Virus record (IMG/VR): IMGVR_UViG_3300035670_000602
Span: 1-38,449 of that record
Direction: 5' to 3' (one strand)
From: a virus
DNA length: 38,449 bases
The notes below the pieces were generated by a model. That model had not been told where the DNA came from and did not search any database. It was given only the letters and a program-made list of their open reading frames with translations. Positions 1-38,449 of the stretch are shown here, piece after piece. The position numbers and the translations under genes were made by a program. Within the stretch, counting starts at the first letter, position 1, and every line of letters begins with the position of its first letter.

Positions 1-108
1 GTTTATCTTCGACGGCCAAAAGTTTTCACAATGTCGTTTTGGCAGGCGAACGTTTTGCCCTTGTTTTATAGGCATTTCTGCATGTCGCGTGCGTTTTATG
101 CTTGTTTT
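1..108. other. Non-coding left end, possible cos or terminase-binding region
   Basis: No gene is visible here. The stretch is more AT-rich than the rest of the window. It contains a direct repeat of the form CGTTTT-N3-CTTGTTTT at 51-67 and again at 92-108 (41 bp apart), a third CGTTTT at 35-40, and ATGTCG at 31-36 and 82-87. It lies downstream of the last minus-strand gene, and if the ends join it would sit about 230 bp from the small terminase gene. In cos phages that position is used for terminase recognition. The function is inferred from place and repetition only. Confidence 0.35.
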
Positions 109-933
109 CTAGGGTGTTTCGCACTTGCGATGCACGATCCGTTCGTCGCCAGTTCGTCGCGTGTAGTTCGCCCACCATTCGTTTGCTCTGCCTGCCTGCA
201 TCGCACGCTCTGGATCTGTAGCGATGCGAGCCTCGCATTGTGCGGCAGGCGACTCAACAACAATAACGCTTTCACACTCCAGGCGATCTGCCCACCATTG
301 TCTCTTGTCTGCTTCCGGCTCAGCGACCACAAGCCACGCCCGTGCATAGCGTCTGGCGTCTGCCTTGCTCAGCGTACCGATGATGTCATTCCGCTTTCGC
401 ACCGCAGGCCCAAGCCACTTAGCACCCCATGCGTGTAGCGTGGTGCCGGCCATGCCAGATGCGATCACGTCCAGGTCAATGACCAGATCGGCTGGCCCCT
501 TGTGCATCTCAACATAGGTGCTCTTGCCCGACGCTGGAGGCCCGCACACCAGCGTCACCGGAATGATGCTTGGCCGTATCCACGTTGGGTGAAGCGTCCA
601 CTTTTGCGACTGCGTTTGGCCCTGCATCTCACGCCGAGTCTTCTTGCTGTGGCAGGAGGCACACAGCGTCTGTAGGCCAGACACGTCGTCACTCGGCAGT
701 TCGCTCTTGCGCACGACGTGATCGACATGAGCGTTGCGGCCCGTCACGATGCGGCCACAGCCAGGAGCCTGGCACTGGTAGTTATCCCGCAGCAGCACCT
801 CTCGCCGTGCGGCCTTCCAGCCTGCCGAGCAATAGCCTCGAGCTGTCGCCGATGGCCGGTTCGTGTCCGGTGCCCGTGGCCGCTTTCGCTGCCCCACCCA
901 CGGCGGCTTGAACGTCGGCAGCCTGTCGGGCAT
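109..933 (-). CDS. HNH endonuclease fused to a P-loop (AAA_33-like) kinase
   Basis: This 274-residue protein has two domains. Residues about 40-103 form an HNH nuclease with zinc-binding Cys54, Cys59, Cys91 and Cys94 and the His69-Val-Asp71-His72 core. Residues about 125-270 form a P-loop kinase with Walker A at 131-139 (GPPASGKST), an Asp153-Leu-Asp155 motif and an Arg/Trp-rich lid region, resembling polynucleotide-kinase-like proteins. The start is an ATG one base after the stop of the preceding gene. HNH proteins beside cos and terminase assist cos cleavage in HK97-like phages, and on a circular map this gene abuts the terminase. The pairing of a nuclease with a possible end-modifying kinase is unusual. 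The kinase substrate is unknown. Confidence 0.8.
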   Translation of the reverse strand: MPDRLPTFKPPWVGQRKRPRAPDTNRPSATARGYCSAGWKAARREVLLRDNYQCQAPGCGRIVTGRNAHVDHVVRKSELPSDDVSGLQTLCASCHSKKTRREMQGQTQSQKWTLHPTWIRPSIIPVTLVCGPPASGKSTYVEMHKGPADLVIDLDVIASGMAGTTLHAWGAKWLGPAVRKRNDIIGTLSKADARRYARAWLVVAEPEADKRQWWADRLECESVIVVESPAAQCEARIATDPERAMQAGRANEWWANYTRRTGDERIVHRKCETP

Positions 934-934
934 A

Positions 935-1291
935 TCAGCCCTTGAACATCACCGTGCCCACGGTGCCAGTGCTGTTGGTGGTGGCGGACACGAACTTGAT
1001 GAACTGGGCCGCGAAAACCTCGTCGGGCATCGCATACGCACGGCCGTCCGTCGTAGACGCCGACAGCGTAATCTTCACCACGGCTCCGTCCTTGTCGTAC
1101 AGCTGATAGAACGGCCCGGCTTCAACGTCGGCCACCCACAGATTGAGTTGAGTGGCGTTCGTGCTCATGGTGCCGACTTCCACGATGCCGCCGGCCATGT
1201 CGAACATGGGGATCGTGTTGGCCACAGACGTTGCCGTGGACAGCGTGAAAGGGTGCAGTTTGCTTTTGCGGCGGATCTTCGAGTCGGACAT
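935..1291 (-). CDS. Hypothetical beta-rich protein, possibly virion-associated
   Basis: This is a 118-residue protein rich in Thr, Ser, Val and Ala, with alternating hydrophobic stretches as in small beta-sheet structural proteins, and a basic N-terminus (residues 6-11). It has no recognisable catalytic motif and no signal peptide. The ATG is preceded by GGAGATAGCC, a leader also found before the tail-region gene at 24734-25114, which suggests strong expression. It lies between the adhesin pair and the HNH-kinase gene. I do not recognise the family. A virion accessory role is a guess from composition and context. Confidence 0.7.
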   Translation of the reverse strand: MSDSKIRRKSKLHPFTLSTATSVANTIPMFDMAGGIVEVGTMSTNATQLNLWVADVEAGPFYQLYDKDGAVVKITLSASTTDGRAYAMPDEVFAAQFIKFVSATTNSTGTVGTVMFKG

Positions 1292-1404
1292 GGCTATCTC
1301 CGTGTGTGGCTCGGCATGAAGCCGATGCGTGGCCTGCCTTCAGCGTACGTGCGTAACTGCTGCAGCGGGCGGGTTTCGTGCCTTTAGGCTAGGGTGGTGG
1401 GGCG

Positions 1405-1698
1405 TCAGCCTTGCAGTGGATCGGGCGTCTGTACCGCCGCCTGGTACTCGGCCTCGGTGATATCTTCGACGGCACCGCTGGCGAGCAACTGTGGCAGCAT
1501 TGTTGCCGCTGGTTCCCAGGTGGCGAACTCGTCATTGACCGCCAGGAGCAGTCGGCCAGCGTTATCACGCGGGGCAACGATTGCCGGATCGAAACAGGTA
1601 AGCGTCTGCCCGTCCGGCGTCGGATGCCCCCAAGCCGCGTCCAGTTGCAGCCTGACGGTTTCGTAAAGCGGCTCGTCTGCGGTGCGGAAGAATCTCAT
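1405..1698 (-). CDS. Hypothetical protein downstream of LamG adhesin
   Basis: This 97-residue protein is of unknown function. I chose the ATG at 1698 because it overlaps the TGA of the LamG gene (ATGA), the common coupling in this operon. A longer in-frame reading to 1716 would overlap that gene further. The product is acidic, has several Trp and Pro, and lacks membrane segments. Translational coupling to the adhesin suggests a partner role such as a tail-fibre accessory or chaperone, but no family signature supports this. Confidence 0.65.
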   Translation of the reverse strand: MRFFRTADEPLYETVRLQLDAAWGHPTPDGQTLTCFDPAIVAPRDNAGRLLLAVNDEFATWEPAATMLPQLLASGAVEDITEAEYQAAVQTPDPLQG

Positions 1699-2435
1699 GC
1701 GACCGCAATCCCCCACTTTTTGCCAAGGTAGCGTTCAACCCGCTGGGACTCAGAGACAGACAGGGCGCGAGAATAGATCAAGATCTCCGCGATGTATCCG
1801 TTCAGCGGAAACGTCGTGCCAATGCCTCCAATTCGAGACAAGGTAAACGAGTTGCTCGTTGTGCAGGTTGCTCGCTGCGTACCGTCAGTACGCAAAATGC
1901 CGCCGGCCGCAGAAGAGCGGATGACCGAAATGACAGATGGCCCAAAGGGATTGTTGGCCGTGAAATTGTAAGTAGCGCGAGTCACTCCCGCACTGAATCC
2001 GCCGAGGTTCACCTCAATCTGACTTGTGGGAGATCCGTCATTCTTCATGATGGCCGCAACGCCAAAACCAGAACTAGAGTCGGCAAGTGCGTATTGCGTG
2101 GAAGCTACGCCAGCCACAATGCTGGACCGGCAGACTATGAACTGCGTCTCGTTCTGCCTGGCAGTTCCAGTGAAAGTGAAGTGGTCGTTTGAGCCGTCAA
2201 ACGACATGACGGCGCGCCCGTTGAGCGTCGCCGTTGTTGCGTTTGGCCGGTTGTTCGCCGTCGTTTGCGTCGCGTTGACGACGTTGCCGCTTTTGTCGTT
2301 CCATTGGCTCACGGCACCGCTTACGGTTGTGATCGTTGATGCGTCGGAAGCGTCCCACCATGCGGCGAGGCTGCTGATGCTCTTCGGGTTGAACCCGCTC
2401 GCTCGCGGCCGCAGCAGTCTCGGATTCATCCCCAT
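1695..2435 (-). CDS. LamG/concanavalin-like lectin-domain protein, candidate receptor-binding adhesin
   Basis: This 246-residue protein is almost entirely one LamG/laminin-G-like beta-sandwich. It opens with a Leu-Ala-Ala-Trp-Trp-Asp-Ala-Ser motif (residues 23-30), has Phe-Asp-Gly-Ser-Asn-Asp near 78-84, and closes with the typical GYIAEILIYSRAL segment followed by a helix ending in LGKKWGI. Such domains bind carbohydrate and are frequent in phage tail fibres and adhesins. It has no signal peptide, as expected for a virion protein. Its place after the lysis-like genes and away from the tail module is compatible with a receptor-binding protein. Binding specificity cannot be read from sequence. 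Confidence 0.75.
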   Translation of the reverse strand: MGMNPRLLRPRASGFNPKSISSLAAWWDASDASTITTVSGAVSQWNDKSGNVVNATQTTANNRPNATTATLNGRAVMSFDGSNDHFTFTGTARQNETQFIVCRSSIVAGVASTQYALADSSSGFGVAAIMKNDGSPTSQIEVNLGGFSAGVTRATYNFTANNPFGPSVISVIRSSAAGGILRTDGTQRATCTTSNSFTLSRIGGIGTTFPLNGYIAEILIYSRALSVSESQRVERYLGKKWGIAVA

Positions 2436-2438
2436 GCG

Positions 2439-2678
2439 TCAGTTCTCCACCTTGGCTGCCTTGGGCTGCAACGCATAGAGCAACTTCGTCTGCTCTGCCA
2501 CGGCCTGACTGATCTCGCGTTGCGTCTCGCCTAACTGCTTTACGAACTGCCGATGCTCTTCCACCAGGGGAAGCAGCACGTCGTTTCGCAGGATATACCC
2601 GGCCGCAAGTGCCACGAGCACCGGGAAGCCCCAGCGTTCCATGATGCCGAACACGGTGTCTTTCGCCGCCTCAGTCAT
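2439..2678 (-). CDS. Small membrane protein, holin-like
   Basis: This 79-residue protein has one predicted membrane segment at about residues 14-31 (Trp-Gly-Phe-Pro then a Leu/Val/Ala run), followed by a charged, coiled-coil-like tail rich in Glu and Gln (about 36-68). This is the layout of small class III-type or BhlA-like holins. The ATG at 2678 has GAGG upstream and overlaps the stop of the preceding membrane gene by 8 bp. A GTG at 2693 is an alternative start. Neighbouring genes include another membrane protein, a lipoprotein and a cysteine peptidase, together a plausible lysis cassette. The holin role is inferred. Confidence 0.65.
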   Translation of the reverse strand: MTEAAKDTVFGIMERWGFPVLVALAAGYILRNDVLLPLVEEHRQFVKQLGETQREISQAVAEQTKLLYALQPKAAKVEN

Positions 2679-3021
2679 GGTGTCTTGCCTCACGAGCCAG
2701 CAGACGCATCTGCGTGCGGTTCTCTTGTCGATCGAGCCACCATTGAACCAAGAGCTTTACCACCTCTTGCACCAGGGCGCCAAGGACGAGCGTGAGGATG
2801 ATGCCCATGCCGTACTCACGGCGAGCAATTCGCTCAACCTGCTTTGTGTAGTGCTTCGCCACGATCTGCGTTTCGCCTGCGTCGCACTGCTCGAGCACCG
2901 GGATCGGCCAGCCACGAACGGCTGACGTGACGATCCGCGAGACGATGCGACGGCCTGCCAGCGTCCGCTGAAGCGTCGGCAGGCGATCCCAGACGTGGGA
3001 CTGTAGTCCTGGCAAAGTCAT
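2671..3021 (-). CDS. Single-span membrane protein in lysis-like cassette
   Basis: This 116-residue protein has a basic N-terminal half (about residues 1-68) and one hydrophobic segment at about 73-94 (GIILTLVLGALVQEVVKLL), then a charged Arg/Glu/Gln C-terminus. Its ATG overlaps the stop of the lipoprotein gene (ATGA) and its end overlaps the next membrane gene, so the three are translationally coupled. It could be a second holin or antiholin, or an inner-membrane spanin-like partner of the lipoprotein at 3018-3254. No diagnostic motif distinguishes these options. Confidence 0.65.
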   Translation of the reverse strand: MTLPGLQSHVWDRLPTLQRTLAGRRIVSRIVTSAVRGWPIPVLEQCDAGETQIVAKHYTKQVERIARREYGMGIILTLVLGALVQEVVKLLVQWWLDRQENRTQMRLLAREARHHD

Positions 3022-3254
3022 TTCTTCCCCGTTCCTTTGCAGACAGGGCAGACGATTTTGATTTTGCCGTCACCGATAAAGCCGTCCACGCAGTTGTCGC
3101 ACTTGTCGCTCGCCGGGCTGGGGGCGATCTCGTGCCGCAGCTGCACGACCATGCGGGCTGTCTCGCAGGCCAGGTCGGCGGTAACGCCGTTGTCACCCGG
3201 CAGCGTGGCGACGCAGCCAACGAGCACGACAGAGAACGCAAGCAGGAATCTCAC
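3018..3254 (-). CDS. Small lipoprotein with a DnaJ-type zinc-finger motif
   Basis: This 78-residue protein starts with a signal-peptidase-II-type signal: a hydrophobic core at residues 3-12 and a lipobox Leu-Val-Gly-Cys14. The C-terminus carries two CxxC pairs (Cys52/Cys55 and Cys69/Cys72), the second in CPVCKGTGK, the CxxCxGxG style of DnaJ zinc fingers. The start is a GTG overlapping the stop of the peptidase gene (GTGA). A lipid-anchored protein between membrane proteins and a protease in a phage recalls an outer-membrane spanin, but the zinc motif is not a spanin feature. It could instead be an envelope assembly factor. Confidence 0.7.
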   Translation of the reverse strand: MRFLLAFSVVLVGCVATLPGDNGVTADLACETARMVVQLRHEIAPSPASDKCDNCVDGFIGDGKIKIVCPVCKGTGKK

Positions 3255-4174
3255 AGGATGCCCTCCAGCCAGTTGTCGGGCATCTGCGACGGCTTGAACC
3301 CGCTGTAACCGGCGTAGACGTAGGAATCACGGCCCGACAGCATGCGGTCGCACACTTCGGCGTCGATCCAGAAAGAGCAGTTGCGGACGGCGGGCGGAAT
3401 GTCGTTTGGGTAGTGCTTGCCCACGGTGTTCGATTCGCCCCACGAATTGGCACAGAGCAGGCCAGGCCGCTTGCCACCTCTCAAGCCCATCAGGCACATG
3501 CAGTGCCACCAAACACCGCCGGCTTTGCAGAAGCCGTCATCGTCGCGGGACATACTGAAGCCCTGGCCGCTGCACACGACAACCGGGTAGCCGTTGCTGA
3601 TGGCGGCCGCCGCCTCGTTGAAGTTGGTGGCCAGCGTGGTCTCCGAGCACCGCCGTTCCTTGGCGAACGGCTCTAGAACGTCGGGCACGCCATTGCGGCC
3701 CCACTCACGGTCCCGCTGCTGCTTGCCTTCTTCGCGGATCACGGTGCCGCCGTAATCCACGCCATAGTGCAGGCAGCCAAAGTCACGGATCGCCTTCGCG
3801 GCATGGAAGCCCGTGCTGCCGTCGCCTCCGGTATTGGACCGCTGGCCCCGAGCCTCCACCCGCGAGAAACCATACAAACTCGCTTCAATGGTGCGGCCAT
3901 GCCAGGCTTCCGGCTCTTTCCGCCAGTGAATATCGCACGCAGCCAGTACATCTACCGCAAGACTGCTTCCCCAGCCGACGCAGCTACCCACTGAACCTTG
4001 CGAGCCACGCTTCCACTTGCTGTCACAGGCCAACAGGGCCGGGTACAGAAGCACGTCCTGATCGGCCGCCTTGAGATCCGGCCCGGCCGTTGCCAGCGTC
4101 GGATGCGGAAGCGTTGCTACGAACGCCTCGGCACCTTCCGGGTCGGGAACGTAGCCCATGCCATGCTCAGCCAT
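3251..4174 (-). CDS. Papain-like (C1-fold) cysteine peptidase
   Basis: This 307-residue protein carries the full papain catalytic set in the family order. Gln59 and Cys65 lie in QGSVGSCVGWG (compare the papain oxyanion Gln and active Cys), His224 in WWHCMCL, and Asn243 in CANSWGE, where Asn-Ser-Trp-Gly is the hallmark. Spacing is normal for a C1 peptidase core. There is no signal peptide, so release would need a holin or the virion. It sits between a two-span membrane protein and a lipoprotein in what resembles a lysis cassette. It could act as an endolysin-like envelope protease or as a virion-associated enzyme. No muramidase, amidase or transglycosylase was recognised in the window. Confidence 0.85.
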   Translation of the reverse strand: MAEHGMGYVPDPEGAEAFVATLPHPTLATAGPDLKAADQDVLLYPALLACDSKWKRGSQGSVGSCVGWGSSLAVDVLAACDIHWRKEPEAWHGRTIEASLYGFSRVEARGQRSNTGGDGSTGFHAAKAIRDFGCLHYGVDYGGTVIREEGKQQRDREWGRNGVPDVLEPFAKERRCSETTLATNFNEAAAAISNGYPVVVCSGQGFSMSRDDDGFCKAGGVWWHCMCLMGLRGGKRPGLLCANSWGESNTVGKHYPNDIPPAVRNCSFWIDAEVCDRMLSGRDSYVYAGYSGFKPSQMPDNWLEGIL

Positions 4175-4177
4175 GCG

Positions 4178-4786
4178 TCAGCCCCCGTTGACGCCGGCCC
4201 ACGCCACGGCCTTACAGAACGCCACGTAACGGCCCCGCAGGTCCGCAGTGACCGGAACCACGTCCGTGCCGACAGCGGCCCCGTACGCAGCCTCCACGGC
4301 CGTCCTGAGCGATTCGTTGGAGCCGGGCACATGCTGCCCGATACGCCGCCAGGCGATGTCCACGGCCAACGCCGTGAACGCCCGCAGGCTTCGAGTGTCC
4401 GTGAAGACCACCTCGGTGGTGACGGCATCACCAGCGGCAACCGTCCCGGCCTTGGTCCAAACTTCCGCCCAAAGTGCACGCTCTACGTACGAACAACCGC
4501 CAAGGGCATCGGCAATCGGCTGCACTAGCGTTCGCATTTCGGCACTCGGCGTCTCGACGGCCACCGGAGCCACTGGGCTGGCCGGCAACTTCGGCAGCGG
4601 CACCTTGCCCCAGGCGGCAGCAAGTAGCAGAGCGATGGCTGCAAGCCGGCTTAAGATACCGGCCTTTTCTTTGCCGGCTTCCAACGCACGACTCGCGGCC
4701 TCTCGGATTTGCGGCCAGTAGGGAGCCACCGCGAGAGCAACCGCCAGAGCGACGGCACCGGCACGAAATGCGAGCTCGACATTCAC
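4178..4786 (-). CDS. Membrane protein of the lysis-like cassette
   Basis: This 202-residue protein has two hydrophobic segments near the N-terminus (about residues 8-24 and 46-61), separated by a charged loop, and a soluble C-terminal domain of about 130 residues. It has a Pro/Val-rich linker (65-80) and ends in Gly-Gly. The start is a GTG overlapping the upstream stop (GTGA), and the gene ends 3 bp before the peptidase start. The N-terminal hairpin could serve as a holin or anchor with the rest facing the periplasm. The family is not recognised, and coupling to the peptidase is the main functional clue. Confidence 0.65.
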   Translation of the reverse strand: MNVELAFRAGAVALAVALAVAPYWPQIREAASRALEAGKEKAGILSRLAAIALLLAAAWGKVPLPKLPASPVAPVAVETPSAEMRTLVQPIADALGGCSYVERALWAEVWTKAGTVAAGDAVTTEVVFTDTRSLRAFTALAVDIAWRRIGQHVPGSNESLRTAVEAAYGAAVGTDVVPVTADLRGRYVAFCKAVAWAGVNGG

Positions 4787-5214
4787 TTGCGGCCCTCGAC
4801 TTGGAGCAGAGCGAACCGCACGAGAGCCTCGCCTTCCTTGGTCTTCAGCACGTCGGACACAAGCCGCACCAACTGATCATCGGTCACGGCCTTGGTCTTC
4901 GACGCCAGCCATTCGCAGGCTTCGCCGACGATGATGCTTCGCTTGTACGGATCGACTTCGTTGACAAACCGCTGGCCGTAGCCGATCAGCGGCGACCAAG
5001 CCGAGAGCAGCTGGATCTGCTGCCAGATGTTCAGGTTGGTGCCGTACTTGTCGAGCTCGGCGGGCGTGGCTTCGTATGACGGCATAAGGTGCGTCCTCCG
5101 TGACGTGATCTTCCCGCGACTGTATCTGCCGTCGCTGTGACAGATGCCGACAGCATGTCGCGGTATCTCGACGCGTCGCAGTGATCCATCACGGTCGCGT
5201 CGAAAACCGCTCAT
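4783..5214 (-). CDS. Hypothetical protein with two plausible start sites
   Basis: The frame encodes 143 residues from an ATG at 5214 preceded by AGGAGG with 7-nt spacing. An internal ATG at 5085 (residue 44) also has a good GGAGG 9 nt upstream and would give a 100-residue protein. The first 43 residues are very Arg-rich. The remainder is helical and acidic with no membrane span. The short form resembles a compact, stand-alone domain, so either the long form carries a basic tail or both forms are made. Function is unknown. It directly precedes the membrane protein and peptidase genes. Confidence 0.65.
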   Translation of the reverse strand: MSGFRRDRDGSLRRVEIPRHAVGICHSDGRYSRGKITSRRTHLMPSYEATPAELDKYGTNLNIWQQIQLLSAWSPLIGYGQRFVNEVDPYKRSIIVGEACEWLASKTKAVTDDQLVRLVSDVLKTKEGEALVRFALLQVEGRK

Positions 5215-5265
5215 ACAGCGGCCTCCTGCCGCACACAGTCAGTCTACGGACGAAACAGGCATGCC

Positions 5266-5910
5266 TCACGGCTTTCCAGACACGGCAACCTGCTCGAGCA
5301 TCTGCAGTTTCGCCTTGACGCCGACGCACCAGTTCGCGTGCCAGATGTAGCACGTCTTCGGCACGGCAATCGGCTCGCCATGCCACACCGATGTATTCCC
5401 GATGGTGGCCCAGTTGGCCACCTTGTCAGACGGCAGCACGCTCATCGGCACGGGCAGCGACTTGGCGTTCGTCCGCAGAGCATGGATCACGTCCTGATCA
5501 GGCTGATCGAGCAGCCGGCTCATATCGGCCACCAGTTCCCACCACCGCCTGGTCTTCGTCGTGGGCCGGAAAAGCATCACGCCTGCACACCACTGCACCA
5601 CGTCATCGCTGTACGCGATCTCGTCAAACGACATGCCCCGGATGTGGTTCTCTGCCCACTGGCATGCCCCCGGCCACAGGATCACGTCCGAGTCCACGTA
5701 CAGCGTCGGCTCGCCGTCTACCGGCAACCGCAGCAGAGCGTCGAGCTTGTCATCCATGCACCGATTCCAGCCGGGCTGCTTGAACGCTCCCGTCGGGCAC
5801 GTCTGCTGGTACTCGATGGCTCGCACCTCGGAGAACGCCCAGGCACGAGACAGCACGAATCGCCGGCACATGTCGGCATGGCTTGGCGTGTAGTAGGTGA
5901 GCAGTCGCAT
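5266..5910 (-). CDS. GT-A-fold glycosyltransferase
   Basis: This 214-residue protein resembles nucleotide-sugar transferases of the GT77-like type. A metal-binding Asp73-Ser-Asp75 motif follows a beta strand (TLYVDSDVILWP), then CAGVMLFRPT (108-117) and a Gln-Asp-Val-Ile segment near 139-142. It has no membrane segment. It forms a run with a second glycosyltransferase and a SAM methyltransferase, so the three may build or trim a glycan on virion or host surface. The gene starts 2 bp after the upstream stop. Donor and acceptor cannot be told from sequence. Confidence 0.75.
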   Translation of the reverse strand: MRLLTYYTPSHADMCRRFVLSRAWAFSEVRAIEYQQTCPTGAFKQPGWNRCMDDKLDALLRLPVDGEPTLYVDSDVILWPGACQWAENHIRGMSFDEIAYSDDVVQWCAGVMLFRPTTKTRRWWELVADMSRLLDQPDQDVIHALRTNAKSLPVPMSVLPSDKVANWATIGNTSVWHGEPIAVPKTCYIWHANWCVGVKAKLQMLEQVAVSGKP

Positions 5911-5912
5911 GG

Positions 5913-6683
5913 TTAGCAGGGGGCGTCAGCCCGCAGTGCCTTTGTCTGGGATGCTGAAACCTCGTGCCATTCATCCACGCGAGGGCCGGGCACGCTCTCG
6001 ACCCAATGGCGGTTCAGGTGGTGCGCAGCGTGCCACGCCGCGCCGGGCACGTGCGCACCACCTTCCGCGCCGATGTTCTGGATTCGAGCCAGCATCGGGC
6101 GAACTTCAAACCGAGGGCCGCGAGTCATCTTGTCGATGACCGTGTCCCACGAGACCTGGCGATCATCTGCAGGCCAATGCTCGCGGATGCTGTGCCAACG
6201 ATCTCGCCACGTTGCCCATCCCCATGGCGTGAACCACGGCTCACGAAACACGGCATTGCGGTAGCCGACCTCGGGAACTGGCGTCCGCTGATACCCGCAC
6301 ACCGAAAAGACCGTCTCGTCCTTTTCGTATTGCGTCAGCCCCCAGTCGGCGAATCGCAGGAAATCTCTGCCGGGGACGGTGTCATCCTCGAGGGCGATCA
6401 CTCGATCGTGGTGGTCGAACCCGTACGCCAGGGCCGAATACGTGTTGACGTTGCAGCCGACACGCTGCGATCCGACCATCACGAACGCCTTGACGTGCGG
6501 CAGCTGCGTGAACTTGGCAGCGATGCTGATCACTTCGTCGCTGACGGGCTCGCACAGCAGGCCAATCGGGAATCGGTCCACGTCATCGCAGCGGGCCAAG
6601 GCGTCGAGCACCGTCTTCGTGTAGCCAGTGCGGCTGCAGAGAGTCATCACGACGCAGGTATTCTTCGATCGGTTAGTCGCCAT
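5913..6683 (-). CDS. GT-A glycosyltransferase, HlpA/GnT-I-like
   Basis: This 256-residue protein has the Glu99-Asp100-Asp101 metal motif in IALEDDTVPGRDFLRF and a WFTPWGWATWRDRW segment at 150-163, both typical of bacterial proteins related to GT13 (N-acetylglucosaminyltransferase I-like, often annotated HlpA-like). It has no signal or membrane segment. Its start overlaps the stop of a small helix-turn-helix gene and it is followed by another glycosyltransferase. It is probably part of a phage-encoded glycan-modification set. The target may be virion protein, since phage-encoded transferases are known to glycosylate capsids, or a host surface sugar. Confidence 0.8.
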   Translation of the reverse strand: MATNRSKNTCVVMTLCSRTGYTKTVLDALARCDDVDRFPIGLLCEPVSDEVISIAAKFTQLPHVKAFVMVGSQRVGCNVNTYSALAYGFDHHDRVIALEDDTVPGRDFLRFADWGLTQYEKDETVFSVCGYQRTPVPEVGYRNAVFREPWFTPWGWATWRDRWHSIREHWPADDRQVSWDTVIDKMTRGPRFEVRPMLARIQNIGAEGGAHVPGAAWHAAHHLNRHWVESVPGPRVDEWHEVSASQTKALRADAPC

Positions 6684-6963
6684 AACCCTGCGTGTCGTGG
6701 TAGATGGTGTGCGGCATCCCTTGCCACCGCATGCGTCGCTCTGTCGGCGTCCAGTTCGTCTGCTGTGCCATGCACCTCAGCCGGATGACTTCTGGCGACG
6801 GCGGCGCTTCGTCGTCATCTGCTCCATATCGCTTTGCGAGTCCGTAGATCATCCGCAGCTTGGCAAGCGTCGAGAACGAATAGCCGAGCGTGGCGGCGAT
6901 GTCGGCAAGCCCGACGCCGTCTTTCCACATCCGCTCAAACCGCTGGCGGGTTCTCTTGTCCAT
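6673..6963 (-). CDS. Small helix-turn-helix protein, GcrA-like
   Basis: This 96-residue protein has an N-terminal helix-turn-helix at about 8-43, in which a Gly-Val/Leu-Ala-Asp-Ile-Ala-Ala-Thr-Leu-Gly stretch precedes the recognition helix. The pattern is shared by GcrA-type and sigma-70 region 4-like DNA-binding domains. The C-terminal half holds PSPEVIRLRCMAQQ and WTPTERRMRW. The two-helix-turn-helix protein at 10188-10649 has a comparable PSPDEIERLK segment, so the two may be distant relatives. It lies between the methyltransferase and glycosyltransferase genes. A regulatory role is inferred from the fold. Confidence 0.7.
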   Translation of the reverse strand: MDKRTRQRFERMWKDGVGLADIAATLGYSFSTLAKLRMIYGLAKRYGADDDEAPPSPEVIRLRCMAQQTNWTPTERRMRWQGMPHTIYHDTQGYGD

Positions 6964-6966
6964 GCT

Positions 6967-7497
6967 TCAGCCAACCACGACCCACCATGAAGGGCACGCT
7001 TCGTGCGTGATTCCGCAGGGGCCGCCGCACGTTTCCGCAACGGCTCGGCGAACCTCGAAGGGCGGCATGTTGTAGTAGTCGTGCCCGGCCAGCACGCCAC
7101 CCACCTTCACCTTCGGCGCCCACGCCAGGATGTCACGCCTGCATCCGGCGTAGCTGTGGTCGCCGTCGATGTAGATGAAGTCGAGCGAGCGATCCGCAAA
7201 CGTGGCGGCAGCCGTCACAGAGTCCATGCGGCAGATGCGGCATCGGCTCGCGTGCTGATTAGCAACGCCGAGGGCTTGCTGAAACCGGACCTCATGCTCA
7301 GCGTCTGGCCCGTTCATCACATCGTCATAGCCTTCGATGTGGCACCAGCGGTCCACCATGACGTATTGGCCGGGCCACAGATCAAGGAACGTCCTTGAGT
7401 AGTTCCCTTCAGCGACGCCAACCTCGACCGCCGTTCCTGTGTGGCCGAGCGACTGCAGGAACAGCGGGAACATATTGCGATGCACTGGCTTAATCAT
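6967..7497 (-). CDS. Class I SAM-dependent methyltransferase, sugar O-methyltransferase-like
   Basis: This 176-residue protein is a compact Rossmann methyltransferase. The SAM-binding motif I is VEVGVAEGNYS (24-34), and a later acidic motif IDGDHSY (110-116) is followed by a strand and GHDYY (138-142), as in Methyltransf_24 and TylF-like enzymes that methylate small hydroxylated substrates. I chose the ATG at 7497 because it overlaps the RusA stop (ATGA). A longer reading to 7563 would run inside the RusA gene. Next to two glycosyltransferases, sugar O-methylation is the most natural guess. No DNA methyltransferase motif (DPPY or PCQ) is present. Confidence 0.78.
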   Translation of the reverse strand: MIKPVHRNMFPLFLQSLGHTGTAVEVGVAEGNYSRTFLDLWPGQYVMVDRWCHIEGYDDVMNGPDAEHEVRFQQALGVANQHASRCRICRMDSVTAAATFADRSLDFIYIDGDHSYAGCRRDILAWAPKVKVGGVLAGHDYYNMPPFEVRRAVAETCGGPCGITHEACPSWWVVVG

Positions 7498-7892
7498 CCG
7501 ATTCGCACGGTAGTCCGTGCCTCCGTGCCGTAACTCTTCTCGATCACCAAACGAGCCACGCACGTGTCATCGCCGATCACGTCCTGCAACGCGTCCAGGC
7601 ACGCCTTGGCGATGTTGTCCACGTCGGGCCTGGGCAGCTTCGGTGCGTCTGGCTTCACGCCGCTCTTTCGCATGTGCGACTTTGGCCGCACAAAGACGGC
7701 GTCGATCACCACGCTGAGCGGCTCTCCGGTGTCGCTGAGTCCAGCCGCTCGAGCAGCTGCCGTTAGCGATTGCCGATACGCGTGCACCGGATGCTTCGCT
7801 GGAACATACGCCCGTGCGAATCCGCCGCGAGTCGAGACGCGTGGCCTCGGCTGCGGGACGGGCTCGCCTGGGACGCTGAACGTGATGGCCAT
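7494..7892 (-). CDS. rusA: RusA-family Holliday junction resolvase
   Basis: This 132-residue protein has the RusA signature: an N-terminal PGEPVPQPRPR segment (8-18), the metal-binding cluster Pro-Asp90-Val-Asp92-Asn93, Asp100 in a Leu-Asp-Ala-Leu helix, and Gly-Asp-Asp (107-109). RusA dimers cut Holliday junctions symmetrically and are common in phage recombination modules. Length matches the family (about 120-140). No clear Shine-Dalgarno precedes the ATG at 7892. The next gene starts inside its stop codon. It would process junctions made by the Sak4-like recombinase encoded in the same operon. Confidence 0.88.
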   Translation of the reverse strand: MAITFSVPGEPVPQPRPRVSTRGGFARAYVPAKHPVHAYRQSLTAAARAAGLSDTGEPLSVVIDAVFVRPKSHMRKSGVKPDAPKLPRPDVDNIAKACLDALQDVIGDDTCVARLVIEKSYGTEARTTVRIG

Positions 7893-7913
7893 GCGGGCAG
7901 CATGGCAATCGTG

Positions 7914-8126
7914 TCAAACGTCCAAGTCTACGCCGCTCTCGTGGATCATGCGGCGGATCTCTTCCGCCAGGCGGATTCGGTCCTCGTGCGGCTCATGCTC
8001 GTGTTTAACCACCGAGCGGCAACGCTGCTCGATCTCGCACAGCAGCTGCACGGCGTCGGCACCTTGCAGGGCGAGCCGGAAGTCACGGTCTTCGTCGGGC
8101 AGCGTGTAGGACAGGGTGGCTCGCAT
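7914..8126 (-). CDS. Small conserved phage hypothetical protein
   Basis: This 70-residue protein begins with a strand-like segment, then LPDEDRDFRLALQG (9-22) and a helical, charged C-terminus. Small phage proteins with the pattern L(P)xExxxFxxALxG are widespread in siphovirus early regions but have no assigned function. The upstream sequence lacks a good ribosome-binding site. It sits between RusA and small early genes. Replication-associated expression is likely from position alone. Confidence 0.65.
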   Translation of the reverse strand: MRATLSYTLPDEDRDFRLALQGADAVQLLCEIEQRCRSVVKHEHEPHEDRIRLAEEIRRMIHESGVDLDV

Positions 8127-8240
8127 GTTTATTTCGCTTTGCCGTCTTTCGCGGCGACTTTTTCAACTAGCGGCCGTGAAACGCGTTTTCGCGCCGTGTT
8201 AGGCGGCGAAGGTGCCGTCGAATACTGGTTCTATTGCTAC

Positions 8241-8423
8241 TCACTCGTCACACGCGACGCACTTGAAGTGGCCGCTCCTAAACACAATCGGCCCGCCATC
8301 CGCTGCCGCCACCAACTCACGCTGCCCGATGTAGCACCTGTCGCCGCACGCTACGCACTCCGATCCATCCGGCTCAACGTCCACCCAATAGACCTCAAGG
8401 GTCACAGCGACAGACGCCATCAT
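8241..8423 (-). CDS. Small CxxC zinc-binding-like protein
   Basis: This 60-residue protein has two CxxC pairs: Cys23-Val-Ala-Cys26 with a third Cys at 30, and Cys54-Val-Ala-Cys57 at the very C-terminus. That spacing fits a single zinc ribbon. The ATG overlaps the stop of the upstream gene (ATGA), which supports translation. Function is unknown. It could be a small nucleic-acid or protein-binding factor expressed with the early genes. The following 114 bp (8127-8240) hold no gene I can support. Confidence 0.6.
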   Translation of the reverse strand: MMASVAVTLEVYWVDVEPDGSECVACGDRCYIGQRELVAAADGGPIVFRSGHFKCVACDE

Positions 8424-8638
8424 CGGCCAGCCGCCCTATTGAACAGGCGGCGCAGCGTTGCGTGCCTCCGCTCTCTCTCGCAGTCTCCCAAGAGTGAAGA
8501 GTCTGCCTGCCGCAAAGCCTCGTCCGCCGCCCACTTCAATGCCTTGACCTCTTTCGGCGAAAGCGTGACCGCCGCAATAGAACCAGCGGATGCAGGAGAC
8601 ATCGCTGCCGAGTCCTGCGGTGTAGTCGGATCACTCAT
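8420..8638 (-). CDS. Small early protein, member of local paralogous series
   Basis: This 72-residue protein has an N-terminal MSPASAGS-like stretch (13-20) and a C-terminal helical module: LSPKEVKALKWA followed after a gap by ATLRRLFNRA. Related C-terminal modules end the proteins at 9021-9371, 9469-9762 and 9802-10191. The ATG has AGGAG 7 nt upstream. No catalytic motif is visible. The series looks like duplicated and shuffled small accessory genes inside the replication operon. Their function is unknown and host takeover or anti-defence is only a possibility. Confidence 0.65.
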   Translation of the reverse strand: MSDPTTPQDSAAMSPASAGSIAAVTLSPKEVKALKWAADEALRQADSSLLGDCERERRHATLRRLFNRAAGR

Positions 8639-8660
8639 GCGATGCTCCTGATCCTTGGCG

Positions 8661-8981
8661 TTATGCCACAGTCGGCCCGGCTATCGTCGTTCCCGTTACG
8701 GCCGAGTCGATCACTGCCCGCATCGCCTTTGCCAGCATCCAGCAGTGCCACCCGGCCTCTTCCTTCGTCTCGCAATCCGCCACCTTGAAATGCTGTGGCC
8801 CGATCGTCAGCCACGCGGAATGAGCGTCGGGCCAATCTTCGTCGATGGCTTTCGTCACCCGCGTGTACCTCTCAGCCAAAGCGCAGTCTCGGGCAGACGC
8901 TTTCGTTGGCAGTTCAGGCATCATCCAGTTCATGGCATAACCACGCGATCCAGCGGACATCTCATTCACCTCGTCTTTCAT
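8661..8981 (-). CDS. Small early hypothetical protein
   Basis: This 106-residue protein carries the N-terminal MSAGSRGYA motif (8-16), like MSAASRGSHA in the protein at 9469-9762, followed by an alpha/beta region with several Trp (59 residues onward) and paired His and Cys that could bind metal (HFKVADC, WHCW). The ATG has AGGAG with 6-nt spacing. It lacks the C-terminal module of its neighbours, so it shares only the front end with the series. No family is recognised. Confidence 0.65.
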   Translation of the reverse strand: MKDEVNEMSAGSRGYAMNWMMPELPTKASARDCALAERYTRVTKAIDEDWPDAHSAWLTIGPQHFKVADCETKEEAGWHCWMLAKAMRAVIDSAVTGTTIAGPTVA

Positions 8982-9020
8982 GGTTGCTCCTGTGTTCGAT
9001 GCCGCTGATCGCTGGCGTTT

Positions 9021-9371
9021 TCAGCGCAATCGGTCCAACAACTTTCGCAGCACCGCCGCGTCGTCGCACAAATATCCGGCAGTGTGTATGTCGTTTCGCG
9101 ACTCTGCCGCCTTCGCCAGCCAATCAGCCGCCCTCCGAATAGCGAGCCTCTCCGACCTGCTGATCGACAACTGCGGGCATAGGTAAAGCGGAATCAACTC
9201 ATTTGGCGGAAAGTCGTCTTCTTCTTGATGACGAATCCCTTCGACATTTCCATTGGCGTCGGTCTGAATGATCGCCGCAACAATGCCAGCGGCCTTCTGG
9301 TATTCCGCTGACCCATCATCTTTGATCTCAAAATGCAGCCCGGCCGCATCCTCTGTCACTTGTGCCTTCAT
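9021..9371 (-). CDS. Small early protein with shared C-terminal helical module
   Basis: This 116-residue protein has a beta-rich N-terminal half (residues 1-60) and a C-terminal module ISRSERLAIRRAADW plus AAVLRKLLDRLR that matches its neighbours' ends. I chose the ATG at 9371 with GAGG 5 nt upstream. A TTG 21 bp further upstream is a weaker alternative. It is acidic overall, with no membrane segment and no catalytic motif. It belongs to the paralogous series of this region. Confidence 0.65.
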   Translation of the reverse strand: MKAQVTEDAAGLHFEIKDDGSAEYQKAAGIVAAIIQTDANGNVEGIRHQEEDDFPPNELIPLYLCPQLSISRSERLAIRRAADWLAKAAESRNDIHTAGYLCDDAAVLRKLLDRLR

Positions 9372-9468
9372 GTGTGCCTCAGTGAGAACCAAGCATTGGA
9401 GCGGACTCGCGATCCGATCCTGCGGTATTGAAAACCGAGCGGTCGCGAGCCGCTCAATGCAATCGTTC

Positions 9469-9762
9469 TCAGCCTAATCGTTCCAGTAAGCCTTGCAGCG
9501 TTGCGGCCCTTTCCTCTGCGCCTTCGGTAGTTGACCGCATCTGCCCCTCCCAAACAGCCCAAGCAAGAGCGTCTCGCTCCTTGTCAGTAAGCGTGGGCCA
9601 GCGACATAGCGGCACCACATCTACAGGCCCGCCGCCAGCCCATTCCTGCGCGTCATGCGCTCGGATGGCGACGCAGACGATGTCGCCGCCGTGTTCGACT
9701 GCCCATGCCGCAGCGTGAGAACCACGCGATGCAGCGGACATTGTTGCGTCGTCTTGTGGCAT
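9469..9762 (-). CDS. Small early protein with shared modules
   Basis: This 97-residue protein combines MSAASRGSHA (8-17), a Trp-containing central strand pair ending in VVPLCRWP, and the C-terminal module LTDKERDALAWA plus AATLQGLLERLG. The start at 9762 has AAGGA at proper spacing. A second in-frame ATG lies 15 bp upstream without a good site. It is closest in layout to the protein at 9802-10191. No known function. Confidence 0.65.
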   Translation of the reverse strand: MPQDDATMSAASRGSHAAAWAVEHGGDIVCVAIRAHDAQEWAGGGPVDVVPLCRWPTLTDKERDALAWAVWEGQMRSTTEGAEERAATLQGLLERLG

Positions 9763-9801
9763 GGTGAGTCCTTTCATCGCTGCCGCTGATCCTGTGCGTT
9801 C

Positions 9802-10191
9802 TCACTGCAATCGCTCCAGTAGGTTGCGGAGCGTGGCGGCGTCGGCCGCTCGCCCTCCCTGATCGTAGAACACGGATGCGAACCGGATCGCCTCCCGTTC
9901 CGCGTCGGTGAGCGTGGGCTGCGGCTCGCGGTAGAGCGGAACGAACGTCGCGCCGGAAATCGCCATCCACTCGGCACGCATTCGTTCCACGTCGCACGCC
10001 GGGTCGCTATAGAAAACGTCATACGGCTGGCCGTCGGATTTGTAAACCGCCCACGCCACCGGCTCCTGTGTATCGCCGGTGCCCATGCCAGCCGTCACGC
10101 TCTGCGCCGAGCGGAGTGGGCTGGCGTCTGTCGGGGCTGTCGCCGCCGGCGCGGCGTCATGATTTATTCGCTTCTGCTTGCCGTTGCTCAC
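9802..10191 (-). CDS. Hypothetical early protein, PVAWAV...VPLYR type
   Basis: This 129-residue protein has a low-complexity N-terminus, then EPVAWAVYKSDG and FVPLYREPQPTLTDAERE, a layout I recognise from many uncharacterised phage proteins, and ends in the local module AATLRNLLERLQ. I chose the GTG at 10191 because it overlaps the upstream TGA (GTGA) and has GAGAGG 6 nt before it. A GTG at 10227 is possible. Function is unknown in all relatives I know of. Confidence 0.65.
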   Translation of the reverse strand: MSNGKQKRINHDAAPAATAPTDASPLRSAQSVTAGMGTGDTQEPVAWAVYKSDGQPYDVFYSDPACDVERMRAEWMAISGATFVPLYREPQPTLTDAEREAIRFASVFYDQGGRAADAATLRNLLERLQ

Positions 10192-10649
10192 GCCACACCT
10201 CTCGGGCTGCAGATGCCGTTCCGCCACTTGGAAACCTTGCTCTGCGTGTTCGTCACGTCCTCACGCATCCGCTCTTGCATGTGCCGTTCCTTCAGCACCG
10301 CCTTCAGCCGCTCGATCTCGTCTGGCGACGGGTCCACCGTGCTGCGTTCCTTCTCCACCTTCGGCCGCTTCGGAAGTTTCATCCGTTGAGCGTAGGAGTA
10401 CATCGTGCCGATGGACACGCCGCACCTATCGGCGATCTCTTGCGTCGGAACTCGCTCCACCCACAGCCGATGGATCTCGGCTGCCGATAGCTTCGGCCGC
10501 TTGCCGCTACTGCGTCTCTCCAACCCGAACTTCCGCGTGGCACGGTGCACGCTGTCCTCGGAGCAGCCCAGCTTGGCTGCGATCTGAGAAGCCGTGAGCC
10601 CCTCAGACCGCAGCGCCAGCAATTTCTCGTAGTCGATGCGGGCTGCCAT
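10188..10649 (-). CDS. Tandem helix-turn-helix DNA-binding protein
   Basis: This 153-residue protein has two helix-turn-helix units: residues about 5-45 (LTASQIAAKLGCSEDSVHRATRK) and about 52-92 (VPTQEIADRCGVSIGTMYSYAQRM), then a basic linker and a long helix. The ATG at 10649 has GGAG 5 nt upstream and follows the dnaN stop by 2 bp. A GTG two codons earlier overlaps that stop. Tandem Hin- or resolvase-type DNA-binding domains without a catalytic part suggest a transcription regulator or DNA-bridging protein. A weak C-terminal similarity links it to the protein at 6673-6963. Confidence 0.72.
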   Translation of the reverse strand: MAARIDYEKLLALRSEGLTASQIAAKLGCSEDSVHRATRKFGLERRSSGKRPKLSAAEIHRLWVERVPTQEIADRCGVSIGTMYSYAQRMKLPKRPKVEKERSTVDPSPDEIERLKAVLKERHMQERMREDVTNTQSKVSKWRNGICSPRGVA

Positions 10650-10651
10650 GG

Positions 10652-11764
10652 TCACTCCGTGGCCAGCGGCATGATCACGCCGGTGAACGTGTCCGTACGA
10701 AGCACGACGGCCGACTGAGCGTCCGTGGCCTGGACGCTCACCGTTGGCTCGCCGTCAGCCGGCAGGCCCGAGAGCCACTCGCGGACGAACACCGGATCCA
10801 GCTTCACCGTGCACGCCTTGCCGGCCTCCACGATTTCGCACGTCACGCTCGATTCGCCGGCCTCGGCCGACTGCCCGTGCAAGTGAATGCCTTCAGCCGT
10901 GAACGTGTACTGCACGCCCTTCGACTGCTCGCTCGTCACGATGGCTGCGGCCCTGGTCGCCGAGAGCAGCGCCGTGGCCAGCACCGTGGTCGGCTCGCCG
11001 CCGTCCGCCGGGATCACGTCGCGCCACCGTGGGAAGCGGCCCTCGGTCAGCCGAGCCGTAACGGTCGTGCCGCCGATGGTGGCCAGCAGCTCGTTGCCAG
11101 TGGCCTCCAGCTGCACCGAGTCCTCGCCGGCCGCCACCGCGACTCGTGCCAGGATCTGCATCACGCGGCTCGGCACGAGCGTCGTGCTGTCATCGACGGC
11201 CAGGTCGTGCTCCATCTCGCACGAGCACAGCCGGCGGCCGTCCGTGGCCACGAAGTTGACCACGCCGTCCTTCACGTCCACGAGCACCGCACCGAGGGCG
11301 TAGCGGCTCGACTCCTGGTCGGCGGCGAACACCACGCCACGCACCGCCCGAGCGAACTGGTCGGCCGGGAGCCTCGTCACCGGCTTCGCGTCCGCCGGCT
11401 CCCAGATCGGGTACTCGGCCGCGTCCTCGACAGGCAGCGTCCACGTGCCGTGTCCACACCGCACGACGCACGACGTGCCCTTCGGTTCCAGCGTCACCTC
11501 TTCGCCACCGGCGGCGTTCAGGATTGCCATGAGACGCCCGTGGGGCAGCAGCATGGCATCGCCGTGGTAGTCGATGGCGGCGTCGATCCGCACCTCGAGA
11601 TCCGTGCCGGTCACGAGCCCGTCACCCAGACGCACGTTCGTCAGGATGGGCTTTGGTGCCCGGCTTGGCACAGCCGGGCTTACAGCGGCCAGCGCATTCT
11701 TCAGCTCGGCGGCGCTCAATGTGATGCCACCACTCTTGCGACGTTCCTTCGTTGCCGTAGCCAT
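10652..11764 (-). CDS. dnaN: DNA polymerase III beta subunit (sliding clamp)
   Basis: This 370-residue protein matches the three-domain beta clamp in length and order. Domain 1 covers about 13-125 (ITLSAAELKNALAAVS, PILTNVRL), domain 2 about 130-255 (FVATDGRRL at 171-179; LVPSRVM), and domain 3 about 258-370 (RFPRWRDVIP just before it, ending VIMPLATE like the bacterial VIMPM end). It would encircle DNA and bind clamp-binding motifs of polymerase, ligase or mismatch proteins. I chose the ATG at 11764 with AAGGA upstream. Another in-frame start at 11797 is less likely. No DNA polymerase gene is present in the window, so it probably recruits the host replicase. Confidence 0.93.
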   Translation of the reverse strand: MATATKERRKSGGITLSAAELKNALAAVSPAVPSRAPKPILTNVRLGDGLVTGTDLEVRIDAAIDYHGDAMLLPHGRLMAILNAAGGEEVTLEPKGTSCVVRCGHGTWTLPVEDAAEYPIWEPADAKPVTRLPADQFARAVRGVVFAADQESSRYALGAVLVDVKDGVVNFVATDGRRLCSCEMEHDLAVDDSTTLVPSRVMQILARVAVAAGEDSVQLEATGNELLATIGGTTVTARLTEGRFPRWRDVIPADGGEPTTVLATALLSATRAAAIVTSEQSKGVQYTFTAEGIHLHGQSAEAGESSVTCEIVEAGKACTVKLDPVFVREWLSGLPADGEPTVSVQATDAQSAVVLRTDTFTGVIMPLATE

Positions 11765-11873
11765 TGGAAATCCTTTTCTTTGAGAGAGAACAACCAACCA
11801 AAACGCCTAGCACGAACGTGCAGGCGAGACTTATGTGGCCCAGTGAAATCAGGGCGAATTGTTCAAGCGTCAT
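11622..11873 (-). CDS. Small membrane protein overlapping dnaN start
   Basis: This 83-residue reading has one strong membrane segment at about 6-28 followed by a basic stretch and a Cys-containing tail. Its ATG overlaps the upstream stop (ATGA). It overlaps the first 143 bp of dnaN in another frame, which is long for this genome, yet the clamp homology begins within the overlap, so both frames would have to be used. The membrane part is upstream of the overlap and looks genuine. The tail after about residue 37 may be relaxed. It is possibly real, with moderate support. Confidence 0.5.
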   Translation of the reverse strand: MTLEQFALISLGHISLACTFVLGVLVGCSLSKKRISNGYGNEGTSQEWWHHIERRRAEECAGRCKPGCAKPGTKAHPDERASG

Positions 11874-12103
11874 AGCGACATCCCCGGGTCTTCATCACCG
11901 AGCAGCGGAAACCGCATCGACGCCATCTCGGCTTCGACTACTTCGAGCACCTTGCTCGTGGCCACCAGGCGAGCCATGAGCGAGACGATCGTGTCGTGGG
12001 CTTGCTCGAGCAGCAGTCTCGACTCATCGTCAATCTCGTCACGCCACGCAGAGGCTAGGCACGTGTCGGCAACCGCTTGCGGGGAAGGGGCACGGCGGCT
12101 CAT
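11870..12103 (-). CDS. Hypothetical early protein
   Basis: This 77-residue protein is helical and acidic, with a Leu/Glu-rich middle (LLLEQAHDTIVSLMARLVA) that could form a coiled coil. The ATG at 12103 overlaps the LexA-like stop (ATGA) and the end overlaps the next small gene, so it is part of a tightly coupled string. Nothing in the sequence identifies a function. Confidence 0.65.
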   Translation of the reverse strand: MSRRAPSPQAVADTCLASAWRDEIDDESRLLLEQAHDTIVSLMARLVATSKVLEVVEAEMASMRFPLLGDEDPGMSL

Positions 12104-12324
12104 GACACCACCTCGATTCCCCTTCCGACGCGCGGACGGCGGCGGATGTAACCCTTTTGCTCCAGCGCCTCCAAATGGCACATGACGCCGTTTGGCGACT
12201 TCATTCCGAGCGCGGCGGCAATCTCGCGCACAGTCGGCCCGTAAAAGCCGATGTTCTGGCGGATGAAGTCGTAGACCTCCTGCTGCCGCTTGGTCATCTT
12301 TTTCTGTTCAGCGTCCGTGCTCAT
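12100..12324 (-). CDS. LexA-type DNA-binding domain protein lacking the peptidase domain
   Basis: This 74-residue protein aligns along its length with the N-terminal winged helix of LexA: LTxRQQEVxDFI is mirrored by MTKRQQEVYDFI (10-21), then PTVREIAAALGMKSPNGVMCHLEAL and the RGIEV end. Full LexA continues into an S24 autoproteolytic domain, absent here. It could bind SOS-type operators without being cleaved, competing with host LexA, or act as a phage regulator. The SPNGVMCHL recognition region resembles planctomycetal LexA in my recollection. A good Shine-Dalgarno (AAGGAG, GAGG) precedes the ATG. Confidence 0.82.
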   Translation of the reverse strand: MSTDAEQKKMTKRQQEVYDFIRQNIGFYGPTVREIAAALGMKSPNGVMCHLEALEQKGYIRRRPRVGRGIEVVS

Positions 12325-12357
12325 CAGTTCACCTCTGCTCCTTTGGTACTGCCGCCG

Positions 12358-12951
12358 TCAACCTGCGGCGGACGATCTCGAATCCTGCGACGGTGGGCAC
12401 GGCCTGGCCGGTCCTGCACCGGCCATGGCCGTGGCCTCACTGTTCTTCTCACTGGTTCTTACTGAAGAACCACTGAGAAATACTGAATTCCGCGCACAAC
12501 CTGTGCGCGCTGCGCGCACGACCGGTGCGCGCTCCGCGCACGCCTCGTGTCCGGAGCGCGCACACTGTGTGTCCGGGGCGCGCACGCCTTGTGCGCGCTG
12601 GCGCGCACACTGTGTGTCCGGGGTGCGCACACCTTGTGCGCGCTCGCAGATCCTGAACGCCGTCCGGGCCGTTCCTTCGCCCTTCTCCAAAACCTCCAAA
12701 ATCCCGGCTTTAACGAGTTGGGCAGTTCCCCTCCGTACACTGGTCGGGTGTACACAAAGGCTCTTTGCCGCCCGGCGGTAGGTGTACCGGATCTCGCAGC
12801 TGGTCCAGTTTGCGTTCAGGAAGACGTACAAGGCCACCAGACGGCCTTCGCTGCCCAAGCCGGCCAGGGAGCCGTCGTCCATGAACGCCCGCCAGCGGCG
12901 ACGTAATTCGCCCTTACGCGACGGCTGCTTTTCGTACGGATGAGCGGCCAT
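12358..12951 (-). CDS. Winged-helix replication-initiator-like protein (lambda O-like layout)
   Basis: This 197-residue protein has a basic N-terminus (1-25), a winged helix at about 36-100 (GRLVALYVFLNANW, then a recognition-helix region HPTSVRRGTAQLVKAGIL), a repeat-encoded linker at about 102-153 and a Ser/Ala-rich C-terminus. The ATG overlaps the helicase stop (TAATG). The linker DNA is an iteron array with an AT-rich block beside it, which matches the lambda O arrangement of origin inside initiator gene. The protein probably binds those iterons and recruits the helicase encoded just upstream. No sequence similarity to O itself is claimed. Confidence 0.65.
   Translation of the reverse strand: MAAHPYEKQPSRKGELRRRWRAFMDDGSLAGLGSEGRLVALYVFLNANWTSCEIRYTYRRAAKSLCVHPTSVRRGTAQLVKAGILEVLEKGEGTARTAFRICERAQGVRTPDTQCARQRAQGVRAPDTQCARSGHEACAERAPVVRAARTGCARNSVFLSGSSVRTSEKNSEATAMAGAGPARPCPPSQDSRSSAAG
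12439..12491. other. AT-rich block with phased ACTG repeats, candidate DNA unwinding element
   Basis: About 62% A+T over 12441-12490 in a genome that is roughly the reverse. ACTG occurs at 12439, 12451, 12461, 12472 and 12482, close to one per helical turn. A perfect inverted repeat TGGTTCTT-ACTG-AAGAACCA spans 12453-12472. It lies directly beside the iteron array and inside the initiator-like gene. Origin unwinding elements have this character. The assignment is inference. Confidence 0.5.
12492..12646. repeat. Seven 22-bp iterons, candidate replication origin
   Basis: GCGCAC occurs at 12492, 12514, 12536, 12558, 12580, 12603 and 12625, a period of 22 bp with one step of 23. In units 1, 2, 5 and 7 the partner GTGCGC follows after a 5-bp spacer, making each a palindrome. 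The other units have a GTGTCC variant there. The period is not a multiple of three, so the repetition is not driven by protein sequence even though it is inside a gene. This points to DNA-level selection as protein-binding sites. Confidence 0.75.
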
Positions 12952-14732
12952 TAGATGACGCTCCAATCCGTGCTGTCGGGCCGGTGGGCAAACTGCTTGA
13001 ACTCCTCGATCTCGCCGACGACCGGAGCCGCCCCGTCTTCAAACTGCTGGTACTTCCCGAAGAACCAGAGCTCGACATCGGACATCTGCCCCTGCCGCAG
13101 CTTCTTGCACCGCCACTCGATCTTGATGCCGCCTTCATCGCAGGTCTCGCCGGATCGGTGGCCAAACAGGAAGTTGTCCACGTCAAAGTCGATCTGGTTG
13201 CTGCCCTTCCCGATGTTGCCGATCTCCGTGTTCTGGTCGCATCCCTTGGCGATGTTGGTGACCAGGAGCGTCGCCATGTTGTGGGCCGTGGTCATCTGCC
13301 GCAGCTTCCGAAGGCAATCCACGATCTCGCCCGTAGCGTCCTGAAAATGCCGGCTGGACTGCACGAGTTGGACGTAGTCGACGACCAGCAGCTGCGGCTT
13401 GTCCTTGGCTACGGCCCGCTCGATACGGTCGATGACCAGCGGTGCTTCGATGATCTTGAGCCGCCGCCCGATCTGCTCGCCCATTCCGACTGCGATCTCG
13501 TCCGCCGGCGGCTTCTTGTGGATCACGTCCTGCAGGGTCAGGCCACGCTGCCGCCCGTCAAAGTTGGTGATCGCTCGAGCGGCTAGCGCCGCCTTGGTCA
13601 TCTCGCCAAGGCACCACGTGGCGACAAGATCGGAGTTCTCGACCAGGCACTGGATCGCCAGGTGCAAGGCAAGGGCCGACTTGCCGACGCCAGGTGCCGC
13701 AGCCAGGGCGGTCATCTGCCCGAGGGGCAGCCCGCCGTCAAAGAGCCTGTCGAGCGACGGGATGCCGGTCGGTAGGGCAGGCGTGCTTTCCTGCTGCCGC
13801 CATGCCTCGATGGCGTCGAGGAGAGTCGGCGTCGGCGTTTCGTCAGCGGCGTCATTTACCGGCACGGCCTCGTCCGCAGACCCGATCACCGGGAGCCTCG
13901 GCCGCTTCCAGGCATTAGCGATCTGACGCGGGCAGTCCTCAAGATCGTCAGCCCGCAGACCAACCGACCGCATCCGTGACATGATGGTGGCAGTTGCATC
14001 TGCCACGCCCCACCCCCGGGCCGCCATGTCGCAAGCGACCGTAAACATGGTCTGCCGTCTGCCGGCGGCGAGCGTGAATCCTTCCTCGAGGAACCGGCGG
14101 GTCAGGTCGCTCATGCTCTTGGGAGCGACGACAATCGACTGGGCCGCCTGACTCTGGAACGCCTTGATGTCATAGACCCGCGTCGGGTCACAGTCCCAAA
14201 GATGCGCACGCGGCGTCTGCTCGTACTTCCAGTTGATGAAGCCCGGGAGCCGCATGATTCGCGGCCAATCGCACACGGACTGGTCGGAGCCGACCGCTGA
14301 AGCAATCGCCTTCATGCGGTCGTGCCAAGCGACGTGATTGAAGACGGCCTCGCTCAGTCTCCACCAGGCGTGAACGCCGCCGCCGCTTTCGATGATTGCG
14401 GTCGGCATCGGGAATCCGGCGCCTTTGATGCGGGTTAACGCATCCTCAACGACCACGCCGCCGTCGAAGTCCGCGAAGAGGCAGCGCGCCAGTTTCACGC
14501 CATCAGCCTGGCTGGCCCCCTTCGCGTTCCTCGGGTTTGCACCGAAGTAGGCATGCACCCGCAGCTGCTCGTCGGAGTTGAGCTTGTGCAGCCAATCAAC
14601 GATGTCGGGCAGTTCCGAGAGCGGAGCCCACTTGCGGCCGGCGTTCTGCGGCGGAAGCGGCCGGAACTCGATGATGTCCTCGGGCTCAAAGATCGCGCCG
14701 AGGAAGTCAATGCACTGGCCGAGGGCGTCCAT
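12951..14732 (-). CDS. Prim-pol/DnaB-like replicative helicase fusion
   Basis: This 593-residue protein has two parts. Residues about 1-200 look like an archaeo-eukaryotic primase-polymerase domain: Asp88-Phe-Asp90 in LFADFDGG, SGGGVHAWW at 116-124, and an RLPGFINWK box at 161-169. Residues about 320-565 form a RecA-fold DnaB-type helicase with Walker A at 346-352 (APGVGKS) and Walker B ending at Asp452 (LLVVDYVQL). It would unwind the fork and prime DNA. I chose the ATG at 14732, preceded by AGGAAGCAGG, over a longer reading into the upstream gene. The next gene starts within its stop codon. Confidence 0.85.
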   Translation of the reverse strand: MDALGQCIDFLGAIFEPEDIIEFRPLPPQNAGRKWAPLSELPDIVDWLHKLNSDEQLRVHAYFGANPRNAKGASQADGVKLARCLFADFDGGVVVEDALTRIKGAGFPMPTAIIESGGGVHAWWRLSEAVFNHVAWHDRMKAIASAVGSDQSVCDWPRIMRLPGFINWKYEQTPRAHLWDCDPTRVYDIKAFQSQAAQSIVVAPKSMSDLTRRFLEEGFTLAAGRRQTMFTVACDMAARGWGVADATATIMSRMRSVGLRADDLEDCPRQIANAWKRPRLPVIGSADEAVPVNDAADETPTPTLLDAIEAWRQQESTPALPTGIPSLDRLFDGGLPLGQMTALAAAPGVGKSALALHLAIQCLVENSDLVATWCLGEMTKAALAARAITNFDGRQRGLTLQDVIHKKPPADEIAVGMGEQIGRRLKIIEAPLVIDRIERAVAKDKPQLLVVDYVQLVQSSRHFQDATGEIVDCLRKLRQMTTAHNMATLLVTNIAKGCDQNTEIGNIGKGSNQIDFDVDNFLFGHRSGETCDEGGIKIEWRCKKLRQGQMSDVELWFFGKYQQFEDGAAPVVGEIEEFKQFAHRPDSTDWSVI

Positions 14733-14734
14733 AA

Positions 14735-15283
14735 CTACCTGCTTCCTTGTTTGCCGCCGCCGCGCAGATCGGCAGCAATGTGCGGATCGCCGTCGCAAAC
14801 GTCTTCATAGGCGATGGTTCCGTTAAACCAGAGCCTTAGTCTTTGGTCGCTTCGTCCACGCGTGTGCGCAACTCCAATGCGGTGCTGGACCATCACCGAC
14901 TCGAGGTCGTTTTTTGGCGGCTCGCACGGCCAAATAAAAACAAACCGAGACATAACGGCGAAGCCGTTTGGCGTGTCCCAGACGCACCGCGTGTAGTCCA
15001 TTGCCTGTGAGACAACCCGTCCGACTTTCGTGCCAGACTTCTTGCATTCGATTCCGACGATTCCCCAACGCCATCCCCTCTCAATGAGCGCCTTCTTCGG
15101 CTGAAGAAGAACGTCAATGCGTGGCCTGCCGGTTCCGTTCGTGTCCATGCGTGGATGCAGCATCCATCCGTCAACTTCCTGCAACACATGCCAGTGCGTC
15201 GGATTAACAATCTCCAGCAAAGCAGAGACGGCATCCGGCTCCGTCTGATAGTCGCCGCAAGTCAGCACTTGATCAGGGTACAT
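14735..15283 (-). CDS. PD-(D/E)xK-like nuclease
   Basis: This 182-residue protein has a restriction-endonuclease-fold signature: Asp57 in GRPRIDVLLQPKK, then Glu79-Cys-Lys81 in WGIVGIECKKSG, followed by a helix with Gln93 (VVSQAMDY). Spacing fits PD-(D/E)xK enzymes of the kind used in phage recombination or DNA degradation. The ATG at 15283 has GGAAGG upstream. It precedes the primase-helicase gene, so a role in replication-linked end processing is likely. Exact activity (exo- or endonuclease) cannot be told. Confidence 0.75.
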   Translation of the reverse strand: MYPDQVLTCGDYQTEPDAVSALLEIVNPTHWHVLQEVDGWMLHPRMDTNGTGRPRIDVLLQPKKALIERGWRWGIVGIECKKSGTKVGRVVSQAMDYTRCVWDTPNGFAVMSRFVFIWPCEPPKNDLESVMVQHRIGVAHTRGRSDQRLRLWFNGTIAYEDVCDGDPHIAADLRGGGKQGSR

Positions 15284-15328
15284 CCTTGCCTTCCATTAAC
15301 TTCGCCACGTCACGACCAAACAGAATTG

Positions 15329-15883
15329 TCACGAGCCTGGCTGCAGTGAGACCCACGACGCCATGGCGGCCAACTTGCCAGAATCTTCGCGTGCAAGTCC
15401 GATTCCGAGATTGCATTCACGACAAATAAAACCACGCAGCCTTCCAGTTACATGGCAATGATCGAGGTGCAGTGTGTGCGCACTGCCTTGCCCGCAGCAT
15501 GCACAACGGCCATTGCATGAGCACCACAGGTCAAGCACACGCTGAACTCCTTCGCATGGCTCCGCATAACCGTATTTTCGAGAAGCCGCTCGCATCGTTT
15601 TCAGTTTGTTAGACGCCCATGCTTCTGTACCGACAGCATTTATGGCCTCATGCCATCTGATGCACGGCCGGTCAATCCTGCACGAAGTTCTGTGTCCCAA
15701 AAGTAAGCATCGCGTTCTGACCACAACCTTTCTTCCGCAGTCACACTGACAATCGTGTTGCCAGGAATTAGCCCCCTTGCGTTTTCCAGCGAAGCCCAAA
15801 ACGGTCAAACGTCCAAAACGAGCGCCGGCTGTGACTCTTTCAGCGATGTGTTTTGCAATATTCACTCCCACGGCACGCTCCAT
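15329..15883 (-). CDS. HNH endonuclease, recombination endonuclease VII-like
   Basis: This 184-residue protein has an N-terminal zinc-ribbon/AP2-associated region seen in homing-type nucleases (GARFGRLTVLG at 20-30; HDCQCDCGRKVVVR at 43-56) and a C-terminal endonuclease VII core: Cys127/Cys130, LDHCH at 140-144, then GFICRECNLGIGLA (151-164) supplying Cys154, Cys157 and Asn158. T4 endonuclease VII resolves branched DNA, but many proteins of this layout are mobile HNH nucleases. It overlaps the preceding gene by 22 bp. It may be a free-standing homing element or a genuine recombination enzyme. Confidence 0.8.
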   Translation of the reverse strand: MERAVGVNIAKHIAERVTAGARFGRLTVLGFAGKRKGANSWQHDCQCDCGRKVVVRTRCLLLGHRTSCRIDRPCIRWHEAINAVGTEAWASNKLKTMRAASRKYGYAEPCEGVQRVLDLWCSCNGRCACCGQGSAHTLHLDHCHVTGRLRGFICRECNLGIGLAREDSGKLAAMASWVSLQPGS

Positions 15884-16188
15884 ACAGTTGCCATCCGTCC
15901 GCTCGCCGTCCGCCTGGTCCCGGCCTCAACCACAAGACCACGCCGTGCAAGTTCGATCCGCCGTGGCCGCTGCGTTGACGGGTTCATACCCAAACGGGTC
16001 TGCATCTCTTCGTCGGTCAGCCCTTTGGGCGTCGCCTGTAGCAGCTCGAGCACGCGACGCTGCAGAGCGTTGAGCGTCGGCCCGTCAAGCGAGTCAGCAG
16101 CGTCGGCCGAGGTTCGCGAACCGCGAACTGACGGGGCACGCAAGGCGAAGAGCGGCAGGTCGCCAGTAACCATCCATGAGTCAACCAT
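15862..16188 (-). CDS. Winged-helix DNA-binding protein
   Basis: This 108-residue protein has a disordered N-terminus and a C-terminal winged helix at about 40-105: LNALQRRVLELLQAT, LTDEEMQTRLGMNPSTQRPRR, then RRGLVVEAGTRRTASGRMATVWSV, where the last segment is the wing. This layout is frequent in phage replication operons. The ATG at 16188 has GAAGGA upstream, and a GTG one codon earlier is possible. It probably modulates transcription or replication. The 150 bp upstream (16189-16342) show no gene. Confidence 0.7.
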   Translation of the reverse strand: MVDSWMVTGDLPLFALRAPSVRGSRTSADAADSLDGPTLNALQRRVLELLQATPKGLTDEEMQTRLGMNPSTQRPRRIELARRGLVVEAGTRRTASGRMATVWSVPWE

Positions 16189-16342
16189 CACGCATCCTTC
16201 CGTGTTTTGGCCCCGTGACGTGGGGCACTCGGCCGCATCACCTCTGGGAGAAGAGGCTGCGGCTGCCGGCGTTGGTCCGCACTAGGCCGGCGATACGGGC
16301 GGATGCAGCATTCAGCCGCTCAGGCAACCGCGTGCCGTTGGT

Positions 16343-16594
16343 TCACCCGTCGCTCATTGGTCCTGGCTTTCCGCCTGGTCGTGGGCCGTCCCACGGATCG
16401 TTTCGAAACGTGAAAGGCGGCTGGTTTTCCTTGACCCATCCCCGCAACGCGCGGGCGTAATCAAGCGCCTCGGCGAGCAGCAGCCGAGGATTGTTCGGCT
16501 TCTTCTCAACGAGGTACTCCAGACGGCCAACGACAATGTCCACCGCGGAGCCGACGCCAATCGCTGTTCCGTTTTCTCGGATCACCCAATCCAT
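16343..16594 (-). CDS. Hypothetical early protein
   Basis: This 83-residue protein has a helical centre (VDIVVGRLEYLVEKKPNN, LLLAEALDYARALRGW) and a Pro/Gly-rich C-terminal tail with several Trp. The ATG follows the stop of the SSB-like gene by 8 bp. No motif identifies a family. Its place between recombination and winged-helix genes is the only context. Confidence 0.65.
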   Translation of the reverse strand: MDWVIRENGTAIGVGSAVDIVVGRLEYLVEKKPNNPRLLLAEALDYARALRGWVKENQPPFTFRNDPWDGPRPGGKPGPMSDG

Positions 16595-16602
16595 GCGTCA
16601 CC

Positions 16603-17082
16603 TCAAAAGGGGATGTCATCGCCGGGCATCCGAGAGGCCACCGCGCGGGGAGCCGGCGGCTTCCTGACAGCGGCAGGCTTGGACGCAACCGCCGGCACGT
16701 ACTTCTTCACGACCGCCGACACGTTGCCGGTCGTCTTCGAGGTGTAGTGACTCACCTCAACGGTTATGGAGCGTCCGATCAGGTCGTCAGGGTTGAGAGA
16801 CAGCGTGCCGCCGGCCACATCCGATCCGACCGCCTGGGCCAGCTGCTTCGCACGCCAGCCGAGGTGCTGCGGGATGTCGTCGAAGACAAACTTGTAATTG
16901 CCGTTGACGGTCGCCAGACGCAAGGCGAGCACCGCCCCGTGCGGGTTCTCGTCGCAGACCTTGTACTTGTTCGTCTTCTCCTCAGCCGCCTTGATCTCCA
17001 TCTGATGGGTGCCGGCCGGAACGATGTCTCGCTCGCCGGTCGTGGATGCCGCCATCGGATCGTCGTGAATCTGGAAGTCCAT
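16603..17082 (-). CDS. Single-stranded-DNA-binding-like protein with acidic SSB-type tail
   Basis: This 159-residue protein has a predicted beta-rich body (about 15-125), a Pro/Ala/Lys linker and a C-terminal tip PGDDIPF. That tip matches the acidic-hydrophobic DDIPF tail by which bacterial SSB binds partner proteins. It directly follows the Sak4-like ATPase gene, and phage SSB-like proteins (DUF669-type) commonly pair with such ATPases. The body itself is not clearly an OB-fold by eye. It probably coats single strands during recombination-dependent replication. Confidence 0.7.
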   Translation of the reverse strand: MDFQIHDDPMAASTTGERDIVPAGTHQMEIKAAEEKTNKYKVCDENPHGAVLALRLATVNGNYKFVFDDIPQHLGWRAKQLAQAVGSDVAGGTLSLNPDDLIGRSITVEVSHYTSKTTGNVSAVVKKYVPAVASKPAAVRKPPAPRAVASRMPGDDIPF

Positions 17083-17099
17083 TTCTCTGCCCTTTCTGT

Positions 17100-18005
17100 T
17101 CAGGCCGTGGTGGCCGTAGTGGTTTCGTTCTTCAGTTCCATCCGCTTCAATGCCGCCGCGTCACACAACGCACCGGCCGTCTTCTCGGTGATACGCCGCT
17201 CGGCAACTCGCTCGGCTACGGCCTTCATCACCCTGTCCAATCGCTCCTCGCTGGTCGCAGCCTTGATCGCATCACTGGCACCGGTGACCACGGCCTGGTC
17301 GTCGATGACCTGCAAGGCATGCCCACCCGCAAGCCATTCGGCCAGCCGCTTGCCGGTCTCAGCGGTGATAGGCTTGGGATCGCCGGCGAAGAGGCCGGTG
17401 CGATCCTTGCTGACGGTGGCGTAGTGCCCGTCGTGAATCAGGTCGAGCACGCAGGTGAACTCAAACTCAAGGCCGTCGCGGGCCTCAAGCTTCATCCCCA
17501 GCTTGGCCACCTTCTTCCGGCCGTGATCATCCACCTGGGCGGTCTCGGTCTTCGACCGGCCGGTGCAGATGACGTGGGCCGGCGAGCGGAGGAGCTTGTC
17601 CACAAAGGCCCGCCAGCGCGGCGTGATGACCGAGAAGGCCGACCACGTATTGCCGCGAAACTGAGCCTTAGCAACGTCCTCAAGAATCTCCAGGCAGCCG
17701 CCGGCTCCGCTCCAGCAGTGCGTCACGCTGTCCACGATGATGACTTCGTAGCCAGCCTCCTCGGCTGCGGTGATCGCCTCGATGTAACGCTCGGGGGAGA
17801 ACGGCGGACGCAGGTCGATCACGTCGAAGTCGTGCAGCGTGTCGTAGAGGTCGGACGATCCTTCCTCCGTGTCGATCACGACCGTCCTGCCGCCAAGCCC
17901 CTTAGCCAGCAGCAGAGCCCCGTAGGTCTTTCCGCCACCGCTGGGGCTAGTAAGAAGCAACCGCAGTTTCGTGGCACTGCGACGGGCCTTGCGAATCTGA
18001 ACCAT
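17100..18005 (-). CDS. Sak4-like RecA-family ATPase, single-strand annealing/recombination
   Basis: This 301-residue protein has Walker A SPSGGGKT at 20-27 near the N-terminus and Walker B VIIVDSVTH with Asp92, the layout of AAA_24/Sak4 phage recombinases (RecA core with little extra). A basic KxxK stretch precedes the P-loop. These proteins anneal single strands with help from an SSB, which fits the gene immediately downstream. The ATG at 18005 has AAAGGA with 7-nt spacing. A Lys/Glu helical C-terminus (about 240-290) may mediate oligomer or partner contacts. Confidence 0.83.
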   Translation of the reverse strand: MVQIRKARRSATKLRLLLTSPSGGGKTYGALLLAKGLGGRTVVIDTEEGSSDLYDTLHDFDVIDLRPPFSPERYIEAITAAEEAGYEVIIVDSVTHCWSGAGGCLEILEDVAKAQFRGNTWSAFSVITPRWRAFVDKLLRSPAHVICTGRSKTETAQVDDHGRKKVAKLGMKLEARDGLEFEFTCVLDLIHDGHYATVSKDRTGLFAGDPKPITAETGKRLAEWLAGGHALQVIDDQAVVTGASDAIKAATSEERLDRVMKAVAERVAERRITEKTAGALCDAAALKRMELKNETTTATTA

Positions 18006-18087
18006 GTCGATTTCCTTTCGTGTCTTCGTTCCGTTGTGAAAATCCCGCGTTGCTTCCTGCTCGGCGGGTGGTTCGTGCGTCCTTGCT

Positions 18088-18137
18088 GCCCCGGTTCCAC
18101 CGGGCTCCTTCCGCCGTCTGGTTCCACCAGGCGACGG
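18088..18137. promoter_or_regulatory. Two tandem hairpins with identical TTCCA loops
   Basis: CCCGG-TTCCA-CCGGG lies at 18090-18104, and a longer imperfect stem closed by CTGG-TTCCA-CCAG lies at 18111-18137. Both fall in the 145-bp leader before the Sak4-like gene and carry the same 5-nt loop (TGGAA in the transcribed strand). A repeated loop suggests recognition by one protein or a paired RNA control element. No poly-T tract follows, so simple terminators are less likely. Confidence 0.4.
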
Positions 18138-18150
18138 TCCTTTGCTCGAA

Positions 18151-18417
18151 TCAAAACGGCGTGATCTGGTCGGCCGTCACGGCGTAGTGCAGGTTCCCGT
18201 GATCTGGCACATGCCGCCTGACGTGATAGGTGTCATCCGACAACACCTCGACCACGACGCCGTTGAGCGTCTGGCCACGCTCGATGAAGCGGATGCGGTC
18301 GCCGACCGCGTAGGTGGTGACCAGCTGCCCGTCGATCAGCCGCGTGGTGCCGCCCGATACGGTGTGCTCGGGCATGGCGGCGACGGCGGCGAGGTATTCT
18401 TTTTCGTGAGCGTTCAT
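18151..18417 (-). CDS. Small beta-rich protein, first gene of the early operon
   Basis: This 88-residue protein has a helical N-terminus and an SH3/KOW-like beta barrel at about 35-85 (YAVGDRIRFIERGQ, LNGVVVEVLSDDTYHVRR, YAVTADQI). I chose the ATG at 18417, which has AAGGAGG about 10 nt upstream. In-frame sequence continues to 18573 but crosses the promoter region. Such small barrels bind nucleic acid or protein. As the first gene behind the candidate promoter it could be an early regulator. Function is not known. Confidence 0.7.
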   Translation of the reverse strand: MNAHEKEYLAAVAAMPEHTVSGGTTRLIDGQLVTTYAVGDRIRFIERGQTLNGVVVEVLSDDTYHVRRHVPDHGNLHYAVTADQITPF

Positions 18418-18778
18418 GTGGGGGGTTCCTCCTTGGGTGGCGTAGTGTACGGGCGTGCAGTCTGATGACAAGTAGCGGTGTACGAACATTCCAGTGGCGT
18501 AGCGCAACTCACTCCTTTCCATGGCGTTTGCGTTTCGCACGTATCTATGAAAGGCGGCCAAAAAAAGACGCAACGAGCGTTGCGATGTCGAACACTGCTC
18601 GAGCGAGTGTGCTTTCGGTTCCCAGCTGCTGGCCCAGATGAACCAGCGTCAGAGCAACCACGGCGTCGTTCCAAGTCACTCGCTTCACGGCGTTCTCCAT
18701 GCGTGCGGAAGGGTAACGCAGTTATCTGCGAAACGTCAAGGCCGGCTTGAGAAGATTTTCTCGGCCTGGAAATCCGCC
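18418..18778. promoter_or_regulatory. Regulatory region, candidate genetic switch
   Basis: No gene is supported in these 361 bp. They contain a candidate minus-strand promoter (18444-18471), GTGTAC at 18445 and 18478, a perfect palindrome CGCAACG-AG-CGTTGCG at 18569-18584, ACACT-N9-AGTGT around GCTCGAGC at 18592-18610, and CGCAG-TTAT-CTGCG at 18717-18730. A bulged hairpin AGGCC/GGCCT enclosing GAGAA-GATT-TTCTC lies at 18739-18767 just after the stop of the helix-turn-helix gene and may end its transcript. The density of palindromes in a gene-free stretch fits an operator region. Confidence 0.55.
18444..18471 (-). promoter_or_regulatory. Candidate early promoter (TTGTCA-N16-TACACT)
   Basis: On the minus strand, TTGTCA (18466-18471) and TACACT (18444-18449) are separated by 16 bp, close to a housekeeping sigma-70 promoter. 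It reads toward the early operon starting at 18417. A GTGTAC element overlaps the -10 region and a second sits 33 bp upstream, three helical turns away, as expected for repressor sites. Experimental support is lacking. Confidence 0.45.
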
Positions 18779-19072
18779 CTACTGGCCGCCGCTTGGCGGG
18801 CGACCTGGGCGCTTGCCGGCCGCCCTGTCGGCTGAGATCCGCTCGGCTCGCTCGCGGAGCTCGACGGCGTCGTATACGGGGCAACGCTTCCCGAATCGGG
18901 TGTCTGACCAGATTTCGTTGTCTCGGGCCAACTGGCGGACGTGCGTCGCGTTTATGCCCAGGATCTTGGCGGCCTCGGCCGTGCCCACCAATTCACGTTC
19001 TGTCTCCGTTGCCATGTCCATGGCAAGCAGTTTACCGATGTGTCTAGGGGCTGGCCGTTTTTTCTTTGCCAT
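18779..19072 (-). CDS. Helix-turn-helix protein, MerR/excisionase-like
   Basis: This 97-residue protein has a basic N-terminus (MAKKKRPAPRH) and a helix-turn-helix/wing of the excisionase-MerR kind at about 28-75 (VGTAEAAKILGINATHVRQLARDN then FGKRCPVYDAVELRER), followed by a basic, Pro/Gly-rich tail. It lies divergent from the integrase with 185 bp between starts. It may be the recombination directionality factor (Xis) or the lysogeny regulator, and position suits both. The ATG at 19072 has no strong ribosome-binding site, hinting at low expression. Confidence 0.75.
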   Translation of the reverse strand: MAKKKRPAPRHIGKLLAMDMATETERELVGTAEAAKILGINATHVRQLARDNEIWSDTRFGKRCPVYDAVELRERAERISADRAAGKRPGRPPSGGQ

Positions 19073-19196
19073 GGGTCGCAACCGTTGCGGGGTGCCTAAT
19101 CGTACGGGCCGACTCGCCTTGCCGTCCTTACTCGAAACGCTGTACAGTATCGCAGCCAGCCAAAGCCGGGGATTGTTTTAACGGATGGGGTGCAGA

Positions 19197-19225
19197 TTGA
19201 ACGTCTGTACACCATTCGCTAAAGT
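19197..19225 (+). promoter_or_regulatory. Candidate integrase promoter (TTGAAC-N17-TAAAGT)
   Basis: TTGAAC at 19197-19202 and TAAAGT at 19220-19225 are 17 bp apart, and a Shine-Dalgarno (AGGAG, 19246-19250) and the integrase ATG at 19258 follow at normal distances. A GTACAC element (19207-19212) lies in the spacer, matching sites around the early promoter. A weaker alternative, TTGCCG-N18-TACAGT at 19119-19148, overlaps a CTGTACAG palindrome. Confidence 0.5.
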
Positions 19226-19257
19226 CGCCCTTTTGGCGCAACAAAAGGAGACGAAAG

Positions 19258-20193
19258 ATGACGCTGCGAGACCTGCTGATTGACCGGATCGCCCCGCTGA
19301 AGAACCTGAACGACCGCTCAGTGCTGATGTACCTGAGCACGCTAGAGCGGTTCCGAGACTTTTTAGGGCACGAGCCAACCGTCGATGACCTCGATGACCT
19401 GACGGCCGCCAAGTTCCTCCGGTGGCGTGGCAGCACCGTCCACAGCAAGCGGCGTGGCCTGATCTCGCCGGCCTCGCTGGCGAAAGACTCTGCCCATATC
19501 CGCAGCCTGTGGACTTGGCTGGCGAAGAAGCGATGGAAGAGGTCAGACGGCGAGTTGATCGAGTTCCCTGACTACGCCCGCCCACGCGTGCCAAAGCCCG
19601 TACCGAAGGCGTACAAGGCTGAGGAACTGGCCCGCCTGGTCGATGCCGCCAAGCACCGCAAGGGGCACGTAGCAGGCAAGCCAGCGGCCTGGTACTGGGT
19701 GACGAAACTGCAGGCCATGTTTCAGACCGGAGAGCGGATCGGTGCGGTGATGGCCCTGCGGTGGTCAGAGGTGGATCTGGAGCGGCACACACTGACGTTC
19801 TTGGCAGCGACCCGTAAGGGGCACAGAGAGACGATTACGCGGCCGATCACTCCAGCACTGGCCCGATGCCTAGCCATGCACAAAGGCGATCCTGGCGAAC
19901 GTGTATGGCCCTGGCTGGAGGATCGTGAAATGCTGTCCTGCTACGCCAGCCTGAGGGTTCTGTGCCGCACGGCGGGCGTGCCGTACAAGCCATTCCACTC
20001 AATCCGCAAGGCGACGGCTTCCTATCTGAAACGGGCTGGAATCTCAGCTAAGAAGCAGCTGGGGCATTCGTCCGAGGAAATGGCCGAAACCCACTACTAC
20101 GACGAGGAAATCACGGGGCGGGAGTCTAATCTCGACTACCTTCCAGACATTAACCAGCCGCCGACTGATGACGGCGATAGGCCAGCGGCTTGA
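19258..20193 (+). CDS. int: Tyrosine-recombinase integrase
   Basis: This 311-residue protein has a SAM-like core-binding domain at about 1-95 and a catalytic domain at about 118-285. The catalytic set is visible: Arg160 in TGERIGAVMALRW, Lys187, His247-Ser-Ile-Arg250 in FHSIRKATASYL, His270 in QLGHSS, and nucleophile Tyr280 or Tyr281 in THYYD. It would integrate the phage into, and excise it from, the host chromosome. It is one of only two plus-strand genes. The attachment site could not be located, as no flanking host DNA is present to compare. AAAAGGAG precedes the ATG. Confidence 0.93.
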   Translation: MTLRDLLIDRIAPLKNLNDRSVLMYLSTLERFRDFLGHEPTVDDLDDLTAAKFLRWRGSTVHSKRRGLISPASLAKDSAHIRSLWTWLAKKRWKRSDGELIEFPDYARPRVPKPVPKAYKAEELARLVDAAKHRKGHVAGKPAAWYWVTKLQAMFQTGERIGAVMALRWSEVDLERHTLTFLAATRKGHRETITRPITPALARCLAMHKGDPGERVWPWLEDREMLSCYASLRVLCRTAGVPYKPFHSIRKATASYLKRAGISAKKQLGHSSEEMAETHYYDEEITGRESNLDYLPDINQPPTDDGDRPAA

Positions 20194-20259
20194 ACGTGCG
20201 TTCAGTTTTCTTTGCACATCCGTACGGATACGGTTCAACTCCCCGAAAGGAGGGACAAC

Positions 20260-20607
20260 ATGGCGAAGCGAAAGGGCGGCTGCGGTAGAGTCCTGTTGAT
20301 CGCGTTTGGTCTCTTTATTGGCACTGGCTTTGTGGCCGGCTTGATCAATCCTTCCAGCACCAAGGCGAAGAGGGCGGCGAAGAAAGCGGCAGCGGAAACG
20401 CAAGAGCCGCAGCAATCGGACCCGATCTTCGAGCACGGGTTTCGCGTTGGCTACGGCATGGCCAAGACGGGAATGATCAAGCCGGACAGTGCCCAGTTGG
20501 ACGCGATGGCGAGGCAGTCCGCGTTACAGATGGGCCACAGTGGCGGACTCGGCTTCAAGATGCAGTGGAAGCAGGGCTTCTCGTTTGGATGGAGTCAGGG
20601 AGATTGA
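20260..20607 (+). CDS. Single-span membrane protein downstream of integrase
   Basis: This 115-residue protein has a basic N-terminus, one membrane segment at about 11-30 (VLLIAFGLFIGTGFVAGLI), an Ala/Lys-rich linker and a Gly/aromatic C-terminal domain (FEHGFRVGYGMAK ... GFKMQWKQGFSFGWSQGD) with repeated Gly-Phe/Tyr spacing. AAAGGAGG 6 nt before the ATG is the best ribosome-binding site in the region. Being co-directional with the integrase, it may be expressed in the lysogen, and superinfection exclusion is a typical role for such a protein. That role is inferred. Confidence 0.7.
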   Translation: MAKRKGGCGRVLLIAFGLFIGTGFVAGLINPSSTKAKRAAKKAAAETQEPQQSDPIFEHGFRVGYGMAKTGMIKPDSAQLDAMARQSALQMGHSGGLGFKMQWKQGFSFGWSQGD

Positions 20608-20687
20608 GGCATGCGAACCGGGCACGGCGGGAGCAGCTCGGGGAAAGGAGACCCGCGCCGCTCAACCGCCGGCCCGGCTCAATCTCC
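20599..20687. terminator. Bidirectional terminator-like inverted repeat between convergent genes
   Basis: GGAGATTGAG (20599-20608) and CTCAATCTCC (20678-20687) are perfect inverted copies. Inside them CCGGGCaCGGCGG and CCGCCGGCCCGG extend the pairing with one bulged base. Both convergent genes stop within the arms, and each ends Gly-Asp-stop encoded by the same GGAGATTGA. The structure separates the plus-strand lysogeny genes from the minus-strand operon. No long T-run follows, so mechanism (intrinsic or otherwise) is open. Confidence 0.6.
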
Positions 20688-20885
20688 TCTGATGTGCGAC
20701 AAGCACGGCCGCTCATCCCGCTGCGCGATCGTCACAGCCAGCTTGCCCTTCACCCGCGACAACTCCGCGAGCAGCCGCATGACGTGGCTCGCAAGCGTGC
20801 CGGCCGTCCCGGTGTAGGCACCCTGAAACCTGCGAGCGTCGAACTCGCATTGCTGCAGGTAGGCGTCGGAGAGGGGATCAGCCAT
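20679..20885 (-). CDS. Small hypothetical protein, last gene of the right-hand operon
   Basis: This 68-residue protein is helical (SHVMRLLAELSRVKGKLAVTIAQRDER) and ends in the Arg-Gly-Asp encoded by the inverted repeat described at 20599-20687. The ATG at 20885 overlaps the stop of the upstream gene by 8 bp. It has two Cys and no recognised motif. It probably belongs with the nucleotide-metabolism-like gene before it. Confidence 0.6.
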   Translation of the reverse strand: MADPLSDAYLQQCEFDARRFQGAYTGTAGTLASHVMRLLAELSRVKGKLAVTIAQRDERPCLSHIRGD

Positions 20886-21405
20886 CGCGTTCCTCGCGGT
20901 GCAGCAGCAGGGCGAGCAGCGAGTACGACGCCAGGTCGAAGAGGTTGTCCTCGAGCGACTCGTTCTCAAGTCGCCCGGTTGCGTTGTACGCGGCGAGCCG
21001 CGTCACCTTGTCGGACAGGCGAACCATCGCGCCTTTCCACGACGGGATGCCCACGAACTTCGCCCCGTTGCGGATGTTCGCCAACGGGTCTTCCCCGCTA
21101 GGACAGCCATAGTCTCGACTCTTACGCCTGTGCATTTCCTTCAGGGCATCGCACAGATCGAAGAACGCCTGGCTGGTTGGGTGCACGTCGGCCTGCGTCA
21201 GCCCGTCGCCACGCAGCCTGTCCCACTCGGCGAACGTCTCGCTCTCGTGTTGCGAATCCTCGGTACTTGCATCAATGTCCCGAGGTTCTGTCGCCGGCTG
21301 CGACACGTAGCCCACCATTTTCGGGTCATCCGCTGGCGTGGCGTTTAGGCGGGCGAGAACTGCTGCCCGCATTGCGTCGTTGGCCGCTTCGAGTGTCGTG
21401 CTCAT
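20878..21405 (-). CDS. DUF1599/Nmad1-like protein (all-alpha NTP-pyrophosphatase-type)
   Basis: This 175-residue protein has a disordered N-terminal 60 residues, then a helical domain with the DUF1599 (nucleotide modification associated domain 1) pattern: RRKSRDYG, DPLANIRNGAKFVGIPSWKGAMVRLSDKVTRL and ESLEDNLFDLASYSLLALLL. The Glu/Asp residues of the last helices would bind metal in this MazG-related superfamily. Such proteins are thought to act on nucleotides or nucleotide pools. The gene starts inside the stop of the phosphoesterase gene (ATGA), which suggests a shared nucleotide-related function. Confidence 0.7.
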   Translation of the reverse strand: MSTTLEAANDAMRAAVLARLNATPADDPKMVGYVSQPATEPRDIDASTEDSQHESETFAEWDRLRGDGLTQADVHPTSQAFFDLCDALKEMHRRKSRDYGCPSGEDPLANIRNGAKFVGIPSWKGAMVRLSDKVTRLAAYNATGRLENESLEDNLFDLASYSLLALLLHREERDG

Positions 21406-22475
21406 TCCTTTGCCTTTCGTAAGTCACGGTCGCAGAACAACGGGTATGCCTTCGTCACCTCGTGCCGTCCGTGGTCGATCACGAACGCGGCCTGGCACGG
21501 CGGCTCGTAGTTGGCCTTGATGCGGATAGCGTAGGCCGAGTGTCCAATCACCGATCCATTGGTGACGTACCGTCCCGAGCGGCCCCAGGAGAACTGGTGC
21601 CAGTGGCCGATGCACGTGAGGTCGGCCCGCGTCGTTGAGTCCCACGCTGCGATTGCCTTATTGAGCGGGACGTGGATGCCGCCGATGCCGCCCTGATAGC
21701 GAATGGCATGGCCGTGGCAGAACCGCACGCGGAACCCGTCCAGATCCACGTAGTTCAGGTGGCCCTCGCCAATCTGCCAGCGGACGTTCTTCTTTCGCTC
21801 TTCAGCCTGCATCGTTAGGTACAAGTCATGCTCGTAGGACGTGTCGGCCTCATTGGTTCGCAGCTTCTCCGTGGTGCGGCCGTGATTGCCACACGAAGTC
21901 GCCACCACAATTTCCTTTGCCTGCTGGCTGGCGGCGTTAATGAATCCGCGAAGCCGTGAGCCGATCCACCGCTTGGCAGCAAGCGGGTGCAGGGAGTTTT
22001 CCTCGGCGAGCTCAGGGTGAATCATGCCAGTGATGAGATCGCCACCGAGCCAGATGCACACCCGGTCGATGCGGCACAGCTGCCGCTCGTGCTCGAGCAT
22101 GGCGAAGAACCGCTGCCACAGTTCCGCAAGGCGGGCTTCGCACACGTCAAGGCTGAACTCGTTCAGCCCGTTCACCGTCTCGGGCCGCACCGTCTCTTCG
22201 CAGTGGATGTCTGAGAGCAGCACCACCATCGTGGCTGGGTGCTTGGTAGTTTTCCGTTTTCCAGAATCTGGCACGTGCGGAGCAATGCCCCGCAACTGCA
22301 CAAGCGAATCAGCCCGCTCACGCTCTCTGTCGATCTGCGACAGGGCCGCCTTGTAGCGTCCTTTGAGGGTGGCCACCTCGGAACGAAGCCGTGCCAATTC
22401 GGCGTCGGCCGCCAGGTGTTTCTCGGCGTCGAGCTCCGCCGCCACTGCGTCTGCTAGTTGTCGCTTGTCAGCCAT
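21402..22475 (-). CDS. Calcineurin-like metallophosphoesterase
   Basis: This 357-residue protein has an N-terminal coiled coil (about 1-60) and a metallophosphoesterase domain with all five motifs: Asp89-Ile-His91 (LSDIH), Gly145-Asp146 (WLGGD), Gly196-Asn197-His198, His254-Gly-His256 and Gly290-His291-Trp-His293. These coordinate the di-metal centre. Phage relatives are often annotated as Mre11-like or SbcD-like nucleases or nucleotide phosphatases, and which applies here is unclear. The ATG overlaps the preceding stop by 22 bp. It is followed by a DUF1599-like gene. Confidence 0.85.
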   Translation of the reverse strand: MADKRQLADAVAAELDAEKHLAADAELARLRSEVATLKGRYKAALSQIDRERERADSLVQLRGIAPHVPDSGKRKTTKHPATMVVLLSDIHCEETVRPETVNGLNEFSLDVCEARLAELWQRFFAMLEHERQLCRIDRVCIWLGGDLITGMIHPELAEENSLHPLAAKRWIGSRLRGFINAASQQAKEIVVATSCGNHGRTTEKLRTNEADTSYEHDLYLTMQAEERKKNVRWQIGEGHLNYVDLDGFRVRFCHGHAIRYQGGIGGIHVPLNKAIAAWDSTTRADLTCIGHWHQFSWGRSGRYVTNGSVIGHSAYAIRIKANYEPPCQAAFVIDHGRHEVTKAYPLFCDRDLRKAKE

Positions 22476-22696
22476 TTTGCGAGCGCCTTCTCCGAGGGCA
22501 TGTTCCAGCCGTTCGCCTTGCCAGCGGCTATCGTGAGCCGGGCCACCAGATACGGTTGATCACCAAGCGTTCCATTGCGGTATCGCTCACGCACGGCAGC
22601 AAGCTCTGCGGCGGCGTCCTTGGGCAGTCGCTTGTGCCACGGCATGTGATCCTTAACGCCGGCAGAGACGGCATCGAGCAGGCTAGCCTTTGCCAT
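22454..22696 (-). CDS. Small hypothetical protein
   Basis: This 80-residue basic, helical protein (LPKDAAAELAAVRERYRNGTL, VARLTIAAGKANGW, SEKALAKWL) could be a DNA-binding domain with a C-terminal helix pair. The ATG at 22696 has GGAGG 8 nt upstream and overlaps the end of the mini-zincin gene. No family is recognised. Confidence 0.65.
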   Translation of the reverse strand: MAKASLLDAVSAGVKDHMPWHKRLPKDAAAELAAVRERYRNGTLGDQPYLVARLTIAAGKANGWNMPSEKALAKWLTSDN

Positions 22697-22973
22697 GTGG
22701 CACCTCCCTGTACCCAAGACTCCACAACACGCGTGCGATATCCTTGCCCTGCTGCTCGACATGCTCCTCGCTCTGCGTCGGGTTCAACGCGTGCAGCAGC
22801 TCGTGCACCAGCACCTCGAGCTTCTTCCGCCCACGCATGCGGGCGTCGAGAATGATTCGCGGGTTCTTCGCCTTCTGCGAGAACGTGTAGCCGTACGCCG
22901 CGCCCTTGAGCGTGGTGAACCGAATGAGCCACCGCTCGTCACCGTTCAAGGTAAAGACGTGATCGTCGGGCAC
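22683..22973 (-). CDS. Mini-zincin, HExxH metallopeptidase-like protein
   Basis: This 96-residue protein carries His57-Glu58-Leu-Leu-His61 in VLVHELLHALNP, followed by an acidic stretch with Glu69, Glu70 and His71, then a helix ending GKDIARVLWSLGYR. The HExxH helix with downstream acidic/His ligands is the zincin core. At 96 residues it is very short for a full enzyme and may be a minimal peptidase or a regulatory remnant. It starts at a GTG with GAGG upstream. It could act like IrrE/ImmA-type regulators, but no partner is evident. Confidence 0.7.
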   Translation of the reverse strand: MPDDHVFTLNGDERWLIRFTTLKGAAYGYTFSQKAKNPRIILDARMRGRKKLEVLVHELLHALNPTQSEEHVEQQGKDIARVLWSLGYREVPHGKG

Positions 22974-22976
22974 GGT

Positions 22977-23123
22977 TCACCTCGTGGCCGCCATGTACAA
23001 GCCGACGTTGGCAAATGCGTAGCCCAGGTACGCGATGGCTAGGCCCGACTTCCCATGCCACGCGAGATCCGCCGCGACGTAGGCGTATACGAAGCCAGTG
23101 AGTGCGATGAGCCAGCCGGCCAT
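22977..23123 (-). CDS. 48-residue two-span membrane protein
   Basis: A short minus-strand frame reads from an ATG at 23123 to a TGA at 22977. It gives a 48-residue protein with two hydrophobic segments (about 3-20 and 26-46) joined by a short HGKSG turn. AAAGGA lies 8 nt upstream. It begins MAGWLIALTG and ends GLYMAATR. Tiny membrane proteins of this kind occur in many phages. A role in membrane modification or holin regulation is possible but unproven. Confidence 0.6.
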   Translation of the reverse strand: MAGWLIALTGFVYAYVAADLAWHGKSGLAIAYLGYAFANVGLYMAATR

Positions 23124-23160
23124 GGCGAGAGTCCTTTCACCGGCCACACTAGCGGGGGCG

Positions 23161-23559
23161 TCAACTCGACACCGGCCCCCACTTCCCCACCGGGCAGGAC
23201 TCGGCGGCCCACGAGAGCTTGCTGATGAACTTGGCCTGACGAACGACCGTGCATCCGCACTTCGAGCACGCCCCGCCTGAGAGGAACTCGCAGCCCTGGC
23301 AGATAGCGAACCGCTCGGCTACTTGCTCATCGGTGGCGCGGGGCATCCCGGCGGCAACGTGCTTTGCGGCCGAGGTGGCGAAGTTCGCGGCCTTCTGAAT
23401 CAGCGACACCCCGGGCTTTGCTCGCGGGTACGCCGGGTGCGTCTCATCCACCGTAATGTTGTCGCCATCCTGGCCAACGATGCAGGGGCGCACCTGCTCG
23501 AGCGTGTAGCCACGCTGGCGGCACCGGGCCTCAAGATGATGCAGGCGGCAGCGGATCAT
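23161..23559 (-). CDS. Zinc-binding phage protein with C-terminal Cys cluster
   Basis: This 132-residue protein ends in a compact zinc module: Cys87-xx-Cys90, Cys98-xx-Cys101, Cys103 and Cys122 in ESCPVGKW. The CxxC...CGC...CPxGKW layout is familiar from uncharacterised phage proteins encoded after tail genes. The ATG at 23559 overlaps the stop of the Cys-rich upstream gene (ATGA). The N-terminal part is basic (RCRLHHLEARCRQRG). It probably binds metal. Whether it is virion-borne is unknown. Confidence 0.7.
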   Translation of the reverse strand: MIRCRLHHLEARCRQRGYTLEQVRPCIVGQDGDNITVDETHPAYPRAKPGVSLIQKAANFATSAAKHVAAGMPRATDEQVAERFAICQGCEFLSGGACSKCGCTVVRQAKFISKLSWAAESCPVGKWGPVSS

Positions 23560-24215
23560 GGGAGAGGGTTGCCGTCGCAGTTGTCTGGGTTGCAGCACGG
23601 CACCCAAATGTCGAACCTACTTCCCCATAGACCGCCTTGACCAAACTCAATCTCGCCTTCAATGCGAGGCTGGCCAGCAAACATGCGTTCAATTAAGTCT
23701 TGGTCTGGAAGCGGCCCATAGGGCTCAGATAACCCGCACCCGCGAAAATAAAAAACAGGCTGCGGAGTAGTGAACTCTGGAAAACCAAACTCGTTAAAGC
23801 ACGGATCTCCCGGCAGCGTATGCGGATCAAAGTCCCCGATATTGCACCATCGGCCCTCAGGCTGGTCCGTTAGCTTTCCGTTTTCGTTTGTGTCGCTAAG
23901 GATTGGAACCCAGTCGTCACATTTGAAGCAGCACTCGCACGACGCCTTCACGATACCAGCGATGCGTTCTTCGCCGTCGATCATCATCGTGGACTCGTCA
24001 AGTTCCGCAGTCCATCCGGCATCCTGCAAACGCTCAACCACCTTGCTCAAGATTGCATGAGCGCAACTTGGCGGCCCCCAGTCCTCTGGCGCATAGCCCC
24101 AGAATGGAGGGCTGCCAAAGAAGACAAGGCATTCGCCGCAGCAGCACGCCTGCTCCGTCCCCACCTTCCCGTCACGCAGGACGGGCTTGCCGTCTTGGAA
24201 CGTGATGAGCGTCAT
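23556..24215 (-). CDS. Cysteine-rich hypothetical protein of the tail region
   Basis: This 219-residue protein has 15 Cys in clusters: 24-26 and 29 (ACCCGEC), 93-99 (CECCFKC), 207-213 (CCNPDNC), plus singles at 51, 124, 139 and 160. Other content is aromatic and Gly/Pro-rich with no signal peptide. It is coupled on both sides by ATGA overlaps and follows the tail genes, so it may be a tail-tip component or a metal-binding accessory. The spacing of the first cluster resembles a metal site more than disulphides, but either is possible. Confidence 0.65.
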   Translation of the reverse strand: MTLITFQDGKPVLRDGKVGTEQACCCGECLVFFGSPPFWGYAPEDWGPPSCAHAILSKVVERLQDAGWTAELDESTMMIDGEERIAGIVKASCECCFKCDDWVPILSDTNENGKLTDQPEGRWCNIGDFDPHTLPGDPCFNEFGFPEFTTPQPVFYFRGCGLSEPYGPLPDQDLIERMFAGQPRIEGEIEFGQGGLWGSRFDIWVPCCNPDNCDGNPLP

Positions 24216-24730
24216 GCGGCGGTCGAGCAGGTGGTGATGTCGTACCAGCGGATGCTGACGCAGTCCGTGCTATCGCTGGCGGTCGTGCCGCTGTTGTGGC
24301 CAAGCAGCTGAATCTTGGTGCGGTCAAACCCAGGCAGGGCCGAGAAGTCCACGCCGGCGTAGTCCATCGAGCACGTAGTCGTGCACGCCTTTTCCTGGCT
24401 GATCGCGTACCAGCCCCAGCCGTTGTGGCCGAGGGCAACCCACCGCTGCGTGCACGCCGTCGTTGTCGAGAACGTCAGGAACTGGTTGTGGGCTACAACC
24501 GTGATGGCAGAAGCCAGAGGCTCGCCGTTGTAGACGGTCACTGTGGCCGTCGTTTCCTTGGCCCAGCCGTTAGTGCCTTCGTGCTTGGCCAGGAGCAGAC
24601 GAACGCCGCGAGACATCGTGGCGTCACGCGAGCCGCTCAGATCCTGTCGGGGCTCGTCACGCTCAACGAGCCGAACGGCCCGTCCGATACGCTTGGCGTC
24701 GTTAAGAGAAAAGCCGAACGTGTCAGCCAC
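24212..24730 (-). CDS. Hypothetical tail-region protein
   Basis: This 172-residue protein has a short charged N-terminal helix (AKRIGRAVRLVERDEP) and a beta-rich C-terminal part (TATVTVYNGEPLASAITVVAHNQF, RWVALGHNGWGWYAI) ending with several Thr and Cys. The start is a GTG with GGAG 6 nt upstream, and the gene follows another beta-rich tail-region gene by 3 bp. It may be a distal tail or tip protein. The family is not recognised. Confidence 0.65.
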   Translation of the reverse strand: MADTFGFSLNDAKRIGRAVRLVERDEPRQDLSGSRDATMSRGVRLLLAKHEGTNGWAKETTATVTVYNGEPLASAITVVAHNQFLTFSTTTACTQRWVALGHNGWGWYAISQEKACTTTCSMDYAGVDFSALPGFDRTKIQLLGHNSGTTASDSTDCVSIRWYDITTCSTAA

Positions 24731-24733
24731 GGC

Positions 24734-25114
24734 TTACTCCTGAAACACGACGTAGCGGATCTTCCCGGTTGTGCCGTAGCCCTTGGCTGCCAGCGTGATC
24801 GTCGGCACGAGCGGCAGGACAGCGGCAGCCCCACGGCCAAGCTTGCAGAACTCTTGGATGTTGGTGCCGTCATAGGAGCCGATGGCCACGTAGGCCGTCC
24901 CGCTGGTGGCGGTGCTCATGTTGCGGAACCCAGCGTAGCCGGCGGCTGAGACGGCCCCGATAGACAGCGTCGCCACGGCCGTGCTCACGCTGACGATCTG
25001 AGCGTGCACGCCTTGGGCCGCCTGGTCGAACTTCAGGCCCGAAGCCGTGAAGGTCTCGTTGTGGTTTCCGTTGGCCACGGCAACCGAGAGCGAAAGTGTG
25101 ACTTCATTGGCCAT
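24734..25114 (-). CDS. Hypothetical beta-rich tail-region protein
   Basis: This 126-residue protein is rich in Ala, Gly, Val and Thr with alternating polarity, typical of virion beta-sandwich domains. Its leader AGGAGATAGCC before the ATG is nearly identical to the one before the gene at 935-1291, and the two proteins share composition. It probably belongs to the virion or its decoration. No catalytic or lectin signature is visible. Confidence 0.65.
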   Translation of the reverse strand: MANEVTLSLSVAVANGNHNETFTASGLKFDQAAQGVHAQIVSVSTAVATLSIGAVSAAGYAGFRNMSTATSGTAYVAIGSYDGTNIQEFCKLGRGAAAVLPLVPTITLAAKGYGTTGKIRYVVFQE

Positions 25115-25123
25115 GGCTATCTC

Positions 25124-26029
25124 CTACAAAAGCCCGCAAGTGCGGAGCATGATGGTGTGGTCTTTCTCGTCGTACGGCTTGATGGTCAGCACGTCTGGGT
25201 CTTCGCCGACAGGCTTGGCGGAACCGTCGGCGTTGAGCGGCACGGGCTTGCTCACCGGATTGCCGCCCTTGTCCATGATGGCCAGACGTTCGCCGCCGAC
25301 GATCTCGTGATACCCAACGTCGTAGTAGCGAATCCGCCAGTCGGACGGGTTGTACGTCCACTCGACAGACACGGACCACACCTGATTCTTCTGGTCGAAG
25401 TCGGCCCCGTAGCCGGTAACGCGAAGCGTGTACGGCTCTGCCCCCAGGAATGCTGTCTGGTTGCACGTATTGAGGTAGGAGAACAGCGTCGGAAAATCCG
25501 GGGCCGTCGCGTTGGAGTTGGTGAACGTCAGCCGCAGTAGGGCCGTGTCTTCCTCGAGGCCGTCAACCGGATCGCCGGCCGAGTTCAGTGGCGGCTTGAT
25601 CGGTTCGTTTGGGTCGTCTTGGTTCGACTCGCTAGCCGGCCGCCGCTCCTGAAGCGACTGAATTGAAATCTTCAGCCACGTCCGCTCTTCGTCAGTCTTG
25701 TCCGGTTCGTCGTTATCTACTTCCGGCTTGCTGTCGTACTGAATCGTCGCCTTGACGCAGAACTCGTTTTCGCCGTCGTAGTATTCAAAGTCGCGGCCCG
25801 TCACATAGAACTGGATGCCGCCGACGTTTTCGTTGTCGTTGATCTGCGGGATCTTGCGATTGAAGAACTCCGGCCACGTGCTCTCGTCATCCTTGATCGC
25901 ACCGAAGTCCGGTGCCGCATCGCAGATGATGAGCAGCTCTACGGAGCCGGCGTACTGAATGCTGCCCTTGTCGGACTTCGTTTCCCGAAATCGAAACGAA
26001 CGCAGCTGGCGGACGGTGCGGATTGCCAT
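25124..26029 (-). CDS. Putative distal tail protein
   Basis: This 301-residue protein directly follows the tape measure gene, the usual position of distal tail proteins. The sequence is beta-rich at both ends, with an acidic, low-complexity insert at about 100-160 (DNDEPDKTDEERT, ESNQDDPNEP). It has no membrane segments or enzymatic motifs. The role is assigned from gene order. Sequence similarity to a named family was not evident. Confidence 0.6.
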   Translation of the reverse strand: MAIRTVRQLRSFRFRETKSDKGSIQYAGSVELLIICDAAPDFGAIKDDESTWPEFFNRKIPQINDNENVGGIQFYVTGRDFEYYDGENEFCVKATIQYDSKPEVDNDEPDKTDEERTWLKISIQSLQERRPASESNQDDPNEPIKPPLNSAGDPVDGLEEDTALLRLTFTNSNATAPDFPTLFSYLNTCNQTAFLGAEPYTLRVTGYGADFDQKNQVWSVSVEWTYNPSDWRIRYYDVGYHEIVGGERLAIMDKGGNPVSKPVPLNADGSAKPVGEDPDVLTIKPYDEKDHTIMLRTCGLL

Positions 26030-26032
26030 TGG

Positions 26033-27502
26033 TTACACCATCGCCACTTGGGCCTGGCCGAAGCCGGGAATCTCACGCACGGCAGCGGCTACGTCTTCGA
26101 CGCCATCAGCCGTTCGCTCGGTGTTGTCGGCCGTTTGCTTTGCGGCGTCGGCCCCACCCAGCCGAGGATCGCCACCACGGGCAAGCATGCTGCGGTACGA
26201 CTCGCCTTCAGACGATCCGACAACCAACGCCTTGAGTTCAGAAGACGCGGCCTTGATGGCGGCGCCGATACTCTCGCCGGCAGCTGCACCAGCACCGGCA
26301 GCGCCGGCCTTTTGGGCATCCGCCTGGGCTGCAGCAAACTCACGGTCGAATGCCGCGAACGGGCTGCCCATGTTCTGGACGGCCTGCTCGAACGTGTCGG
26401 CCGCAGATTGCCCGTACATCTCGCCCATCTGAAACGCACCGTCGGCCATTTCGCGTGCACCGCGACTGCCTTCGGCAAGCGACGCCTGCAGGTCGCCGAA
26501 CCCGGCCGCGCCGGCCAAGTCCGCCATTGACTTCATAACGCGAGACACGCCCTGCAGGATCAGGCCAAACAACTCGCTAAACATCTGGCCGATCTGCGAG
26601 CCAAGGGCGACAAACACCTGAAACACGCCGGTCAGGAGCGTGACGGCACCAACGACCATGCGGATGCTGACCACCAGGCCGTCCGCCAGAGTCTTCGCAA
26701 TCGTCCAGCCGGCAGTGTTCTTGGCAAAGAAATCGACGATCAGGTTGGACACGGCCGTGATAGCCGGTGCGAGTTCCGCCAGGAACTGATTAACGAATCC
26801 TTGCATCGGCAGGGCTAGCCGGCCGATCGCATCGCCCATGGCTTCGATGGCCGCAACCTGCGGGCCGGTCATCTTCACGCCCAAGTCGGTCAGCAACCGA
26901 TCCATCTCGCGGAACGCCTGCCCGCCTTGCCGCAGGAAGTTCAGCATCCCCTGGCCGCTGCGTCCGAAGATGTCGATGGCCGCTGCGGCCTGCATGTGCG
27001 GCGGCAGGGCTGCGATGCGGTCGGCAATCAACGCCAACTGCTCGGTCGTGCTGAGCCCGGCCAGATCGTCCATCGTCAGGCCGAGTTGGCCGAAAGCCTT
27101 GATTGCCGCCGGCGTGCCTTGGGCCAACTCGCCAACCATCCTGGCTGTGCGACGCAGGCCGGTGGTGAGTAGCTGCTGACTCACGCCAGACTCGGCGGCC
27201 ACCTGCTGCATCACCTGCAATTCACCAGCCGCCACGCCCAACTCTTGCGACAGATTGTGCAGTGCCTCGGCCGACCGCGTCGCCGAAGTCAGGGCGGCAA
27301 CCGCTCCAGCCAGGGTGGCAAATCCGCCTACCACCGGCATCAGCATTGGCATCATGCCGCCGAGAGCACCGCTCAAGGCAGACAGACCGCCGGCGCCAGC
27401 CTTGAAGCCCTTGAGTTGCTTGGCGGCCTTGGACAGCCCAGCCGTCAATCCGCCCGTGCTGGCGGTGATGCTGACGTTTACGCGGCCGAAGTTGTTTGCC
27501 AT
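26033..27502 (-). CDS. Tail tape measure protein
   Basis: This 489-residue protein is Ala/Gly-rich, helical, with hydrophobic segments at about 49-73 and around 280-320 and a Lys/Ala-rich N-terminus (LSKAAKQLKGF), as in tape measure proteins that are injected with DNA. It follows the chaperone pair as in other siphoviruses. Tape measure length tracks tail length at roughly 0.15 nm per residue in studied phages, which would suggest a short tail of about 70-75 nm. The ATG has weak upstream signals but lies 4 bp from the chaperone stop. Confidence 0.85.
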   Translation of the reverse strand: MANNFGRVNVSITASTGGLTAGLSKAAKQLKGFKAGAGGLSALSGALGGMMPMLMPVVGGFATLAGAVAALTSATRSAEALHNLSQELGVAAGELQVMQQVAAESGVSQQLLTTGLRRTARMVGELAQGTPAAIKAFGQLGLTMDDLAGLSTTEQLALIADRIAALPPHMQAAAAIDIFGRSGQGMLNFLRQGGQAFREMDRLLTDLGVKMTGPQVAAIEAMGDAIGRLALPMQGFVNQFLAELAPAITAVSNLIVDFFAKNTAGWTIAKTLADGLVVSIRMVVGAVTLLTGVFQVFVALGSQIGQMFSELFGLILQGVSRVMKSMADLAGAAGFGDLQASLAEGSRGAREMADGAFQMGEMYGQSAADTFEQAVQNMGSPFAAFDREFAAAQADAQKAGAAGAGAAAGESIGAAIKAASSELKALVVGSSEGESYRSMLARGGDPRLGGADAAKQTADNTERTADGVEDVAAAVREIPGFGQAQVAMV

Positions 27503-27506
27503 GGTT

Positions 27507-28156
27507 TCAGCGCGGGATTGCGTTCAGCGTGGCGAGGATCTGATCTGGTGTCTGTGCCCGCTTCGGAACCGGCAGGAACTCCTCTGGCTTCTTGACTGGC
27601 TGCCGCTTGCCTCGGTTTGCGTTGTATCTCTGAGCAATCGCCACGGCGTCTCTGAGCCACTCGTCGCCCCACGGCTCGAGCAGGTAGTAGCCCATCCAGC
27701 CGTACAGCTGATCGACGCTCATCTCGTCGGCCAGCCGCTCTACGTCCCAGATGCCGAGCTTCAAGGCCAGCCGGTACAGGAACGCGAGCACCGGCTGCCG
27801 TTCTATTTTCCCGCCGCCTCCTCCACTGCGTTGCCGCCGATGCCGTTCAGTTTGAAGCCCGCATCGACGATGGCCTGCACGATGTCCGTGTCGAGCTCGC
27901 CAATCCACTCGGCGTCGGCGTCCTCGAACATCCGCGTGCCGTCTTCGTTCACCACCACCATGGCGACGAATCGTGCCCGCACGTTGTCCAGATTGACGCC
28001 GCCAACCTTGCCGCCGGTCACAATCTGCTCGAAGCGGTCGCGGTCTTTGGCAGAGAACTTGGCGACGTAGATGGTGCCGCCAAGTTCTGGAACGTCTAAC
28101 GCCACGCGGGGCCGAACGCCACGCTTGGCTTTGATCTGCTCACGAGTAAGAGCCAC
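27507..28156 (-). CDS. Tail assembly chaperone GT fusion made by -1 frameshift
   Basis: A ribosome slipping back one base at GGGAAAA (27806-27812) leaves the G frame just before its TAG and continues in the frame that stops at 27507. The product is 216 residues: the 117-residue G part and 99 further residues (starting IERQPVLAFLYRL, then LGIWDVERLADEMSVDQLYGW). Lambda-type G and GT chaperones use the same arrangement between the tube and tape measure genes. The T part probably contacts the tail tube and G part the tape measure. Confidence 0.82.
27768..27812 (-). promoter_or_regulatory. Programmed -1 frameshift site with stem-loop
   Basis: The heptamer G GGA AAA, in frame with the upstream gene, is immediately followed by its TAG stop. 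After an 8-nt spacer comes a perfect 8-bp stem CAGCCGGT/ACCGGCTG (27790-27797 with 27768-27775) with a 14-nt loop. Slippery heptamer, spacer and stem all match the canonical -1 signal. Both frames flanking it encode the expected chaperone parts. Confidence 0.85.
27803..28156 (-). CDS. Tail assembly chaperone G-like protein
   Basis: This 117-residue protein, encoded between the tail tube and tape measure genes, is the unshifted product. It starts at a GTG with AGGAGG 8 nt upstream. The sequence (TIYVAKFSAKDRDRFEQIV, RARFVAMVVVNEDGTRMFEDAD) is of the tail-chaperone type found in HK97-like and Gram-positive phages. It ends in Ala-Gly-Lys at the slippery codons. It would act during tail assembly and be absent from the mature particle. 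Confidence 0.82.
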   Translation of the reverse strand: MALTREQIKAKRGVRPRVALDVPELGGTIYVAKFSAKDRDRFEQIVTGGKVGGVNLDNVRARFVAMVVVNEDGTRMFEDADAEWIGELDTDIVQAIVDAGFKLNGIGGNAVEEAAGK

Positions 28157-28177
28157 AGTCCGCGCCTCCTGTCAGCA

Positions 28178-28579
28178 CTAGCTCGGCAGCGTGCCGCTGA
28201 GCTTGATGGTGAGCGTGCCGCTCATCATGTCTTCCATCTGGGCACCAGCCTCGAAGCCGGTGGCGAAGCCGTAGGCACTCCAGAGCGTGGTGGTAGAATC
28301 ACCGCTCGCCCAGTAGACGTTGACCGTCTGATTGGTCGCCACGTTTGCCATGTCGGCCGTCGGCTTCACGGCCGGGTCGAAGAGCACCTCGACCGACAGC
28401 TCGCCGGGGTCGTAGATGGCGGAAGCCACAAACTCCTTGGCGGACGATGTCATGTGCGTCGCATCGGCAACGGCACGCGAAACGCCGCCGTGATTGACGC
28501 CGGTGATCTTGTAGCCGGTCGCCGTGTGCAGCGCCGTCCCGAACGACACAAACGTGCCCTGACCAATATCGACTGCCAT
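28178..28579 (-). CDS. Major tail tube protein
   Basis: This 133-residue protein begins MAVDIGQGTFVSFGT and has the beta-rich tube-protein look (TGYKITGVNHGGVSR, PGELSVEVLFDP, SGTLTIKLSG), with length and position (before the chaperone pair) right for a siphovirus tube subunit. It stacks as hexamers around the tape measure. Start and stop codons are clean and the gene is separated from neighbours by 8 and 21 bp. No Ig-like extension is present. Confidence 0.82.
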   Translation of the reverse strand: MAVDIGQGTFVSFGTALHTATGYKITGVNHGGVSRAVADATHMTSSAKEFVASAIYDPGELSVEVLFDPAVKPTADMANVATNQTVNVYWASGDSTTTLWSAYGFATGFEAGAQMEDMMSGTLTIKLSGTLPS

Positions 28580-28586
28580 GGCTTTC

Positions 28587-29000
28587 TCAAGCCTCCGTGA
28601 AGGTGATCTCTACTGACAAATCCGTGCGATAGATGGGGAGTTGCTCCCCGTTGTTTGGCGGCTCCTGCGTGTCATCGTCGCTCTTGACGACGGCCAGCCG
28701 AATGCTGCCTGTTACCTTGAATTGTAGGGCGAGGCGAATGGCTCGGGCGAGGTTTCGCACGCCCACGAGCGAGTCACCGATCGCCGAGATTGTGAACGTC
28801 GCACGCGTGATACCCGTCATGCCCTGCATGTGCATGAACGGCCCTCGGCCAGTGTTCTCACGCTGGTACACGATGCACGGCAGGTCGGCCCCCTGCGGAG
28901 CCTGCACGGCATAGATACGCCCGCCAACCTGCATGGCAATGTCGGCATCTGCCGCCAGCAGCTGCACGAGCGATTCGTCAATGTGGGTGGTCGTGGGCAT
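28587..29000 (-). CDS. Tail completion/terminator protein, DUF3168-like
   Basis: This 137-residue protein has the DUF3168 (gp17-type) pattern: an N-terminal helix with VQLLAADADI, a Gly-Gly-Arg-Ile-Tyr strand, LPCIVYQRENTG, and a C-terminal RTDLSVEITF strand. Members cap the tail tube and join it to the head. The ATG overlaps the stop of the preceding gene (TAATG). Length and position agree with the family. Confidence 0.8.
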   Translation of the reverse strand: MPTTTHIDESLVQLLAADADIAMQVGGRIYAVQAPQGADLPCIVYQRENTGRGPFMHMQGMTGITRATFTISAIGDSLVGVRNLARAIRLALQFKVTGSIRLAVVKSDDDTQEPPNNGEQLPIYRTDLSVEITFTEA

Positions 29001-29587
29001 TACTTCTTGCCGTACATCTTGCGAATGGCTTGCCGCTCGGCCTCGGCAATCGCCTTGCCGAGAGCCCCGTCAAGTTTGCCGATCAACCGCTGTTTGATCT
29101 GCGGCAGGTTGGCATCGGCCCACCGCTTAAACTTGTCGCTCTTGGGCATGCCTTTGACCTGGCCGAAGAAGATCATGCCGCCTTCGTTGCCGCCGATACG
29201 GGCAACCTTGCCACGCAGATACGGGTAGATGGACGCGTTCGCCATCGGCACCTTGAGCACGTAGTCCTTGGGCTGCCGGTACTTCGTGCCGTTCTCCACC
29301 CACCAGGCGTGGAAGCCTTTTTCCGAACTGTTGCCGCCCCGCTTGGAGCGGTAGCCCAGGATCCCAACGGCCGTGGCGTTTCGCTTCTTCTTCTCAACCT
29401 TCACGCCGACGCTGCGGCGAAGGTTGCCGGTCGGGCCTCGAGGCGTCAGCGCCTTGATTTCAGGAATCTCGTCTTTCGCAGCCTCGCGGACGGCGGCCCC
29501 GAGGTACTTCTTCTGGATGCTGCCAGAGAGGATTGAGAATCCCTTCAGGATCTCTTCGACGCCTTCCACGGTCATGTCGGTACGCAT
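29000..29587 (-). CDS. HK97 gp10-like head-tail joining protein
   Basis: This 195-residue protein shows the gp10-like core: an N-terminal helix pair (VEEILKGFSILSGSIQKKYLGAAV), then LTPRGPTGNLRRSVGVKV (47-64), a Gly-rich turn and FHAWWVENGTKYRQPKDYVLKV. The C-terminal third is very basic. Gp10-type proteins form part of the connector or tail-top complex. It is coupled to both neighbours by overlapping start and stop codons. Confidence 0.8.
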   Translation of the reverse strand: MRTDMTVEGVEEILKGFSILSGSIQKKYLGAAVREAAKDEIPEIKALTPRGPTGNLRRSVGVKVEKKKRNATAVGILGYRSKRGGNSSEKGFHAWWVENGTKYRQPKDYVLKVPMANASIYPYLRGKVARIGGNEGGMIFFGQVKGMPKSDKFKRWADANLPQIKQRLIGKLDGALGKAIAEAERQAIRKMYGKK

Positions 29588-29907
29588 CAGTCCACAACCT
29601 CCGACACTAGGAGCTCGTGTTCCTCGCGGCGTCCACGCTCGACGGCCGACATGATTTCAAACGTGCGGCCCTCGGCCACCACCCGCATCTTTGGCTTGAG
29701 CCCGCTGGTGTACCGCATGCGGATGCGATGCGTGACCACGCCTTCGTTTGCCATGGCACTGACGGCTTCGTTGCCAGACAGCGGCATCAGTGCGATCCAC
29801 CGCTGGGCGAATGCGGACCACGTCAGTTCCGGCTCGCCGATGCTGTTGGTGCTCTCCGTAGGAGTCTGCACCTCGGCCAGCTTGTCCATGAGTCCAGAGC
29901 GAAGCAT
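29587..29907 (-). CDS. Head-tail adaptor (head closure) protein
   Basis: This 106-residue protein has the small adaptor layout: a helical start (MLRSGLMDKLAEV), Trp-containing strands (TWSAFAQRWIALMPLSGNEAV), and THRIRMRYTSGLKPKMRVVAEGRTFEIMSAVERGRR, which matches the conserved HK97/SPP1 gp16-like end. It closes the portal after packaging. ATGA overlap with the next gene. Position between connector and gp10-like genes agrees. Confidence 0.8.
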   Translation of the reverse strand: MLRSGLMDKLAEVQTPTESTNSIGEPELTWSAFAQRWIALMPLSGNEAVSAMANEGVVTHRIRMRYTSGLKPKMRVVAEGRTFEIMSAVERGRREEHELLVSEVVD

Positions 29908-29910
29908 GGC

Positions 29911-30315
29911 CTACGCTCCGTAGATGACGAGCGTGTACGAGCAGGTGCCGGCCGTAGTCGATATGGCGAAGGCGTCATCGGACCCGCCGGCATCGCTAAC
30001 ACTAACGCGGCCGCTGGAAGACAAAACCGTTGCCCCATTGGAATCAGCACATGACGCCCGCGACCCCGTGGCCGAAAACGCAAAACGAAGCGCCGACGAA
30101 AACGACACTGCCTCGCCAGATGCGTTCTTGTAGGCCGACGGTGCGACACTAACCACCACCTGCGCCGTTCCGGCCGTGCCCGTTACGATGGCTACTTTGC
30201 CGCTTGCATACGTGGTCGTGTCGGCAAGCGCAATCCTTTTCAGTGACTGCACACCGCTCTGGCTGGTGGAGTCAGAGAAGCCAACGTCGATAGAAAAGCG
30301 ACCTTCAAGGCTCAT
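29911..30315 (-). CDS. Hypothetical head-region protein
   Basis: This 134-residue protein is rich in Ser, Ala and Gly with beta-type alternation (KVAIVTGTAGTAQVVVSVAP, CSYTLVIYGA). I chose the ATG at 30315 because it overlaps the connector stop (ATGA). It lies between connector and adaptor genes, an unusual place for an extra structural protein. It could be a decoration or minor head protein. No family is recognised. Confidence 0.65.
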   Translation of the reverse strand: MSLEGRFSIDVGFSDSTSQSGVQSLKRIALADTTTYASGKVAIVTGTAGTAQVVVSVAPSAYKNASGEAVSFSSALRFAFSATGSRASCADSNGATVLSSSGRVSVSDAGGSDDAFAISTTAGTCSYTLVIYGA

Positions 30316-30965
30316 GCGTACTGCTTCCACTTCAAGGGCTCAAGCAACGCGTGCACCCCAAGCGGCACGTTCTGGCCAGTGCTGCCGATGGCCTCGCGGT
30401 TGGCATACCAGTGCCCAACCAGCATCTTGATGGCGTGCACGGCCGGCTTCGGCACATTGGCGGCCCCGCCGTAGCCGGCGAGGTAGGTGATCTGCACGGC
30501 CTTGTCATCCAGCCTCACGTTGGGCCAGTCCTCGAGGTACAGCGGGTAGGCCAAGGCAGGAACGTGGTCGCGGTCTACGCGGAACTGCTGCGTTCCAGAC
30601 TGCGACCACGTGAGGGTCTGTGTGGTTCCGGCGGAATCCACATACGAGATAGTCACCGTGGCGCTCGTGGCAGTCGCGTTCAACCGCACCGGCGGGCGCG
30701 GGAGCTCGATGCGGAGGCTCGGAAAGTCATCGAACGCCACGGTGTATTGCTTGTCCGCGAACGTGCGGTCGCAGTAGTCCTCGCACCACGATGTCGCGGC
30801 ATCGACCAGCCCGCCGATATACGTATCGTCATCGGCGAAATCGACGATCCGCAGGTGCTCCTTGGCCTCGGCCACGCTCACCGGGCGGTCACCCGTGCCG
30901 CTCACAGTGGCGACCACCAGGCTGCGGTAGCGGCTGCCCGTCTGCGGCAGTTCCCAGTTACGCAC
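30312..30965 (-). CDS. gp6-like head-tail connector protein
   Basis: This 217-residue protein has the gp6/YqbG connector helix bundle at about 27-75 (RPVSVAEAKEHLRIVDFADDDTYIGGLVDAATSWCEDYCDRTF), followed by a beta domain with AVQITYLAGYGG and a C-terminal helix pair. Gp6 rings sit below the portal. The best start is a GTG at 30965 with GGGAGG 8 nt before it, overlapping the upstream stop by 8 bp. A TTG further upstream would run deep into the preceding gene. Confidence 0.82.
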   Translation of the reverse strand: MRNWELPQTGSRYRSLVVATVSGTGDRPVSVAEAKEHLRIVDFADDDTYIGGLVDAATSWCEDYCDRTFADKQYTVAFDDFPSLRIELPRPPVRLNATATSATVTISYVDSAGTTQTLTWSQSGTQQFRVDRDHVPALAYPLYLEDWPNVRLDDKAVQITYLAGYGGAANVPKPAVHAIKMLVGHWYANREAIGSTGQNVPLGVHALLEPLKWKQYA

Positions 30966-31194
30966 GCTTCGGCCTCCCACGCTTGGCCTTGGCCACCGGG
31001 GCGACGGCTCGCTCAAGTGCCGGCTCTGGGGCCGTGGCGAACTCAAAGGCCGGAGCCTCGACGTGCCGCACGACGTACCGCTGCAGCTCGAGCGTGCGAG
31101 CCAGCCCGCCCGTCACGGGCACGATCTGCCCGGCCTTGTACGCAGCGTAGGACCGCAGGAAGCGGACCTGCACCAATGGGATCGTCGTGCTCAT
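30958..31194 (-). CDS. Small hypothetical protein of the head module
   Basis: This 78-residue protein has an N-terminal part VRFLRSYAAYKAGQIVPVTGGLARTLE that recalls small phage proteins with a YKAGxIVxV pattern, and a basic Ala/Lys/Arg tail (AKAKRGRPKRA). The ATG overlaps the glycosyltransferase stop (ATGA). The tail could bind nucleic acid. A minor head or assembly role is possible. Confidence 0.65.
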   Translation of the reverse strand: MSTTIPLVQVRFLRSYAAYKAGQIVPVTGGLARTLELQRYVVRHVEAPAFEFATAPEPALERAVAPVAKAKRGRPKRA

Positions 31195-31961
31195 TTCCAC
31201 ACGTTCTCCGGTGGCCTGCCGCCTCGGTCCCAAAAATCGCCAGGGTGCTGCAGACTCGCTCGCATGTTCTGGTCGGGCCACTTGATCCACACCTCGGCAT
31301 GCCCCAGTGCTACGCGAGGGCACACGCCGATCTTGCATCCTGCCTTCTGGGCAGCGATCCAAAATGCGATGTCATCATCGACCCGCCCGTCTTCCCATCG
31401 GCCCGCCTCGTTGGGCTTTCCGATGAACCACGGGTGAGGCATCTTCTTCAACGCCTCTGCCTTCAGCATCGTCAATCCGAAGTGGGCTGTGTTGGCTTGG
31501 ATGACGTTGTGGTAGACGAAGTGATCCCGGCTCACCTCTGCCACGCGTTCGCCGCCATCGGCCACCATCGTGAACAGCGGCTCGTCCGTACGCCGCTTCA
31601 TCTGCACGGCAGCGACAAAATCAAAGCCGCTGGCCACGGCATACGTGAGCAGACGCGGCACGGCGTCCTGCTCAAAAATGCTGTCGTAATCGAGCGTGCA
31701 GATCCACAGCGGCGGCGATTTCGGATCGGTGTCGCTCTCGACGATGTCGGTGAGGACACGCTCCAGGCACTGCCCCCAAAACGCCCCTTCTAGGCGAATG
31801 GGTGAAATGCCGTACGGCACCAAGCCCCTGGCCCAGCAGAACATATGGTCCTGCCAGCCGAGCCGAGGCACTGACATTGCACAGTGCAATCGGATCGGCC
31901 CGCTGCCGGTCTGAATGATGGCAGGCTTTACGCCAGCCACCGCCGAAGCCGCCGCGCCCAC
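31191..31961 (-). CDS. GT-A glycosyltransferase inside the head operon
   Basis: This 256-residue protein has Asp91-Tyr-Asp93 (WICTLDYDSIF), a downstream HFGLTMLKAEAL and VDDDIAFWIAAQKAG (194-208), in line with GT2-like GT-A enzymes. The start is a GTG with AGGAGG upstream. Its place between the decoration-like gene and the connector genes suggests it modifies a virion protein, as phage-encoded transferases near capsid genes are known to do. It is the third glycosyltransferase of the window and not a close copy of the other two. Confidence 0.78.
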   Translation of the reverse strand: MGAAASAVAGVKPAIIQTGSGPIRLHCAMSVPRLGWQDHMFCWARGLVPYGISPIRLEGAFWGQCLERVLTDIVESDTDPKSPPLWICTLDYDSIFEQDAVPRLLTYAVASGFDFVAAVQMKRRTDEPLFTMVADGGERVAEVSRDHFVYHNVIQANTAHFGLTMLKAEALKKMPHPWFIGKPNEAGRWEDGRVDDDIAFWIAAQKAGCKIGVCPRVALGHAEVWIKWPDQNMRASLQHPGDFWDRGGRPPENVWK

Positions 31962-32001
31962 GGCTCCTCCTTCGTTGGAGTTGTCGTTCTACCGTCTTCG
32001 A

Positions 32002-32463
32002 TCAGCCGAGAACCACGCGATTCGTGACGTTCGCATCCGACGCCGAATCGACGCCAGCCTCACCACGATTCAGGCGGGCCGCCACGACGATGTCGTTGTT
32101 CGTGCCGTTCGCCGTCGCATCCGCAGACGGCGTGACCGCCACTTGCAGATACCGCTTGAGAGCCTTGGTGGACACCTCGAACCGCGTCACGTTGACCGTG
32201 GCGGTGTTGCCGACGCCGGCCAGCGAGTAGTCGGTGCCCTGGATCAGGCCCGAGATCGTGCCGTAGCTGCCGTCCGTGTCGCTGTGCTTGATGCTCACGA
32301 CGCTCGGGGCAGACGTGTTGGCGAGCGAGCGGTAGCACACGTCGATGCTGACCGAGTCGTAGCCGAGGCAGTCGATCGCCACGGTGTGCGTGCCCGCAGA
32401 GGCAACGCCCGCAACGCCGGGGCTGATCGAGATGACGGACTTTCCGTTGGCCGCGTGGTTCAT
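32002..32463 (-). CDS. Putative capsid decoration (cement) protein
   Basis: This 153-residue protein follows the major capsid gene by 28 bp. It is beta-rich (KSVISISPGVAGVASAGTHTVAI, SISIDV-like strands, AVTPSADATANGTNNDIVVAARL) with high Thr, Ala, Ser and Val and no catalytic motif, as in head decoration proteins. I chose the ATG at 32463 with AAGGA upstream. A decoration role is inferred from place and composition. Confidence 0.65.
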   Translation of the reverse strand: MNHAANGKSVISISPGVAGVASAGTHTVAIDCLGYDSVSIDVCYRSLANTSAPSVVSIKHSDTDGSYGTISGLIQGTDYSLAGVGNTATVNVTRFEVSTKALKRYLQVAVTPSADATANGTNNDIVVAARLNRGEAGVDSASDANVTNRVVLG

Positions 32464-32491
32464 GGATTCTGGTTCCTTGGGTTGGTTAGGT

Positions 32492-33796
32492 TCAGAGGAT
32501 GAGAGCCACGACCGGGCCAGCCGTCGAAGCGTCGCCAACGTCCGAGGTCACCGCGTCGTAGGACACCGTGGCCTGGAAGTAGGTCTGATCGAACTCGATG
32601 TAGCGGTCGGTGCTCGCCCGCACCGCGACGGCACGCCGCAGGGCGAAGTGGCTCGAACGCTTCATGTCGCCGAAGAGGGCCACCACCTGATCGGTGCTGG
32701 CGGTCTTCCGCATGACGTTGTTGAAGAACACCGGCCAGCCGAGGAACGTCGGCCGGCGGGCACCGTCCAGCACCTCGTTGGCGAGGGCACCATTGCCGCC
32801 GAGGGCCAGCGACTGCATCGCCAGAGCGTGCATCTGCGGCGTGACGTACCAGCCGCAGGTCGGGCTCTGCAGGGCGTAGGTCGGAGCCTTGGCCACGGTG
32901 GCGAGGAAGTCGTCGACCGTCAGGCTGGTGACAGCCGACTGGGACGAGTTGTTGATGCCAGCCGTGAGGGTCTCGTTCTCGAACTTCCACTGAATGCCAC
33001 GGATGCCGCCGTAGGTCGAGGCGCCCGTGCCGATGAAGCCGTCTTCGTCGATCCGGCTAGCGATGGCCAGGGCGAACTCCTCGGCCACGAGCCCGGCCAG
33101 GTCGATCGCCGAATCGTCGATCAGCTGGTTGGGGACGCGGGTGCCGACGCGGACTTCCTTGCTCGACAGCATCACGTTGTCGGTGCCCATGTCCGTGACG
33201 GTGGTCTCGGCATTGGCGCCCGTGTGGTACGCCGTATTGCCGCTCACCCGACGCGGGATGTAGAGCGTGTCGCTCGTCATCTGCAGGTTGTTGGCCTGCG
33301 CCGGGAACGCACCGAAAGACTCCACCAGCCGGATGACCGTCGAGGCGAAGGTGTCGGGGATGAACACGCCGCCCTTGCTGTTGTCGTTGGGCGACAGGGC
33401 GCGAGCCTCGACGTTCTTCTCGTACCACGAACGATCCTCGGCACGGCCGAGGACGTAGCCACGAATCCACCGGCCGCACGCTTCGGCGTCGCTGGACGAA
33501 CGGAAGTGGCGGGCCTTGCCGCTCAGCGAACGCTCGGCAGCCGGAGCCGGGGCCGCAGGAACGGCGGCAACCTCGACGGGCTTCGCGGTCGCAGCCACCT
33601 TGCCACGCAAGGCGGTGATCTTCTCGGCGATGGCGTGCTCGCGGGAGAGCTCCTTCTCGAGCTGCTCGGCTTCGCCGGCCAGCTTCTCCATCTCCGCGAC
33701 CTGCTCGGCGGAACGCTCCTCGACCTTCGAGAGATCGTCGAGCATGGCGGCCACAGCAGCGGCCCGGTCCTGAAGCTTGGTGAGTTGGCTGGCCAT
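32492..33796 (-). CDS. Major capsid protein, HK97 fold
   Basis: This 434-residue protein has an N-terminal coiled-coil delta domain (about 1-75, SKVEERSAEQVAEMEKLAGE), an Ala/Pro linker, and an HK97-type capsid region from about 100 on (GGVFIPDTFASTVIRLVE, STDTLYIPR-type E-loop/N-arm segment, GIRGIQWKFE, CGWYVTPQMHALAMQ, FLGWPVFFNNVM). The delta domain acts as internal scaffold and would be cut off by the encoded protease. The ATG at 33796 is favoured over a GTG three codons earlier. A strong hairpin lies just upstream. Confidence 0.9.
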   Translation of the reverse strand: MASQLTKLQDRAAAVAAMLDDLSKVEERSAEQVAEMEKLAGEAEQLEKELSREHAIAEKITALRGKVAATAKPVEVAAVPAAPAPAAERSLSGKARHFRSSSDAEACGRWIRGYVLGRAEDRSWYEKNVEARALSPNDNSKGGVFIPDTFASTVIRLVESFGAFPAQANNLQMTSDTLYIPRRVSGNTAYHTGANAETTVTDMGTDNVMLSSKEVRVGTRVPNQLIDDSAIDLAGLVAEEFALAIASRIDEDGFIGTGASTYGGIRGIQWKFENETLTAGINNSSQSAVTSLTVDDFLATVAKAPTYALQSPTCGWYVTPQMHALAMQSLALGGNGALANEVLDGARRPTFLGWPVFFNNVMRKTASTDQVVALFGDMKRSSHFALRRAVAVRASTDRYIEFDQTYFQATVSYDAVTSDVGDASTAGPVVALIL

Positions 33797-33806
33797 CCTT
33801 GGCACT

Positions 33807-33853
33807 CCGTAGTTGTGAACGGTGACAGTCCGTGTCTGTCGTTCACACTACGG
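33807..33853 (-). promoter_or_regulatory. Bulged 18-bp hairpin before the capsid gene
   Basis: CCGTAGT, GTGAAC and GACAG (33807-33828) pair in order with CTGTC, GTTCAC and ACTACGG (33836-33853), interrupted by one- and three-base bulges and closed by a 7-nt loop. In the transcript the 3' arm ends in ACTACGG and the Shine-Dalgarno CGGAG of the capsid gene begins within it. The stem could mask capsid translation or protect the mRNA 5' end. No T-tract follows. Confidence 0.6.
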
Positions 33854-33865
33854 CACCAAAGCCGA

Positions 33866-34060
33866 TTAACCTCGCCGGGAGTTTGTATCTACAAAAGCAC
33901 GACGGCAGACGTACTCCGCTGGCACGACTTGCTTCGACCGAAACGTGCAGCACTGGCACTCGATGTACCGCACCTGCGAGTGCTCGCCGGCCTGCACGCT
34001 GGAGCGAGTGCGGATACGACCCTTGCGGCACTGTGGGCAGATGTCACCCGGTTTTGCCAC
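33866..34060 (-). CDS. Small zinc-ribbon protein, Ogr/Delta- or Com-like
   Basis: This 64-residue protein has Cys8-xx-Cys11, an Arg/Ser segment (GRIRTRSS), then Tyr32 and Cys35, Cys37 and Cys38, closing with a basic tail. The pattern CPxC...RTRS...YxxCxxC resembles Ogr/Delta late-transcription activators and other phage zinc ribbons. The GTG at 34060 has AGGAG 8 nt upstream and overlaps the protease gene end by 17 bp. Placed between protease and capsid, it could be a regulator of late expression or a small accessory. Confidence 0.65.
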   Translation of the reverse strand: MAKPGDICPQCRKGRIRTRSSVQAGEHSQVRYIECQCCTFRSKQVVPAEYVCRRAFVDTNSRRG

Positions 34061-35057
34061 GCAGAAAGCTCCTGAGACGTGCGGCCCGAAGCCGCAGACC
34101 AGCAGCCGCTGCCGGCCGCATATCTGGCTTCGCATCCATCGCCGGCACTTGCGCCGGCTCCTGAGATGCTAGCCACGCCTCCAAGCTTCGACGGGCAACG
34201 CTCGTGGTCGAAGATGGGTACGCAGGATGCGTCACTACGGAAACATCGAAAAGGCCAGACACCTCGCGGATCGAGCGTCGCGGCTTGCCGTCTTCGCCTG
34301 GTGCCCACTGCTCGCCGCGTGGTTCCACGGTGAACGCAAACGATGAGCCACGCAAATCGGAACGGGCCACGAGCTCGCCGATCGTGCGGCCCAGTTCCGT
34401 GTTGGGCAGCACCACCGAATACCGCAGCCCCTTGTCATCGCTGGTGAGCTCGAGCGTCCCGCTCGACGTGCGGCCCAGCAGTTGATTCGGGTCGTGGTTG
34501 AACAACGCGACCACGTCGCCTTTGCCACGCTGGCGGTTGAGAACCTTGTCGAAGGCACCAGGCAGGATGGTCTCGCGGAACCCGCCGAGATCCACGCTGA
34601 GCGTGTTGTAGCGAACGGCGTAGCCGGTCAGCACGGGCCGCCCGTCGGCACGGGTCTCGACCACGGCACCGCCGTCCTCGGCGAACTCCCAATCGCGGCG
34701 CTCAATGTTGCTGGCGTCCATGCTCTCGCTCCTCTCGGATTCGCGGTCCATTTGTTCGATCTTGTCTGCCGACCAACTTCGGCCAGCGTCGCCGCCCCAC
34801 AGCATCCACGCTACAAAGCCAGGCGTTTCCTCGCCCGGCTTGTTCCACCCAGGCCGGCGGTCGGCCTCGTGTCGAGAAAACCAGGCATTCATCTCGCGGA
34901 CGTGATCCTCGGTTAGCTCTTCGCGTGCGGCGATGATGTTGGCTCGCCGCACCGTCTCTGGCTTGAGCCCATCGCCGCTCTTGCCTTCGTTGTGCAGCCG
35001 TAGGCCGGTGCGGGCCGCCTCGGCCATGCCAGCAGTAGGCTTGAGGTCAACCGCCAT
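34044..35057 (-). CDS. Prohead (head maturation) protease, HK97/S78 family, with N-terminal extra domain
   Basis: This 337-residue protein has an N-terminal domain of about 100 residues (GLRLHNEGKSGDGLKPETVRRAN, FSRHEADRRPGW, VAWMLWGGDAGRSW), a module seen fused in several phage capsid-protease proteins, followed by an S78 protease: YAVRYNTLS, LPGAFDKVL, His188 in ALFNHDP, Ser238/Ser239 in LRGSSFAF, and a LFDVSVVTHPAYP end. It cuts the capsid delta domain. It overlaps the portal gene by 11 bp, and the ATG at 35057 lacks an obvious strong ribosome-binding site. Confidence 0.85.
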   Translation of the reverse strand: MAVDLKPTAGMAEAARTGLRLHNEGKSGDGLKPETVRRANIIAAREELTEDHVREMNAWFSRHEADRRPGWNKPGEETPGFVAWMLWGGDAGRSWSADKIEQMDRESERSESMDASNIERRDWEFAEDGGAVVETRADGRPVLTGYAVRYNTLSVDLGGFRETILPGAFDKVLNRQRGKGDVVALFNHDPNQLLGRTSSGTLELTSDDKGLRYSVVLPNTELGRTIGELVARSDLRGSSFAFTVEPRGEQWAPGEDGKPRRSIREVSGLFDVSVVTHPAYPSSTTSVARRSLEAWLASQEPAQVPAMDAKPDMRPAAAAGLRLRAARLRSFLRGKTG

Positions 35058-36306
35058 CGGCGTCGTCCTCTGGGCCTGCCGGCCCGTCTTCGCCCGTGCC
35101 GTCCGCAACCTCGGCCACGTCTTCGGCCATGTCGGCCGGCGTATCCTCAACCTCACCGGGCGAGTCGTTCTCGGGCGACTGCATCGGCCCGAGGTTCTCC
35201 TTCTGCCGCACCTCGTCTGGCGTCATCCAACGGTTGCGGATGGCGACCTCATACGCCTGGTAGCGGGTCGTGATGTCGCCGCGCAGCAGACCTTCCACAA
35301 GAAACTCGGCGTACAAGTCGCCGTCTTCCGGCAGCACGTCACGCTCAATGGCGCCCTCGATGCGACGCAGCCACGGGGCAATTGTGAACTTCTCGAAGCT
35401 CACCATTTCGCTCTGCAGATTGCCCCAGGTCGCCCGGCCCAACTCCTGAATCATGTGGGGCGGCATCCGCCACACGCGGCAGATGGCCAGCAGCGACTGC
35501 ATCCAAAGCTCGGCCAGCTGGCTCTCCTGGTTGGTCGCTGAGACCGTGTCGGCCTTGAGCCCGTTGCTGAGAATCGCCGTGCGTCCAGCCTTGGCCGGGC
35601 CACGATGGGCGCTCTCCCACTGATCCCGCAGCTGCTCGCGGACTTCGCGGGGCAACGCCTGATCGGTGTGCAGGATGATGCCGGGCTGAGCGTTGTTCCG
35701 ATAGAACGTCGCGGCGTACTGCTCAAGGGCACGGGCCAGCCCGATCGCATCCTTGCCGAGTTCGACCGGCACTTCGCCGTGCACGCCGTCAAACGACAGC
35801 CACCGCACGTGCATGATCTGATCGTCTCGGTACGCCTGCTGCCGGCCCGTGCTCGGGTCCGTGTAGACGTAGGACAGCGACTTGTCGCTCTCCTGCACCA
35901 CCTTCATGCCGCCGGGATGCAGCGGGTGGAGTTCGCTGACGCTGCCACGGTCGCCGGCCACCTTGAACTGGTAGGAATTGCCGTAGAAGCCCAGGTGCAG
36001 GCACATCTGTTCGACCCACTCATAGCGGGTCTGCCACTTGTTGGGCCGGCGGGCCAGCACGTTGTAGAGCGGCAGATCCTTGGCCCGCTCGCTGTTGTGG
36101 TCATCCAGCCGGCGGTAGAGGTGGAGCGGAAGGCTCGCTACCGTCTCGGCCACCACGCGGGCACAGGCGAAGTACGCCGCCGTTTTCATCGCCGTCTCGG
36201 GCGTGATCCTCACGCCACTCTCGCCGGCCATTGCCACGAGGTCATCCCAGCGGGACATGCGGGTATCAAGAAACTTGATTTCGGGCAGTGCTGCCGTCGC
36301 TTCCAT
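35047..36306 (-). CDS. Portal protein, HK97 family
   Basis: This 419-residue protein fits phage portal family SPP1/HK97-type: an N-terminal stretch with Ala-Ala-Tyr-Phe-Ala-Cys-Ala-Arg-Val-Val-Ala-Glu (43-54), LPLYNVLARRPN, MCLHLGFYGNSYQFKV (100-115) and HPLHPGGMKVV, then the clip/stem region QELGRATWGNLQSEM and an acidic C-terminal tail. It forms the dodecameric vertex for DNA entry and connector binding. The ATG lies 3 bp from the terminase stop. Confidence 0.9.
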   Translation of the reverse strand: MEATAALPEIKFLDTRMSRWDDLVAMAGESGVRITPETAMKTAAYFACARVVAETVASLPLHLYRRLDDHNSERAKDLPLYNVLARRPNKWQTRYEWVEQMCLHLGFYGNSYQFKVAGDRGSVSELHPLHPGGMKVVQESDKSLSYVYTDPSTGRQQAYRDDQIMHVRWLSFDGVHGEVPVELGKDAIGLARALEQYAATFYRNNAQPGIILHTDQALPREVREQLRDQWESAHRGPAKAGRTAILSNGLKADTVSATNQESQLAELWMQSLLAICRVWRMPPHMIQELGRATWGNLQSEMVSFEKFTIAPWLRRIEGAIERDVLPEDGDLYAEFLVEGLLRGDITTRYQAYEVAIRNRWMTPDEVRQKENLGPMQSPENDSPGEVEDTPADMAEDVAEVADGTGEDGPAGPEDDADGG

Positions 36307-36309
36307 GCG

Positions 36310-37917
36310 TCACCAGAAGGAAATCTCGGGCATATCGGCGGGCTTCATGCTCTCGCCCATGTGAACGCCTACGGCCATGATGGTTGCTACCACCGCGTCC
36401 ACACGTTCCGTGCTCTTAGCCTTGCTCACCTTCAGATTCCCGGCCGGATCGGTCTGCACGGCCGCGTTTCCTAACTGCCAACCTACCAACGGATTCAATC
36501 CAAACCGCACCTTTCCATCGACCACAAGAGCCTCCAGGCGGCGCGTCGGCGCTGTCATGGACGCAAAACCCTGCCCGTACAACGTCACCGGCAGGCCTTC
36601 GTCGGAGAGCTCGGTGGCCAGCTGCGTCGCGTTCCATCTGTCGATGGCCAACTTGCGGACGCGATGCTTCTGGGCGAACTCCAGAATGTCGGCCTTCACT
36701 CGCTTGTAGTCCGTGCTGCGGCCCTCGGTGTACGTGAGCCACCCGTCCCGGTGCCACGCCGTGTACTGCACGCGGTCGTTACGCTCCCGCTCGGCGGCGT
36801 TGTGCTCGGGAATCCACGCCATGACATGCACGTCGTAGCCGCCGGCATCATTGGGGGCCACGGCCGCGAAGCATGTGGTGTCGTAGTTGCTGGCCAGGTC
36901 GAGCCCACACCAAACCTCCCGGCCCTCGAGCGACTCGGACAGCGGCCCCATGCACGCTGCGATCTGATCCGGCCGCAGCCACCTAACGTCGGAGGTGGTG
37001 GGAATGTTGAGCCGGTATCTGAGGAACGAATTGAGTTTCGTCGCGGAGTTCTCAGCCTCGCGGCAGTCGGCGGCAAAAGACTCCTCACTGATCGTCTCGC
37101 CTAGCGACGGGTTTGCCTTGTGCCAAATCTTCGGCGACTTCCAGTCGTCCTCCCGGTCGGCCGCGTAGATGCTCCCGAAAAAGGCCGGATCAAACTTGTG
37201 ATCGGCCATGCACCGCTCGGCATAGTCGTGCTGCTCGTACCAGATGTGCGACTTGTTGGCTTCGCCGGCCGTCGTGATCGACAGCACGAGCGGCTGACGC
37301 CGGGCGGCACCGCCATACCGCAGAGCGTCCCACAGCCTGCGGTCGCCACGCTGGGCGTGGAGCTCGTCGAAGAGCAAGCAGTGAATGTTGAGCCCCTCGG
37401 CCCGGAATGCGTCAGCACTCAGCACCCGATAGAACGAGTTGCTCGACTTGTGCACGATGGTCTTCCGCGAGTCGAGAACCTCGAGCACCTTCGACAGTGC
37501 CGGTGACGAGCGAACCATCGACGCCGCCTCGCGGTAGATGATGCCGGCCTGCTCGCGGTCGCTCGCCGCCCCGTAGATTTCGGCCCCGGCTTCGCCATCT
37601 GCGAGCAAGGCGTACAGGCTGATGCCGGCGAGTAAGGTGCTCTTGCCGTTCTTCTTCGGGATCTCGATGTACGCCTGCCGGTACTGCCGCGTGCCATCGG
37701 GCTTACACCGCCCAAAGATCTCGCCAAGCACGTACTTCTGCCACGGAAGCAGCAGGAAAGGCTGCCCGGCTGTCTGGCCCTTTGAGTGCTTCAGCACCTT
37801 CTCAAAGAACTCATAGACCCGCTTGACCTTGGCTTCGTCCAGGCCAGGCCGATGCTTAGCCGTGGGCGGCGAAGAACTCTTCGAGCTCGTCTTTTTTGAC
37901 TTCGACTTGCGTGGCAA
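36310..37917 (-). CDS. Terminase large subunit
   Basis: This 535-residue protein has an ATPase domain with Walker A at 86-94 (IPKKNGKST), Walker B at 180-185 (CLLFDE), a coupling ITTAGE (214-219), and a nuclease domain with Asp340 (GLDLASN) and Asp426 (LAIDRWN). This is the HK97-like terminase lineage. The start is a TTG with GAGG 7 nt upstream, 62 bp inside the small terminase gene, and no ATG or GTG gives a credible alternative, so the start is somewhat uncertain. It cuts and packages DNA into the procapsid. Confidence 0.93.
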   Translation of the reverse strand: MPRKSKSKKTSSKSSSPPTAKHRPGLDEAKVKRVYEFFEKVLKHSKGQTAGQPFLLLPWQKYVLGEIFGRCKPDGTRQYRQAYIEIPKKNGKSTLLAGISLYALLADGEAGAEIYGAASDREQAGIIYREAASMVRSSPALSKVLEVLDSRKTIVHKSSNSFYRVLSADAFRAEGLNIHCLLFDELHAQRGDRRLWDALRYGGAARRQPLVLSITTAGEANKSHIWYEQHDYAERCMADHKFDPAFFGSIYAADREDDWKSPKIWHKANPSLGETISEESFAADCREAENSATKLNSFLRYRLNIPTTSDVRWLRPDQIAACMGPLSESLEGREVWCGLDLASNYDTTCFAAVAPNDAGGYDVHVMAWIPEHNAAERERNDRVQYTAWHRDGWLTYTEGRSTDYKRVKADILEFAQKHRVRKLAIDRWNATQLATELSDEGLPVTLYGQGFASMTAPTRRLEALVVDGKVRFGLNPLVGWQLGNAAVQTDPAGNLKVSKAKSTERVDAVVATIMAVGVHMGESMKPADMPEISFW

Positions 37918-38323
37918 GCTTTGTCCTCGAGGAAGGCGTCAGCCCGAACTCACTCAACAGGCTAGCCTTCATGGCAACCAGAGAGCGGTAGAGCGGCCCG
38001 GCCGGGTTGGGCTTCACGCCACCCAGGTCTGTGTGCATCACGGCACCGCCCGCCCGCAGCTGCAGCAGGCACGACTGCTCGGCCGAGTGCACCTCGCACA
38101 GCGTGGCCAGGGCTTCGCCGTCGCCCGTGGTCAGCACGCCCATCCGCGACAGGATGCCGGCGAGCTCGTGCCACTTGGCCACGGCGACTTCATCAACGGC
38201 GAGGCGATCGGGCATCGGAGGCACTCCGATTGGTGCCGATGGCTCACGCTTTCGCGGCCCCTTCGCGGTGCCTTCAAGAATCCGAAGGGCCGTCGGCTTC
38301 GGCCTGCGTCCTGCTTTTGCCAC
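37856..38323 (-). CDS. Terminase small subunit, P27 family
   Basis: This 155-residue protein has the P27-like pattern: basic N-terminus (AKAGRRPKPTALRILEGT), DEVAVAKWHELAGILSRMGVLTTGDGEALATLC (44-75) and a C-terminal helix with FGLTPSSRTKLA. I chose the GTG at 38323 with GAGGAG 5 nt upstream. A longer reading to 38356 lacks support. It recognises the packaging site near the genome end, which would lie in the 126 bp to the right. Confidence 0.85.
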   Translation of the reverse strand: MAKAGRRPKPTALRILEGTAKGPRKREPSAPIGVPPMPDRLAVDEVAVAKWHELAGILSRMGVLTTGDGEALATLCEVHSAEQSCLLQLRAGGAVMHTDLGGVKPNPAGPLYRSLVAMKASLLSEFGLTPSSRTKLATQVEVKKDELEEFFAAHG

Positions 38324-38449
38324 GATTACTCCTCGGGCGATTGTTAGGAACCACACGAAACTGCACGTTGCGTACCGCTCGACCCCCCCCTACTTTGCCG
38401 GCGAAATGTTCAAAAAACCCGAGGGATTTCGATGCCGCGCGGGGGTGCT
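38324..38449. other. Non-coding right end before the terminase genes, probable cos-proximal region
   Basis: No gene is seen in these 126 bp. They contain an 8-base C run (38383-38390) and a GC-rich final stretch, with the small terminase gene reading away. There is no obvious match to the left-end repeats at 35-108. In cos phages the cut site lies just before the small terminase gene, so the window edges may be the natural ends. A promoter for the head operon may also lie here but no clear -35/-10 pair was seen. Confidence 0.4.

Follow-up and report, generated by a model that had tools for sequence, protein, structure and literature searches.

Several replication origins that have been described share features with the locus considered here. 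The origin of phage lambda lies within gene O, as do the O origins of Stx phages, and is built from inverted-repeat iterons around a 5-bp centre, which are followed by an AT-rich segment and then a hairpin (PMC7466680). Read as a yardstick in the present analysis, lambda has four 18-bp iterons inside O, spaced at 20/24/23 bp and palindromic around the 5-bp centre; beyond them lie a stretch of 77% A+T and a hairpin with 12-bp arms. Its initiator has an N-terminal winged-helix fold, the loader P is encoded beside O, and the helicase is the host's DnaB. The oriV of IncQ plasmids such as RSF1010 has 3.5 copies of a repeat with a 22-bp period and operates with an iteron-binding initiator, its own helicase and a RepB-type primase. 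The IncQ1 iterons are direct repeats located outside repC. In RSF1010, the RepB' primase primes at ssi hairpins (PMC4434180, PMC4234260), and primase and helicase are separate polypeptides (PMC4234260). In pRN1-type plasmids, an essential stem-loop origin is found just downstream of a primase-helicase gene, with conservation of its structure rather than its sequence (PMC4234260).

The DNA analyzed here, referred to as the window, is a stretch of 38,449 nt from an uncultured phage (IMG/VR record IMGVR_UViG_3300035670_000602, positions 1-38,449). It contains a gene for an O-like winged-helix initiator, and the 3' half of this gene very probably houses a replication origin module that would act by the mechanism proposed below. 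In the best-supported reading, this putative origin is lambda-like in layout but differs in its partners and in its conserved hairpins. As in lambda, inverted-repeat iterons with a 5-bp centre lie inside the initiator gene, the order is iterons, AT-rich segment and hairpin, and the predicted N-terminal fold of the initiator is a winged helix. However, the window has seven iterons (relatives have six or seven) at a strict 22/23-bp spacing, the AT-rich element is itself a hairpin, an additional GC hairpin is present, and the C-terminus of the initiator is short and predicted to be disordered. In place of a loader, the window has a phage-encoded primase-helicase fusion upstream. No homology was detectable when the initiator was compared by hhalign with the single lambda O sequence (probability 0.2%). 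An earlier, sequence-only reading had proposed a lambda-O-style origin inside the initiator gene; the same array in relatives, the match to the lambda layout and the O-type fold all support this proposal.

With IncQ, the locus shares the 22-bp period and the combination of a putative iteron-binding initiator with its own helicase and a RepB-type primase. In contrast to the IncQ1 arrangement, the iterons here are palindromes inside the initiator gene, the primase and helicase are fused, and the nearest solved structures for the helicase are those of DnaB. The IncQ plasmid used for comparison was located via a short RepC fragment. By hhalign, the initiator is not similar to IncQ RepC (probability 0.5%) and the primase is not similar to IncQ1 RepB, despite its Pfam RepB_primase match. 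The pRN1-type plasmids resemble the locus in the stem-loop just downstream of the primase-helicase gene and in the retention of structure over sequence, but they use an SF3 helicase with a fused winged helix and have no iterons.

The initiator gene and the DNA of its 3' half

The coordinates of the principal features are collected in Table 1. The stop codon of the primase-helicase gene overlaps the initiator start codon (TAATG), and the initiator gene directly follows. The earlier reading had placed the array within the coding sequence of a winged-helix protein next to the replicative helicase gene, and the open reading frame, this overlap and the predicted structure agree with that placement. 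In the AlphaFold2 model, residues 13-105 form a confident winged helix, with pLDDT mostly above 90, whereas the C-terminal part has pLDDT mostly below 50 and is predicted to be a mostly disordered tail. The N-terminal ~105 aa constitute the DNA-binding domain, and the remainder is encoded by the candidate origin DNA. A Foldseek search with the model found a resemblance to predicted phage replication O proteins. Some relatives' initiators match the O-like families PHROG 678/270/391, with a best E of 4.7e-8; the window's own initiator reaches only an E of 0.036.

Table 1. Positions of features in and around the candidate origin (window numbering; iterons are numbered in gene order)
Feature	Position	Strand	Description or basis
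RepB-type primase fused to DnaB-type helicase	12951..14798	(-)	Pfam RepB_primase 3.6e-8, DnaB_C 5.7e-21
O-like winged-helix initiator gene	12358..12951	(-)	197 aa from ATG at 12951; ORF/translation, AlphaFold2, Foldseek, PHROG matches of relatives
Thr70 codon (numbering from Met 12951)	12742..12744	(-)	Second residue of predicted recognition helix; top co-varying column
Iteron array	12491..12644	(-)	Seven 17-bp palindromes NNNNAC-N5-GTNNNN; steps 22, 22, 22, 22, 23, 22 bp in plus-strand order
Iteron 1	12625..12641	(-)	First in gene order
Iteron 2	12603..12619	(-)	
Iteron 3	12580..12596	(-)	
Iteron 4	12558..12574	(-)	
Iteron 5	12536..12552	(-)	
Iteron 6	12514..12530	(-)	
Iteron 7	12492..12508	(-)	Adjoins AT-rich element
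AT-rich element	12439..12485	(-)	CAGT five times (plus strand: ACTG), in steps of 10-12 bp
AT-rich hairpin	12446..12479	(-)	15-nt arms with 14 pairs, 4-nt loop; compensatory change
Second hairpin, GC-rich	12405..12425	(-)	8-bp arms, 5-nt loop; outer stem extends fold
Small LexA-DNA-binding-domain protein, downstream	12100..12324	(-)	Pfam 1.2e-20

In gene order on the minus strand, the array comes first and is followed by the AT-rich hairpin. The palindromes span 12492-12641 as a 22-bp repeat with one 23-bp step, and TRF reports the array with a period of 22/44 and a score of 171. GCGCAC had earlier been read at seven positions, which are the plus-strand starts of the seven iterons and are correct to the base. 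CAC-N5-GTG occurs in every one of the seven units, which are palindromes around a 5-bp centre; where several had been described as completed by GTGCGC, all seven are palindromic and four end in GTGCGC, the right end of the other three being GTGTCC. AC-N5-GT units spaced 21-24 bp apart form chains of up to seven in the window; in 100 mononucleotide shuffles, no chain exceeded three. A scan of the window for iteron sites found none without mismatch outside the array, and sites with two mismatches were no more frequent than expected by chance.

The most A+T-rich 50 bases beside the last iteron have 62% A+T, and ACTG recurs at 12439, 12451, 12461, 12472 and 12482, in steps of 12, 10, 11 and 10; both features had been recognized from the letters. 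The hairpin reported there is also present, with arms at 12446-12460 and 12465-12479, but it is not perfect, since 14 of 15 positions are paired. As single-stranded DNA, the hairpin segment of the window folds with a z of -9.0. The AT-rich element is itself a conserved, co-varying hairpin and is followed by a second, GC hairpin, both of which the first reading had missed. It had likewise missed that the neighboring gene encodes a RepB-type primase joined to a DnaB helicase instead of a loader, and that one residue of the recognition helix co-varies with the iterons.

Conservation of the module among relatives

Searching IMG/VR with the helicase yielded 46 loci; the close group grew by only a few in two additional scans. 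An HMM of the N-terminal domain of the initiator shows that, in the relatives too, this gene comes directly after the helicase gene. A search of relatives for the array at the same gene position, a check that had been suggested for the origin, found six or seven AC-N5-GT palindromes in the same place in 26 of 32 non-redundant related loci with an O-like gene, and divergent ~22-bp repeats in the same place in the remaining six. In most of the 26, just one step measures 23 bp, and its position is fixed. The letters of the unit vary among genomes (GCGCAC, GGTCAC, GACCAC, TGGCAC, TTGGGAC), while the period and palindromic form persist. In loci L015, L018, L020 and L023, ~22-bp repeats of different sequence are found, three of them detected by TRF and that of L018 read by eye. 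About three non-palindromic 22-bp direct repeats lie in the same place in L037 and L041, whose helicases have 45% and 41% identity, respectively. Apart from these two, the distant helicase relatives examined (33-58% identity) have no 22-bp array near the gene.

The hairpins recur with the array. Pairs were counted on sequences aligned at the loop centre, as the MAFFT alignment had misplaced L039 and L098. Across 23 loci, Watson-Crick pairs fill 259 of 276 cells of the AT-rich hairpin, and sliding one arm lowers this number to 61-86. The count of 259 is inflated towards structure because each locus's best inverted repeat had been preselected as its arms. The argument for the hairpin is therefore carried by the compensatory changes and the fixed position: at least two Watson-Crick pair types occur at 12 of 12 positions in these 23 loci, and 18 of 21 loci have exactly 37.5 bp between the centre of the last iteron and that of the hairpin. 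The second, GC-rich hairpin follows after another 40-58 nt in all 23 loci, in several of which its score alone is not beyond that of shuffles.

This geometry bears on whether the array is instead an operator through which the winged-helix protein autoregulates transcription, with replication starting elsewhere. Palindromes are typical of dimer operators, and the winged-helix domain has weak MarR/GntR-type profile matches, but the array is located some 300 bp into the gene, in the 3' half, and the phage has no second site above chance. Seven phased copies, their fixed 37.5-bp relation to the AT-rich hairpin and the neighboring primase-helicase all fit an origin better, and we consider a purely regulatory array unlikely. 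As part of an origin, the iterons may also autoregulate the initiator gene.

It is very unlikely that the winged-helix protein binds the array as a partition centromere or packaging site. The centromere-binding protein AspA is among the weak fold matches of the initiator, and phased repeats do occur in centromeres, but no ParA-like gene was found among the ORFs scanned, which are part of all ORFs, the phage has an integrase, and the terminase genes are far off at the window ends (36.3-37.9 kb and 0.1-0.9 kb).

The wider genome offers several further observations. The integrase gene (19258-20193, plus strand) is oriented against almost all of the other recognized genes, and from its presence the phage is probably temperate. 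An ORF at 109-933 (minus strand) has matches to HNH endonuclease and terminase small subunit families and, across the window ends, neighbors the large terminase; with terminase genes at both ends, the record may represent a circular genome that has been cut, although no terminal repeat was found in the window. Among the relatives, L034 and L044 represent one helicase gene split across the two ends of a single 36,063-base contig, which suggests a complete circular or permuted genome. A DNA polymerase processivity factor is encoded at 10652-11797 (minus strand; PHROG 947, E 4.4e-53), and an ORF at 10188-10655 (minus strand) has sigma-70 region 4 / HTH matches. The cumulative GC skew has no turn at 12.5 kb, which counts against the origin reading. 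Rfam and tRNA searches found nothing.

Half-site letters, residue 70 and the coding frame

The predicted recognition helix comprises residues 70-82 in the numbering of the model, which runs one higher than that used here. Residue 70 is associated with the half-site letters with a z of 9.26 in 19 representatives and 9.71 in 18 representatives, and ranks first among 308 columns (78 of the initiator and 230 of the helicase). That no helicase column equals it argues against mere kinship as the source of the association. Threonine is paired with GCGCAC, GGACAC or GGGCAC, asparagine with GGTCAC, GCACAC or GTACAC, and methionine with GACCAC or GCCCAC; the exceptions are L098 (Thr70 with GGTCAC) and L039 (Thr70 with TGGCAC). 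Only three or four independent switches of residue 70 can be counted on the helicase tree, too few for significance alone, so that the tree-based test is without power. The co-variation supports the O-like protein as the putative iteron binder, with residue 70 of the recognition helix as the leading candidate for a specificity switch.

The small LexA-like protein encoded downstream is also a DNA-binding protein and is found in most loci. It is nonetheless highly improbable as the iteron binder, since the half-site letters are associated with the O-like recognition helix and no such gene was found downstream in L012 and L027-L030 (at least 4 kb was searched in L012, L027, L028 and L030), all of which retain the array. 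By this comparison, the LexA-like protein appears not to be required for the array.

The DNA of the putative origin must also encode protein. In 26 of 27 genomes, frame 0 runs through the array and the hairpins without a stop, whereas nearly all have a stop in at least one of the other frames. In genomes with GTGACC right arms, TGA is present in one of nine copies where it would be in frame versus 23 of 29 elsewhere (Fisher p 4.5e-4, with genomes that are non-independent). The exception is L098 (4775-5233), where a stop interrupts the initiator frame within the iteron array, either through a sequence error or because a shorter protein is functional. Despite the open frame and this avoidance of in-frame TGA, selection of the repeat for an encoded repeated peptide rather than as DNA is scarcely credible, as the 22-bp spacing rotates the frame such that the copies encode different peptides (the misfit with codons had been pointed out in the sequence-only reading), the palindromes and spacing persist while the protein letters change in a region predicted to be disordered, and L098 retains the array around a stop.

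A proposed mechanism and its significance

From the anatomy of the locus and the comparison with known systems, we infer that the locus functions as an origin, from binding by dimers through melting and helicase loading to initiation. The O-like winged-helix protein would bind the seven palindromic iterons as dimers, with one dimer per 22-bp unit. As 22 bp is about two helical turns, the dimers would lie on roughly one face of the DNA and form a compact protein-DNA array. This array would strain and melt the AT-rich element 37.5 bp away, which could extrude as a hairpin. The phage primase-helicase, whose gene immediately precedes that of the initiator and is translated in tandem with it, would then be loaded at the melted element and prime synthesis. 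As no polymerase turned up in the scanned ORFs, the primers are probably extended by a host polymerase.

By analogy with the use of ssi hairpins by the IncQ primase (PMC4434180, PMC4234260), a possible priming role is suggested for the hairpins here. A tentative extension, which we regard as possible rather than probable, is a hybrid origin, in which lambda-type iterons would melt the DNA and the AT-rich hairpin, perhaps with the GC one, would act as an IncQ-like priming site for the fused RepB-type primase-helicase. Such an origin could start without a host loader or primase, and iterons and initiator would switch specificity together within a nearly fixed geometry.

The earlier reading took the host to be a planctomycete, which is weakly supported: the closest cellular relatives of the primase are in one Planctomycetota MAG, and a search of three Planctomycetota genomes found no O-like gene. 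An element in a Planctomycetota MAG (L054, 7869-10298) encodes a protein that starts with the same primase domain (58% identity) and then diverges; its gene adjoins an integrase-like gene. Within a collection of cultured phages, a DNA similarity search gave no match and a protein search only partial, distant ones. A search with the initiator alone also gave no match. A limited search of the literature found no description of such an origin.

The locus provides a candidate origin for uncultured phages of a group to which no near relative was found in the cultured-phage collection. Among the relatives, the initiator-iteron pairs form a natural series: the letters change several times, whereas the spacing, palindromic form and distance to the hairpin are nearly fixed. 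This series makes it possible to test how the specificities of an initiator and of an origin lying within the initiator gene can shift in concert although the DNA must go on encoding the protein.
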